Source: Ruminococcus sp. (lineage in GTDB: Bacteria > Bacillota > Clostridia > Oscillospirales > Acutalibacteraceae). From it: a DNA stretch of 44,950 nt. The DNA is taken from NCBI GenBank assembly GCA_022768065.1, contig JALELS010000008.1, positions 1 to 44,950 of the forward strand, written 5' to 3'. Numbering within the stretch: the first letter of the stretch is position 1; each line of letters starts with the position of its first letter. This document shows, in pieces, positions 1-44,950 of this stretch. The notes beneath the pieces were generated by a model that ran no database searches, was not told the DNA's origin, and was given only the letters and a program-made list of their open reading frames with translations. The position numbers and the translations under genes were made by a program.

Positions 1-1
1 A

Positions 2-199
2 AGAAAAACCAATGCGGCGGTCGCATTTTGCGACGAGGGGGAAATTCCCCCGGTACATTTTAAAGAGATTATTTTCTTTAATATTTTGAAACAGGAAATT
101 ATAAATAAAAAATCGTTTTTCGTGGCTACTCTGCACAGGCTGCAATTGCAGATAAGAACAAATAATAAGAGCGGATATATAAAAATCGGAATGATTTAA
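2..199 (+). CDS. 3' end of an unknown gene (partial)
   Basis: An open frame runs from the window edge to a TAA at 197-199, giving 65 C-terminal residues. The fragment reads as ordinary protein (segments such as CDEGEIPPVHFKEIIFFNIL and FFVATLHRLQLQI), with a mixed hydrophobic pattern and no low complexity. It has no start here, so the gene begins upstream of the window. A strong terminator lies 22 nt after the stop, as expected for the end of a transcription unit. I do not recognise the family. The call rests on the open frame, the protein-like composition and the terminator placement; a chance open frame of 65 codons cannot be fully excluded. Confidence 0.5.
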   Translation, partial: RKTNAAVAFCDEGEIPPVHFKEIIFFNILKQEIINKKSFFVATLHRLQLQIRTNNKSGYIKIGMI

Positions 200-221
200 A
201 AATTTCGATTGGCTCTGAATC

Positions 222-256
222 AAACCCTCTGCCGCGCAATCGGCAGGGGGTTTTTG
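222..256 (+). terminator. Intrinsic terminator
   Basis: A 13-bp stem (222-234 with 241-253, one G-T pair) closes a six-base loop and ends in a T run. It terminates the partial gene to its left and insulates the pnuC unit. Confidence 0.85.
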
Positions 257-329
257 TATATCTGAAAACCGTTTGCCCGCGATTAGCCTTTATATCGCCG
301 CAGGCAATGCCGATATACAGAAAAAACTG

Positions 330-358
330 TTGACACAGTCATTTTAAAATGATATACT
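330..358 (+). promoter_or_regulatory. Promoter of pnuC
   Basis: TTGACA at 330-335 and TATACT at 353-358 are separated by exactly 17 bp. The transcript would start near 365 and carry a leader of about 110 nt before the pnuC start codon. Confidence 0.85.
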
Positions 359-364
359 GCGCTT

Positions 365-460
365 ACTGTAATTAAACAATCTGCCACCGGGTAGAAAAGT
401 GCCAAAGCACTCGTAACACATCGTTAGGTCTTTGAAGATGTGTTCACGGGTGCTTTTTTT
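365..460 (+). promoter_or_regulatory. Attenuator-like leader of pnuC (candidate riboswitch)
   Basis: The leader contains two mutually exclusive hairpins. A long terminator stem pairs 407-422 with 437-453 (one bulged C) and is followed by seven T at 454-460, just before the pnuC ribosome site. A short upstream hairpin pairs AGTGC (398-402) with GCACT (407-411) and so uses the first bases of the terminator stem. Upstream bases CACC near 386 could also pair with GGTG at 449-452, a pseudoknot-like option. This layout is typical of transcription attenuation. NAD+-II (pnuC-motif) riboswitches are known upstream of pnuC in some Firmicutes, but I cannot match this leader to that consensus by eye, so the ligand is open. 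Confidence 0.6.
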
Positions 461-473
461 GTCGGAGGTTTTT

Positions 474-1190
474 ATGTTAAAGAAAGTAGTGAATTATTTT
501 TCAAAGGGCGAATTGATATTGTGGGCTTCTTCCGTGATTTTGATTATCGGGTCTTTTTGCATTTTGGGCGGAAACGGCTTTTTGACCCTCGCGGCTTCGC
601 TTATAGGCATGACGTCAATACTCATAAACGCAAAAGGCAATCCCATAGGGCAGCTTTTGATGATTGTGTTCAGCCTGATGTACGGCATCATATCATACAC
701 CTTTTCGTATTACGGAGAAATGATAACGTACCTCGGAATGACAATGCCCATGGCGATTTTCGCGCTGATTTCGTGGCTCAGACACCCGTACAACGGCAAA
801 CGCTCCGAGGTCAAGGTGAATTCGATTACCAAAACGGAAATTGTCCTTATGTTTTTTGCTGCGGCGGTTATCACGGTGGGCTTTTATTTCGTGCTGAAAT
901 ATTTTAATACGGCAAATCTTATCCCGAGCACAATATCCGTAACAACCAGCTTCCTCGCCGTGTACCTGACGTTCAGGCGAAGCTCGTATTTCGGATTGGC
1001 ATATGCCGCAAACGATGTTGTGCTTATAGTCCTTTGGACTTTGGCAAGCATTTATGACAAGCGGTACATTTCGGTGATTGTGTGCTTCGCGGCTTTTCTG
1101 GTAAACGATATATACGGCTTTGTGAGCTGGCAAAGACTTAAAAAGAAGCAAAAATTCGCCGCGCAAAATCCGACAGAACAAGGCGCCTGA
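474..1190 (+). CDS. pnuC: PnuC-family nicotinamide riboside/mononucleotide transporter
   Basis: This 238-residue integral membrane protein matches the PnuC family in size and in its series of about seven hydrophobic segments, including the Asn/Gly/Trp-rich helices near residues 50-80 (GNPIGQ) and 175-225 (AYAANDVV, VNDIYGFVSW). PnuC proteins carry nicotinamide riboside across the cytoplasmic membrane by facilitated diffusion, feeding NAD salvage. The ATG at 474 is chosen because GGAGG (464-468) lies 5 nt upstream; an earlier in-frame ATG at 432 falls inside the terminator hairpin of the leader. The gene stands alone behind its own promoter and attenuator-like leader. A relative that transports another vitamin (PnuT for thiamine, PnuX for riboflavin) cannot be excluded from sequence alone. 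Confidence 0.85.
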   Translation: MLKKVVNYFSKGELILWASSVILIIGSFCILGGNGFLTLAASLIGMTSILINAKGNPIGQLLMIVFSLMYGIISYTFSYYGEMITYLGMTMPMAIFALISWLRHPYNGKRSEVKVNSITKTEIVLMFFAAAVITVGFYFVLKYFNTANLIPSTISVTTSFLAVYLTFRRSSYFGLAYAANDVVLIVLWTLASIYDKRYISVIVCFAAFLVNDIYGFVSWQRLKKKQKFAAQNPTEQGA

Positions 1191-1350
1191 GGGTTTTTCG
1201 TTCGGTGCCGGCGGGGTCTCGGGCTGCCGTGCGGAAACACCGTACTTTCCGTTGCCGTTTTGGGCATAATTATTACGGCGCCTCTCGGTGCTTTCGGAAT
1301 GGATATAAGTTATCAAAAATTGCTTGCAAAAAACGACTGATTTTGCCCCT

Positions 1351-1503
1351 GCCTCCCTTGTAAAGGGTTGATGGGCTACCGTTAAGGTAACTCGGGGGGG
1401 TTTTGCCTCCCTTGAAAAGGGAGGTGGGTTGCCGTAAGGCAAGCCGGAGGGATTTCTTGGGAGTATATGGAATTTGAATAGAAAGCGAATTACTTTTTAA
1501 TCC
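1351..1503. repeat. Two partial or decayed copies of the CTCCCTT palindromic repeat
   Basis: A diverged left half lies at 1351-1400 and a well-preserved left half at 1405-1503, which stops at the TTTTTAATCC where full copies continue with the right half. Both begin GCCTCCCTTG followed by a short hairpin stem, then the CCGGAGGGATT segment (only in the second). The stretch 1191-1350 between pnuC and these repeats holds no gene or clear signal that I can see. Confidence 0.8.
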
Positions 1504-1510
1504 GCTTTTT

Positions 1511-1657
1511 GCCTCCCTTGAAAAGGGAGGTGGGTTGCCGCAAGGCAAGCCGGAGGGATTTCTTGGGGTTATATGGAATTTAAACAGGAAGTAAATTACT
1601 TTTTAATCCCTCAGTCTACTCACTTCGTTCGTAGCCAGCTCCCTTTACAAGGGAGCC
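1511..1657 (+). repeat. 147-bp palindromic (MITE-like) element, copy 1
   Basis: A full copy running from GCCTCCCTTGAAAAGGGAGG to CTCCCTTTACAAGGGAGCC. The two ends are imperfect inverted repeats of about 28 bp and each end folds into its own hairpin. Internal GAGGGATT and AATCCCTC are also inverted, so the whole element is an imperfect palindrome. Two further copies in this window have exactly the same length. Confidence 0.85.
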
Positions 1658-1687
1658 TAAAAGCACCTCTGCTTTTGTTTCGCTTCA

Positions 1688-1790
1688 GCCGCTCTTTTCA
1701 CTCTTCCTTTTTCTCTAAACAGCCTACTTTGCAATACAATTCAGCCTCCCTTGCAGAGGGCGAAGCCTCGCCAAAGCAGCTCGGAGGATT
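1688..1790. repeat. Flank shared with 5122-5240 in inverted orientation
   Basis: Positions 1688-1746 read on the minus strand closely match 5122-5183 on the plus strand (shared words AGGCTGTTTAGAG and GAAGAGTGAA). A short module with GCCTCCCTTGCAGAGGGCG at 1744-1790 resembles the segment at about 5184-5240. Together with the adjacent 147-bp copies this makes a composite inverted repeat of roughly 200 bp. Confidence 0.7.
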
Positions 1791-1793
1791 TCA

Positions 1794-1940
1794 GCCTCCC
1801 TTGAAAAGGGAGGTGGATTGCCGCAAGGCAAGCCGGAGGGATTTCTTGGGAGTTTATGGGATTTGAATAGAAAGCGTGTGATTATTTAATCCCTCAGTCT
1901 ACTCACTTCGTTCGTAGCCAGCTCCCTTTTCAAGGGAGCC
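1794..1940 (+). repeat. 147-bp palindromic (MITE-like) element, copy 2
   Basis: Same length and order of parts as copy 1: left hairpin, CCGGAGGGATT, central AT-rich spacer with GAATAGAAAGCG, AATCCCTCAGTC, CACTTCGTTCGTAGCC and right hairpin. No open reading frame of its own. Confidence 0.85.
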
Positions 1941-2214
1941 TAATACTCCCTCAGTCACCTGCGGTGCCAGATTCTAACCGGAGCCCGTCCCCTTTGTCAC
2001 TTCGTGACATTTCCCCACACTGTGGGGAATCACCCTTTACAAGGGAGCCTGAACAATCCCTCAGTCCGCTCGTGAACTCGCGTCCAGCTCCTAACCTGAG
2101 CCCGTCCCCTTTGTCACTTCGTGACATTTCCCCACACCGTGGGGAATCACCCTTTACAAGGGAGCCTGATAAATCCCTCAGTCTGTTCGCTGCGCTCACA
2201 GCCAGCTCCCTTTT
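1941..2214. repeat. 117-bp tandem duplication of a related palindromic repeat
   Basis: The block starting GAGCCCGTCC recurs at 1981 and 2098, a period of 117 bp, and the copies are nearly identical through GTCACTTCGTGAC and the CCCCACA-TGTGGGG hairpin. Each unit ends with CCCTTTACAAGGGAGCC and AATCCCTCAGTC, so it belongs to the same broad repeat family as the 147-bp elements but has a different middle. The open frames crossing it are by-products of the repeat. Confidence 0.8.
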
Positions 2215-2307
2215 TACAACTGAATTTTGTCGCTTGAAATGTGCGCTTTTTTTGACGGGAAAAAGGTCCCCGTCAGCCGAATTTTGTCGCGAAAACGCGC
2301 CTTTTGA

Positions 2308-2336
2308 TTGACAATCCTATATAAACATTTTAAAAT
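2308..2336 (+). promoter_or_regulatory. Promoter of the VanY-like gene
   Basis: TTGACA at 2308-2313, a 17-bp spacer and TAAAAT at 2331-2336. The next start codon is at 2368, with AAAGGA a few bases upstream of it. Confidence 0.75.
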
Positions 2337-2367
2337 ATCATAGAGAGATTTTAAAAGGACGCGAAAT

Positions 2368-3240
2368 ATGAAGAAAAAAATCAGACTGAAAAAGACGGTA
2401 AAAAGAAAATTTTTGCTGTTTGTTATTTTGGCAGTTATAATGGCGGGGCTCATTGTGGGCGAGCTTACGATAGGGCGAAGAAAAATAAACGATCCTGCCG
2501 TTGAGAGACTCGAAGCAAAAATCAGCGAAACCACCACACAGGAAGAAACGCAGGAGGAGACGACCGAAGAAGAGACTACCGAGGAAACGACAGTCCCCGA
2601 AACCGTCCCCGAGACAACCGCTTCGGCGCCGCCCGTTACCGCTTCGGCAGCCGATTTCAACAATCCCCAAACCGTAGACCCGAATTCCGGCAATTGGGAG
2701 CTCACGCTTGTTAACGCCGGGCATAAACTGCCCGACGGATATGTGCCGTCGCTTGCAAACGCGATAAGCGGAAGCAGCGTTCAGCTCGATTCAAGGGTTG
2801 CAAAGGCATATCAGGAGATGTATGACGCCGCAAAGAAGGACGGCTGCATTTTGACTCCGTATGCAGGGTACTGCTCGGTTTCGCGCCAGAATGACAATTA
2901 CAACCGAAAGGTGAATTATTATAAAAATCAAGGCTTGTCCGATGACGATGCCGCCGCAAAGGCACGCACATTTATTTTGCCGGGCGGATATTCCGAGCAA
3001 AACCTCGGCTTGTCAATGGATATTGTAAGCGCAAGCTCCGATTTTGCCTCGACAAAGGAGTTTTCGTGGCTTGTAAAAAACGCGCAGGATTACGGCTTTA
3101 TTTTGCGCTATCCCGAAAACAAAACGGATAAGACCGGTATGAATTATCAGCCGTGGCATTGGCGCTATGTCGGCAAAGAGGCGGCAAAAGCGATGAATAA
3201 GAGCGGTCAGTGCCTTGAGGAATATCTCGGCGCGGCATAA
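2368..3240 (+). CDS. VanY-like (M15B) membrane-anchored protein with substituted active-site residues
   Basis: This 290-residue protein has a basic N-terminus, one membrane segment (about 15-32), a Glu/Thr-rich linker (about 52-95) and an extracytoplasmic domain like VanY/DacC D,D- or L,D-carboxypeptidases of peptidoglycan (about 110-285). The family fold markers are clear: PGGYSEQNLGLSMDI and NYQPWHWRYVG. Zinc ligands Asp218 and His264 are kept. However, the first zinc-ligand His of SxHxxGxAxD is Gln211, the catalytic Glu of EPWH is Gln261, and the substrate-binding Arg of the GYRS motif is Cys169. It may therefore bind peptidoglycan stems without cutting them, or use an altered mechanism (inference). 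It has its own promoter and a terminator downstream. There are no van resistance genes beside it. Confidence 0.8.
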   Translation: MKKKIRLKKTVKRKFLLFVILAVIMAGLIVGELTIGRRKINDPAVERLEAKISETTTQEETQEETTEEETTEETTVPETVPETTASAPPVTASAADFNNPQTVDPNSGNWELTLVNAGHKLPDGYVPSLANAISGSSVQLDSRVAKAYQEMYDAAKKDGCILTPYAGYCSVSRQNDNYNRKVNYYKNQGLSDDDAAAKARTFILPGGYSEQNLGLSMDIVSASSDFASTKEFSWLVKNAQDYGFILRYPENKTDKTGMNYQPWHWRYVGKEAAKAMNKSGQCLEEYLGAA

Positions 3241-3277
3241 AACGGCGAAGACGGTTTTTACTTTAATATGATTTTAG

Positions 3278-3310
3278 GCTCCGAATGACAGGCGGTTATT
3301 CGGGGCTTTT
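3278..3310 (+). terminator. Intrinsic terminator after the VanY-like gene
   Basis: GCTCCGAAT (3278-3286) pairs with ATTCGGGGC (3298-3306) around an 11-base loop and is followed by four T. Confidence 0.75.
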
Positions 3311-3354
3311 ATATCGGAGAATAAAAGCACAGACGGATTGTTTTCGATAAAGGT

Positions 3355-3383
3355 TTGACAAAGACGGCGGGTTGTGTTTTAAT
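3355..3383 (+). promoter_or_regulatory. Promoter of malQ
   Basis: TTGACA at 3355-3360, a 17-bp spacer and TTTAAT at 3378-3383, followed by AAGGGGA eight bases before the start codon at 3419. Confidence 0.7.
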
Positions 3384-3418
3384 CTTTTTCGGAATTAAAA
3401 ATTAAGGGGAATTATAAA

Positions 3419-4930
3419 ATGCTTAACACAAGAGCCGGCGGAGTTTTAATGCATATAACGTCGCTGCCGTCAAAATACGGAATCGGAGTAATGGGCGAAG
3501 AGACAAAACGGTTTATAAGCCGCATCAAGGATATGGGATTTTCATATTGGCAGGTGCTTCCGCTCTGCCCGACGGATTTTTACGGTTCGCCGTATGCGTC
3601 GCCGGCGGCATTTGCGATTTCGCCGCTTTTGATTGACCCGGATACGCTGAAAAATGACGGCTTTGTGTCGGAAGACGACCTCGGAAGAAGTGTTTACTAC
3701 GGCTCGCCTTACACGGCTGACTACGAATTTGCCGCAAAAAGCCGCAGGGAGCTTTTAAAAATCGCATATCAAAACAAGAAAAGCGAAGTATCTGCGGAGA
3801 CTAAAAAATTCTGCGAAGAAAATCCGTGGTGCGAGGCGTACGCGCTGTTTTGTGCCGCAAAGGAAAAATTCGGCGGCAAGCCGTGGTACGAGTGGGATGA
3901 AAAATTTGCGCGGTACGAAAATGCGCTTAAAAACAGGGACGAGTTGAAAGACGAAGCCGATTTTTACAAATTCGAGCAGTATATCGCGTTTTCGCAATGG
4001 CGCAGGATAAAGCAGTTCGCCAACGAAAACGGCGTAAAAATTCTCGGTGATATGCCAATATACGTCTCTACCGACAGCGCCGACGTCTGGAGCAACACAG
4101 AGCTTTTTGAGATAGACGAGCGCAGCTTTGTGCGCCGCCGCGTCTCGGGTGTTCCGCCCGATTATTTTTCCGAGGACGGTCAGCTCTGGGGCAATCCGCT
4201 GTACAATTGGGATAAGCTTGAAAAAACAGGATACGCCTGGTGGCTCAGCCGTATAAAGAGCGCGTTTCGGCTTTACGATACGGTCAGAATAGACCACTTT
4301 CGCGCGTTTGCGTCATATTGGGCGATTCCCGCGGACGAAAAAACGGCGAAAAACGGCGAATGGGTAAAGGGCCCCGGAATGAAGTTCTTTGACGCCGTAA
4401 AGGAAGAAATGGGCGACGTCCCCATTGTTGCCGAGGATCTCGGAGTGTTCGGCGAGGACGTCACACAGCTGCTTGAAAAAACTCGCTTCCCCGGAATGCG
4501 CGTAATACAGTTCGGCTTTGACCCGTGCGGCAACAGCACACATCTGCCGCATAACTATCCGCTGAATACTGTCGCCTATGTCGGCACGCACGACAATACA
4601 ACGCTCCTTGCGTGGCTTTGGGAGGCAACGCCCGAAGAACGCGCCTTTGCGCTTGATTACTGCGGATTCACGGGTGATAACTGGGGCGACGGCGGATATT
4701 ACAGCCCCTCCTGCCGCAAAATAATCGAAACCGTTTGGCGCTCGTCGGCTCTGCTTGCCGTAATTTCTTATCAGGATATGTGCGGTTTCGGCTCGGACGC
4801 GCGTATGAATGTTCCCGGCAGAGCGTTCGGCAACTGGCAGTTCAGAACCACCGAAGAAACAATAGACGGTATAGACAGAAATTATTTCAGACACATTAAC
4901 GACCTCTTCAGACGAACCAACGGCGCATAA
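3419..4930 (+). CDS. malQ: 4-alpha-glucanotransferase (amylomaltase, GH77)
   Basis: At 503 residues this is a full-length bacterial MalQ. The opening HITSLPSKYGIGVMG, the GSPYASPAAFAISPLLID segment and WGNPLYNWD are family signatures. The GH77 catalytic triad is visible: the nucleophile Asp in VRIDHFRAF (about 291), the acid/base Glu in VAEDLG (about 339) and the transition-state Asp in GTHDNTT (about 391). The cytoplasmic enzyme moves alpha-1,4-glucan segments between malto-oligosaccharides, in glycogen or maltodextrin use. It is a single gene with its own promoter; no glycogen or maltose genes lie beside it. No terminator is obvious after it; the palindromic repeats begin about 20 bp downstream and could serve as one. 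Confidence 0.95.
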   Translation: MLNTRAGGVLMHITSLPSKYGIGVMGEETKRFISRIKDMGFSYWQVLPLCPTDFYGSPYASPAAFAISPLLIDPDTLKNDGFVSEDDLGRSVYYGSPYTADYEFAAKSRRELLKIAYQNKKSEVSAETKKFCEENPWCEAYALFCAAKEKFGGKPWYEWDEKFARYENALKNRDELKDEADFYKFEQYIAFSQWRRIKQFANENGVKILGDMPIYVSTDSADVWSNTELFEIDERSFVRRRVSGVPPDYFSEDGQLWGNPLYNWDKLEKTGYAWWLSRIKSAFRLYDTVRIDHFRAFASYWAIPADEKTAKNGEWVKGPGMKFFDAVKEEMGDVPIVAEDLGVFGEDVTQLLEKTRFPGMRVIQFGFDPCGNSTHLPHNYPLNTVAYVGTHDNTTLLAWLWEATPEERAFALDYCGFTGDNWGDGGYYSPSCRKIIETVWRSSALLAVISYQDMCGFGSDARMNVPGRAFGNWQFRTTEETIDGIDRNYFRHINDLFRRTNGA

Positions 4931-4977
4931 AATGTATTCCCTTTATAGGCTCCCTTGTAAAGCAAACGAACCCAAAA

Positions 4978-5124
4978 GGCTCCCTTGAAAAGGGAGCTGG
5001 CTACGAACGAAGTGAGTAGACTGAGGGATTAAACAATTACACGCTTTCTATTCAAATTCCATATACTCCCAAGAAATCCCTCCGGCTTGCCTTGCGGCAA
5101 CCCACCTCCCTTTACAAGGGAGGC
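4978..5124 (-). repeat. 147-bp palindromic (MITE-like) element, copy 3 (inverted)
   Basis: The reverse complement of copies 1 and 2, again exactly 147 bp, from GGCTCCCTTGAAAAGGGAGC to CTCCCTTTACAAGGGAGGC. A partial end (GGCTCCCTTGTAAAG) lies just upstream at 4948-4962. Confidence 0.85.
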
Positions 5125-5240
5125 TGATTTGTTTTGCAAAAGAGGCTGTTTAGAGTAAAAGGGGAAGAGTGAAGAGGGGAGGCAAATCCCTCCGAATCGC
5201 CTTGACGAGGCTCAACTCTCATTGCAAGAGAGTCCGAAAC
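5122..5240. repeat. Repeat flank, inverted relative to 1688-1790
   Basis: Positions 5122-5183 match 1688-1746 read on the opposite strand. The next 55 bp resemble the GAGGCTTCGCC-type module at 1744-1790 but are more diverged. The rest of the gap to the tRNA (5241-5349) shows no recognisable feature. Confidence 0.65.
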
Positions 5241-5349
5241 CGCCTAAAATCGGGAGAAACGTATAAATACGCCGAAAGCACGGTGCGGATATTTGCGGCG
5301 GCTTCGCGCGTATTTTGACGGACGACATATTTTCGACAACATATTTCTA

Positions 5350-5378
5350 TTGATTTATGTCGCAAACAATGATAAAAT
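5350..5378 (+). promoter_or_regulatory. Probable promoter of tRNA-Gly
   Basis: TTGATT at 5350-5355, a 17-bp spacer and TAAAAT at 5373-5378, ending 18 nt before the mature 5' end of the tRNA. Confidence 0.55.
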
Positions 5379-5396
5379 AATCTGCGTAGTTTACAG

Positions 5397-5470
5397 GCAG
5401 GTGTAGTTTAATGGCAGAACATCAGCTTCCCAAGCTGAATACGGGGGTTCGATTCCCCTCACCTGCTCCA
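5397..5470 (+). tRNA. tRNA-Gly (anticodon CCC)
   Basis: A complete cloverleaf: acceptor GCAGGTG with CACCTGC, D arm GTTTAATGGCAGAAC, anticodon stem TCAGC with GCTGA around loop TTCCCAA (anticodon CCC at 5429-5431), T arm GGGGG-TTCGATT-CCCCT, discriminator T and an encoded CCA. It reads the GGG glycine codon. Confidence 0.95.
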
Positions 5471-5500
5471 AAACGCCGTTTTCGAAAGCGGCAGCAAAAA

Positions 5501-5542
5501 CGCCGAAAAGCCTTGCGTATCAAGGAATTTCGGCGCTTTTTA
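5501..5542 (+). terminator. Terminator after tRNA-Gly
   Basis: CGCCGAAA pairs with TTTCGGCG and the inner CCTTG with CAAGG, followed by TTTTT. The span 5543-5732 has no gene; it contains an 11-bp direct repeat (ATGCAAGTCAA, near 5605 and 5616) and nothing else I can identify. Confidence 0.75.
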
Positions 5543-5732
5543 ATTCTCAAAATACTTCCGCTTTTGCGGCATTTTGTGCTGTTTGCGGCTATTTAAAAGA
5601 AAAAATGCAAGTCAAATGCAAGTCAAACTTTTCGCGGATGAGGGGATTTACCGCATTTTCTCATATCCCTTGCCTTTTTGAAATGCCTGTTATGTAACAA
5701 AAAGGCGAGAGCGACAGTTCTCTGCTATAAAG

Positions 5733-5765
5733 AAAAAGGACTCGGCGTATACCGAGTCCTTTTTT
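5733..5765 (-). terminator. Terminator of tRNA-Arg
   Basis: GGACTCGG pairs with CCGAGTCC around a six-base loop. T runs flank both sides, so the hairpin could work on either strand; on the minus strand it lies directly after the CCA end of tRNA-Arg. Confidence 0.75.
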
Positions 5766-5841
5766 GGCGCGCCAAAAGGGATTTGAACCCCCGACCTTCC
5801 GCTTAGGAGGCGGACGCTCTATCCAGCTGAGCTATTGGCGC
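5765..5841 (-). tRNA. tRNA-Arg (anticodon CCT)
   Basis: On the minus strand: acceptor GCGCCAA with TTGGCGC, D arm GCTCAGCTGGATAGAGC, anticodon stem TCCGC with GCGGA around loop CTCCTAA (anticodon CCT, complementary to 5805-5807), T arm GGGGG-TTCAAAT-CCCTT and an encoded CCA. It reads AGG. Confidence 0.95.
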
Positions 5842-5892
5842 AAATATTAACGCATAAAATTGTAGCAGAATAACGTGATTTTGTCAATCGAA

Positions 5893-5925
5893 AGGGACTG
5901 TAAAAAACTGAATTTTACAGTCCCT
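5893..5925 (-). terminator. Terminator-like hairpin downstream of ahcY
   Basis: AGGGACTGTAAAA and TTTTACAGTCCCT form a 13-bp stem. On the minus strand it is followed only by a weak T stretch, so termination is plausible but not certain. Confidence 0.55.
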
Positions 5926-6035
5926 GCATTTTAAGGAAACAGAAAAAGGTTCGCGGCTAAAAACAACTTTTATTGAACAAAAACGGTCATCGGCAAATAA
6001 TTTCGTTTTGGCTTTTTGCAGTGCGGACTTTCACA

Positions 6036-7280
6036 TCAGACATTCCAACTGTTGATATATTTTTCCTGCTCGGGTGTGAGTGTGTCGATTGTTATGCCCC
6101 ATGACGCGAGCTTCATTTCCGCAACGCGGCGGTCGATTTCTTCCGGAACATAATTTACGCCGATTTTAAGCTTTTCGCGGTTTTCAACCGCATAGCGTGC
6201 AGAGAGAGCCTGCAGGGCAAAGCTCATATCCATTATCTCGGCGGGGTGGCCGTCGCCTGCGGCAAGATTTACGAGCCTTCCCTCGGCAAGCAGGTTTACC
6301 CATGCGCCCGTCGGCATTTTGTAGCCCATTATATTGTCGCGCTTTAATTCCTTTTCGACGGCGAGCCTCTCAAGGTCGTCAACATTGATTTCCACATTAA
6401 AGTGACCCGCATTGCAGACTATTGCGCCGTCCTTCATATTAAGAAAGGATTTTTCCGTAATGACGTTGTCGCAGCCGGTTACGGTTATAAAGAAGTCGCC
6501 GTACTTTGCCGCTTCGACCATAGGCATTACAGAGAAGCCGTCCATTACCGCTTCCATAGCCTTTATTTTGTCAATCTCGGTAACTATTACCTTTGCGCCG
6601 AGCGCCTTGGCACGCATGGCAACGCCCTTGCCGCACCAGCCGTAGCCTGCCACGACGGCGGTTTTGCCTGCAACTATCAGATTGGTTGTTCTGTTTATGC
6701 CGTTCCATACGGACTGACCCGTGCCGTAACGGTTGTCAAACAGATATTTGCACTTGGCGTTGTTCACGGCAACCATCGGGAAACGAAGCTTGCCGTCGTT
6801 TTCCATGGCTTTGAGGCGTATAATTCCCGTAGTTGTCTCCTCACAGCCGCCGATAACGCCGCTTGTGAGGTCAGGGTATTCGTTGTGAATGGTGTTTACG
6901 AGATCGCCGCCGTCATCGATTATCACGTTGGGGCCGCATTCGAGGACTTTTTCGATGTGCGCGTGGTATTCTTCCGCCGATGCGCCGTGCTTTGCAAATA
7001 CATTGAGGCCGCCCTTTACGAGTGCCGCGGCAACGTCGTCCTGAGTTGAGAGCGGATTACTGCCAGTAATATACATATTTGCGCCGCCTGCGGCGAGAAC
7101 GCGGCAGAGATATGCGGTTTTGGCTTCAAGGTGAACCGACAGCGCAACTTTAAGTCCCTTAAAGGGCTTGTCTGCCGAAAATTCCTCCTCGAGTGCGCGC
7201 AAAAGCGGCATATTCGCCTTTACCCACTGTATTTTTCTTTCACCGGATTCGTAAAGCCCGATGTCTTTTATTTCGCTCAT
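6036..7280 (-). CDS. ahcY: S-adenosylhomocysteine hydrolase
   Basis: This 414-residue cytoplasmic enzyme splits S-adenosylhomocysteine reversibly into adenosine and homocysteine, clearing the product of methyltransferases. Family signatures are present: SVHLEAKTA and GSNPLSTQDDV near the N-terminus, IDDGGDL, the NRYGTGQS active-site loop, the NAD-binding GYGWCGKG and GDGHPAEIMDMSFA near the C-terminus. The enzyme ends shortly after EQEKYINSWNV and lacks the C-terminal KPDHYRY-type tail of the eukaryotic form, as in archaeal and many clostridial versions. I start it at the ATG at 7280: AGGTGG is its ribosome site at 8 nt, and the in-frame GTG 12 nt earlier lies within that site. Many Firmicutes use the Pfs/LuxS route instead. 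Confidence 0.95.
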   Translation of the reverse strand: MSEIKDIGLYESGERKIQWVKANMPLLRALEEEFSADKPFKGLKVALSVHLEAKTAYLCRVLAAGGANMYITGSNPLSTQDDVAAALVKGGLNVFAKHGASAEEYHAHIEKVLECGPNVIIDDGGDLVNTIHNEYPDLTSGVIGGCEETTTGIIRLKAMENDGKLRFPMVAVNNAKCKYLFDNRYGTGQSVWNGINRTTNLIVAGKTAVVAGYGWCGKGVAMRAKALGAKVIVTEIDKIKAMEAVMDGFSVMPMVEAAKYGDFFITVTGCDNVITEKSFLNMKDGAIVCNAGHFNVEINVDDLERLAVEKELKRDNIMGYKMPTGAWVNLLAEGRLVNLAAGDGHPAEIMDMSFALQALSARYAVENREKLKIGVNYVPEEIDRRVAEMKLASWGITIDTLTPEQEKYINSWNV

Positions 7281-7310
7281 ATTTTGTACCACCTAAAATT
7301 TTATTGTTCA

Positions 7311-7339
7311 ATTATACTATAAAAGACAGAGATAGGCAA
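7311..7339 (-). promoter_or_regulatory. Promoter of ahcY
   Basis: On the minus strand TTGCCT (7334-7339), a 17-bp spacer and TATAAT (7311-7316). The leader is only about 25 nt, leaving no room for an SAH riboswitch. Confidence 0.75.
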
Positions 7340-7358
7340 ATTAAAATTGCTTTATCTG

Positions 7359-7387
7359 TTGACTTTACAAATTAAGTATGCCATAAT
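7359..7387 (+). promoter_or_regulatory. Promoter of the DUF4474-type lipoprotein
   Basis: TTGACT at 7359-7364, a 17-bp spacer and CATAAT at 7382-7387, divergent from the ahcY promoter. Confidence 0.65.
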
Positions 7388-7421
7388 ACTAATGAATAAT
7401 AATCTAACGGATGGTGATATG

Positions 7422-8408
7422 ATGAAGAATATAGCCGTAAGAATAACTTCCGCAGTCATTGCGCTTATTATGATAGCTTGTGTTTTTTCGTCCTGTAAAT
7501 CCAAAAAGAGCGACGACGAAGAAATCACAAGAAGCGATCAGGTTATAGCGGGTCCCGTGACCACAACCGAAAACGGCGAGACCACAACCGGCGAAGAGAC
7601 CACCGGCGGCGAAACTACCGCGGCGGCAGGCGCTGCAACAACAAAAGCTTCGTCTTCGTTGAGCGTTCCGTCGGTTACGACGCCGAACTTTAACAGCACC
7701 ACGGCTGCAAGCGGCAGTAACAGCAGCAGTTCGATAGGCACCATGGGCTCTACCATACTCGGCGCCCTTGCTAATGCCGACCCCGATACCATAGCGGCTT
7801 TTGTAAACAATATGGGCTTCGGTTATGATGCCGATCAGGGTGTTTTCTATTCGCTGATGGATTCTTGGCAGAGAGATGCCAACTTCATAAGCCAGTACGA
7901 TAAGTACGCCGCGATTTTCGGCAATATGAGATACCTTACCACAACAATAGACTTTAATTACGACGGTCTTGACTGGCGTATTCAGCTTTGGAAGGGTCAG
8001 TACGGCACTTTCGGCGGCGGTGAAGTCGGTGTTTACACAAAGGACCCCAAAACAAACGATAAGCTTTACAACTGCGCCGACAACGACCACTTGCTCAATA
8101 TGTATTATGACCTCTACACATCTGTGAGCGCATATGCTTCGGGCAACAGATTTTTCTATCGCGACGCATGGAACGACGGCGGCCATTGGTGGCTCACCGG
8201 CTTTAAGCTCGGCACCGTAGCTCCGAAAGAAATGGTTATGAGCCTCAAAATCAAAATGCGCACAAGAAAAATGGCAAACGCTTTTGAGGACGGTCTTATA
8301 AATGCCGGATTCTATAAGGGCAACGCTTATACAAATTACGATTCATATAAGCGTGACGACAGAGTATTCTATATCCTCTGGTATCACACCGGAAGCCTCA
8401 ATTATTGA
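7422..8408 (+). CDS. Lipoprotein with a DUF4474-like domain
   Basis: The 328-residue product has a lipoprotein signal (hydrophobic stretch about 8-24 ending VFSSC), a Thr/Glu/Gly-rich linker (about 35-105) and a C-terminal domain of about 200 residues. That domain opens MGFGYDADQGVFYSLMDSWQR and includes FNYDGLDWRIQLWKGQYG and GGEVGVYT, which I recognise as the DUF4474 pattern of clostridial surface proteins; its function is unknown. The start at 7422 is preferred over the adjacent ATG at 7419 because GGATGG then lies 7 nt upstream. It would be anchored to the outer face of the membrane through its cysteine. It is monocistronic, with its own promoter and terminator. The family assignment is from memory of the motif pattern, so moderate confidence. 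Confidence 0.75.
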   Translation: MKNIAVRITSAVIALIMIACVFSSCKSKKSDDEEITRSDQVIAGPVTTTENGETTTGEETTGGETTAAAGAATTKASSSLSVPSVTTPNFNSTTAASGSNSSSSIGTMGSTILGALANADPDTIAAFVNNMGFGYDADQGVFYSLMDSWQRDANFISQYDKYAAIFGNMRYLTTTIDFNYDGLDWRIQLWKGQYGTFGGGEVGVYTKDPKTNDKLYNCADNDHLLNMYYDLYTSVSAYASGNRFFYRDAWNDGGHWWLTGFKLGTVAPKEMVMSLKIKMRTRKMANAFEDGLINAGFYKGNAYTNYDSYKRDDRVFYILWYHTGSLNY

Positions 8409-8424
8409 TAATTAAGCTTTTATG

Positions 8425-8457
8425 CAGGCTATCTCATTTTTGGGGTAGCCTGATTTT
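8425..8457 (+). terminator. Terminator after the lipoprotein
   Basis: AGGCTA (8426-8431) pairs with TAGCCT (8446-8451) and is followed by GATTTTTTC. Confidence 0.75.
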
Positions 8458-8477
8458 TTCTGTAAAAGGAGATATTT

Positions 8478-9059
8478 ATGAAAGGCAAATTTTTTGCGTT
8501 TACTTCAAGGCTTAAATATATAAACCGCTGGGCGCTTATGCGTAACACGACTTATGAAAATTTAAGTCAGCATTCGGGCGAGGTTGCCACAATAGCGCAC
8601 GCCCTCGCCGTTATAGGAAATAAGCGACTCGGCAAAGAATACAATGCCGAGCGCGCCGCTCTTTTGGGACTTTATCACGACACCCCCGAAATCATAACGG
8701 GAGATATGCCCACTCCCGTAAAATATTACAGCAGAGAGATGCGCTCCGTTTTCGGTATGGTCGAAAAGGAGGCCTGCCAAAGGCTTTTGAATATGCTGCC
8801 GGACGATTTGAGCGAGGAGTTTTCACCGCTGTTTTTCAAGGAGGAACGCGACGCGGAGCTGTGGCGGCTGATAAAGGCGGCGGATAAGCTGAGTGCCTAC
8901 ATCAAGTGCATAGAAGAACGCAAGGCAGGCAACTGTGAATTTGAGGATGCCGAAAGGACAATAAGAAAAGTGCTCGACGAGAGCGAATGCAGGGAAGCGC
9001 ATATATTTTTGGAGGAATTTATTCCTGCATACGAGCTGCCGCTCGATAAGCTTAAATGA
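8478..9059 (+). CDS. YfbR-like 5'-deoxynucleotidase (HD domain)
   Basis: The protein has 193 residues, against about 199 for E. coli YfbR, and follows that family closely: SRLKYINRWALM at the start, ENLSQHS (His32), GLYHDTPEIITGDMPTPVKYY (His67, Asp68) and AADKLSAYIKC near 134. The HD residues bind a divalent metal. YfbR removes phosphate from 5'-deoxyribonucleoside monophosphates in the cytoplasm, part of dNMP overflow and salvage. The start is fixed by AAAGGAG seven to eight bases upstream. No promoter of its own is visible between it and the preceding terminator, so it may depend on read-through. Fine substrate preference cannot be read from sequence. Confidence 0.85.
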   Translation: MKGKFFAFTSRLKYINRWALMRNTTYENLSQHSGEVATIAHALAVIGNKRLGKEYNAERAALLGLYHDTPEIITGDMPTPVKYYSREMRSVFGMVEKEACQRLLNMLPDDLSEEFSPLFFKEERDAELWRLIKAADKLSAYIKCIEERKAGNCEFEDAERTIRKVLDESECREAHIFLEEFIPAYELPLDKLK

Positions 9060-9140
9060 TTGCTTTAAAGGACTTTTCGGAAAACGGTGTCCGCTGTTTT
9101 TTTGCAAAAACATCATTCCCGTGCGGTCAAATTAAAAATT

Positions 9141-9173
9141 TTTCTCGACTTATCCGAGAAAGTGTGCTAAAAT
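9141..9173 (+). promoter_or_regulatory. Promoter with overlapping inverted repeat, upstream of the M28 peptidase
   Basis: TCGACT (9145-9150), a 17-bp spacer and TAAAAT (9168-9173). A perfect inverted repeat TTTCTCG-N7-CGAGAAA (9141-9161) covers the -35 box, the usual place for a repressor operator. Confidence 0.5.
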
Positions 9174-9226
9174 AATAGACAAATGTAAATTAAGTGAATT
9201 GGGAATAACTTTAGGGAGCTGATTTA

Positions 9227-10486
9227 ATGAAAGCAAGCGAAAGCAATCCGAATTATCCCTCAAAAGTCAGGGAAATGACGAATTACACAATTCGCGAAAT
9301 CAAAAAGGTCTGCAAGGATATAGGTCCTCGCCCGTCCGGAGAAGAAAATGAGCGCAAGGCTCAGGACTATGTTGCGGACTCCATGTCAAAGGTAGCCGAC
9401 TCTGTTGTCAAGGAGAAATTTGAGCTTCACCCGAAGGCGTTTATGGGCTGGGTGCCGCTTGATGTAATTCTTATGACGATCTCGGTAATTTTGACTCTTT
9501 TGAGTTACTTTGACGTATTGCCGAGTGCGTCAACGGCGTTTTCCGTTGTTTCCGTAGTGCTCACATCTCTCGCAATCATATTCACGTTTTTTGAGTTTCT
9601 GCTTTATAAAAAGTTTCTCGATCCGTTTTTTCCGAAAAGAGAGACTTACAATGTAGTCTGCACAAGAAAAGCGGCAGGCGAGACAAAGCGCCGCATTGTG
9701 TTCAGCGGACATATCGACTCCGCTTACGAATGGTATTTTACTCATCTCGGCGGCGGCAAGCTGCTCACGACCATGATAGCCCTCGCATTCGGCGCAATTG
9801 CCATTACTCTTGCGGCATCAATAGTATCGTTCTTTGATGTTCCGAACGGCGTAAGGGTTACGGCAATAGTTGTTTTGTTTGTCTGCCTTATTCCCATACT
9901 TATGTGCAGCAAGTTCGTAAACTGGAAGCTTTGCGTTCCCGGTGCTAACGACAATCTCACCGGTGTGTTCGCGTCTATGTCGGTTTTGCGCTATATGGCG
10001 GCAAATGACATCAGATTTGAAAATACCGAGGTTGTATGTGTTTCCATGGCGTGTGAGGAGGCAGGTCTCCGCGGCGCCAAGGAATACGTCAAAAAGCACT
10101 GCGGCGAGGACGATGTCGAGACCGTATTCGTAGGAACCGACACACTCCGCGACTTCGACGATATGGGTGTCTACAACAAAGATATGACAGGCACCGTAAA
10201 GCTTGACAAGCAGGCTGCGGCCATGGTTAAGCACGCGAGCGATATCGCAGGCTACAATCTTCCTTACAGCAGCGTATTCTTCGGCTCATCCGATGCTGCG
10301 GCAATTCAGCAGGGCGGTATGAAGGCGGTTGCTTTGGCTGCCATGGACCCCACTCCGGCGAGATATTACCACACAAGAGGCGATACAGCCGACAATCTTG
10401 ACCCCAAAACCATTGAGGCGGGCATAAACATTCTTCTTGAAACCGCTTTTCTCTATGACAGCGAGGGCCTTAAAGACGAATATTGA
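9227..10486 (+). CDS. M28-family zinc peptidase with embedded membrane segments
   Basis: The 419-residue protein carries the M28 aminopeptidase metal site: GHID (His162, Asp164), GANDNLTG (Asp242), CEEAG (Glu277 as general base, Glu278), GTDT (Asp305) and YYHTRGD (His near 384). Unusually, hydrophobic segments interrupt the catalytic domain at about 75-95, 104-127, 178-201 and 210-227, so the protease domain would be tied to the membrane by at least two helical hairpins. M28 enzymes release N-terminal residues from peptides using two zinc ions. Substrate and topology are unknown. GGGAGC lies 8 nt before the ATG. It is a single gene between a regulated-looking promoter and a terminator. Confidence 0.85.
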   Translation: MKASESNPNYPSKVREMTNYTIREIKKVCKDIGPRPSGEENERKAQDYVADSMSKVADSVVKEKFELHPKAFMGWVPLDVILMTISVILTLLSYFDVLPSASTAFSVVSVVLTSLAIIFTFFEFLLYKKFLDPFFPKRETYNVVCTRKAAGETKRRIVFSGHIDSAYEWYFTHLGGGKLLTTMIALAFGAIAITLAASIVSFFDVPNGVRVTAIVVLFVCLIPILMCSKFVNWKLCVPGANDNLTGVFASMSVLRYMAANDIRFENTEVVCVSMACEEAGLRGAKEYVKKHCGEDDVETVFVGTDTLRDFDDMGVYNKDMTGTVKLDKQAAAMVKHASDIAGYNLPYSSVFFGSSDAAAIQQGGMKAVALAAMDPTPARYYHTRGDTADNLDPKTIEAGINILLETAFLYDSEGLKDEY

Positions 10487-10503
10487 TTTTAAATAATTAA
10501 AAG

Positions 10504-10541
10504 AAAATGCGGAGCGCGCAGAGGAGCGTTCCGCATTTTTT
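10504..10541 (+). terminator. Terminator after the M28 peptidase
   Basis: AAATGCGGA pairs with TTCCGCATTT, with additional GCGC pairing inside, and is followed by a T run. Confidence 0.8.
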
Positions 10542-10551
10542 GTTTTTTCTG

Positions 10552-10580
10552 TTGTTAAATACCGAAAAATCTGTTACAAT
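10552..10580 (+). promoter_or_regulatory. Promoter of the 355-residue lipoprotein
   Basis: TTGTTA at 10552-10557, a 17-bp spacer and TACAAT at 10575-10580; AAGGGG lies 8 nt before the start codon. Confidence 0.7.
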
Positions 10581-10612
10581 AAATCCATATATTATTGTAA
10601 GGGGCGTATCCT

Positions 10613-11680
10613 ATGGGAAAAACCGTAAAAATAATATCCGCTGCTCTGGCGCTTGTATTTGTTGCGGCGATGTTTTCATCGTGCAGTATAGGCAACAGCG
10701 GCGGCGAGCCGGAAAAGGCGTATGTCAGAACGGATTTGCACGACGCGGAATTTATATTTACATACGCGCAGCTGAAGCCCGTTTTTTCGCCCGATAATAT
10801 AAGCAAGCTGACTGCTTTGTTTGAAGACACCGACGAAATCAACGACGACAGTACGGTGCAGCTCAATTACAACGACATTCGCTCGCGTTACTACGAAAAA
10901 GACCGCGAAATATTCGACGGCATAATGAATCTTCTTTCCGACGGCGAAAAGGCTTTGCTCTATGATAATTCCGAGGCTGCGCTCAATTATTTCAACGAGA
11001 ATTTTGACCGCGTTAAGGCGGAGAGACCGCAAACCGTTCCGAAAGAGGATTTCTGGATAGACGACGATACCATAAAAATATCGGACGAGGATTCAAAAAC
11101 TCTTAAAAACGCCTTAAAGCTTTACAAGGATTTTGTTCAAAAGGGGCTTAAAGACGATTATTTCCCCAAAACGGTCGGTGAAAAGTGCGAAAAGGGCACG
11201 GACCTCACCGATAAAGTATATCTCTTGGGCGACAGCCGCACGTCTTACCTTACCATGGACGATGTTCAGTCGGTAATTACTTCGCTTACGCCCACCTATG
11301 AAAAGGATACCGACGACAACAATGTGCCCGTTTCTTACAGCCGTACAATTATAATAACGCTCAAAAATGACCCTACGGCTGTTTCACACGCATTTTCTCC
11401 GCACGATAAAAATGCGATTTTAGCCGAGCTTAAAAAGGGCGAGAGCTATTTTACCGTGTCCGACTATGAAATCGCGTACAATTCGCCCGTTATTATAGCC
11501 ACATTTGACGCCGTAACCGATGAGGTGGCAAAGGTCGAGTTTTACAAGAATATGTCGGTAACGTCGTATGTAAAAGGCGAGGGCAGCCTTTCGTATCTCG
11601 GCGACAAAACCATAACCTTTAATTGCACCGACAATATGAATTATACCTTTGATTGGCACCCGTCGGAGGATAAAAATTAA
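10613..11680 (+). CDS. Lipoprotein of unknown function
   Basis: The 355-residue product begins with a typical lipoprotein signal (hydrophobic 6-20, lipobox MFSSC), so it should be anchored on the outer face of the cytoplasmic membrane. The mature part is hydrophilic and acidic, with a helical-looking first half (about 40-190) and a more beta-rich second half (about 190-350: SVITSLTPTYE, VSYSRTIIITLKNDP, VIIATFDAV, KITF-type strands). I recognise no family motif. It has its own promoter and a strong terminator. Its signal peptide resembles that of the lipoprotein at 7422 (both end FSSC), but the mature parts are unrelated by eye. Confidence 0.75.
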   Translation: MGKTVKIISAALALVFVAAMFSSCSIGNSGGEPEKAYVRTDLHDAEFIFTYAQLKPVFSPDNISKLTALFEDTDEINDDSTVQLNYNDIRSRYYEKDREIFDGIMNLLSDGEKALLYDNSEAALNYFNENFDRVKAERPQTVPKEDFWIDDDTIKISDEDSKTLKNALKLYKDFVQKGLKDDYFPKTVGEKCEKGTDLTDKVYLLGDSRTSYLTMDDVQSVITSLTPTYEKDTDDNNVPVSYSRTIIITLKNDPTAVSHAFSPHDKNAILAELKKGESYFTVSDYEIAYNSPVIIATFDAVTDEVAKVEFYKNMSVTSYVKGEGSLSYLGDKTITFNCTDNMNYTFDWHPSEDKN

Positions 11681-11693
11681 ATCGTTAAAGCAA

Positions 11694-11732
11694 AAAAACA
11701 GCGCAGTAAAACAAATTACAGCGCTGTTTTTT
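11694..11732 (+). terminator. Terminator after the unknown lipoprotein
   Basis: AAACAGCGC pairs with GCGCTGTTT around a 16-base loop, followed by a T run. Confidence 0.85.
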
Positions 11733-11816
11733 ATACGGAAAATACGGGAAAGCGAAAAAATTTTTCCTTACTTTATCGGCAAAATCCGATTTGCCGCCGC
11801 CATTTGCCGACTGCCG

Positions 11817-11898
11817 CTCGACAAATTTCGACATTTATGTACCCATTTTTCGACATTTTTGCACTTTTGCTGATTTTTCAAAAGCGCAATAGTATAAT
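11817..11898 (+). promoter_or_regulatory. Promoter region with Spo0A-box-like heptamers
   Basis: TTCGACA, the Spo0A-box consensus, occurs at 11827-11833 and 11849-11855, and a one-mismatch CTCGACA at 11817-11823. A clear TATAAT follows at 11893-11898 without a good -35 box, as is common for activated promoters. The heptamers lie about 40-75 bp upstream of the -10 box. TTCGACA also occurs elsewhere in the window (for example near 5333), so the match is suggestive only. Confidence 0.4.
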
Positions 11899-11904
11899 AA
11901 AGAC

Positions 11905-12036
11905 ACAAAGACGGGGGAGATAAGTGAGCCTCCCCTTGCGGACGTCTTTGATTTTTTATGTTTCTCCTCTTAAAAAAGGATCCGTACAGAATCTCTCCGA
12001 TTAACGGGCAGCCGAAAAGCTGCCCGTTAGTTTTTT
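11905..12036 (+). ncRNA. Candidate small RNA
   Basis: About 130 nt between a TATAAT box and a strong terminator, with no credible reading frame. A first structure pairs AAAGACG (11907-11913) with CGTCTTT (11943-11949) and GGGGAG (11914-11919) with CTCCCC (11930-11935), leaving a 7-nt bulge. The end is a classic terminator, AACGGGCAGC with GCTGCCCGTT (12003-12028) and six T. The next gene is on the opposite strand, so this is not a leader of a downstream gene. I cannot assign it to a known RNA family. Confidence 0.5.
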
Positions 12037-12072
12037 ACGGTGTTTTTTATAATTCGCACAGCGGGAAAGGGA

Positions 12073-12822
12073 TTAAATTCCTTTCCAGAAATCCTCGTCC
12101 TCGTCCGGGTTGTCGCCGTATATATCGTCGGTTATGTCGTATTCCTCGTCCTTTTCCTCGGGGTAAAAGTCCCATAATTCACGTTCCTGGTCGTCGGAAA
12201 GAGTTACGGCGGGACATTCGGCAAATGCCTCAAGCTTTTGACCGCGGCTCCACACGGACGGGTCTATTCTGAGGGTGTAGCCCGTGCCGTTCGGCGCCAT
12301 CCACTCGTGCATGGGCAGCGACGGTATGGCAAATGCGGTCATAAGCGACATAATGACGCCGCCGTGGGTTATAACTGCGGTAGACGATATGCCCGACTTT
12401 ATAATTCCGTCGATAAGCCCGGCAAAGCAGGAGCATACTCTCTCGTTAAAAGCCGCCTGACTTTCGCCGAAGGGTACGGGAGTTTCCGGGTGCTCACCCG
12501 AAAGCCAGTCCTTAAAGGCGTCGTCGTCCTTCATCTCGTCGGCGGTTCTGCCCTCAAATTCACCGAAATCATATTCTATAAGTCCATTTAAAATCATGGG
12601 CTCTTTTTTGGGGTATATGAGCTTTGCCGTCTGTATGCAGCGCTTTAGGGGGCTTGAAACCACCGCGTCAACCTCAGGGTAGCCGCCGTATTCGTCTATG
12701 AGGTCTTTAATTTGCCTGAGCCCGTATTCTGACGCCGGCACGTCGGTTTGACCTATATATTTGCCGTCAAGATTTTCCTCCGTCATGGCGTGGCGGATTA
12801 AGTGAATTTTGTAAGCTTTCAT
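12073..12822 (-). CDS. Histidine phosphatase superfamily protein
   Basis: This 249-residue cytoplasmic protein belongs to the phosphoglycerate-mutase-like histidine phosphatases. The catalytic LIRHAMTE motif (His11, flanked by Arg10), the second Arg in SSPLKRCIQTA, the Glu of YDFGEFEG and the second His of VITHGGV are all present. Such enzymes move phosphate through a phosphohistidine; substrates range from sugar phosphates to alpha-ribazole phosphate and cannot be read here. The C-terminus (about 205-249) is an acidic tail rich in Glu and Asp. AAAGGAG lies 11 nt before the ATG. It is divergent from the XRE regulator and shares its 92-bp intergenic region. Confidence 0.85.
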   Translation of the reverse strand: MKAYKIHLIRHAMTEENLDGKYIGQTDVPASEYGLRQIKDLIDEYGGYPEVDAVVSSPLKRCIQTAKLIYPKKEPMILNGLIEYDFGEFEGRTADEMKDDDAFKDWLSGEHPETPVPFGESQAAFNERVCSCFAGLIDGIIKSGISSTAVITHGGVIMSLMTAFAIPSLPMHEWMAPNGTGYTLRIDPSVWSRGQKLEAFAECPAVTLSDDQERELWDFYPEEKDEEYDITDDIYGDNPDEDEDFWKGI

Positions 12823-12881
12823 GCTGATTTACTCCTTTAGCGGAACGCTACTGTACAAATAGTCTAATTTGATATATAATT

Positions 12882-12900
12882 ATAATACAATTTGTATTAT
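12882..12900. promoter_or_regulatory. Perfect palindrome, candidate operator of the XRE regulator
   Basis: ATAATACAA, one base, TTGTATTAT: nine-base arms in perfect inverted symmetry. It overlaps a TATAAT-like -10 (12881-12886) and ends 14 nt before the regulator start, which suits autorepression. Confidence 0.5.
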
Positions 12901-12914
12901 GTGGGGGATGTTTT

Positions 12915-13526
12915 ATGAATTCCGTATTTGCCGCAAGACTGACAAAACTTCGCAGAGAGCGCGGTATGAGCCAAAAGGACGCCGCGAAAATGCTCGGGGT
13001 GTCGCAGTCGCTCCTGTCGCACTATGAAAAGGGAATAAGGGAGTGCAGTCTCGACTTTGTCTGCCGTGCGTCTAATTTTTTTGACGTGAGCTGTGATTAC
13101 CTTTTGGGTCAGGTCGATACAAGACGTTCTTTAAGCGAAGAATTTGATATGACCGACACCGTGCAGGACGGCGAATACCGCACAAGCACGCTTTTTCGCG
13201 CGTCGGTTATGCTGAATGACAGTATGGTAAAATGCGGTTCGCCGGAAAAGCTGAAAGACTATTTTGCGCTTTCAATATACCGTATGGCGGTGTGCGCCGC
13301 AAACGGCGGATATATTCCGAAAAAGTGGATATCGCTCGATTGCGAAACCAGTCCGGTTTTCGGCAGCGCCCTTATGACGGAGATAATAAGGGAGCTTACC
13401 TCGGAGCAAAATCCCGAATCCCAAAAAAATATAGCCGAACCGAAATGCGTAAAAACCGTTGTGGAGCATTCCGAAAAGCTGATACGCAAAAGAGCCGCCG
13501 AATTAGCGGCGGAAAAAAGCCGCTGA
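12915..13526 (+). CDS. XRE-family transcriptional regulator
   Basis: Residues 5-65 form a Cro/CI-type helix-turn-helix: LTKLRRERGMSQKDAAKMLG, then VSQSLLSHYEKGIRECSLD and DVSCDYLLG. The remaining 140 residues (about 66-203) are mostly helical and unlike the known ligand domains of this family, so the signal is unknown; a dimerisation role is likely. GGGGGA lies about 8 nt before the ATG. The palindrome just upstream is the obvious candidate operator. The adjacent histidine phosphatase is divergent and may or may not be a target. A weak hairpin with a broken T stretch spans the stop codon (13505-13530). Confidence 0.85.
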   Translation: MNSVFAARLTKLRRERGMSQKDAAKMLGVSQSLLSHYEKGIRECSLDFVCRASNFFDVSCDYLLGQVDTRRSLSEEFDMTDTVQDGEYRTSTLFRASVMLNDSMVKCGSPEKLKDYFALSIYRMAVCAANGGYIPKKWISLDCETSPVFGSALMTEIIRELTSEQNPESQKNIAEPKCVKTVVEHSEKLIRKRAAELAAEKSR

Positions 13527-13540
13527 TTTTGCTTTTCTTT
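13505..13540 (+). terminator. Weak terminator overlapping the end of the XRE gene
   Basis: AGCGGC (13505-13510) pairs with GCCGCT (13519-13524), followed by GATTTTGCTTTTCTTTT. The stem includes the last sense codon and first stop base. The genes on both strands converge here. Confidence 0.4.
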
Positions 13541-14139
13541 TAAGACATTGCGTCCGCGTTTTTTATAATATATGATTTTATGTTGTTTAAAACGCTCTGC
13601 TTTTGAAGCTTCGCCTTGAATTCGCCGTCGAGCCTTGCTATTTCGGCTTTGTCCACAGAGACCTCCTCGTTGTTTTCGTCAAACATCGAAAATTCCTTTT
13701 CGGCAACCGAAGAAAGCTCTTTTTCGCCGACGGCACAGAGCGCCTTTGAGGCGAGAGATGTCAGCGGTTCGCCGTTGTTCTTAAAAAAGAAAGATAGAGA
13801 GTCGCTCTCGGTATCCTCCAAAAAATAATAAAGGGTGTAAATGTACTTTTGCGCCTCTGTAAATTCGCCGAATACCTTTTCAGGGTCTTCGGCTTTTTCC
13901 GTTTTTGCCTGTAAAACCGCCGAAACGCCCTCAAGCAAGGTTTCGGGGCTTGTGCTTTCGGCTTTTTCACGCGTTAATGACGAAAACTCCTTTTTAAGCG
14001 CTTTCATTCTGTCGTATTCTCTGAGCAGGGCGTCGCGCTCATCGTTGTGCTTTTTTGCCGCCGCCGAGGCTTTGATAAATACAAACACCGTAATGACGCA
14101 TAAGACAATCAGCAGCAGCCACAAGTACCAATATTCCAT
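13540..14139 (-). CDS. Single-pass membrane protein of unknown function in the rsmI operon
   Basis: The 199-residue protein starts with a membrane segment (about 4-23) and a charged, probably coiled-coil stretch (25-65). The segment QKYIYTLYYFLEDTESDSLSF followed by FFKNNGEP (about 96-125) recalls the DMP19/DUF4375 pattern (a YY helix, then an FFxNxxGE turn), but the match is short and I treat it as a resemblance only. Its ATG overlaps the rsmI stop codon by one base (TAATG), with GAGGAA upstream, so it is translated with rsmI. It would place a small soluble domain on the cytoplasmic face of the membrane. Function unknown. Confidence 0.7.
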   Translation of the reverse strand: MEYWYLWLLLIVLCVITVFVFIKASAAAKKHNDERDALLREYDRMKALKKEFSSLTREKAESTSPETLLEGVSAVLQAKTEKAEDPEKVFGEFTEAQKYIYTLYYFLEDTESDSLSFFFKNNGEPLTSLASKALCAVGEKELSSVAEKEFSMFDENNEEVSVDKAEIARLDGEFKAKLQKQSVLNNIKSYIIKNADAMS

Positions 14140-14969
14140 TATTTTTCCTCCGTCAGGATTTTATATATGTCGCTCTTTTTAATCCCGCTGAGCTTTGCCG
14201 CACTTTTTGCCGCCTCGTTTTTTGACATTCCGTCTTTTATAAATTCTCGCGCCTTTGCCGCCGCCGACTCTGCCGTGAATTCCTCCTCGGCAATTTGCGG
14301 CGCACCCTCTATAACCAATACGAATTCACCCTTGATAGGTATGTTTTCGTACTTTTCGCACGCCTTTTTGAGCGTGGTGCGGTCCACGGATTCGTGAATT
14401 TTTGTGAGCTCTTTTATTATGGCTATGCGGCGGTCGCCGAGGCAGGCGTAAAGGTCTTTAAGCGTTCGCAAAAGCTTGTGCGGCGCCTCGTAAAATACCA
14501 TGGTGCGTTTTTCGTCCTTAATGCTTTCAAGGTGCTCCGTTCTGCCGGGCTTGTTCACGCTTAAAAATCCCTCAAATGTAAATCTGCCGGAAGGCAGCCC
14601 CGACAGAGCCACGGCTGTCGCAAAGGCGGTGGGACCGGGTACGGATTCAACTTTTACCCCTGCCGCAAGGCAGATGTCCACGAGGTCCTGACCGGGGTCT
14701 GAGATTGCCGGCATACCGGCGTCCGTCACAAGGGCGCAGTTTTCGCCGCCGAGGATTCTTGCGAGTATTATTTCGCCGCGTTCACGGCGGTTGTGTTCAA
14801 AATAGCTTATGAGCGGTTTTTTTATGTCAAATCGGTTTAAAAGCTTCAGGGTGACCCTTGTGTCCTCCGCCGCTATAAAATCGCAATTTCTGAGGCATTC
14901 TGCGGCGCGCGGAGAAAAATCCGACAGGTTGCCTATCGGCGTGCCGACTACGTAAAGTGTTCCCGTCAT
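14139..14969 (-). CDS. rsmI: 16S rRNA (cytidine-1402-2'-O)-methyltransferase
   Basis: At 276 residues this is a full-length RsmI. It shows the tetrapyrrole-methylase-fold signatures TPIGNLSD, AAEDTR, LISYFEHN, VTDAGMPAISDPG and VPGPTAFATAVALSGLPS, followed by FEGFL and the late KGEFVLVIEG. RsmI methylates the 2'-hydroxyl of C1402 in the ribosomal P site, using S-adenosylmethionine. The ATG at 14969 is chosen because GGGAGGA lies 6 nt upstream; a GTG one codon earlier is the alternative. Its start overlaps the trmN6 stop, and its stop overlaps the next start, so it sits in the middle of a translationally coupled operon for RNA modification and processing. Confidence 0.93.
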   Translation of the reverse strand: MTGTLYVVGTPIGNLSDFSPRAAECLRNCDFIAAEDTRVTLKLLNRFDIKKPLISYFEHNRRERGEIILARILGGENCALVTDAGMPAISDPGQDLVDICLAAGVKVESVPGPTAFATAVALSGLPSGRFTFEGFLSVNKPGRTEHLESIKDEKRTMVFYEAPHKLLRTLKDLYACLGDRRIAIIKELTKIHESVDRTTLKKACEKYENIPIKGEFVLVIEGAPQIAEEEFTAESAAAKAREFIKDGMSKNEAAKSAAKLSGIKKSDIYKILTEEK

Positions 14970-15718
14970 CACATATCCTCCCTGTATTTGCCTAAAATTC
15001 TCATCATTTCGTCCGATAAAACGTCCTTGTTTTTGTACACAAAAAGATTGTTTTTGATTGTCATACCCGTTCTTCCGCCGAGCTTTCCCTCAATAAGGCA
15101 AAGCCACGGCGCTTTTTCCGGTGACGCCGCAACAAGGCGCAGAGCTTTCGGCTCGATTTTATATTCTTTCATTGCCTCCATAGTTTCAAAAAGGCGCTCG
15201 GGGCGAATACATACGCAAAGTCTGCCGCCGAATTTAAGTAGCCTTGACGCGGCCTTGGTTATGTCGCGCAGATTGCAGAGAGTTTCGTGACGGGCTATTT
15301 TTTCGTTTTCCTTTTGGCTTTTTATTCCGGCGTTTTCCGCCTTGTACGGGGGATTCATCGTTATGACGTCGAATTTTCCGCACGGCAATATCCGCGGAGC
15401 CTCTTTTAAATCCGCATTGTATACAAAGAGTTTGTCCTGCAAATTGTTTGCCCTGACGGAGCGCGTAAGCTGACCGCACGCCTTTTCCTGAATTTCAACC
15501 GCGGATATTTCTTTTCCGCAGCCGTCCCTGCACCAGAGCATGGGAATTATGCCGCAGCCCGTGCCGAAATCGCAGCATATGTCGTATCGCTTGGGCGACG
15601 CAAAATCGGCAAGCAGCAGTGCGTCCGTGCCGAATGTGTGCTCTTTTGACACAACAAGCCCCAGCTCTTTGCTCAAATATTCAATATGTTCGTCGTTGCA
15701 GAGTGTAATATCGGTCAT
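14969..15718 (-). CDS. trmN6: tRNA1(Val) (adenine-37-N6)-methyltransferase family protein
   Basis: The 249-residue protein is a class I methyltransferase: FGTDALLLADF near residue 27, the S-adenosylmethionine loop DFGTGCGIIP (about 47-56), and the catalytic NPPY tetrapeptide in ITMNPPYKAENAG (about 120) that marks N6-adenine methylation. The order and spacing match the TrmN6/YfiC (YabB) family, which commonly lies next to rsmI in Firmicutes. Its start codon follows the stop of the upstream nuclease gene without any gap, and its own stop overlaps the rsmI start. The precise tRNA target in this organism is inferred from the family. Confidence 0.9.
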   Translation of the reverse strand: MTDITLCNDEHIEYLSKELGLVVSKEHTFGTDALLLADFASPKRYDICCDFGTGCGIIPMLWCRDGCGKEISAVEIQEKACGQLTRSVRANNLQDKLFVYNADLKEAPRILPCGKFDVITMNPPYKAENAGIKSQKENEKIARHETLCNLRDITKAASRLLKFGGRLCVCIRPERLFETMEAMKEYKIEPKALRLVAASPEKAPWLCLIEGKLGGRTGMTIKNNLFVYKNKDVLSDEMMRILGKYREDM

Positions 15719-17326
15719 TTATCTGTCCCACTTGTCGCAAAGCGCGATTATTTGATCCGCAAATTTTGCAAGGTCCTTGTTTGCGCCGCCCTCGTTGTGC
15801 GCTATTACCGTTTCGAGACGCTTCTGTGCGGAGAGCAGTCTTTCGTAAACCGTGCTTACGCGGCAAGAGGAGTTTTGCGAAGCTGTATTTTTAACTATTT
15901 TTTCACGGTTTCCCTGTGTAAGTATCTTGTTTTCGGTGAGGCTGTATTCCTCGCCGTTGTACGGAGCGCTCGCGGGAAGCCCCAGCTCGTCGCGCAGACG
16001 TGCGGCGTATATTTCACATACCTCGTCCTCGCCGTGATTTACAAACACGTGCTTCGGGGGAGCTTTAAAGCTCTTTATCCATTTTAATAAGCCCTCGTTG
16101 TCGGCGTGGCCGCTTATGCCGTGAAGCTGCTCTATTTCTGCGCTGATGTGGATTTTTTCGTCAAAGAGTTTTACGTCCGTCGCACCGTCGGTTATGGCTC
16201 TGCCGAGCGTTCCCGCGGCTTGGTAGCCGACAAAAAGAATCGTACATTCGGGGCGCCACAGATTGTGCTTTAAATGATGGCGGATTCTGCCTGCCTCGCA
16301 CATTCCGCTTGCCGAAATTATGACCTTCGGAGCGGGGTCGGAGTTTATCGCCTTTGACTCCTCGCTTGTAACGGAGACGTAAAGATTGGGAAATGCTATC
16401 GGATTTATCCCGTTTTCGATAAGCGACGCCGCCTCGTCGTCGAAGTCGGAGTAGCTGTCGCAAAATACGTTGGTTGCTTCCACTGCAAGGGGGCTGTCCA
16501 CATATACGGGGAAGTCGTTGTAGTTTTTGAGCATACGCTCTTCTTTTATCTGCCTTATGAAGTATAAAAGCTCCTGGGTTCTGCCGACGGCAAACGACGG
16601 TATAACGACATTGCCGCCGCGCGCAAAGGTGCGGTCGAGTATGGGCACAAGCTGCGAAATGTAGTCGAGCCTTTCGCTGTGGCTGCGGTCGCCGTATGTG
16701 CTTTCGGTTATAACGTAAGTGGCGTCGGTCAGATATTGCGGATCGCGTATTATCGGCTGGTCGGTATTGCCTATGTCGCCGGAAAACACGATTTTTTCGG
16801 TTTCACCGTTTTCGGTGACGTTTATTGTAATGCTTGACGAGCCCAAAAGGTGACCCGCGTCGGTAAAGCTTATGGATATGCCGTCAAAAATATGGTAATC
16901 CACGCCGTATTCGCATCTTAAAAACTGTGAACAGCATTTTTGAGCGTCCTCTACCGTGTAGAGCGGAACATATCCTTTATCGCCCGAGCGTTTTGCCCTT
17001 CGGTTGCGCCACTGAGCCTCAAACTGTTGTATGTGCGCCGAATCCTCAAGCATAATCTTGCACAGCTTTGCCGTGGACGCGGTGGCGTAAATCGGGCCTT
17101 TGTATCCGTTTGCCGTAAGGTACGGCAGCTTGCCGGAATGGTCAATGTGCGCGTGGGTCAGAAAAATGCAGTCTATATCGGCAGGAGATATCGGAATATC
17201 GCGGTTCTTGTAGGTGTCGGGACCCTGCTCCATACCGCAGTCTATCAAAATATTTTTGCCGCAGGCGGTGAGAAGCGTACAGCTCCCCGTGACTTCGTGT
17301 GCGGCTCCTAAGAATATAAGATTCAT
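15719..17326 (-). CDS. Beta-CASP metallo-beta-lactamase-fold ribonuclease
   Basis: The 535-residue protein carries the metallo-beta-lactamase metal motif THAHIDHSG (His58, His60, Asp62, His63), AGHLLGS, FSGDIG, and the beta-CASP motifs STYGDRSH, FAVGRTQE, ASGMCEAGRIRHHL and SGHADNEGL. This is the KH-less CPSF73/YSH1-like bacterial type rather than RNase J. It probably cleaves RNA in the cytoplasm with two zinc ions. The last 70 residues after the core are less conserved. It heads a four-gene run (this gene, trmN6, rsmI, small membrane protein) whose genes abut or overlap. AAGGAGCGG precedes the ATG. I see no clear promoter in the 173 bp upstream. Confidence 0.9.
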   Translation of the reverse strand: MNLIFLGAAHEVTGSCTLLTACGKNILIDCGMEQGPDTYKNRDIPISPADIDCIFLTHAHIDHSGKLPYLTANGYKGPIYATASTAKLCKIMLEDSAHIQQFEAQWRNRRAKRSGDKGYVPLYTVEDAQKCCSQFLRCEYGVDYHIFDGISISFTDAGHLLGSSSITINVTENGETEKIVFSGDIGNTDQPIIRDPQYLTDATYVITESTYGDRSHSERLDYISQLVPILDRTFARGGNVVIPSFAVGRTQELLYFIRQIKEERMLKNYNDFPVYVDSPLAVEATNVFCDSYSDFDDEAASLIENGINPIAFPNLYVSVTSEESKAINSDPAPKVIISASGMCEAGRIRHHLKHNLWRPECTILFVGYQAAGTLGRAITDGATDVKLFDEKIHISAEIEQLHGISGHADNEGLLKWIKSFKAPPKHVFVNHGEDEVCEIYAARLRDELGLPASAPYNGEEYSLTENKILTQGNREKIVKNTASQNSSCRVSTVYERLLSAQKRLETVIAHNEGGANKDLAKFADQIIALCDKWDR

Positions 17327-17429
17327 AATTTCCGCTCCTTTTTAAATAGTGGCGCCTGTCGCCCCTGTCTTTGCTTATATGGTAACATAAATCACGGTAA
17401 AAATCCAGTATTAAGCATTATGGGGGCAA

Positions 17430-17471
17430 AGAAAAACAGCGCGGCAGTAATTTTAACCGCCACGCTGTTAA
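17430..17471 (-). terminator. Terminator of the P-type ATPase gene
   Basis: On the minus strand AACAGCGTGGC pairs with GCCGCGCTGTT (one mismatch) and is followed by TTTTCTTTG. Confidence 0.8.
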
Positions 17472-17499
17472 AGTTATAAATTTTTGCCGTATCGCAAAA

Positions 17500-20178
17500 T
17501 TATTTTACGGCTTGCTTTTTGGCCTTTCTCTTTGCCGAGGCACGTTCTATCGCCTTAACAAGCTCAACGAGAGGAATTATAAGGAATGCAAGACCGAGAG
17601 CCGTGAAGAATTCACGAACGTCAATGGTGGTGAAATCAAAAGCATTTGCAAGGAACGGTACTTCTATAACGAGCGCAGTCGTTATGAGAGAGATAACCGT
17701 TGAACCGAAAATGTATTTGTTGAAGCTGCCGTGCAAAAGCATTGATACAGCCGAGCCGCGCTGCGAACGCATATTGAACGAGTGGAATATCTCGCACATC
17801 GACATAGTGAGGAATGCCATTGTCATACCGTCGGCACTCTCGGTAATTTCCCATCTGCCGGCTTCCATAAAGTGACCTATAAAGTATGCGGCAAGCGTAA
17901 GAATAGTTACCAAAATGCCCTGATACGCTACGTCGAAGCCTACTCCGCCGGCAAAGATGCCGTCCGTGGATTTACGCGGCGGACGTTTCATAAGGTCCTT
18001 TTCGCCCTTTTCCATACTGAGGGCAAGCGCCGGGAAGCAGTCCGTAACAAGGTTTATCCAAAGCAGATGTACGGGCTTGAGTATGGTAAATCCGAGCAGG
18101 TTTGCGGTGAATATTGCCATTACCTCGCTGAGGTTTGACGAGAGCAGGAACTGAATGGATTTTCTGATATTGTCGTAGATGCGTCTGCCCTCTTCCACGG
18201 CAGATACTATGGTTGCGAAATTGTCGTCGGCAAGAACCATATCGGCGACGTTCTTTGTTACGTCGGTACCGGTAATGCCCATTCCAACGCCTATATCGGC
18301 GCTCTTAATGGAGGGGGCGTCGTTTACGCCGTCGCCGGTCATTGCGGTTATCATACCGCGGCTCTTCCATGCGTTGACTATTCTTACCTTATGCTCGGGC
18401 TGAACACGCGCATATACGGAATACTGCTTGACCTTTTCGTGGAATTCCTCGTCGGAGATCTCGTCAAGCTCCGCACCCGTTATAGCCTCGCTCTTATCTT
18501 TGATTATGCCGAGCTCCAAGGCTATTGCTACGGCGGTATCCTTGTGGTCGCCGGTTATCATTATGGGTCTTATGCCGGCTTCGCGGCATTCCTCTATTGC
18601 CGCCTTAACTTCGGGTCTTACGGGGTCTATCATACCGACAAGACCGCAGAATATAAGGTCGTTTTCGATTTTTTCGGGCGACTGATCTTCGGGAACACAG
18701 GAGAGCTGTTTGTATCCGCAGGCGAGCACACGAAGAGCTCTGTCGGCGAATTCCTTGTTCTTTTTGAGTATGGCTTCTCTGTCGCCGTCGGTAAGGGGGC
18801 GAACCTCGCCGTCTTTGAATATCTTTGTGCAGTGCTTTAATATTTCGTCGGGAGCACCCTTGGTAAACTGCAAAACACCGTCTGCCGTCTTGTGAATTGT
18901 GGACATCATTTTACGGTTGGAATCAAACGGAGCTTCGCCGACTCTCGGTGCGCTCTTTGAGAGAGCGTCTTTTTTCATACCGAGTGACATTGCGTATGCC
19001 ACGAGAGCCATTTCGGTGGGCTCGCCTACAAGATTTCCGTTTTCGTCGGTGTTTACATCGGTGCAGAGCGCCATGCCCTCCGCAAGCATCTTTTCGTTTT
19101 CACAGTAGTGCTCTACTACGGTCATTTTATTTTGGGTGAGCGTGCCGGTTTTATCTGAGCAAATTATCTGCGCGCAGCCGAGAGTTTCAACCGCGGTGAG
19201 CTTACGGATAATTGCGTTTTTCTTTGACATATTTGTAACGCCTATCGAAAGCACAACCGTAACTACCGCCGCAAGTCCCTCGGGGATTGCTGCAACGGCG
19301 AGTGAAACCGCAAGCATAAACGAAGAGAGCAGGAAGTCAAGGTTTAATGTAGTGCCGGTTATAAGTGCTCTGACAATATCAAAAGCGAACATAAATACGC
19401 ATATGCCGAGGACTATAAAGCTGAGGATTTTTGAGAGCTGACCGAGCTTTTTCTGAAGCGGCGTCTGTTCATCCTTTGCGCTTGAGAGCGCACCTGCTAT
19501 TTTGCCCATTTCGGTGTCCATACCTATGTTTGTTATAACGGCTTTGCCTCTGCCGTAAACAACGGTTGAACCCATATACATCATATTTTTGCGGTCGCCG
19601 AGGGGTACGTCCTTTTGCCCCTCAAGACCTATGGCTTTTATGAATTTGTTTACGGGGACGGATTCGCCCGTAAGCGCCGATTCCTCGATTTTAAGGCTTG
19701 CGCTTTCAAAGATTCTGCCGTCCGCCGGAACAGCGTCGCCGGCTTCAAGCAGTACAACGTCGCCAACGGTAAGGTCTTCGCTCGGTATTTCGCATACCTT
19801 GCCGTCACGCAAAACCTTTGTTGTTGCGGCAGCCATCTTTTGAAGAGCCTCGATTGCCTTTTCGGCTTTGCTCTCTTGGTAGACGCCGAGTATGGCGTTT
19901 ACTATAACGACAAACATAATGATGATAACGTCCGAGGGGAACTCTTTTTGCAATACGGAGGTTATCGCCGAAATTACCGCCGCGGCGATGAGTATAATTA
20001 TCATCGGGTCGGCAAACTGCGAGAGAAAACGCAAAATCAGCGGCGTTTTCTTGCCCTCGGCAAGCTTGTTTTTGCCGGTTTCGGCAGAGCGGCTGCGCGC
20101 CTGCTCGGAAGTGAGACCGTTTTCGGTGCTTTTTACGTCGCCGAAAACATCGGAAGAGCTTTCGAGATAGTATTTCAT
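17500..20178 (-). CDS. P-type cation ATPase, SERCA/PMCA-like (P2), probably Mn2+ or Ca2+ export
   Basis: The 892-residue pump is complete: cation-transporter N-domain, two helices, actuator TGES loop, phosphorylation site DKTGTLT (Asp342), nucleotide-binding KGAPDEIL, hinge TGDGVNDAPSIKSADIG and six C-terminal helices. Ion ligands of the calcium-pump type are visible: AIPEGLAAV in M4, SSNLSEVMAIF in M5 and INLVTDCFPALALS in M6 (Asn, Thr and Asp kept). It would use ATP to push divalent cations out of the cytoplasm. The gene lies behind a yybP-ykoY manganese riboswitch, and such switches often control P-type ATPases and Mn exporters, so manganese efflux is likely, with calcium as an additional or alternative substrate. 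GGGAGGA lies about 6 nt upstream of the ATG. Confidence 0.92.
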   Translation of the reverse strand: MKYYLESSSDVFGDVKSTENGLTSEQARSRSAETGKNKLAEGKKTPLILRFLSQFADPMIIILIAAAVISAITSVLQKEFPSDVIIIMFVVIVNAILGVYQESKAEKAIEALQKMAAATTKVLRDGKVCEIPSEDLTVGDVVLLEAGDAVPADGRIFESASLKIEESALTGESVPVNKFIKAIGLEGQKDVPLGDRKNMMYMGSTVVYGRGKAVITNIGMDTEMGKIAGALSSAKDEQTPLQKKLGQLSKILSFIVLGICVFMFAFDIVRALITGTTLNLDFLLSSFMLAVSLAVAAIPEGLAAVVTVVLSIGVTNMSKKNAIIRKLTAVETLGCAQIICSDKTGTLTQNKMTVVEHYCENEKMLAEGMALCTDVNTDENGNLVGEPTEMALVAYAMSLGMKKDALSKSAPRVGEAPFDSNRKMMSTIHKTADGVLQFTKGAPDEILKHCTKIFKDGEVRPLTDGDREAILKKNKEFADRALRVLACGYKQLSCVPEDQSPEKIENDLIFCGLVGMIDPVRPEVKAAIEECREAGIRPIMITGDHKDTAVAIALELGIIKDKSEAITGAELDEISDEEFHEKVKQYSVYARVQPEHKVRIVNAWKSRGMITAMTGDGVNDAPSIKSADIGVGMGITGTDVTKNVADMVLADDNFATIVSAVEEGRRIYDNIRKSIQFLLSSNLSEVMAIFTANLLGFTILKPVHLLWINLVTDCFPALALSMEKGEKDLMKRPPRKSTDGIFAGGVGFDVAYQGILVTILTLAAYFIGHFMEAGRWEITESADGMTMAFLTMSMCEIFHSFNMRSQRGSAVSMLLHGSFNKYIFGSTVISLITTALVIEVPFLANAFDFTTIDVREFFTALGLAFLIIPLVELVKAIERASAKRKAKKQAVK

Positions 20179-20231
20179 ATTTTTCCTCCCTGTTTTTTTC
20201 GGTGAGCAGCCGTTAGCAGCCGTTTTTTAAG

Positions 20232-20350
20232 AAAAAAGACCTTCGACAGATTTTTGCTCTGCCGAAGGTCTTGCTACCTTAATAAGGCTCGGTGACCAGA
20301 AGCCGTAAGGCGACATGATGTTGACCACCGGGTAAAAGCTACTCCCCTTC
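20232..20350 (-). promoter_or_regulatory. yybP-ykoY manganese riboswitch with terminator
   Basis: On the minus strand the leader has the family hallmarks: GAAGGGGAGTAGC at the 5' end, GGTCAACATCATGTCG and GGTCACCG in the middle arms and TAGCAAGACCTTC at the 3' end. P1 forms from GAAGG (20346-20350) and CCTTC (20264-20268). The same 3' strand is the first arm of a terminator (20232-20272) that pairs AGACCTTCGGCAGA with TCTGTCGAAGGTCT and ends in six T. Metal binding would hold P1 and prevent termination, so Mn2+ should switch the ATPase on. Confidence 0.93.
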
Positions 20351-20373
20351 AAAGGAATATCATATTATCTGCG

Positions 20374-20402
20374 ATAATAACAGAAAAATGAACTTTTGTC
20401 AA
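20374..20402 (-). promoter_or_regulatory. Promoter of the riboswitch-ATPase transcript
   Basis: On the minus strand TTGACA (20397-20402), 17 bp, TATTAT (20374-20379); transcription would begin about 17 nt before the aptamer. Confidence 0.85.
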
Positions 20403-20417
20403 GTATTTTAAAAATAA

Positions 20418-21599
20418 TTACTCCGCGCCGAATAAAACGTAGTTGTTTACGTTTTTGTCGTCAAGCTCGGAAATAATCGAGCTGTCGTCGATGACCGGTA
20501 TAAATCCGCCCGTCTGATAGTTTTCGTCAAGCTTTGAGTTTAACAGCGGTATACAGTCCGAAACCAATGTCTTTTCGTCGGTGGTTTCGGCGGAATATGT
20601 TTTGTCGCCGTACGAAAAACCGTCCCTCTGCGACGATTTTCTGAAATCCACAGCCACAAAATCGGCGGCGCTGTCAAAAAGCGAACCGTCATAGCGCGCG
20701 GAATTTCCGCCGAGTGCGTCCGCTGCACTCAGCATAACGCAGAGCGGCTTGTCGCCGAGCTCGTTTTTAACCTTTTCTATAAACGAATGTAAAACCGCGT
20801 TGCGGCTTTCTATGCTCTTTTCTTCACCCGAGAATACCGCCTTGTCAAGATAAATGCTCTCGGGAAATTCCACGGAATCGAGTATAACGGCGTCAACTCC
20901 GAGCGACGAAACCTCGGTTACAATACTCAAAAGGTATTTCTCGGCAACGGGGGAATAGGGGTTAAGCCACGGTTCGCCGTCGTGCTGAGCGCTGTTGTCG
21001 AGCCACAGCGTACCGTCCGAATTTGTCACGGCGGCAGCCGCGCCGAGATGCGACGCCGCAACGCTGTCCTCATAGCAATAAATTCTTGCGATTATTTTAT
21101 AACCGGCGCTTTTAAGCCTGTCGATTGTCGCAATCGCATTCTGATAAGCCTTTGACGACGCGCCTATATCATTTGCCGTGCCGACGGATGAGACGTAATT
21201 GAGATAACCGTCCTTTGTCTTAAAATCAACTACCACGGCGTTTGCCTTTGTTTCGCCGAGCTCCGTTTTAAAAAGGTCAAAGGCTATGCCGCCGTCAAGA
21301 ACGTCGTCGGGCATATGCAGTGCGCGCAGCTTTCCGTCGTATTCTGCCGGGACTCCCGTGAGCTCGTGCTCATACGGCTTTTTCGACAGGTTGATTGAAA
21401 CCGCGGCGATAACAAATACGAGCATAAAGAATATGACGAGGAAAACCGCAAAGGCGATTTTTTCGCGTTTCTCTTTTTTCTTTCGGGTGCGGCTTTCGCC
21501 TATCGCATATGATGTACCCGAGCGCCTGCCCGGATAATTTTTTGAAAACGGATAATAGCTCTTTTTACGGGGCTTTATATCTCTGTTGTCAAACGCCAT
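20418..21599 (-). CDS. Membrane-anchored glycoside-hydrolase-like protein (DUF4015-type)
   Basis: The 393-residue protein has a basic, Arg/Lys-rich cytoplasmic tail (1-45), one membrane helix (about 47-70) and an outer domain resembling the putative glycoside-hydrolase family DUF4015: NAVVVDFKTKDGYLNYVS, IARIYCYEDSVAA, EPWLNPYSPVAEKYLLS, GVDAVILDSVEFP and CVMLSAADAL, in the order expected of a TIM barrel. The DUF4015 family is thought to act on extracellular polysaccharide, but no substrate is known. It is the last gene of the Rnf-like operon, 13 bp after the RnfA-like gene with AAGGA upstream, so its product may work with that membrane complex. No terminator is obvious before the riboswitch promoter. 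Confidence 0.75.
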   Translation of the reverse strand: MAFDNRDIKPRKKSYYPFSKNYPGRRSGTSYAIGESRTRKKKEKREKIAFAVFLVIFFMLVFVIAAVSINLSKKPYEHELTGVPAEYDGKLRALHMPDDVLDGGIAFDLFKTELGETKANAVVVDFKTKDGYLNYVSSVGTANDIGASSKAYQNAIATIDRLKSAGYKIIARIYCYEDSVAASHLGAAAAVTNSDGTLWLDNSAQHDGEPWLNPYSPVAEKYLLSIVTEVSSLGVDAVILDSVEFPESIYLDKAVFSGEEKSIESRNAVLHSFIEKVKNELGDKPLCVMLSAADALGGNSARYDGSLFDSAADFVAVDFRKSSQRDGFSYGDKTYSAETTDEKTLVSDCIPLLNSKLDENYQTGGFIPVIDDSSIISELDDKNVNNYVLFGAE

Positions 21600-21612
21600 T
21601 TTTTACGGTCCT

Positions 21613-22206
21613 TTACAATGATAATCCTTTGCCCGAGACGCCCGAAAAGGCGAGCGCCAAAATCGAAACATATATAAATACTGCCGGCGTGCCCTTAAAG
21701 CACTCCGGAATGTTCTTGTTTTCAACTAAGCGGCGCAGTCCGAAATTTATCATAAGCACCGCAACTATAAAGGCAAGACCCGAGCCTATACCGACGCCTA
21801 TTGCCTCGGCTATGCCGAAGGTCGCGCGGTAATTTATAAACGGAACGGCAAGCACAAGAGTGTTAAACGCCGCTACGCCCAGTCGCCTTACCGTACGTTT
21901 TTTTGCTTTGAAAACCGCCTTCAGCAGAACGAGCATAAAAACGTATAATACGCATATCACAAGTAAAAAGATAAGCGAATGTTGTATTTCGCTGAGAGAT
22001 GATATAAACGGTATCTGCTCAAGCAGTACGCAAAAAATACTGCCGAATGTCGAAAAGAACGTGATAAATGCCGTAAGCGGAAAAAGCTGTTTCGGCTTTG
22101 CCGACATTCTCACGGCCTCCGAGGCGCCGTAACCGCCCGTAAATATCAGGTTTTGAAGTACAAATGCGTACATCGCCGCCGAAAAAAGATTTGCTATGGC
22201 GCTCAT
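21613..22206 (-). CDS. RnfA/NqrE-like membrane protein lacking the iron-sulfur cysteines
   Basis: This 197-residue, six-helix protein aligns with RnfA: FVLQNLIFTGGYGASEAV at the start, FNTLVLAVPFIN in the middle, GIGSGLAFIVAVLMINFGLRRL and CFKGTPAVFIYVSILALAFSGVSG at the end (compare the RnfA ending [22 protein letters not shown]). In RnfA/RsxA two cysteines, in GLCPF and TNCAVLG, share a [2Fe-2S] cluster with RnfE inside the membrane. Here these positions are Ser29 and Thr116, so the cluster cannot form in the usual way. The gene overlaps the RnfE-like gene by 4 nt (ATGA). Family membership is clear in the C-terminal half; function is open. Confidence 0.75.
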   Translation of the reverse strand: MSAIANLFSAAMYAFVLQNLIFTGGYGASEAVRMSAKPKQLFPLTAFITFFSTFGSIFCVLLEQIPFISSLSEIQHSLIFLLVICVLYVFMLVLLKAVFKAKKRTVRRLGVAAFNTLVLAVPFINYRATFGIAEAIGVGIGSGLAFIVAVLMINFGLRRLVENKNIPECFKGTPAVFIYVSILALAFSGVSGKGLSL

Positions 22207-23273
22207 TCGTCCTCACCGCCCTTCGGTTCTTCTGCCTTTTTGCCGCTCTCTTTGTCGTTGCTTTTGTCCGCGCCGTCGGCGGAAACGGAGCCGTCGCCGT
22301 CAAAAGAGGTGTACTGCTTGTATTTTTCAAGCTCTGTGAGTATCTCGTCAAATTCCGAGGTGTAATCAAAGTTTTTATCCTTTTGCCTTTCGGTATTGAC
22401 GCTGCCGTTTTTATCGGCATTTCTTTTGCCGCCGCCGTTTTTTGCTTCCGATGAAGAAGCGGACGTCTTTTTGGAGCTCTTTGCGGTGCTTTTCCGCTTC
22501 GAAGTTTTATTTTTCTTATCGGTACGCGGTTTTGACGGAGCTTTTTCGTCGGGCTGTGTTTCTTCGCCCACGTCGAAAAAGTCGAGATCCGTGTCAAGAA
22601 ATTCGCGCAGCTTTATAACGTGCGACTGCTTGACCTCCGAGAGGTCAAATGAAGCCTCGGGGTGTGTTTCGGGAAATTTCCTGTTTATTATCGCCTTTAA
22701 TGCCGCCGCCATAAATCCGAGCAGTAAAAATCCGCCGAACGGCATCAGAAGCCCGGGCAGCTTTACCGGGATATTCAGCTTTACGCTGTAAACCGTGCCG
22801 CTGCCGAGTATTTCACGGATAACGCCCACTATGAGTATTACCGCGGCGTAGCTGAAGCCGGCCGAAATCGCGTCGAGGGCCGTGGCTTTGAAATTGTGTT
22901 TAACCGCGAACCTTTCGCAGTGCAGCGCGATAAGCGAATTTACCGCAAGCAGCGGCAAAAATATACCTGCGCTCGCCGTTTCGTTGGGGGCGAGATATTT
23001 AAACAGCAAAAACAGCGGTATGTTTATGAGCAAACCCAATATTGCATATATCATTTTGCGCACGCTGCCCTTGAGCTTTTTCATGAGCAGGCAGGCGAGA
23101 CATTCTATAAGCAAAAGCTCGACAAATGATACAAACGAGAGAATTATTGCGGATTTGAGCGATACCGCCATGGCAACAACGGGTGCAATGCCTATGGCTT
23201 CAAACAGCACGGGATTTTTGATTATTGCGCTGTTTCTGATAACGGAAACGCTTTTTTTCTTTTTATCAGGCAT
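22203..23273 (-). CDS. RnfE/NqrD-like membrane protein with a long charged C-terminal tail, lacking the iron-sulfur cysteines
   Basis: Residues 15-230 of 356 match RnfE: IIKNPVLFEAIGIAPVVAM, AGIFLPLLAVNSLIALHCERFA, TALDAISAGFSYAA and VGVIREILGSGTVY. The cysteines that bind the cluster in RnfE (GLCPLLAV and VTNCIVVG) are Ala30 and Ser113 here. After the last helix comes a tail of about 125 residues (231-356), rich in Lys, Ser, Asp and Glu and probably cytoplasmic, that ordinary RnfE lacks. I start at 23273 (MPDKKKK), which overlaps the end of the RnfD-like gene by 8 nt; the open frame extends further upstream but only as an antisense-like Arg/Ser-rich stretch inside that gene. Confidence 0.75.
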   Translation of the reverse strand: MPDKKKKSVSVIRNSAIIKNPVLFEAIGIAPVVAMAVSLKSAIILSFVSFVELLLIECLACLLMKKLKGSVRKMIYAILGLLINIPLFLLFKYLAPNETASAGIFLPLLAVNSLIALHCERFAVKHNFKATALDAISAGFSYAAVILIVGVIREILGSGTVYSVKLNIPVKLPGLLMPFGGFLLLGFMAAALKAIINRKFPETHPEASFDLSEVKQSHVIKLREFLDTDLDFFDVGEETQPDEKAPSKPRTDKKNKTSKRKSTAKSSKKTSASSSEAKNGGGKRNADKNGSVNTERQKDKNFDYTSEFDEILTELEKYKQYTSFDGDGSVSADGADKSNDKESGKKAEEPKGGEDE

Positions 23274-24363
23274 TTTCGGCACCGCCTTTCTCGTTTTCGA
23301 GCGCTTTCTCTTCAAGCTTGTCCGCGAGAGCGGCGCGCACCTTTGCGTTTTCGGCCGAGACGAGCCGTCTTTCGCGTTTTGTGAGCGGAAGCTTGTCAAA
23401 TGCGGTGACAAGTCCGTTTGCAAGCAGTACGGCAAAAACCGTGCTGTCCTCAAATTTGCCCACGGAACGCATTATCATACACATAAGCCCTGCCGCCGCG
23501 CCGTAGCATATCCTTGCGTAAAAGCTTTTGGGCAGAAGCTTGTCGTCGGTCAAAAAGAATACCGATGAAAACAAAAGCGTTCCGCCGCAAATCTCCATAA
23601 ACGCCGATACGAAGCGACCCGTCAGCACACGTGGAAACAAGAGCGCGTAGACAAAGCAGACCGCGAGAAAAGAGGCGGAGACGGTAAAGTTTTTCGGTCG
23701 CCTTACGGCGAGGAATATCAGCGCTCCGAAAAGCGCCACAGCGCAGGTTGTGCCCATAGGACCCGAAACCGAGCCGACAAGCACGTCCACATAATTCAAA
23801 AGACCCGTACCGACCGAGTTTTTTTGCGAGAGCATATACGAAATTGAGGTTCCGGGGAAAAATCCCTGCCCTCCCGAAACGGCGGTCGTGCCGGACGAGA
23901 GTATCGCCGGATAAGAAAATACCTTGTCCGGCATACATATTGTAACAAAGGCTATACCTGCCGCCGCCGGCGTAAACATATGAGAGCGCGCATTGCCGAA
24001 CGGAAGCTTTGCGGCAATAACGGCGAATGCCGAGGCTATGCACGGCAGATAATACGGAGCGGACGCAGGCAGGCAAAGGGCTGTCATAAGCCCCGTAGCC
24101 ACAGCCGAGAGGTCGGAAACCGAAGAGCGAATTTTAAAAATAAACGAGCCTGCGACTTCGCAGAACACGGCTGTCAACACCGAAAACACCATAAGGCGCA
24201 CGGCTCTGCCGCCGTAGTAATACCAAGCCATCACAGCCGGAACGGCCATAAGGATAAGCATATCGGCAAAGTATCTGCGTGTTGTAGAAATTTCACTGCG
24301 CGCTTTTGCGGCGCTCTCGGCTGAAATGCCGGCAGACGTTTTGCTTTGTTCCAAAAAATTCAC
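23266..24363 (-). CDS. RnfD/NqrB-like membrane protein without a visible FMN-attachment motif
   Basis: The 365-residue protein has about ten hydrophobic segments and follows RnfD: LSAVATGLMTALCLPASAPYY, FTPAAAGIAFV (compare FNPAMIGY), VLVGSVSGPMGTTCAVALFGA (compare GNIGGSLGETSALA), CGGTLLFSSVFFLTDD and STVFAVLLANGLVTAFDKL. In RnfD an FMN is bound covalently to the Thr of an SxAT motif; the matching segment reads AVSGGQGFF (161-169), with Gln166 where Thr is expected. It is the first gene of the operon. The predicted start is a GTG at 24363 with a weak ribosome site, so the N-terminus is uncertain. In Rnf complexes this subunit helps pump Na+ or H+. Confidence 0.75.
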   Translation of the reverse strand: MNFLEQSKTSAGISAESAAKARSEISTTRRYFADMLILMAVPAVMAWYYYGGRAVRLMVFSVLTAVFCEVAGSFIFKIRSSVSDLSAVATGLMTALCLPASAPYYLPCIASAFAVIAAKLPFGNARSHMFTPAAAGIAFVTICMPDKVFSYPAILSSGTTAVSGGQGFFPGTSISYMLSQKNSVGTGLLNYVDVLVGSVSGPMGTTCAVALFGALIFLAVRRPKNFTVSASFLAVCFVYALLFPRVLTGRFVSAFMEICGGTLLFSSVFFLTDDKLLPKSFYARICYGAAAGLMCMIMRSVGKFEDSTVFAVLLANGLVTAFDKLPLTKRERRLVSAENAKVRAALADKLEEKALENEKGGAENA

Positions 24364-24384
24364 CTGTTTTCCATATTTTATTCA

Positions 24385-24413
24385 TTGCGAAACAAGCGTT
24401 CCGACAATATGAT
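24385..24413 (+). promoter_or_regulatory. Promoter of the mecA-like gene
   Basis: TTGCGA at 24385-24390, a 17-bp spacer and TATGAT at 24408-24413. I see no comparably good promoter for the divergent Rnf-like operon in the same 86 bp. Confidence 0.55.
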
Positions 24414-24449
24414 ATAAAGAGATAATTTTTATTTGGGGGTGGCTTTCCT

Positions 24450-24989
24450 ATGAATATACATAAAAGCCGCGGGGACAGAGTGATAGTCGAAATCTCGTCA
24501 AACGAGCTGTCGCGATATGAGCTTTGCCCCGAAGAGATGGACTGTAAAAATCCGAAAACCCGACGCCTTATAAACGACGTAATGCTGAAAGCGCAAAAGG
24601 AGCTTCGCCGTGATATAACCTCGTTCGACAAAATGAGCGTGGACGTTATGGAGACGGACGAAGGGTGCATTATAATACTCTGCTTTAAGGGCGGAAAAAA
24701 CAAAAAACCGTTTTCGGGATATATCTGTGTTATGCCGCAGACGGACGATATTTTTAAGCTTGCAAAGGGGCTTTTGCCTCACCGCGAAAAGATAAGACAG
24801 GCGAGCCTTTTTGCCGACGGCAAAAATTATGCCGTATGTGTTTTGCCGTATGCGGTCTATTCAAGGGATATATTTTTTGTACTCAGCGAATTCGGAGACA
24901 CAATGAAGGCGTCGCCCGGAACAAACGAGTACTTTCTCGAACACAAAAAGCTTATAAGCCGCGATTTTATATCGTCGCTGACTTCTTAA
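24450..24989 (+). CDS. MecA-like adaptor protein
   Basis: The 179-residue protein is shorter than typical MecA (about 220) but keeps both parts. The N-terminal region (VIVEISSNEL, then CPEEMDCKNPKTRRLIND) resembles the substrate-binding domain of clostridial MecA. The C-terminal region (SLFADGKNYAVCVLP, FFVLSEFGDTM, EYFLEHKKLISRDFI) matches the domain that binds ClpC. MecA hands proteins to the ClpCP protease in the cytoplasm, for example the competence factor ComK in Bacillus. The target here is unknown. GGGGGTGG lies upstream of the ATG. The 3' end overlaps the convergent rpe gene by 23 bp. Confidence 0.65.
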   Translation: MNIHKSRGDRVIVEISSNELSRYELCPEEMDCKNPKTRRLINDVMLKAQKELRRDITSFDKMSVDVMETDEGCIIILCFKGGKNKKPFSGYICVMPQTDDIFKLAKGLLPHREKIRQASLFADGKNYAVCVLPYAVYSRDIFFVLSEFGDTMKASPGTNEYFLEHKKLISRDFISSLTS

Positions 24990-25626
24990 ATTCGGCTATT
25001 GTCTTTTTGATATCGTCGCTGCCGAAGAGCGCGCTTCCCGAAACAAATGCGTTGGCGCCTGCCTTTGCGGCGACGGATATTGTGTCTTTATTTATTCCGC
25101 CGTCAACCTCGATGTCGATATTTTTGAGCCCGCGGCGGCAAATTTCATTTTTTACCGCTGTGACCTTGGGCATCATATCCTCCATAAAGCTCTGACCGCC
25201 GAAGCCGGGTTCAACCGTCATTATAAGTACAAGCGAGAGCTTGTCGAGGTACGGATATATCTCTTCAACGGGCGTTCCGGGCTTTACCGAAAGACCCGCC
25301 TTTTTGCCGAGCGACAGAATTTCGTCTATCGTCTTTTCCGTATCGGAGTCGGACTCCGTGTGGAACGTGATTATGTCGGAGCCTGCCTTTGCAAAGTCGG
25401 GCACATATTTGTAAGGGTCGCTTATCATAAGGTGCACGTCAAAGGGGAGCTTTGTCGCTTTTCTTATACACTTTACTATGGGCGCGCCGAGCGTGATGTT
25501 CGGAACAAAGTGCCCGTCCATAACGTCTACGTGAATCATATCCGCGCCGCATTCTTCCATTTTTTTAAGCTCGCTCTCAAGATTGCCGTAATCGCTTGAG
25601 AGAATTGACGGTGATATTTTTACCAT
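24967..25626 (-). CDS. rpe: Ribulose-phosphate 3-epimerase
   Basis: At 219 residues this is a complete Rpe. The TIM-barrel signatures are all present: SPSILSSDYGNL, HVDVMDGHFVPNITLG, DVHLMISDP, ITFHTES, VEPGFGGQSF and DIEVDGGIN, including the catalytic Asp pair and metal-binding His residues. It interconverts ribulose 5-phosphate and xylulose 5-phosphate in the pentose phosphate pathway. AAAAGGAG lies 7 nt before the ATG. The end of the gene overlaps the oppositely oriented mecA-like gene by 23 bp, and no terminator is visible for either. Confidence 0.95.
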   Translation of the reverse strand: MVKISPSILSSDYGNLESELKKMEECGADMIHVDVMDGHFVPNITLGAPIVKCIRKATKLPFDVHLMISDPYKYVPDFAKAGSDIITFHTESDSDTEKTIDEILSLGKKAGLSVKPGTPVEEIYPYLDKLSLVLIMTVEPGFGGQSFMEDMMPKVTAVKNEICRRGLKNIDIEVDGGINKDTISVAAKAGANAFVSGSALFGSDDIKKTIAEFKKSATI

Positions 25627-25709
25627 AATTTCTCCTTTTTATAACGTTGTCGGTTTCCCTTAGGAATCCGAATAATCTTAACACAAAGACTTTAGTTAAA
25701 AATTAACTG

Positions 25710-26552
25710 TCACGCCGCCGGAACTGTGTCGCCTAAAACAGTATCGCTTTCGGGCGCATTGTCCGAGGCGCCGGAGCCGTCCGATACGGACTCCGCTTCA
25801 CCCGTTGTTTCCGCAGAAACGGTGGTTTCGGGCTGAGCCGTCGCTTTTTCGGTGACGGGCTGAACGGCGGTGGTTGCCGTTTCGGGCGAAGATGTCGCCT
25901 GAATGGAGTTTATATAGTAGCTGCCGTCTTTTTCCCTTAAAGTGATTTTCATATATTTGTCGGGCTCGGGAGCTACCATATCGCCCTCGCTGTTTTGTGC
26001 CCATTGATCGCCCGCAAGGTAGCCGACGGTCAAAACCACGGAGCCGCTCTTTTTCTGAACCTTTACAACGTCGGGCGTGTATGTCGGCACAAGGCCCGTA
26101 AGAGGGATAGAGTACATATGCTTTGCCGAATCGTAGGTAAATGTGTAGCCGTAGCCGTTTACCGTGGCGTGCACGGGCTCTGTGTCCGTACCGAAGAGCT
26201 TGTGGAATTCGGCGGTTACGTCGTCTTCGGGAATCATCATACCGTTTTCGCCGTACTCGTATTTGTCGGGCGAGAGATTGCTTTTTAAAATAGACCAAAT
26301 GGAAATGTCTATAAGCTGATTTTTGTTTGCCTTTGTAATATCGTCAAACGGGTCGGGGTCGTTCATTACGACAGGCGTCAGCATGGTATTGTATTCCTCT
26401 ATGTTTTTGCTCTTGATTATTGCTTTTTTTGTGGCGTTTACCCCGGCGAGAATTACGCAGACAAGACCTATCACGGCAAATACCGTTATTATAAGGCCCA
26501 GGGGGAACGCCCATCGGTTTTTACGCTTTTTATTCACATCAGTCTCAGCCAT
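25710..26552 (-). CDS. Membrane-anchored protein of unknown function downstream of proA
   Basis: The 280-residue protein has a short basic cytoplasmic tail, one membrane helix (about 16-40), an outer domain of about 180 residues and a C-terminal Thr/Ser/Glu/Ala-rich tail (about 220-280) typical of surface-exposed linkers. The folded part contains ISIWSILKSNLSPDKYEYGE, GYGYTFTYDSAKHMYSIPLTGL and VVLTVGYLAGDQW and resembles no family I know. It lies 15 bp after proA with GGAGAG before its ATG, so it is probably transcribed with proBA, yet nothing in it suggests a role in proline synthesis. Confidence 0.75.
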   Translation of the reverse strand: MAETDVNKKRKNRWAFPLGLIITVFAVIGLVCVILAGVNATKKAIIKSKNIEEYNTMLTPVVMNDPDPFDDITKANKNQLIDISIWSILKSNLSPDKYEYGENGMMIPEDDVTAEFHKLFGTDTEPVHATVNGYGYTFTYDSAKHMYSIPLTGLVPTYTPDVVKVQKKSGSVVLTVGYLAGDQWAQNSEGDMVAPEPDKYMKITLREKDGSYYINSIQATSSPETATTAVQPVTEKATAQPETTVSAETTGEAESVSDGSGASDNAPESDTVLGDTVPAA

Positions 26553-26567
26553 TCTGACTCTCCTAAC

Positions 26568-27812
26568 TTATCTTATCTGACCGTTTCCGAATATCTCGTA
26601 TTTAAACGACGTGAGCTGCGGCAGACCGAGAGGACCTCTCGCGTGGAGCTTTTGCGTGGATATGCCTATTTCCGCTCCGAAGCCGAATTCGCCGCCGTCG
26701 GTAAAGCGCGTGCTTGCGTTGCGATAGACCGCCGCCGCGTCCACTCTCGACATAAATTCGTTTGCCGCCTCGTCGTTTTCCGTGACGATACATTCGCTGT
26801 GGCCTGTTCCGTATTTATAGATATGCTCTATGGCTTCGTCGATATTATCGACTATCTTTACCGACATTATGTAGTCGAGGTACTCGCGACCCCAGTCGTC
26901 GTCGGAGGCCTCCTTTATATCGGGAAGTATCTCTTTTGCCGCCTTGTCGCCGCGCAGCTCCACATTTTTTTCGTCAAGCCGCTTTTTAATGAGCTTCAGC
27001 GCCTTCTCGGCAACGTCTTTATGGATTAAAAGACTTTCGGCGGCGTTGCATACTGACGGCCGCGAGGTTTTGGCGTTAAATATAATATCCGCCGCCATAT
27101 TGAGGTCGGCGTCCTTATCGACGTAAATATGGCAGTTGCCGACGCCCGTCTCTATAACGGGAACGGTGGAGTTTTTGACTACCGTGCCTATGAGCCTTGC
27201 GCTGCCGCGCGGAATCAGCACGTCTACGTATTTGTTCATGGTCATAAGCTCGTTGGCGCTCTCATGAGAAATGTCGGTTATAAACTGTATGCAGTCTTCC
27301 GGTAAGGGCGATTTTTTGAGGGCGGCGCGCATTACATTAAATATTGCGGTGTTTGAGTGTATTGCCTCTTTGCCGCCGCGAAGAACCGAGCAGTTGCCCG
27401 ATTTAAGGCAAAGCGAAGCCGCGTCGGACGTTACGTTGGGGCGCGCCTCAAATATAACGGCGATAACTCCGAGCGGTACGCTCACTTTTTTTACCCTGAG
27501 ACCGTTAGGCCTTGTTATTTCCGAGAGCGTTTTGCCGACGGGGTCGGGCAGGTCGGCAACTTCGATAACGCCCTTTGCCATACCGTCTATCCTCTCGGAG
27601 GAGAGAAGAAGCCTGTCTAAAAGGACCTTCGGCAGACCGTTTTCCTCGGCGGCTTTCATATCTTTTTTGTTTTCGCCGAGAATATAATCTTTATTGTTTT
27701 TAAGCTCTTCGGCTATAAGTAAAAGAGCCTTGTTTTTATCGTTTGTCGAGGCAATCGAGAGGTTTTTCTCCGCCTCTTTTGCGTTTCGGCATTTAAGCTC
27801 GGTATCAGTCAT
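26568..27812 (-). CDS. proA: Gamma-glutamyl phosphate reductase (glutamate-5-semialdehyde dehydrogenase)
   Basis: The 414-residue enzyme matches ProA throughout: DRLLLSSERIDGMA, the PLGVIAVIFEARPNVTSDAASLC segment, SGNCSVLRGGKEA, VLIPRGSARLI, IETGVGNCHIYVD and the catalytic Cys in TSRPSVCNAAESLL, then EFGFGAEIGISTQKLHARGPLGL near the C-terminus. It reduces gamma-glutamyl phosphate to glutamate 5-semialdehyde with NADPH, the second step of proline synthesis. It follows proB after 6 bp; its ribosome site AAGGA lies in the end of proB. Confidence 0.95.
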   Translation of the reverse strand: MTDTELKCRNAKEAEKNLSIASTNDKNKALLLIAEELKNNKDYILGENKKDMKAAEENGLPKVLLDRLLLSSERIDGMAKGVIEVADLPDPVGKTLSEITRPNGLRVKKVSVPLGVIAVIFEARPNVTSDAASLCLKSGNCSVLRGGKEAIHSNTAIFNVMRAALKKSPLPEDCIQFITDISHESANELMTMNKYVDVLIPRGSARLIGTVVKNSTVPVIETGVGNCHIYVDKDADLNMAADIIFNAKTSRPSVCNAAESLLIHKDVAEKALKLIKKRLDEKNVELRGDKAAKEILPDIKEASDDDWGREYLDYIMSVKIVDNIDEAIEHIYKYGTGHSECIVTENDEAANEFMSRVDAAAVYRNASTRFTDGGEFGFGAEIGISTQKLHARGPLGLPQLTSFKYEIFGNGQIR

Positions 27813-27818
27813 TTTGTC

Positions 27819-28610
27819 TCAGTCCTTTTTACCTACAAAAAATGTTCCTATTTGCTTGCCGTCGAGAGCCTTGTATATGTCCTCGGGAGCAGAGCCGTTC
27901 ATAACTATCATATCTATTCCCGCGTCCATGGCTATTTGCGCCGCGTGCAGCTTTGTAACCATTCCGCCGGTGCCGAATTTTGAGCCGTGACCGCCCGCAA
28001 AGCCTATAAGCTCGTCTGTAATCTCGGTTACGGTGGGTATGAGTTCGGCGTCCTCGTCGACTGTGGGATTTCCGTTATAAAGCCCGTCGATGTCGGTGAG
28101 GATTATCAGCGCGTCGGCACCTATGAGCTTTGCGACTATCGCCGAGAGGCAGTCGTTGTCGCCGTATACTATTTCTTCAACGCCTATTGCGTCGTTCTCG
28201 TTGACTACGGGGATAGCGCCGTATGAAAAGAGCTTGTCAAAGGTGTTTATGAGATTTTTGCGCCTTTCGGGGGACTCCACGTCGCTCTTTGTAAACAGAA
28301 GCTGACCTATTTTGTGGCCGTATTCGCTGAACATCTTGTCATACATATACATAAGCTCGCATTGACCCACCGTGGACGCCGCCTGCCTGCCGGGGGTGTC
28401 TTTCGGGCGCTCCGAGAGACCGAGCTTTCCCGTGCCGACGCCTATTGCGCCGGAGGAGACGAGAGTAACCTTGATGCCCGAATTTTCAATATCCGAGAGC
28501 ACCGAGATAAGTTTATGTATTCTTCTTATATTTGTTTTTCCGTTGTCATATACAAGTGTGGAAGTTCCCACTTTGACAACGAGCCTTTTGACATCCTTTA
28601 ATACCGCCAA
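27819..28610 (-). CDS. proB: Glutamate 5-kinase without PUA domain
   Basis: The protein shows the amino-acid kinase signatures VVKVGTSTLV, VSSGAIGVG, NENDAIGVEEIVYGDNDCLSA and GTGGMVTKLHAA. It phosphorylates glutamate at the gamma carboxyl, the first and usually feedback-controlled step of proline synthesis. I place the start at a TTG (28608-28610), because GGGAGG lies 7 nt upstream and the homology begins just after it; this gives 263 residues. The longer in-frame ATG at 28664 coincides with the expected transcription start and has no ribosome site. The C-terminal PUA domain found in E. coli ProB is absent, as in many Firmicutes. It is the first gene of a proB-proA operon. Confidence 0.93.
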   Translation of the reverse strand: MAVLKDVKRLVVKVGTSTLVYDNGKTNIRRIHKLISVLSDIENSGIKVTLVSSGAIGVGTGKLGLSERPKDTPGRQAASTVGQCELMYMYDKMFSEYGHKIGQLLFTKSDVESPERRKNLINTFDKLFSYGAIPVVNENDAIGVEEIVYGDNDCLSAIVAKLIGADALIILTDIDGLYNGNPTVDEDAELIPTVTEITDELIGFAGGHGSKFGTGGMVTKLHAAQIAMDAGIDMIVMNGSAPEDIYKALDGKQIGTFFVGKKD

Positions 28611-28669
28611 GACATATCCTCCCACAAGCCCCGTCTCACAGGGCGAGAAATAATATTTATACACTGTAA

Positions 28670-28698
28670 ATTATATCATACGAAAAGGGATTTAACAA
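28670..28698 (-). promoter_or_regulatory. Promoter of proBA
   Basis: On the minus strand TTGTTA (28693-28698), 17 bp, TATAAT (28670-28675). Confidence 0.8.
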
Positions 28699-28739
28699 TA
28701 TAAAATATTTTTGGGCGCGCCTTTAAAAATTTAACCGAA

Positions 28740-28785
28740 TTGTAATTTTTTTGTATACAGTTTTGTAATTTCGGCGCTGTATAAA
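28740..28785 (+). promoter_or_regulatory. Direct repeats and -10 box upstream of the response regulator
   Basis: TTGTAAT, TTGTATA and TTGTAAT start at 28740, 28751 and 28763, that is 11 and 12 bp apart, followed 10 bp later by TATAAA (28780-28785). Repeats with about 11-bp spacing ending just upstream of the -10 box are the classic layout of OmpR/PhoB-type binding sites. CTGTATAAAAA also repeats at 28777 and 28790. Autoregulation by the next gene is the simplest reading. Confidence 0.5.
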
Positions 28786-28907
28786 AATACTGTATAAAAA
28801 ACGGCTCTCAAAACGGCGGTGCAAAATATTTGTATTCCGTTTTGCGCGCAAATCTGTTAAAATAAAGGCAGCCGAACAGGTAAAAAATACGGAAGAGGGG
28901 AATTTTA

Positions 28908-29597
28908 ATGTATAACGTACTTGTATGCGACGACGATAAAGCGATACTCGATTCGCTTGAAATATATTTAAATCTTGGGGGGTATAAGGTTTTTAAGGCG
29001 GAAAACGGCAGGCAGGCTCTGAAAATCGCGGAGGAAAACGACCTGCAATGCATAATTCTCGATATAATGATGCCCGACCTCGACGGTCTTAATGCAACGC
29101 TGAAGCTGCGCGAGAGCAAAAACATACCCATAATACTGCTCTCCGCCAAGAGCGAGGATACCGATAAGATAACGGGCCTGTCATTCGGAGCGGACGACTA
29201 TGTAACAAAGCCGTTTAATCCGCTTGAGCTTATGGCGCGCGTAAAATCGCAGATAAGGCGATATGTGTCGCTCGGCAGTATGGAGAAAAGAGACAGCCTT
29301 ATAGTTACGGGCGGTCTCGCTCTCGATCTCGATTCAAAAGAGGTTACGCTCGACGGCGAAAACATAAAGCTTACCGCCACGGAATACGGCATACTTGAAT
29401 ATCTTATGAAAAATATGGGCAGAGTTCTCTCCACAAATCAGATTTATGAAGCTGTGTGGAAAGAACCGTCGTTTCAGACGGAAAAAACCGTAACCGTACA
29501 TATACGCAGAATAAGAGAAAAAATAGAGATAAATCCCAAAGAACCCAAGTATTTAAAGGTGGTGTGGGGCATTGGATACAAAATTGAAAAGCTTTAA
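28908..29597 (+). CDS. OmpR-family response regulator
   Basis: The 229-residue protein has a receiver domain (1-118: acidic VCDDD, phosphorylation site Asp52 in ILDIMMPD, Ser/Thr in LLSAKS, KPFNPLEL) and a winged-helix DNA-binding domain (about 135-229: LTATEYGILEYLM, VHIRRIREKIE, VWGIGYKIEKL). It resembles VanR/PhoP-type regulators of Firmicutes. The kinase gene begins inside its last 26 bp, so the pair is co-translated. GAGGGGA lies 7 nt before the ATG. Confidence 0.93.
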   Translation: MYNVLVCDDDKAILDSLEIYLNLGGYKVFKAENGRQALKIAEENDLQCIILDIMMPDLDGLNATLKLRESKNIPIILLSAKSEDTDKITGLSFGADDYVTKPFNPLELMARVKSQIRRYVSLGSMEKRDSLIVTGGLALDLDSKEVTLDGENIKLTATEYGILEYLMKNMGRVLSTNQIYEAVWKEPSFQTEKTVTVHIRRIREKIEINPKEPKYLKVVWGIGYKIEKL

Positions 29598-32151
29598 AAC
29601 CTCGTTCGGCATAAAACTTGTAGCGTTTTTCGCGGCGGCGGTGTTCGCCTTTTCTTCGGCGATTTGCGCCATTGAGGCAATAAACGACCTGTACAGGTAC
29701 GGCTCGGAAATTCTTACAAAGCCTGCGAAAAGTCTTGATATGACCGACACAACAATGTTTGCGTCAAAGCTGAGCTCCGACGTGCAGTCGATATATGCCG
29801 GCAGCGGACTTATGACGTGGGAAACATACAAAAGCACGTATTACAGCACTTACGAAGAAGAGCTGAGTGCGGCTCGCACGGAATTGGAGCGCTTTAAAAA
29901 GGAATGTATGTCCGAAGCCGTGACTATGTACTATAACAGATCAAACGCTTCGTCTTATTCATCTTCTCAGAAAAGCTCGGATACCGCGAGCACCGAAAGC
30001 GCCGACGCATATACGACAAACGTCTACGGGAATACCTCGGCGGAGGCTTCGCGCGCCGACAGCGTAGTTTCGCCGAATTACGACAAGGACTACTACAATT
30101 CCTGCAAAGAGAGCTATTCTCTTATGAGCGGAGAGTCCGGCAGTTTTACGTTTTCTACTTCCACCACCGACGAAGAGCTTGTAACGCTTGTAAAAAACGC
30201 GTACTCGCAGGTAATGTCCGCGGCACGCCGAGAGTACGAAACTACGGTCACTATGGAGAGCCGCAGCGTTCAAAATATAAAAAATCTCAAATACTATATA
30301 TATAATCCCGGCACAGGCGAAATAATCACAAATCTTGAATCCGAAATCAGCGCCGACTATGTAGACGAAATTAAAAAATCGGGCGATTATTCGGCATTTA
30401 CAAACGGCAGCAGGTGGTATATGGTTTATACCGCCGACAGCGGACTCGTCGCGGCAAGTCCGCAGATAACCCGTGAAACGCTCTATACCGTGCAGACGGG
30501 CGATAAATACTATTTTAATCTGAAGTCGGATTACTACTATAAACGCACGCTGTCAAATGTTCTCGGCTCATGCTTTTCAAACAACGGTTACGACGTTTTT
30601 CTGATGCTCCCCGAAACGCTGTCACAGGGCGACGATTATTACGATATGCAGGCGGGCATGGAAAAGAGCAGCGCCGATACATACAGATATATTTTCGTGT
30701 GCCTTGCCTCAATGCTGCTGCTCAGTATGTTCTCCGTCTACCTTATATATGCCGCGGGCGCAACGGCGGGACCGGAAAAAATAAAATTTTCGCCGGTCGA
30801 TAAAATCCCCACCGAAATACACTTTGCCCTGTCGGCAGGGCTTGCGGCGGCGGGAGTTTACGGAATTTCCGTTCTCGCACTCGACTACGGGCATAACCTG
30901 AGCAACTATGCAGGCGGCGGAGCGCTTATGATATTTGTTATTATGTCGCTTATCGCCGTGGCGGTGTGGGCTGTTTTGCTTGAGTGGCTCTGCTCCGTTT
31001 CAAAGTATTACAAGGCGAAAAAGAACTGGTTTTATTCAACGCTGTTTTGGTATCTTATTAAATTCATCGGCAAAATACTTTCACCGATTAAAAAGCTCCG
31101 TGAAAAGCCGGTGCGTTTAAGGCGCCGTGTACTGCTTATGCTTATAGGCTATATAGTCGGCAACACCGTGCTCACGGGCGTTGCGGCAATGTGCAGCGGA
31201 ATTTGGTTTGTTCTGCTTATAATAATACTGATGTTATATAACATTTTGACCGTGTCGCTTATGTGGAAATACGTTTTGTCGCTCGATCGCATAATCGAGG
31301 CGTCCGAAAAAACCAAGGACGGCGATCCGCCCGAAAATATCAATGCGGAGAACATGCCCGAGCCCTTAAAGATGCTCGCGCTCAACCTCACCCTCACGCA
31401 AGAGGAAATGCAAAAGGCGATAACCGAGGCGGTAAAGGGCGAGAGAATGAAAACCGAGCTTATAACAAACGTATCGCACGACCTTAAAACTCCGCTGACA
31501 TCAATAATCTCATATGTGGATTTGCTCAAAAAATGCGATATCGACGATGTTTCGGCACAAAAATATATAAACGTGCTCGACGAAAAATCAATAAGGCTCA
31601 AAAGGCTTATTGAGGATTTGGTTGAGGCGTCAAAGGCGTCGTCGGGCGCCGTGACGTTTAACAAAATGAACGTAAATTTATATGAGCTTGCGGTTCAGGC
31701 GGTGGGCGAGATGTCCGACGTGTTTGAGGAAAGACACCTTGAAACGGTGCTTTCCGAGCCTTCCGATCCGCCGGTTATTTACGCCGACAGTCAAAAGACG
31801 TGGCGCATTATAGACAATCTTCTGAGCAACGTAAAAAAATACGCTCTTCCGGGAACGCGCGTCTATATAGACATAGGCAAAGACAGCTCATACGGTACAA
31901 TAACCATTAAAAACACCTCGCGCGAAAAGCTGAATATCGACCCAGACGAGCTGACTCAGCGCTTTGTGCGCGGCGACGAGTCGCGTACTATGGAGGGCAG
32001 CGGCTTGGGGCTTTCCATTGCGAAGGATTTGTGCACGCTTCAGGGCGGAAAGCTTGAACTCTCGATAGACGGCGATCTTTTTAAGGCGACGGTCAAAATG
32101 CCGCTCGTGTATTCCGCGCCCGGCGAGCAGGACGAAAAAACCGAAGATTAA
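29572..32151 (+). CDS. Large multi-pass sensor histidine kinase (VanS-like core)
   Basis: The 859-residue protein is much longer than usual for its class. It has an N-terminal helix (about 12-32), an outer region of about 340 residues with a Ser/Thr-rich stretch (about 125-165), a second helix (about 370-395), further helices near 412-436, 446-470 and 520-555, then a HAMP-like linker. The catalytic core has the phospho-acceptor His636 in NVSHDLKTPLTS, the N box RIIDNLLSNVKKYA and the G box GSGLGLSIAKDL. The helix grouping suggests both outer-domain and membrane sensing. The predicted start is a TTG at 29572 with a G-rich ribosome site inside the response-regulator gene. The signal is unknown; the kinase core type is common among cell-envelope sensors. 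Confidence 0.9.
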   Translation: MDTKLKSFKTSFGIKLVAFFAAAVFAFSSAICAIEAINDLYRYGSEILTKPAKSLDMTDTTMFASKLSSDVQSIYAGSGLMTWETYKSTYYSTYEEELSAARTELERFKKECMSEAVTMYYNRSNASSYSSSQKSSDTASTESADAYTTNVYGNTSAEASRADSVVSPNYDKDYYNSCKESYSLMSGESGSFTFSTSTTDEELVTLVKNAYSQVMSAARREYETTVTMESRSVQNIKNLKYYIYNPGTGEIITNLESEISADYVDEIKKSGDYSAFTNGSRWYMVYTADSGLVAASPQITRETLYTVQTGDKYYFNLKSDYYYKRTLSNVLGSCFSNNGYDVFLMLPETLSQGDDYYDMQAGMEKSSADTYRYIFVCLASMLLLSMFSVYLIYAAGATAGPEKIKFSPVDKIPTEIHFALSAGLAAAGVYGISVLALDYGHNLSNYAGGGALMIFVIMSLIAVAVWAVLLEWLCSVSKYYKAKKNWFYSTLFWYLIKFIGKILSPIKKLREKPVRLRRRVLLMLIGYIVGNTVLTGVAAMCSGIWFVLLIIILMLYNILTVSLMWKYVLSLDRIIEASEKTKDGDPPENINAENMPEPLKMLALNLTLTQEEMQKAITEAVKGERMKTELITNVSHDLKTPLTSIISYVDLLKKCDIDDVSAQKYINVLDEKSIRLKRLIEDLVEASKASSGAVTFNKMNVNLYELAVQAVGEMSDVFEERHLETVLSEPSDPPVIYADSQKTWRIIDNLLSNVKKYALPGTRVYIDIGKDSSYGTITIKNTSREKLNIDPDELTQRFVRGDESRTMEGSGLGLSIAKDLCTLQGGKLELSIDGDLFKATVKMPLVYSAPGEQDEKTED

Positions 32152-32164
32152 GACGGCAAAGGGC

Positions 32165-32212
32165 GAACCTCTCGGATATGCGTCATCATTATCCGAGGGG
32201 TTCAATGCGTTT
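32165..32212 (+). terminator. Hairpin after the two-component genes, probable terminator
   Basis: GAACCTCTCGGATA (32165-32178) pairs with TATCCGAGGGGTTC (32190-32203) in a 14-bp stem with one G-T pair. The following T run is short (GCGTTTTATG), so termination may be partial. Confidence 0.6.
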
Positions 32213-32346
32213 TATGCAAAAACCTTGCGAACGCTCGGAGAAAGCCTTATCTTTTCTTTTGCGGAGCAATGCGGCAAAAACGGACTATACAAAACGGCAA
32301 AAAAATGTTACAATTGCGGCAGTATATAAATTGAGGATGGTGCGCT

Positions 32347-33069
32347 TTGGAAAAATTCGGGATAGCAGGTCTTACCGTCGAATTTGAGGCGGGCAACGGA
32401 TTGCTCCGTGAGCGCAGCAGACCGTATCTTAAAAGCGATGAGAGCAAAACGGATATTAAAATAGAACTCGACGACGACTTTTTTGCGCGCAGGCGGCAAA
32501 GCTATCCGATGCTGTCGCTCGACGAGTGCCGTTATGTATGGACGGGCGAGGCGTTTTACCTGAAGCTTCTCGATTTCGGCGGCTTTATGCTCCATTCCTC
32601 GTGCGTGTGCCGCGGCGGCAACGCATATCTCTTTTCCGCGCGCAGCGGTACCGGCAAATCAACGCACACCCACCTGTGGCTCCGCGAATTTCCCGACGCA
32701 TATATATTAAACGACGATAAACCGGCGGTTATGATAAGAGAAAACGGCGCCGTGGCTTACGGAACTCCGTTCAGCGGCAAAAATGACGAGAGCAGAAATG
32801 AAGCGGCTCCGATAAGGGCGATTGTGTTTATAGAACGAAGCGCGGATAACAGCATCAAAAAAATAAGTCCGGCGAGCGCCGTGCCGCTGTTTATGTCGCA
32901 GACGGTTCGGCCGAAAACTCCGCAGTATATGGGTGAGCTGTTATTTTTGCTCGACAGGCTTTTGAAAACCGTCCCGGTGTTTTTGCTCAAATGCAATATG
33001 GAGCCGTCGGCGGCACATACGTCATATGACGGAATAGAGGAATATTACAGACAAAATCCGGGAGTTTAA
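32347..33069 (+). CDS. HPr-kinase/PEPCK-fold ATP-binding protein
   Basis: The 240-residue protein resembles the C-terminal catalytic half of HPr kinase as found in peptide-modification loci. It has HSSCVCRGGNAYLFSARSG leading into the P-loop SGTGKSTHTH (about 99-108), LNDDKPAV (the paired Asp of the second nucleotide motif) and GTPFSGK. It lacks the N-terminal half of true HPrK and there is no HPr gene nearby. HprK-like proteins of this size modify peptides by phosphorylation in some lasso-peptide clusters, such as the paeninodin kinase. The start is a TTG with GAGGATGG 6 nt upstream. It is the first gene of a four-gene run with PqqD-like, peptidase-like and exporter genes. Confidence 0.75.
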   Translation: MEKFGIAGLTVEFEAGNGLLRERSRPYLKSDESKTDIKIELDDDFFARRRQSYPMLSLDECRYVWTGEAFYLKLLDFGGFMLHSSCVCRGGNAYLFSARSGTGKSTHTHLWLREFPDAYILNDDKPAVMIRENGAVAYGTPFSGKNDESRNEAAPIRAIVFIERSADNSIKKISPASAVPLFMSQTVRPKTPQYMGELLFLLDRLLKTVPVFLLKCNMEPSAAHTSYDGIEEYYRQNPGV

Positions 33070-33093
33070 GTTACGAAAGGCAGTGCTTGTAAA

Positions 33094-33360
33094 ATGAAAA
33101 TAAAAGACGGCTTTATGTTAAGGGAGGTAGCGGGCAGCAGTATAGTTGTCCCCATCGGGACCGTTCAGGCGGATTTTACCGGAATGATAACCTTAAATCC
33201 CGTAGGCGCATTTTTGTGGCGCAATCTCGAAAAGGAAACCACGCGTGAGGAGCTTTTGAAAAATGTCCTCGCGCAGTACAGTATCGACGAAGAGACCGCG
33301 TCGCGCGATATTGACCGCTATCTTGAAAAGCTCCGTACAAACGGACTTTTAGAGGAATGA
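33094..33360 (+). CDS. PqqD-family protein (RiPP recognition element)
   Basis: This 88-residue protein matches PqqD-like winged-helix domains: FMLREVAGSSIVVPIG, ITLNPVGAFLWRNLEKETTREEL, then YSIDEETASRDIDRYLEKLRTNGLL. PqqD domains bind the leader peptide of a ribosomally made precursor and deliver it to the modifying enzymes. Stand-alone members are typical of lasso-peptide and related clusters, and are also found in such kinase/peptidase/exporter groups with no known product. It lies 24 bp after the kinase-like gene and 4 bp before the peptidase-like gene. Confidence 0.8.
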   Translation: MKIKDGFMLREVAGSSIVVPIGTVQADFTGMITLNPVGAFLWRNLEKETTREELLKNVLAQYSIDEETASRDIDRYLEKLRTNGLLEE

Positions 33361-33364
33361 TATT

Positions 33365-33814
33365 TTGGACGGTAAAAAGAGAGTTAAATTAGAGGAGCTT
33401 CTCCCCGTAATCGAAGAAAAGCTGTCCGGCGGAGGAACCGTTGTTTTGCCCATTACCGGGACAAGCATGCTGCCGCTTCTTGTGGCAGGCAGAGATAAGG
33501 TTACGCTTAAAAGCGCCGATTTACCGCTTAAAAAGGACGCAATACCGTTTTACCGCCGAAACGACGGCAAATTTGTGCTGCACAGAAAAGTCGGTGAGGA
33601 CGAAAACGGATATGTGATGTGCGGCGACAATCAATGGGTAAAAGAGCACGGCATAACCGATAAAAACATAATAGGCGAGGTCGCGTTTATAACGCGCAAG
33701 GGCAAAACCTTTTCCGTGGACAGCCGCAGATACCGCCTCTACGTTAAACTTTGGAAATTTCTGTTTCCCGTAAGGAAATATATAGTAAAAATAAGGGGGA
33801 AACTCGGTAAGTGA
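33365..33814 (+). CDS. S24/S26 signal-peptidase-like protein
   Basis: The 149-residue protein carries the serine-peptidase motif PITGTSMLPLL (Ser34), GRDKVTL, FYRRNDGKFVLHRKVG (His73) and CGDNQ (Asp88). The His after the second beta strand, rather than Lys, is the arrangement of SipW/archaeal-type signal peptidases. A basic, hydrophobic C-terminus (YVKLWKFLFPVRKYIVKIRGK) could attach it to the membrane. It may cleave a leader peptide before export (inference from the neighbours). The start is a TTG at 33365 whose ribosome site GAGGA lies in the end of the PqqD-like gene; its stop overlaps the exporter start (GTGA). Confidence 0.75.
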   Translation: MDGKKRVKLEELLPVIEEKLSGGGTVVLPITGTSMLPLLVAGRDKVTLKSADLPLKKDAIPFYRRNDGKFVLHRKVGEDENGYVMCGDNQWVKEHGITDKNIIGEVAFITRKGKTFSVDSRRYRLYVKLWKFLFPVRKYIVKIRGKLGK

Positions 33815-35478
33815 AAAAAAGCTCTGCCGCAAAATGGATAGGCTCTCATTCAAAAAAAGAGAGTTTTCGTATGGTGCTGCTGATAATAGGCAACGCCCTG
33901 TTTTCCGTGTGCGGAGTTATGACGGCGCTGTATGCAAAGTACATAATAGACGCGGCGCAAAATGCCGATAAAAACGCCCTTGTTAAAAACGGCATTATTT
34001 TAGGCGGGCTCATACTCTTGCAGACCGCGCTGAAAGTGATTTGCAAAGCTCTTGAAGTCAGAGTTCAGGGCAAAATCGAAATAAGCATTAAAACAGAGCT
34101 GTTTTCATCAATACTTAAAAAAGACTACGAAAAAATAACGTCGGTTCACACGGGCGAGCTTATGACAAGGCTCACAAGCGACGTCTCGGTGGTTGCGGAC
34201 GGAGTTGTAACGATACTGCCGTCTGCCGTGGCTATGGCAACAAGGCTCATTTGCGCCTTTGCGGCTCTGTTTTCGCTTGACAGGATATTTTCGCTGATAC
34301 TGCTGTCGGGCGGAGTTTTACTGTTTGTATTCACCCGTTTTTTCCGCGGTAAAATGAAGTCGCTTCACAAGGCGGTACAAAAGACCGACGGCGGAGTCCG
34401 CTCCTTTATGCAGGAGGTAATAGAAAATCTGCTCGTCGTTAAGATATTTGACGTTGCCGATATGATAACCGACCGTTCAAAAGGGTATCAGGACGAAAAC
34501 TATTACGCCAAAATACGGCGCAACAGATGGTCGATTTTCGCGAATATAGGCTTTTCGATGGCGTTTTCGTTCGGCTGGCTTTTCGCTATGATTTGGAGTG
34601 CCGCAAGGCTGAGCCGCGGAGCGATAACGTTCGGAACTCTCACGGCGATAGTTCAGCTTGTAAGTCAGGTTCAAACCCCGGTTACAAGTTTGTCGGGTTA
34701 TCTGCCGAAATACTATACAATGCTCGCCTCCGCCGACAGAATACTTGAAACCGAGTCTATCCCCGAGAGCGTTTCTTACAATTCGCCGAAGCTTGACGTA
34801 AAAGAAGTGTATAACGGCCTTTCATGTATCGAATTTGACGGCGTTACCTTCGGCTACGGCAGAGAAAACGTAATAGAGGGCGGCTCCGTGCGGATAAACA
34901 AGGGCGATTTCACGGTGATTTCGGGAATCTCCGGCATAGGCAAAAGCACGTTCTTTAAGCTGATGACAGGGGTGCTCACGCCGCAAAAGGGCAGTATAAG
35001 CATCGTTTCGGGCGGCAAAAAATATCATATCGATAAATATATGCGGCATCTGTTTGCATATGTTCCGCAGGGGAATATGCTGATGAGCGGCACCATACGC
35101 GACAATATAAAATTCGTAAACGCCGCCGCGACGGACGAGGAAGTTCTCGAAGCGGCAAAAATAAGCTGCGCCTATGACTTTATAACCGAACTGCCGGACG
35201 GACTCGATACGGTCCTGATGGAAAACGGCAGGGGATTGTCGGAGGGGCAGATTCAGCGCCTTGCCGTTGCGAGGGCGGTGCTGTCGGGCGCGCCGGTTAT
35301 GCTGCTTGATGAAGCAACGTCCGCACTTGACTCCGAAACGGAGAAAAAACTGCTTTTGGGACTGCGTTCGTTAAAAGACAGAACCTGCGTTATTATTTCT
35401 CATAAGACCGCGGCTTTTGACGTTGCAAACAGCGTTATAGAGATAAAAGACAGGCATTTGTACTCAAAAGAATTATAA
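33811..35478 (+). CDS. ABC exporter (fused membrane and ATPase domains)
   Basis: The 555-residue protein has six transmembrane helices (about 20-300) followed by an ATPase domain: Walker A GISGIGKST, signature LSEGQIQRLAVARA (LSEGQ instead of LSGGQ), Walker B VMLLDEATSAL and the switch His in IISHKTA. It works as a homodimer moving a substrate outward with ATP. There is no N-terminal C39 peptidase domain, so leader removal would have to come from another protein, for which the S26-like gene just upstream is a natural candidate. It starts with GTG at 33811, overlapping the upstream stop, with AAGGGGG upstream. Confidence 0.88.
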   Translation: MKKSSAAKWIGSHSKKESFRMVLLIIGNALFSVCGVMTALYAKYIIDAAQNADKNALVKNGIILGGLILLQTALKVICKALEVRVQGKIEISIKTELFSSILKKDYEKITSVHTGELMTRLTSDVSVVADGVVTILPSAVAMATRLICAFAALFSLDRIFSLILLSGGVLLFVFTRFFRGKMKSLHKAVQKTDGGVRSFMQEVIENLLVVKIFDVADMITDRSKGYQDENYYAKIRRNRWSIFANIGFSMAFSFGWLFAMIWSAARLSRGAITFGTLTAIVQLVSQVQTPVTSLSGYLPKYYTMLASADRILETESIPESVSYNSPKLDVKEVYNGLSCIEFDGVTFGYGRENVIEGGSVRINKGDFTVISGISGIGKSTFFKLMTGVLTPQKGSISIVSGGKKYHIDKYMRHLFAYVPQGNMLMSGTIRDNIKFVNAAATDEEVLEAAKISCAYDFITELPDGLDTVLMENGRGLSEGQIQRLAVARAVLSGAPVMLLDEATSALDSETEKKLLLGLRSLKDRTCVIISHKTAAFDVANSVIEIKDRHLYSKEL

Positions 35479-35495
35479 TATTTGCCTTTTTGCTA

Positions 35496-35524
35496 TTGTA
35501 GTATTAAGTCGGATTTGGTATAAT
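35496..35524 (+). promoter_or_regulatory. Promoter of the Wzz-tyrosine kinase gene
   Basis: TTGTAG at 35496-35501, 17 bp, TATAAT at 35519-35524; AAAGGAG precedes the ATG at 35565. It separates this gene from the exporter cluster. Confidence 0.8.
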
Positions 35525-35564
35525 ACATTCAAGTGTCAATTATGGGTAAAAGGAGTTAAAAAAG

Positions 35565-37031
35565 ATGGCGTATTCATCTTCGGGAAAAACTCATACTGAG
35601 GAGAGCGACAATCTCGACAACGTCGTTATATACCTCAAAAAAATATTACAGCATTGGAAAATAGTCGTTATCTCGGCGGTCGTGCTGGCGGTACTGGGCT
35701 TTGCCGTTGCAAAACTCACTTATACGCCGTCGTATTCGTCAAAGATAACCTTTATCGCAAATAACAAGTCCTCGGCGCTCGCCGTTTCCGGTCAGACTCA
35801 GTCGGACCTCAACGCGTCCGCAACGCTTGCCGAGAGCTTTAAATACGTTTTCACAACGACCGAGCTTTCAAAAACGGTTGCCGACAACAGCGGATTTAAA
35901 GATATTTCCGTAGCCGACATCAAAAGCTGGGTTTCGGTTGAAGCCGTTGAAGACACCGCTATTATAAATCTCACCGTAACTACGCCGAATGCGGATGTGT
36001 CTTACGGAATAGCAAACGCCTATGTAAACAATTACGAGAGCGCCATAAACGCGGCTTTCCCGAGCACCACTTTAACCGTTATCGACCCGCCGCTTCTTGC
36101 GAGCGTACCCAACCGCGATACAAGCGCGAGAAATTATACTCTCGTAGGCTTTGCCGCAGGTCTTGTAATATCAATCTTTGCGATAGTTCTCGCGGTAATA
36201 GCCAAGGATACCGTTAAGACCGCCGATGATGTTAAAGACAAGCTCGGTGTTGACGTTATCGGTATGGTCGGTCACGCAAACCGCAAAAAGAAGAAAAAGA
36301 ACGAAGAGTACAAGCCGCTTCTCATTTCCGACAGGCGCAGCGGATTCCCGTTCATTGAAACCTTTAAGATTATAAGAACCAAGATAGAGCACACCGCTCA
36401 GCGCGAAAAGTACAAGACCTTTGTTGTAACGAGTACCGCCGAGAACGAGGGCAAGACAACGAGCGCGGTAAATATCGCACTTGCACTCGCTCAAAACGGC
36501 AAGTCGGTGCTTTTGGTAGACGGCGACCTGCGTAAACCCGCGGTTGCAAAGCTCCTCGGAATCAACGCTTCGGAGGACGGCGGTATATACGGCGTTATAA
36601 ACGGCGAAAAGACTCTCGCCGAGGCGATAAAGTATTCCGAAAAATACAATCTTTTCCTGCTTGTCAGCGGCAAGCCCGTATTTGACCCGTCGGAGCTTCT
36701 CTCCACCGACGCCATGTCGGATATAATTAAATCCGCGGAAAAGGAATTTGACTATATCATCATTGATACGGCTCCCTGCGGAGTTGTCGCGGACGCGTCG
36801 ATACTTTCAAGCTATGCCGACGGAATAATCCTTGTCGTCAGAAACGATATGGTTGCTTCAAGACGTATCAAGCGTGCCGTTGAAAACCTTGAAAATTCCG
36901 GTACCAAGCTCCTCGGGTGCATTTACAACGATACCGAGAGCGGTATGCCGAAACGCTTTATGTCGTCTTACAACAAAAAGTACGGCTACGGCTATGGTTA
37001 CGGCTACGGTTACGGCAGCAATCAAAAATAA
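35565..37031 (+). CDS. Wzz/BY-kinase fusion (polysaccharide co-polymerase and tyrosine kinase)
   Basis: The 488-residue protein combines a Wzz-type chain-length domain with two membrane helices (about 32-52 and 196-220) and a cytoplasmic bacterial tyrosine kinase. The kinase has Walker A STAENEGKTTSAVN, Walker A' LLVDGDLRKP and Walker B DYIIIDTAPCG. The C-terminus is a tyrosine cluster of alternating Tyr-Gly, the usual autophosphorylation site. In Firmicutes these two parts are commonly separate proteins (CapA/CapB, YwqC/YwqD); the fused form is more common in Gram-negatives and some Clostridia. Such kinases control capsule or exopolysaccharide length. No polysaccharide synthesis genes lie in this window, so it is either an orphan or acts on a distant locus. 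Confidence 0.9.
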   Translation: MAYSSSGKTHTEESDNLDNVVIYLKKILQHWKIVVISAVVLAVLGFAVAKLTYTPSYSSKITFIANNKSSALAVSGQTQSDLNASATLAESFKYVFTTTELSKTVADNSGFKDISVADIKSWVSVEAVEDTAIINLTVTTPNADVSYGIANAYVNNYESAINAAFPSTTLTVIDPPLLASVPNRDTSARNYTLVGFAAGLVISIFAIVLAVIAKDTVKTADDVKDKLGVDVIGMVGHANRKKKKKNEEYKPLLISDRRSGFPFIETFKIIRTKIEHTAQREKYKTFVVTSTAENEGKTTSAVNIALALAQNGKSVLLVDGDLRKPAVAKLLGINASEDGGIYGVINGEKTLAEAIKYSEKYNLFLLVSGKPVFDPSELLSTDAMSDIIKSAEKEFDYIIIDTAPCGVVADASILSSYADGIILVVRNDMVASRRIKRAVENLENSGTKLLGCIYNDTESGMPKRFMSSYNKKYGYGYGYGYGYGSNQK

Positions 37032-37046
37032 ATACGGTATTGTTTT

Positions 37047-37079
37047 CGGGGGTTCGCTTGCGGCGGACCTCCGTTTTTT
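37047..37079 (+). terminator. Terminator after the Wzz-kinase gene
   Basis: An 11-bp stem with two G-T pairs (37047-37057 with 37063-37073) and six T. Confidence 0.8.
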
Positions 37080-37183
37080 ATGTTTTACCGAGCCCTATTT
37101 CGGAGCGTCGGCGAAAAGAAAAATGAAAACTCGCATATAACTTAAAAAATCGTCGCTTTAGTAATGCTTTTACAAAAATGCCC

Positions 37184-37212
37184 TTGCCCCCAAAGCTTTT
37201 CTATGTTAAAAT
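37184..37212 (+). promoter_or_regulatory. Probable promoter of the Dabb gene
   Basis: TTGCCC at 37184-37189, a 17-bp spacer and TAAAAT at 37207-37212. Confidence 0.55.
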
Positions 37213-37265
37213 TATATAATAACTGTGCGGTTACGGCTTTGTAACGGCTCTTCGGAGGTGAAAAA

Positions 37266-37565
37266 ATGCTCTATCACAACGTAATGTGGAAATTCTGCGA
37301 TGCGGAGGGCAAAACACGTGACGAAAACATCGAAATCGTGAGAGAGGGCCTTACGGCATTGCCGGAAAAAATTTCCCAAATCAAAAGTCTCACCTTCATT
37401 AAAAACGAAGTGGTGTGCGACCGTAATTTTGACGCAATGCTTACGGTTGTTACCGAAAATGAGGAAGATCTCAACGCCTACAAGGTTCACCCGGAACATC
37501 AAAAGGTGGCTTCGTATGTCAAAAAAGTCACCTCGGGCAGAGCGGCTGTTGACTATTATAAATAA
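37266..37565 (+). CDS. Dabb (stress-responsive alpha/beta-barrel) domain protein
   Basis: The 99-residue protein is a single Dabb domain: MLYHNVMWKF (first strand with His), REGLTALPEKISQIKSLTFIKNE, FDAMLTVVTENEEDLNAYKVHPEHQKVA. Dabb proteins form dimeric ferredoxin-like barrels; some are enzymes, but most bacterial single-domain members have no known function. CGGAGG lies 6-7 nt before the ATG. It has its own probable promoter and no operon partner. Confidence 0.85.
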   Translation: MLYHNVMWKFCDAEGKTRDENIEIVREGLTALPEKISQIKSLTFIKNEVVCDRNFDAMLTVVTENEEDLNAYKVHPEHQKVASYVKKVTSGRAAVDYYK

Positions 37566-37651
37566 TCCGTGAATTTTTACAAAAACAGCGGAATGTTTAT
37601 ATTATTGCGCTCTTTACGGGTGTAAAATAATTTTGGCTTTAATTAATGTAA

Positions 37652-37678
37652 GTGTTGTACCGCTTTTAGGTACGGCAC
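37652..37678 (+). promoter_or_regulatory. Leader hairpin of the GH3 gene
   Basis: GTGTTGTACC pairs with GGTACGGCAC in a 10-bp stem (two G-T pairs) around GCTTTTA, about 10 nt before the ribosome site GGAGG. A weak promoter (TTGCGC, 17 bp, TAATTT at 37605-37633) lies upstream. The hairpin may stabilise the 5' end of the message; no T run follows. Confidence 0.4.
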
Positions 37679-37700
37679 GATATAAAAACGGAGGAAAAAC

Positions 37701-40178
37701 ATGAAGCATAAGGAAATCGTGGAAAAAATGAGCCTCGAGCAAAAGGCAGCTTTTGTCTCCGGCTATGACTACTGGCATCTTGAGGAAGCTCCCGAACTCG
37801 GTCTCCCGAAGATAATGATTACCGACGGCCCTCACGGTCTTCGCAAGGCAAATCCGGACAAAAAGAGTTCAACAGGCGGTATAGGCCTCGGCAACTCGGT
37901 TCCGTCAACCTGCTTCCCGCCCGCGGCTACGTCATCCTGCTCTTGGGATCCGGAGCTTTTAAAACAGGAAGGCGAGGCAATGGGTGAAGAGTGCCTTAAA
38001 GAAAAGGTATCTACCATATTGGGACCCGGCACAAACATTAAGCGCGCTCCCGTAGGCGGCAGAAACTTCGAGTATTTTTCGGAGGATCCGCTCCTTGCAG
38101 GCGAATGTGCCGCAGCCGTTATAAACGGCGTTCAGTCAAAGGGCGTAGGTACTTCTCTCAAGCATTTCGCGGCTAACTCTCAGGAGGCTTTCCGTATGGT
38201 AGTCAACGAGGTAGTCGATGAGAGAACTCTTCGCGAGACTTATCTCACCGCATTTGAAATAGCCGTTAAAAAGGCTCAGCCCTGGACGGTTATGAATTCA
38301 TATAACAGAATCAACGGCGTTTACGCTTCCGAAAACGAGTGGCTTCAGGAAGAGGTGCTCAGAAAAGAATGGGGCTTTGAGGGTCTTATCGTAACCGACT
38401 GGGGCGCTTCTGTTGACAGAGTTCCCGGACTTAAAGCAGGCACAGACCTTGAAATGCCTTGCTCGGGCGACCTTAACAAAAACAGAATCATAGCCGCCGT
38501 TAAAGACGGTACTCTTGATGAAAAGATACTTGACGAGAGAGTTGACAAGGTAGTTGATCTCATAGTTAAATCTAAGCCTGCTCTCGAAAAGACGTATACA
38601 TATGATGTAGACGCTCATCACGCCATTGCTCAGAAGATAGCCGAGGGCTCAATGCAGCTGCTCAAAAACGACGACGGCATACTTCCCTTAAAGGCGGGTC
38701 AAAAAGTTGCCGTTATCGGCGAAATGGCAAAGGCACCGCGTTTCCAGGGCGCAGGTTCTTCCGTAATCAATCCCACAAAGCTTTCAAACGCTTTTGACGA
38801 GCTTCAGAAGCTCGGCGTAGACGTTTCTTACGCTCAAGGATATTATAAGAGCGCTCCCACCAAAAAGGATAAGGACAGAAAGACAAACGAGGAACTTTTG
38901 GTCGAGGCTAAAGAGGCTGCGGCTAAGGCTGATGTAGCGGTTGTATTTGTAGGCCTTACCGAAGAATTTGAGGGCGAGGGCTACGACAGAGAGGGCATTG
39001 AAATTCCGGCAGAGCACAACGACCTCGTTGCGGCGGTTGCCGAAACAAACCCCAACACCGTTGTTGTAATCGCAGGCGGCTCTGTAATTCTTATGCCGTG
39101 GCTTAAAAAGGTAAAGGGCCTTCTCAATTCGGGACTCGGCGGTCAGGCAGGCGGCATTGCCGTTGCAAATATCCTTACAGGTAAAGTCAATCCCTCGGGT
39201 AAGACGAGCGAGACTTATCCGCGCGCATTTGAGGACAACCCGACTTACGACAACTTCCCCGGCGGACCTGTTACCTCAGAGCACAGAGAATCGGTTTACA
39301 TCGGTTACAGATATTACGACGCTGCCGATATTGACGTTGAATTCCCGTTCGGCTACGGACTCTCATACACAACCTTTGAGTACAGCGACCTCAAGCTTTC
39401 GAGCGATAATATTAAAGATACCGATACTGTTACGGTTTCATTCAAGATAAAGAATACCGGCAGTGTAGACGGCGCAGAAATTGCCGAGGTTTACGTTGCC
39501 GATAAGGAATCCACAATTTTCCGCCCGAAGAAAGAGCTTCGCGGATTTAAAAAGGTATTCCTTAAAGCAGGCGAGGAGAAAGAGGTTTCCGTTGAGCTTT
39601 CCAAGAGAGCGTTCGCGTTCTACAACGTTGAGCTCGGCGACTGGATGGTTGAAACCGGTGAATTTGATATACTCGTAGGCGCTTCAAGCCGCGATATCAA
39701 GCTTACGGCTTCCATGACCGTTGAATCCACCGTTTCCGCTCCTATTCCGGATTACAGAAAGACAGCTCCGAATTACTACAACAATGTTGCAAATATCACA
39801 CGTGAGGATTTTGCGGCTGTTTACGGAGAGCTTCCGAATCCCGAAATAGATAAGAGCAAAAAGATTGACCTCTACTGCTGCCTTAATGACGCACGCCACA
39901 CCAAGTGGGGCGGCAAGCTTTGCAGACTTATTGAAAAGATAATGTCCGGTATGGGCTCCGACGCTAACGGCGACGGCAAGATGCTCGCAGCTATGGCAAC
40001 TCAGATACCCGTTCGTAACTTCATTTCAATGAGTATGGGCGCGTTCTCACCGAAACAGGCAGAGGGACTTCTCAAAATGCTCAACGACGACGAGTCGAGC
40101 TTTGTAGGCTTCAATACGATTTTCTGGAGACTCGGCGGAACTCTCGCGAGACTTCCGAAGCTTCTCAAATCTATCTGA
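37701..40178 (+). CDS. GH3 beta-glucosidase family protein with extra C-terminal region
   Basis: The 825-residue protein has the GH3 barrel (about 1-310: ITDGPHGLRK, LGPGTNIKRAPVGGRNFEY, SLKHFAANSQE, nucleophile Asp233 in LIVTDWGAS), the sandwich domain (about 320-560: GEGYDREGIEIP, AGGSVILMPW, NPSGKTSETYPR, FPFGYGLSYTTF) and a fibronectin-III-like domain (about 570-670). About 110 residues more (about 700-825) follow, which I cannot assign. There is no signal peptide, so it is probably cytoplasmic and hydrolyses beta-glucosides or related sugars from the non-reducing end. GGAGG lies about 6 nt upstream. It has a strong terminator and no sugar-transport genes beside it. Confidence 0.92.
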   Translation: MKHKEIVEKMSLEQKAAFVSGYDYWHLEEAPELGLPKIMITDGPHGLRKANPDKKSSTGGIGLGNSVPSTCFPPAATSSCSWDPELLKQEGEAMGEECLKEKVSTILGPGTNIKRAPVGGRNFEYFSEDPLLAGECAAAVINGVQSKGVGTSLKHFAANSQEAFRMVVNEVVDERTLRETYLTAFEIAVKKAQPWTVMNSYNRINGVYASENEWLQEEVLRKEWGFEGLIVTDWGASVDRVPGLKAGTDLEMPCSGDLNKNRIIAAVKDGTLDEKILDERVDKVVDLIVKSKPALEKTYTYDVDAHHAIAQKIAEGSMQLLKNDDGILPLKAGQKVAVIGEMAKAPRFQGAGSSVINPTKLSNAFDELQKLGVDVSYAQGYYKSAPTKKDKDRKTNEELLVEAKEAAAKADVAVVFVGLTEEFEGEGYDREGIEIPAEHNDLVAAVAETNPNTVVVIAGGSVILMPWLKKVKGLLNSGLGGQAGGIAVANILTGKVNPSGKTSETYPRAFEDNPTYDNFPGGPVTSEHRESVYIGYRYYDAADIDVEFPFGYGLSYTTFEYSDLKLSSDNIKDTDTVTVSFKIKNTGSVDGAEIAEVYVADKESTIFRPKKELRGFKKVFLKAGEEKEVSVELSKRAFAFYNVELGDWMVETGEFDILVGASSRDIKLTASMTVESTVSAPIPDYRKTAPNYYNNVANITREDFAAVYGELPNPEIDKSKKIDLYCCLNDARHTKWGGKLCRLIEKIMSGMGSDANGDGKMLAAMATQIPVRNFISMSMGAFSPKQAEGLLKMLNDDESSFVGFNTIFWRLGGTLARLPKLLKSI

Positions 40179-40203
40179 TGCGATAGCTAAACAAAATAAA
40201 AAC

Positions 40204-40238
40204 GGAGCTGTAAACCTTAGGTTTGCGGCTCCTTTTTT
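40204..40238 (+). terminator. Terminator after the GH3 gene
   Basis: GGAGCTGTAAACC pairs with GGTTTGCGGCTCC (two G-T pairs) and is followed by six T. Confidence 0.88.
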
Positions 40239-40285
40239 GTTGACCGAGAAATTTTTTACGGCTCTTATCCCTCCCGAAAGGACGT

Positions 40286-40334
40286 AAAAAAAGCGAGCCT
40301 TTATTTTGCGTTACGGCAAATTAAAGACCCGCTT
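40286..40334 (-). terminator. Terminator of the D,D-carboxypeptidase gene
   Basis: On the minus strand AAGCGGGTCTTTA pairs with TAAAGGCTCGCTT (13 bp with G-T pairs) and runs into seven T. Confidence 0.85.
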
Positions 40335-40353
40335 AAAACAAAGCTTTTGATAT

Positions 40354-41703
40354 TTACTTTATATTTCTGAAGTTCTTTATGACCTTGGTTTTTCTTCTGC
40401 GCTTTTTGTTTTGATTGCGGCGTATAACCGAGAAAATGTATATTCCGAGAATGATTACAGCCAAAATGAATATCACGCGGAAAACAACAGAGGTGAACAC
40501 AACCTTTATGCCGTGCAAAACCCATTTGAAAGGATTTACCTTTATGTCCTCTGCGGCTACGAGGTTAACCGTGGCTATTTCCTGTTCGGCATACATTATG
40601 CGCGCCTTGCCTATGACCTCGCCCTTTTTTACGGGTGCGTTTACGGTCGTCGGGGTTTCCTCGGGGATAACCTCAAGCATAACGCTTGTGGAATCGGTGC
40701 CCGTGGGAACAAGTGCCGTGACTTCCTTTTCGGGAATGAGTCTTACGTGATCCACGCTCCACGAGAGCTTTACGTCTATCACCGTGGCTATTTGCGACGG
40801 GTCGGCAATCTTGGTGAGCTTCAGGTTGTCAAACGCCCACTTGAACATCTTTTTACATTCGAGGAAGGCGCAGTTGTCGGGGTTCCCGTCGCCGTTAACG
40901 TCCTGCTTCGGAGCGTTCATTATTATGCCGAGGTAGTTGTAGCCGTCCTTGCTCGCCTTGGAAATTACGCAGTGACCCGCTTTTGAGGTCGTGCCTGTTT
41001 TTATTCCCTGAGCATAAGGATAGTAATATGTCTTAAAGTTCGGATTTATCATCCAGTTTGTGGAGAGAAGATTTCTCTCGCCGCTTTTGTTCGTCGCGGG
41101 AAGAGTGTAGGTTACGGTATTTACAATTTCCGTGAATATCGGTAAAGTCAGCGCGTGCTCCGTTATTTTGGCAAGGTCCCTCGCCGTGGTGTAGTGCCCG
41201 TCCGCGTCAAGGCCGTGCGGATTCATAAAGTGAGTGTTTTCGCATCCGAGCTTTGATGCTAAGTCGTTCATCATACCTACAAATGCGTTAACATCTCCGC
41301 CGCCGATATAGTCCGCAAGCACAACCGCCGCCTCGTTGGCGCTTTTTACGAGCATACAGTATAAAAGATTTTTAACCGAAATTTCTTCGCCGGCTTTAAG
41401 CCCCGCCGTAGAACTGTCCGTTCCCTTGAGGGAGTCCATGGAGGATTGCTTTATGGTAATTACGGTGTCGAGGTCGGCGCAGTTTTCTATGGTCAATATC
41501 GCCGTGACTATTTTTGTCAGCGAAGCGGGTGCCGCTCTCTTGTCGGCGTTTTTATCAAAGATAACCGTTCCGTCGTCAAGGCTTACAAGAAACGCTATAT
41601 CCGCACTTGTGTCGAGCGAAGAATTATATGACGCACTCGACGGTAAAACGAGTGAACAGATAAGTATAACGACGGTTAGCATTATTGATGCGACACGTTT
41701 CAA
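40354..41703 (-). CDS. D-alanyl-D-alanine carboxypeptidase (PBP5/DacF type, S11)
   Basis: The 449-residue protein begins with a signal peptide (about 1-24) and carries the three penicillin-binding motifs: SLTK (Ser61), SAN in VKSANEAA and KTGTTSKAG (about 235). A beta-rich domain follows (about 290-385), then a C-terminal membrane helix (about 408-432) and a very basic tail. It trims the terminal D-alanine from peptidoglycan stem peptides outside the membrane. The start is a TTG at 41703: AAGGGGGA lies 8 nt upstream, while the next ATG is seven codons in and lacks a ribosome site. True membrane anchoring by a helix rather than the usual amphipathic tail is a little unusual. Confidence 0.93.
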   Translation of the reverse strand: MKRVASIMLTVVILICSLVLPSSASYNSSLDTSADIAFLVSLDDGTVIFDKNADKRAAPASLTKIVTAILTIENCADLDTVITIKQSSMDSLKGTDSSTAGLKAGEEISVKNLLYCMLVKSANEAAVVLADYIGGGDVNAFVGMMNDLASKLGCENTHFMNPHGLDADGHYTTARDLAKITEHALTLPIFTEIVNTVTYTLPATNKSGERNLLSTNWMINPNFKTYYYPYAQGIKTGTTSKAGHCVISKASKDGYNYLGIIMNAPKQDVNGDGNPDNCAFLECKKMFKWAFDNLKLTKIADPSQIATVIDVKLSWSVDHVRLIPEKEVTALVPTGTDSTSVMLEVIPEETPTTVNAPVKKGEVIGKARIMYAEQEIATVNLVAAEDIKVNPFKWVLHGIKVVFTSVVFRVIFILAVIILGIYIFSVIRRNQNKKRRRKTKVIKNFRNIK

Positions 41704-41816
41704 TTACAAAATCCCCCTTGAAAAGAAATCGGAAAAAGTGTATCATAGTTATTATAAGTAGTATAGCAAAATACGCTCTGAAATTCAATTACAATTGTAT
41801 TAAGGATGTGAAAATC

Positions 41817-42506
41817 TTGATATATATTACCGGCGATACACACGGCGAAGTCGAAAGGCTTGCCCCGTCAAAGCTCCGCGCCCTTAAAGAGGGCGATACG
41901 CTTATAGTTTGCGGAGATTTCGGTTTTATATGGGACGGGTCAAAAAAAGAACAGAAAATACTGAAACAGCTCGGCAAGAGAAAGTACAATATCTGCTTTA
42001 TCGACGGTACTCACGAGAACTTTTCACTTTTAAACGGCTACGGCGTCCGCGAGTGGAACGGCGGCAAGGTACATAAAATTTACGATAATCTTTACCATCT
42101 TATGCGCGGCCAGGTTTACAATATTGACGGCAAAAGCGTGTTTACAATGGGCGGCGGCGAAAGCCCCGACATTGATATACGTTCGGAAAACGACGGTTGG
42201 TCGCGTGACGAAATCCCCACGCAGGATGAACTTTTAGAGGGTGCCAAAAACCTTGAAAAGCATGATTTTGCCGTGGATATAGTCGTAACTCATGAGCCGC
42301 CTATGCGAATTAAGGGCTTTTTGCAGCTCAAGGACTACGATATGCTGCGCGTTACCGCTCTTAATGCGTATTTTGAGGAGCTGTCCGATTCGTGTAAATT
42401 TTCAAAATGGTTCTTCGGCAGTATGCACGTGGATAAATATATATCGGGTACTCATATAGCCGTGTTTAAAAACATAGTAAATGCCGAGACCGGAGAAAAG
42501 GTTTAA
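41817..42506 (+). CDS. Calcineurin-like metallophosphoesterase
   Basis: The 229-residue protein shows the metal-binding motifs of the superfamily: ITGDTHGE, VCGDFGFIW, FIDGTHENF and VVTHEPPM, then FGSMHVD. It binds two metal ions and hydrolyses phosphoesters in the cytoplasm; the substrate is unknown. I start at the TTG at 41817, ten bases after AAGGA; a GTG three codons earlier is possible but sits against the ribosome site. The open frame extends 130 bp further upstream, but there it overlaps the start of the divergent carboxypeptidase gene and lacks a ribosome site. The DHHW gene follows 26 bp later. Confidence 0.85.
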   Translation: MIYITGDTHGEVERLAPSKLRALKEGDTLIVCGDFGFIWDGSKKEQKILKQLGKRKYNICFIDGTHENFSLLNGYGVREWNGGKVHKIYDNLYHLMRGQVYNIDGKSVFTMGGGESPDIDIRSENDGWSRDEIPTQDELLEGAKNLEKHDFAVDIVVTHEPPMRIKGFLQLKDYDMLRVTALNAYFEELSDSCKFSKWFFGSMHVDKYISGTHIAVFKNIVNAETGEKV

Positions 42507-42532
42507 TTTTTCGGAGGAAGAAGTAAGACCGA

Positions 42533-43663
42533 ATGAAAGAACTTACCAAACGTAAAAAAATAATCGGTACAATAGAAACGGTGCTGGCGGCGGCTGTTAT
42601 AATAATCGCGGTCGTTACGGCGCCGAAGCTCTCTGCCCAAAAGGAGGAGAAAACCTCCGCAGCGGCGAGCGAGACCGCGGCAGCTACACAGGCGGTCACT
42701 AAAACCGAGCAGGAAAAAACCGAGCCTACCACCTCATCTGTCGGAATCGGCGTTCAGCCGATAGGCGAGTATTCTCTTAACGGATATATAGTCGTTACGG
42801 GCGACGCCGCAATGGAGATGTATTCCATAGCGAGCACGAAGCTCAAGGAATATGCCGCCTCCGCAAATAATCTTGCGTCTAAAATCCCGTCATCAAAGGT
42901 ATATGTGATGCTTGCTCCCACGCGTATGGAGTTTTACGGTCCGGAGGAATACAGAACCGGCAGTCATTCTCAGCAGATGGGCATTTCCACAGCATATTTG
43001 GCTCTCAATCCCGAGGTTACCGGTGTTGACGCATACAGCGAGATAGCGCGCCACACCGATGAATACGAATATTTCCGCACCGACCACCATTGGACGGCAC
43101 GCGGAGCTTACTACGCCTACAAGGCGTTTTGCGAGTCGGCGGGGCTTACCTGCACACCGCTTGACAGCTTCCAAAGCGGCAAGCTTGACGACTTTGTCGG
43201 CAGTATGTACCGCTACACTCAGAGTGAAAACCTCAAGAAAAACCCCGACTATGTCGAGTATTTTCTCCCACGCTACGATGTAAGTGCCGAGTCGTTTTCC
43301 ACTGCTGATATGACCGACGGAAAGCCGCTGCGCGTTATATCGACCAATATTACCGATGAGTCAAGCAAATATCTTGCGTTTATTCAGGGCGATAAGCCGC
43401 TTATAAAAATGGTGTCGTCCTGCGGCAGCGGCAAAAAGGTGCTTTTGATAAAGGAATCATACGGCAATGCATTGGCGCCGTTTTTGCTTGATACTTTCAG
43501 CGAGGTCTATGTTCTTGACCCGAGGCAGGAGAGCATACAAAGCATGAATATACCGTCGTTTGTAGAGAATAACGGTATAGATACGGTGCTTTTCTGCAAC
43601 TATACCATGGTGCCGTCCAATTCAAAATATATGAACGCGCTCAACGCAATGATAGGCGCTTAA
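42533..43663 (+). CDS. DHHW-family (SGNH/AlgX-like) anchored protein
   Basis: The 376-residue protein has a membrane helix (about 9-30), an Ala/Thr/Glu-rich linker (about 35-70) and an outer domain. The domain has the signature YFRTDHHWTARGAYYAY (Asp184, His185, His186, Trp187) and LLIKESYGNALAPFL (Ser near 304), as in DHHW proteins and their AlgX/DltD relatives. AlgX-type proteins handle acetyl groups on exopolysaccharide outside the cell, and Gram-positive DHHW proteins often lie beside an MBOAT acyltransferase. No MBOAT gene is present here. CGGAGGAAG precedes the ATG. Confidence 0.8.
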   Translation: MKELTKRKKIIGTIETVLAAAVIIIAVVTAPKLSAQKEEKTSAAASETAAATQAVTKTEQEKTEPTTSSVGIGVQPIGEYSLNGYIVVTGDAAMEMYSIASTKLKEYAASANNLASKIPSSKVYVMLAPTRMEFYGPEEYRTGSHSQQMGISTAYLALNPEVTGVDAYSEIARHTDEYEYFRTDHHWTARGAYYAYKAFCESAGLTCTPLDSFQSGKLDDFVGSMYRYTQSENLKKNPDYVEYFLPRYDVSAESFSTADMTDGKPLRVISTNITDESSKYLAFIQGDKPLIKMVSSCGSGKKVLLIKESYGNALAPFLLDTFSEVYVLDPRQESIQSMNIPSFVENNGIDTVLFCNYTMVPSNSKYMNALNAMIGA

Positions 43664-43672
43664 AAATTTTTA

Positions 43673-43701
43673 ATGACAAAGCGTCTGTCTTATGATACAA
43701 T
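43673..43701 (+). promoter_or_regulatory. Promoter of the last complete gene
   Basis: ATGACA at 43673-43678, 17 bp, TACAAT at 43696-43701. The ATG at 43673 is thus part of the -35 box and not a start codon. Confidence 0.6.
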
Positions 43702-43732
43702 TAACTATATAAATTTTAGGCAGGTATATAAA

Positions 43733-44629
43733 ATGATGGAATTGAATGAGGCTGTCTCCGTTCTTATTAAAGGGCTGGAAGGCGCTGTTACCGAGGCGGG
43801 CTTTACGCTTGTCCGTCCCGAAAACATTGATAAAGATGCTCTCCCGATAACCGTCGATAAGGAAACGGGCAAAACGTTTATCGACTATAACGGCGAGAGC
43901 GGCAAAATCAGACTTCAGATAGACGGCGTTAAATTAAGCCTTCTCTTTTCTGAGGACGACGGGGATTATAAGAGCGCGTCGGAAAACTATTTCGACCCGA
44001 AAGATTCCGATGAGCGCGATATTAAATCGCTCTGCAACGAGCTTAACGAAACAATTTTGCAGAAGTACGGCAAAAACAGAACCGCCGGCGGCAAGGCAAA
44101 GAAAATACCCGTTCCGGTTTCAAAAACCGCCGTTAAAAACGGTACTTCGTCTTATGACGGCAACACTCTTGCGAACCGTCTTTCCGCGCTGTACCCCGAC
44201 CTTAAACCGTATTACAAAGAAAATTTTGAAGAGTACGGCGAGTTCCTGCCCGATACTTTCTTTACCGAGCACGCAAATTCATACATTATGAATACAATCC
44301 GCCTCGGCATAAAGCAGGATATGACCAAGCTTTTCAGAATTCTTAACGACATCTACGAAAACGGCACAAATGACACACAGAGCCTTGTTGCCGTAACCAT
44401 ACTCGGCGAGATGAATAACGACCCGGTTATGCTTGAGAATGCGAGCGCATATATGTGCGACGATTTGAAACAGACCGTTATTCTCATAAATAAGTTCTTG
44501 GCTTCCGGCAGCAGCAAAAAGCTTCGCGAAAAGCTTAAAAATCCACCCCCTTACAAGCCCAAAAAGAAAAAGAGCGGCGGACTTATGTCGCAGCTTATGG
44601 GCGCAGGCAGTCAGATGCCGCAGCAGTAG
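43733..44629 (+). CDS. Protein of unknown function
   Basis: The 298-residue soluble protein starts at the ATG at 43733, with GGCAGG about 8 nt upstream and a promoter just before it. It has an N-terminal alpha/beta part (about 1-115: VLIKGLEGAVTEAGFTLVRPE, TFIDYNGESGKIRLQIDGVKLSLLF), a Lys-rich linker (about 115-145), a helical part (about 150-270: ANRLSALYPDLKPYYKENFEEYG, ILNDIYENGTND) and a basic tail ending in Gly, Met and Gln. I know no family with this combination. The first part, which deals with the protein's own fold, recalls small sequence-divergent domains seen in clostridial proteins, but I will not name one. Confidence 0.75.
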   Translation: MMELNEAVSVLIKGLEGAVTEAGFTLVRPENIDKDALPITVDKETGKTFIDYNGESGKIRLQIDGVKLSLLFSEDDGDYKSASENYFDPKDSDERDIKSLCNELNETILQKYGKNRTAGGKAKKIPVPVSKTAVKNGTSSYDGNTLANRLSALYPDLKPYYKENFEEYGEFLPDTFFTEHANSYIMNTIRLGIKQDMTKLFRILNDIYENGTNDTQSLVAVTILGEMNNDPVMLENASAYMCDDLKQTVILINKFLASGSSKKLREKLKNPPPYKPKKKKSGGLMSQLMGAGSQMPQQ

Positions 44630-44670
44630 TAATCGCAGCTTAAATTTAATCAAACAAAAAAGGCACTCTT

Positions 44671-44866
44671 GGAAGAACCTTCGTAAAGAAGGTTCTTCCA
44701 ATTAAATTAATCCTTGCGGATTAGTGAAATATTCTTTCAGAATATGAAATTGCTTAGCAATGAAATACGCCTACGGCGTGATAAGGATTAATTTTATTTC
44801 ATATCGAGCAAAGCGAGATATTTCATAATTTGGTTTAGCAAATTATTTTATATTGCATAGCAATAT
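44671..44866. repeat. Array of short hairpins with inverted linkers
   Basis: A 29-nt hairpin (44671-44699, 11-bp stem) is followed by at least seven short hairpins: TAATCC/GGATTA (44708), ATATTC/GAATAT (44729), ATTGC/GCAAT (44749), ACGCC/GGCGT (44767), ATATC/GATAT (44801), ATAATTTG/CAAATTAT (44825) and ATATTGC/GCAATAT (44850). The left hairpins are joined by GAAAT, the right ones by ATTTC, its reverse complement. A perfect 12-bp inverted repeat (44704-44715 with 44783-44794) closes the left group. There is no coding potential. Confidence 0.75.
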
Positions 44867-44903
44867 TTCATTTTATATGTTAAAATGCTTATGAGGCGAT
44901 ATT

Positions 44904-44950
44904 GTGAAAGAAAACAAACTTATTGATTTATCAATGGATTTTTCTGTTAC
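44904..44950 (+). CDS. 5' end of a probable four-helix-bundle (S23/IVP-like) protein (partial)
   Basis: A GTG start with GAGGCG 7 nt upstream opens a frame that continues past the window edge: 15 complete codons, beginning MKENKLIDLSMDFSV when translated. Many small four-helix-bundle proteins related to the 23S rRNA intervening-sequence protein start with a very similar MKEN..I..KS..FA pattern. Only the first residues are visible, so the assignment is tentative. The hairpin array lies directly upstream. Confidence 0.4.
   Translation, partial: MKENKLIDLSMDFSV

Follow-up and report, generated by a model that had tools for sequence, protein, structure and literature searches.

What would three Rnf membrane subunits do in a genome with a complete Rnf pump, when the residues that carry electrons through them are gone? 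The question is raised by an operon in a 44,950-nucleotide stretch of a Ruminococcus sp. genome (contig JALELS010000008.1; hereafter the window). The first-pass annotation described it as three overlapping relatives of RnfD, RnfE and RnfA and suggested selection for a non-redox role, such as an ion-coupled transporter or channel. The operon and its flanking genes are as follows.

20418-21599, minus strand: putative glycosyl hydrolase (DUF4015) of 393 aa, hydrophobic over an N-terminal stretch; lies 13 bp downstream of the RnfA-like gene
21613-22206, minus strand: RnfA-like, 197 aa, PF02508
22203-23273, minus strand: RnfE-like, 356 aa from the ATG at 23273, PF02508
23266-24363, minus strand: RnfD-like, 365 aa, RnfD fold, PF03116
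24450-24989, plus strand: MecA-like and divergent, with only the C-terminal part matching PF05389; a recurrent neighbour upstream of the operon
24967-25626, minus strand: rpe-like, from its sequence probably a ribulose-phosphate 3-epimerase; a recurrent flank (66/67 named loci)

An operon apart from the complete Rnf

The gene coordinates overlap by 8 bp (D/E) and 4 bp (E/A). The start of the RnfE-like gene was set at the ATG at 23273, from which its residues are numbered, and the mechanical open reading frame extends to 23453. With the Rnf-Nqr and NQR2_RnfD_RnfE models, the check proposed in the annotation, all three proteins score above the cut-offs (70.5-201.9 bits): the RnfD-like protein reaches 201.9 bits against PF03116 (cut-off 27.7), and the RnfE-like and RnfA-like proteins reach 95.1 and 70.5 bits against PF02508 (cut-off 23.8), confirming the trio. 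Their scores with the NCBIfam models rnfD, rnfE and rnfA lie far under the cut-offs (120.6 bits for 207.05, 70.8 for 213.4 and 46.6 for 229.3), and profile matches show homology to solved Rnf chains for all three. PF03116 is the sole Pfam match of the RnfD-like protein, which is not joined to PF00175, and the predicted structures for the A-like and D-like proteins retain the Rnf folds. Judged by sequence homology, the three genes are true homologues of rnfD, rnfE and rnfA. No Rfam family is matched at the gathering threshold between positions 15000 and 30000.

As annotated, no rnfB, rnfC or rnfG was found beside the operon. The whole assembly (96.8% complete) contains one RnfC_N and one FMN_bind match, both in a complete rnfCDGEAB operon on contig C25, where rnfB adjoins rnfA. 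The annotation had allowed that B, C and G genes elsewhere might complete an ordinary complex; a complete Rnf is indeed encoded on this other contig, but with D, E and A genes of its own. The window operon belongs to an rpe-linked Rnf branch without adjacent rnfB or rnfG, and the module forms one clade in a tree with 25 of the 67 named loci.

Electron-carrying sites in the window and its relatives

The named loci were collected with the patterns QN[LF][IV]F[NTS]GGY and EAIR[MTI][SA][AS][KR]P[KR], which matched 111 stretches, 67 of them confirmed. The patterns derive from close relatives of the window, so part of the conservation within them is built in, that of Glu30 and Arg33 included; they cover neither Ser29 nor Thr116, nor any site in E and D. 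Many named loci, L126 and L105 among them, lie on contigs that also figure among the loci under G handles; the two sets therefore overlap, and their counts are kept apart. The canonical set of 30 combines the locus of the window's genome with the 29 best-scoring new loci and is not a random draw.

Profile alignment to solved Rnf chains (PDB IDs 7zc6, 9eri and 8ahx) places Ser29 of the A-like protein at RnfA Cys25 and Thr116 at the cysteine of the NC motif, while the RnfE cysteines correspond to Ala30 and Ser113 of the E-like protein (7zc6 and 9eri); these are the substitutions that had been annotated. The window operon retains 0/4 cluster cysteines. The same is true for 22/67 related loci, so the claimed loss of all four holds there, but in 45/67 loci one cysteine remains, located in the E-like protein. 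None has two to four, and the proposed survey of D-E-A operons for conserved cysteine loss thus yields 67/67 loci with at most one of the four. Canonical loci carry four in 30/30. The scoring of cysteines and FMN sites left out 2/61 second-set loci, and the A gene of L191 is cut. The residues Glu30, Arg33 and Cys59 of the A-like protein are clade specific, and lone cysteines outside the cluster sites have been gained at Cys59 of A (67/67) and Cys119 of E (63/67). The two might make up a new cluster site in place of the old one, but from topology they are expected on opposite sides of the membrane. The A-like proteins of the window's clade no longer have the RnfB-contact residues Lys32 and Arg154. 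A loss of Lys32 everywhere was rejected, as the C-containing loci have Arg in 10/15 and Lys in 1/15.

For the RnfD-like protein, the annotation had placed a Gln at the FMN-acceptor Thr, in the motif AVSGGQGFF. This was a misalignment, and the Gln was rejected as the FMN-site residue: profile alignments with three RnfD chains (7zc6, 9eri and 8ahx) put Ser173 of FPGTSISYML, seven residues past that Gln, at the FMN-Thr position. The broader claim of a lost flavinylation motif holds, with no Asp at -6 and no Ala at -1. Across the related loci, the position is Ser in 62/67, Ala in 4/67 and Gly in 1/67. The FMN-pocket Arg position is Ile137 in the window protein, and this Arg is missing from all derived rows (67/67, 16/16 and 15/15). 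At the riboflavin sites, the window has Thr131 at the Asn123 position and keeps Asp (Asp273) at the Asp249 position. Asn123 occurs in 2/67 and Asp249 in 25/67 loci of the window's clade, in 14/16 and 13/16 C-containing relatives and in 10/15 each of the C-less loci of family f26; a two-step history, in which the riboflavin site was lost along with C, fits the window's family and fails in f26. The N-terminus of the window protein is without the P[HYF] arm, a putative RnfC-docking element, which is missing from every C-less row scored; the arm was scored in only 6 canonical loci and A. woodii, most canonical loci being cut inside D.

In the window operon, the RnfA/E cluster ligands, the RnfB contacts, the covalent-FMN site, RnfC and the putative D arm are all lost. 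There is good support for a lost electron path, and the Rnf route would no longer take electrons across the membrane.

Selection and candidate roles

The D-E-A order is retained in 67/67 related loci, and dN/dS values of 0.04-0.31 indicate purifying selection on the module, on which ground a pseudogene was rejected. In one locus, L166, the E-like gene is broken into two frames. The pattern in all 67 loci, the purifying selection, the single clade, and the lost RnfB contacts and putative RnfC arm argue that the module has been selected for a role that does not use the membrane electron path of Rnf. That part of the annotated non-redox role is supported, whereas a transporter or channel, as named with it, is our inference for the D-E-A module.

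Three residues that belong to the Na+ path in Rnf, Asn112 in A and Arg67 and Glu115 in E, are invariant across the window's clade (in the window, Asn115 is retained in the A-like protein, and Arg72/Glu120 occupy the ion-pair positions of the E-like protein). The RnfA gate Leu22 is replaced by Tyr in 65/67 loci, and Thr110, Thr111 and Glu88 of the path are gone. Our preferred reading, to which we give an even chance, is of a redox-dead paralogue of this membrane core that is retained to move ions or solutes. The inverted A/E pair, which in Rnf switches inward and outward around the cluster and carries Na+, would have stayed on as an alternating-access path that needs no cofactor. Where the cluster used to sit, there would now be Ser/Thr with Glu30 and Arg33 beside it, both of which sat in the locus-finding motifs, and Asn112 (A) and Arg67/Glu115 (E) remain from the Na+ path. 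The D-like protein, whose predicted fold resembles ammonium/urea transporters (Amt/UT), may have been retained as a partner, either structural or substrate-carrying. The most likely ion for such a module would be Na+ or H+, with possible coupling to a small solute. The DUF4015 protein encoded next to it and a cytosolic protein that partners the long E tail may act along with it. Against this stand the single cluster cysteine retained in E in 45/67 loci, the changed Na+ path, and the C-containing relatives, in which Glu115 (E) is Glu in just 3/16. Arg67/Glu115 could be structural instead. RnfD is, moreover, without an ion path according to the available text of PMC11889175, and DUF4015 was not detected downstream in 26/67 named loci, though DEA is kept there. 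A narrower version, a cofactor-free secondary transporter or exchanger in many genera of one order, with the A/E pair cycling on ion gradients and a Ser/Thr-Glu-Arg site at the old [2Fe-2S] position, is a serious possibility, if a minority one.

Part of an electron path might survive instead. The RnfC-like proteins of C-containing relatives keep two CxxCxxCxxxC (4Fe-4S) motifs in 16/16 first-set and 3/3 second-set loci (L086, L094 and L096, cut at contig ends, are uninformative on RnfC). A half-path redox module could take electrons from the 4Fe-4S clusters of such an RnfC-type protein to riboflavin in D, perhaps also to a Ser-linked FMN there, and then to an acceptor outside the cell; C-less operons would borrow the canonical RnfC. 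This would suit the riboflavin residues of the C-containing and f26 loci and the prevalent Ser at the FMN-Thr position, since ApbE accepts Ser or Thr in [S/T]GA[S/T]-like motifs according to the available text of PMC8238504. It would also suit the uncut C-less loci L065-L085, whose genomes all contain a canonical-grade Rnf pair (21/21). We consider it unlikely: the riboflavin residues are sparse in the window's clade, the FMN-pocket Arg and the putative RnfC arm are missing as described, the RnfC-like proteins are without the GxGGAxFP (FMN/NADH) loop (16/16 and 3/3), and in three genomes of C-containing loci, at 94-98% completeness, neither a canonical pair nor ApbE was found. With the contact features lost, borrowing of the canonical RnfC, or of RnfB, is retained as a rival only. 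The same 21/21 genomes, together with a second A-profile match in the genomes of 15/15 f26 C-less loci, would also fit a modulator of canonical Rnf, whose D, E and A paralogues join canonical subunits in inactive or alternative complexes. This is improbable given the lost Lys32, Arg154 and putative RnfC arm and the conserved operon that D, E and A make up on their own; furthermore, 10/64 genomes hold the divergent pair alone, the 7 with an examined locus all being C-containing.

The remaining explanations turn on what surrounds the core. DUF4015 lies directly downstream in 41/67 named loci and in 15/15 C-less loci of the second family. The window E-like protein continues from an Rnf domain (about residues 1-200) into a charged tail, some 158 aa long, that includes an FDEILTELEKYK stretch; such tails measure 98-326 aa in 61/68 proteins, compared with 9-55 aa in 30 canonical RnfE, and carry a recurring F[DS]x[IM]LxEL stretch. 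Both would fit a module that has no transport cycle and serves as a channel, or as a structural scaffold to which the DUF4015 protein and a cytosolic partner of the tail attach. We hold it to be unlikely, as DEA is kept in the 26 loci where DUF4015 was not detected, and near-invariant polar residues, as found along the Na+ path and where the cluster used to be, would be superfluous for a scaffold. The stepwise loss of cysteines, of G and B, of the NADH loop of C and finally of C, and the split E-like gene of L166, could mark the decay of an Rnf operon copy left over from a duplication; the dN/dS values, the retained gene order and the new clade-specific invariant residues make this hardly credible. 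The C-D-E-A relatives, with Fe-S motifs and no NADH loop, allow the order of the losses to be traced.

Comparison with known systems

Among the matches listed in our literature search, outside of which lay most subscription papers and all supplements, we found no description of RnfA/E cysteine loss in a D-E-A operon. Faecalibacterium duncaniae A2-165 has an rnfDEA operon besides a complete rnfCDGEAB, taken as part of an NADH:ferredoxin oxidoreductase in the available text of PMC10781979. Likened by gene order alone, it is probably the same module as that of the window. The "rnf" labels in these gut bacteria, including the published rnfDEA, should be checked for the cysteines before energy conservation is read from them.

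Unlike Na+-NQR (NqrB, NqrD and NqrE), the operon has no cluster and no nqrA, nqrC or nqrF seen beside it, and rnf models outscore nqr models for all three proteins. The NQR/RNF-like flavinylation systems, as far as the available text of PMC8238504 and PMC10979944 describes them, likewise use partial Rnf/Nqr parts, including RnfD-like proteins without the conserved FMN-Thr. However, those systems join NqrB/RnfD to a NAD-binding domain and flavinylated partners, whereas here D, E and A come without a NAD or FMN domain. The likeness to Amt/Rh ammonium channels and UT urea transporters is one of the predicted D-like fold only.

The Na+ coupling site in Rnf/Nqr is disputed between RnfD and the RnfA/E pair, with the available texts of PMC9588780 and PMC11889175 on opposite sides. 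A natural A/E/D core without electron carriers, alongside an intact pump, is a ready-made control for this dispute; if D-E-A moves ions, the path lies within A/E/D and the cluster is not needed.

The operon resembles RnfABCDGE in the full-length homology of D, E and A, in the D and A folds and in the D-E-A order, as in its own genome's rnfCDGEAB. It differs by the absence of B, C, G, the cluster cysteines, the FMN-Thr motif, the RnfB contacts and the putative RnfC arm, and by the long E tail added. As the electron-carrying parts are lost, yet the core is kept by selection, this second Rnf membrane core beside a normal pump suggests an old redox pump that was repurposed, perhaps as a plain transporter.

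The window operon and its cofactor sites

The operon is composed of three overlapping genes:

23266-24363, minus strand: D-like gene (RnfD homologue), overlapping the next gene
22203-23273, minus strand: E-like gene (RnfE homologue), overlapping both neighbours
21613-22206, minus strand: A-like gene (RnfA homologue), overlapping the E-like gene

Their products match the Pfam families NQR2_RnfD_RnfE and Rnf-Nqr well over the cut-offs, which bears out the homology to RnfD, RnfE and RnfA proposed in the first-pass annotation, and score far under the cut-offs of the NCBIfam rnfD, rnfE and rnfA models. The upstream side carries a divergent MecA-like gene (24450-24989), of which the C-terminal part alone matches the Pfam model and which many of the related loci also have in divergent orientation to the operon, and also a gene that we take to be rpe. 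Downstream, 13 bp past the A-like gene, lies a gene for a putative glycosyl hydrolase of the DUF4015 type whose N terminus includes a hydrophobic stretch.

The cofactor sites were placed by aligning profiles of related A-, E-, and D-like proteins to solved-structure chains. Ser29 of the A-like protein aligns with RnfA Cys25 and Thr116 with the second RnfA cysteine, while Ala30 and Ser113 of the E-like protein stand at both RnfE cysteine positions, the same four replacements that had been read by hand. The FMN-carrying threonine of RnfD falls on Ser173, and not on the glutamine previously assigned to this site.

The same assembly has four Rnf-Nqr matches, the window pair scoring 97 and 70 bits and a pair on another contig 225 and 204 bits. 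The latter belongs to an ordinary Rnf operon whose genes run C, D, G, E, A, B (assigned by reading the sequences and, in the case of C, G, and B, backed by domain matches), which also holds the single RnfC_N and the single FMN_bind match of the assembly. Its RnfE (L005 8110-8823, minus strand) has a cysteine-rich C-terminal end, CCSCPMAASC.

Conservation among related loci

A scan of a named-record collection yielded 67 loci, with titles nearly all of uncultured or metagenome-assembled Clostridia or Oscillospiraceae. D-, E-, and A-like matches occur in that order in 67/67 (the E-like gene of L166 is split over two frames, and the A gene of L191 is cut), and rpe lies inside the fetched stretch in 66. 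The fetched stretches gave no C- or G-like match (0/67) and a single B-profile match, a weak one (41 bits) lying about 5 kb from the operon in L145. The loss of all four cysteines noted earlier for the window is conserved in part: the gene order is constant and no locus has more than one cluster cysteine, but all four are gone in only 22, the other 45 having one, always at the first E position. Four are present in each of the 30 canonical loci, which comprise that of the window genome and the loci with the best model scores. A second set (60 fetched loci and the window) contains 28 loci with no cluster cysteine, 27 with one, 3 with two, 1 with four, which is a canonical one, and 2 unscorable; a third set of 20 loci, fetched to cover the order broadly, includes one canonical locus, which has four, and its other 19 have none (10) or one (9).

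For 14 scorable of 15 pairs, dN/dS is 0.06-0.25 (D), 0.06-0.31 (E), and 0.04-0.18 (A), compared to 0.04-0.20 for rpe (13 pairs that had it).

Functional residues are numbered after Acetobacterium woodii Rnf and were taken from the available text of PMC11889175 and PMC9588780, the chain used matching the published residues except RnfA Val106 and RnfE Tyr105. In the 67 loci, the RnfB contact A Lys32 is kept in one, A Arg154, A Glu88, and the D arginine of the FMN pocket in none, the riboflavin contact D Asn123 in 2, and D Asp249 in 25; A Thr110 and Thr111 are lost, and the gate residue A Leu22 is Tyr in 65. A Asn112 and E Arg67 are retained in 67/67 and E Glu115 in 66/66 aligned. New A residues are Glu30 (67), Arg33 (66), and Cys59 (67), at positions where 30/30 canonical rows carry Pro, Gly, and Thr, with Glu30 and Arg33 sitting in a motif used to find the loci; E Cys119 is present in 63, with Ala in 30/30 canonical rows.

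The E tail measures 98-326 residues in 61/68 proteins and 0-40 in the remaining seven, including the split L166; canonical RnfE tails have 9-55 (n = 30). In the window (22206-22680), the tail is long and charged, and its recurring F[DS]x[IM]LxEL stretch looks like a putative docking peptide for a partner.

C-containing relatives and history

Sixteen second-set loci are headed by an RnfC-like gene in the order C-D-E-A (L104 is cut inside E), and family f26 of the window's order adds three, C being absent from 15/18 fetched there. The RnfC-like proteins of the 16 carry two CxxCxxCxxxC motifs (16/16) and lack the GxGGAxFP loop (16/16), which is present in the window genome's canonical RnfC; those of L087 and L097 miss the N-terminal domain as well. 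Three of the 16 were scanned for the FMN domain and scored 26, 30, and 66 bits (cut-off, 31.2). This loop-less, two-4Fe-4S-motif type in rpe-linked C-D-E-A operons was seen in L087-L093, L095, L097-L102, L104, L121, L199, L210, and L211.

According to the available text of PMC11889175, RnfD binds RnfC through its N- and C-terminal arms. We scored the N-arm for P[HYF] with a basic residue or Ser soon after, and found it in 6/7 canonical-type rows with a full N terminus (the seventh has SSSPN; 27 rows cut there were left unscored), 16/18 C-containing rows, 0/60 C-less rows of the 67 loci (7 others have <15 residues there), and 0/11 C-less f26 rows (4 others likewise). The P[HYF] motif is a putative RnfC docking peptide.

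The 16 C-containing loci keep D Asn123 in 14, Asp249 in 13, the FMN-pocket Arg in 0, E Arg67 in 12, and E Glu115 in only 3; A Asn112 is found in 15/15, and A position 32 is Arg in 10/15. The C-less f26 loci have D Asn123 and Asp249 in 10/15 each, the FMN-pocket Arg in 0/15, E Glu115 in 11/15, and E Arg67 and A Asn112 in 15/15.

A quick tree search on concatenated D, E, and A (60 rows; cluster, FMN, and riboflavin columns removed) places C-containing and C-less loci on one branch (SH-aLRT 99 for 45 rows and 100 for 44 of these), set apart from canonical Rnf (SH-aLRT 96), with the 26 window-type C-less rows and 3 others forming a sub-branch (SH-aLRT 93). L103 branches just below the joint branch:

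7387-12850 of G053:C9:64000-82000, minus strand: complete-looking rnf operon of L103, comprising B, A, E, G, D, and C

This otherwise complete operon has two of four cluster cysteines in place, and its RnfC scores 160 bits for the FMN domain. L103 RnfC has an N-terminal extension, two of the four cluster positions are Gly, and one Cys of the A protein sits one residue ahead of its usual place.

At E <= 1e-31, a threshold at which weaker relatives would be missed, the A profile matched 9/391 genomes of the class; all nine belong to families f1 and f26 of the window's order. A-profile matches on G181:C139, G363:C6, G297:C160, and G422:C46 span one in-frame stop, at the gene end or inside. One genome, G085, has six Rnf-Nqr matches, which suggests three pairs.

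Possible role and earlier description

The Rnf membrane electron path is almost certainly lost in the window. The likeliest reading, to which we give about an even chance, is that ion or solute movement by the core persists. This reading draws on several invariant path residues, on the retained folds, and on descriptions of the Rnf A/E pair as an ion carrier working by alternating access. The DUF4015 neighbour, found in 41/67 named, 15/15 C-less f26, and 8/18 C-containing loci, may point to a function in the cell envelope. In L078, L083, and L184-L187, DUF4015 is replaced after A by a putative cysteine desulfurase, named from its sequence.

Among 64 genomes, all selected on an A-like match, the divergent pair stands alone in 10; loci were fetched from 7 of these, and 7/7 are C-containing. 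ApbE was not found in three of the 7 (G227, G252, and G041; completeness, 94 to 98%). All 21 uncut C-less loci of L065-L085 share their genome with a canonical-grade pair. This fits a use of the Rnf-made ion gradient, but common descent or a functional link with Rnf would fit as well.

For F. duncaniae, the available text of PMC10781979 lists rnfDEA (CG447_09840-830) together with rnfCDGEAB, both as putative rnf operons of an NADH:ferredoxin oxidoreductase. Matched by operon description, this rnfDEA is probably the same module as the window D-E-A.
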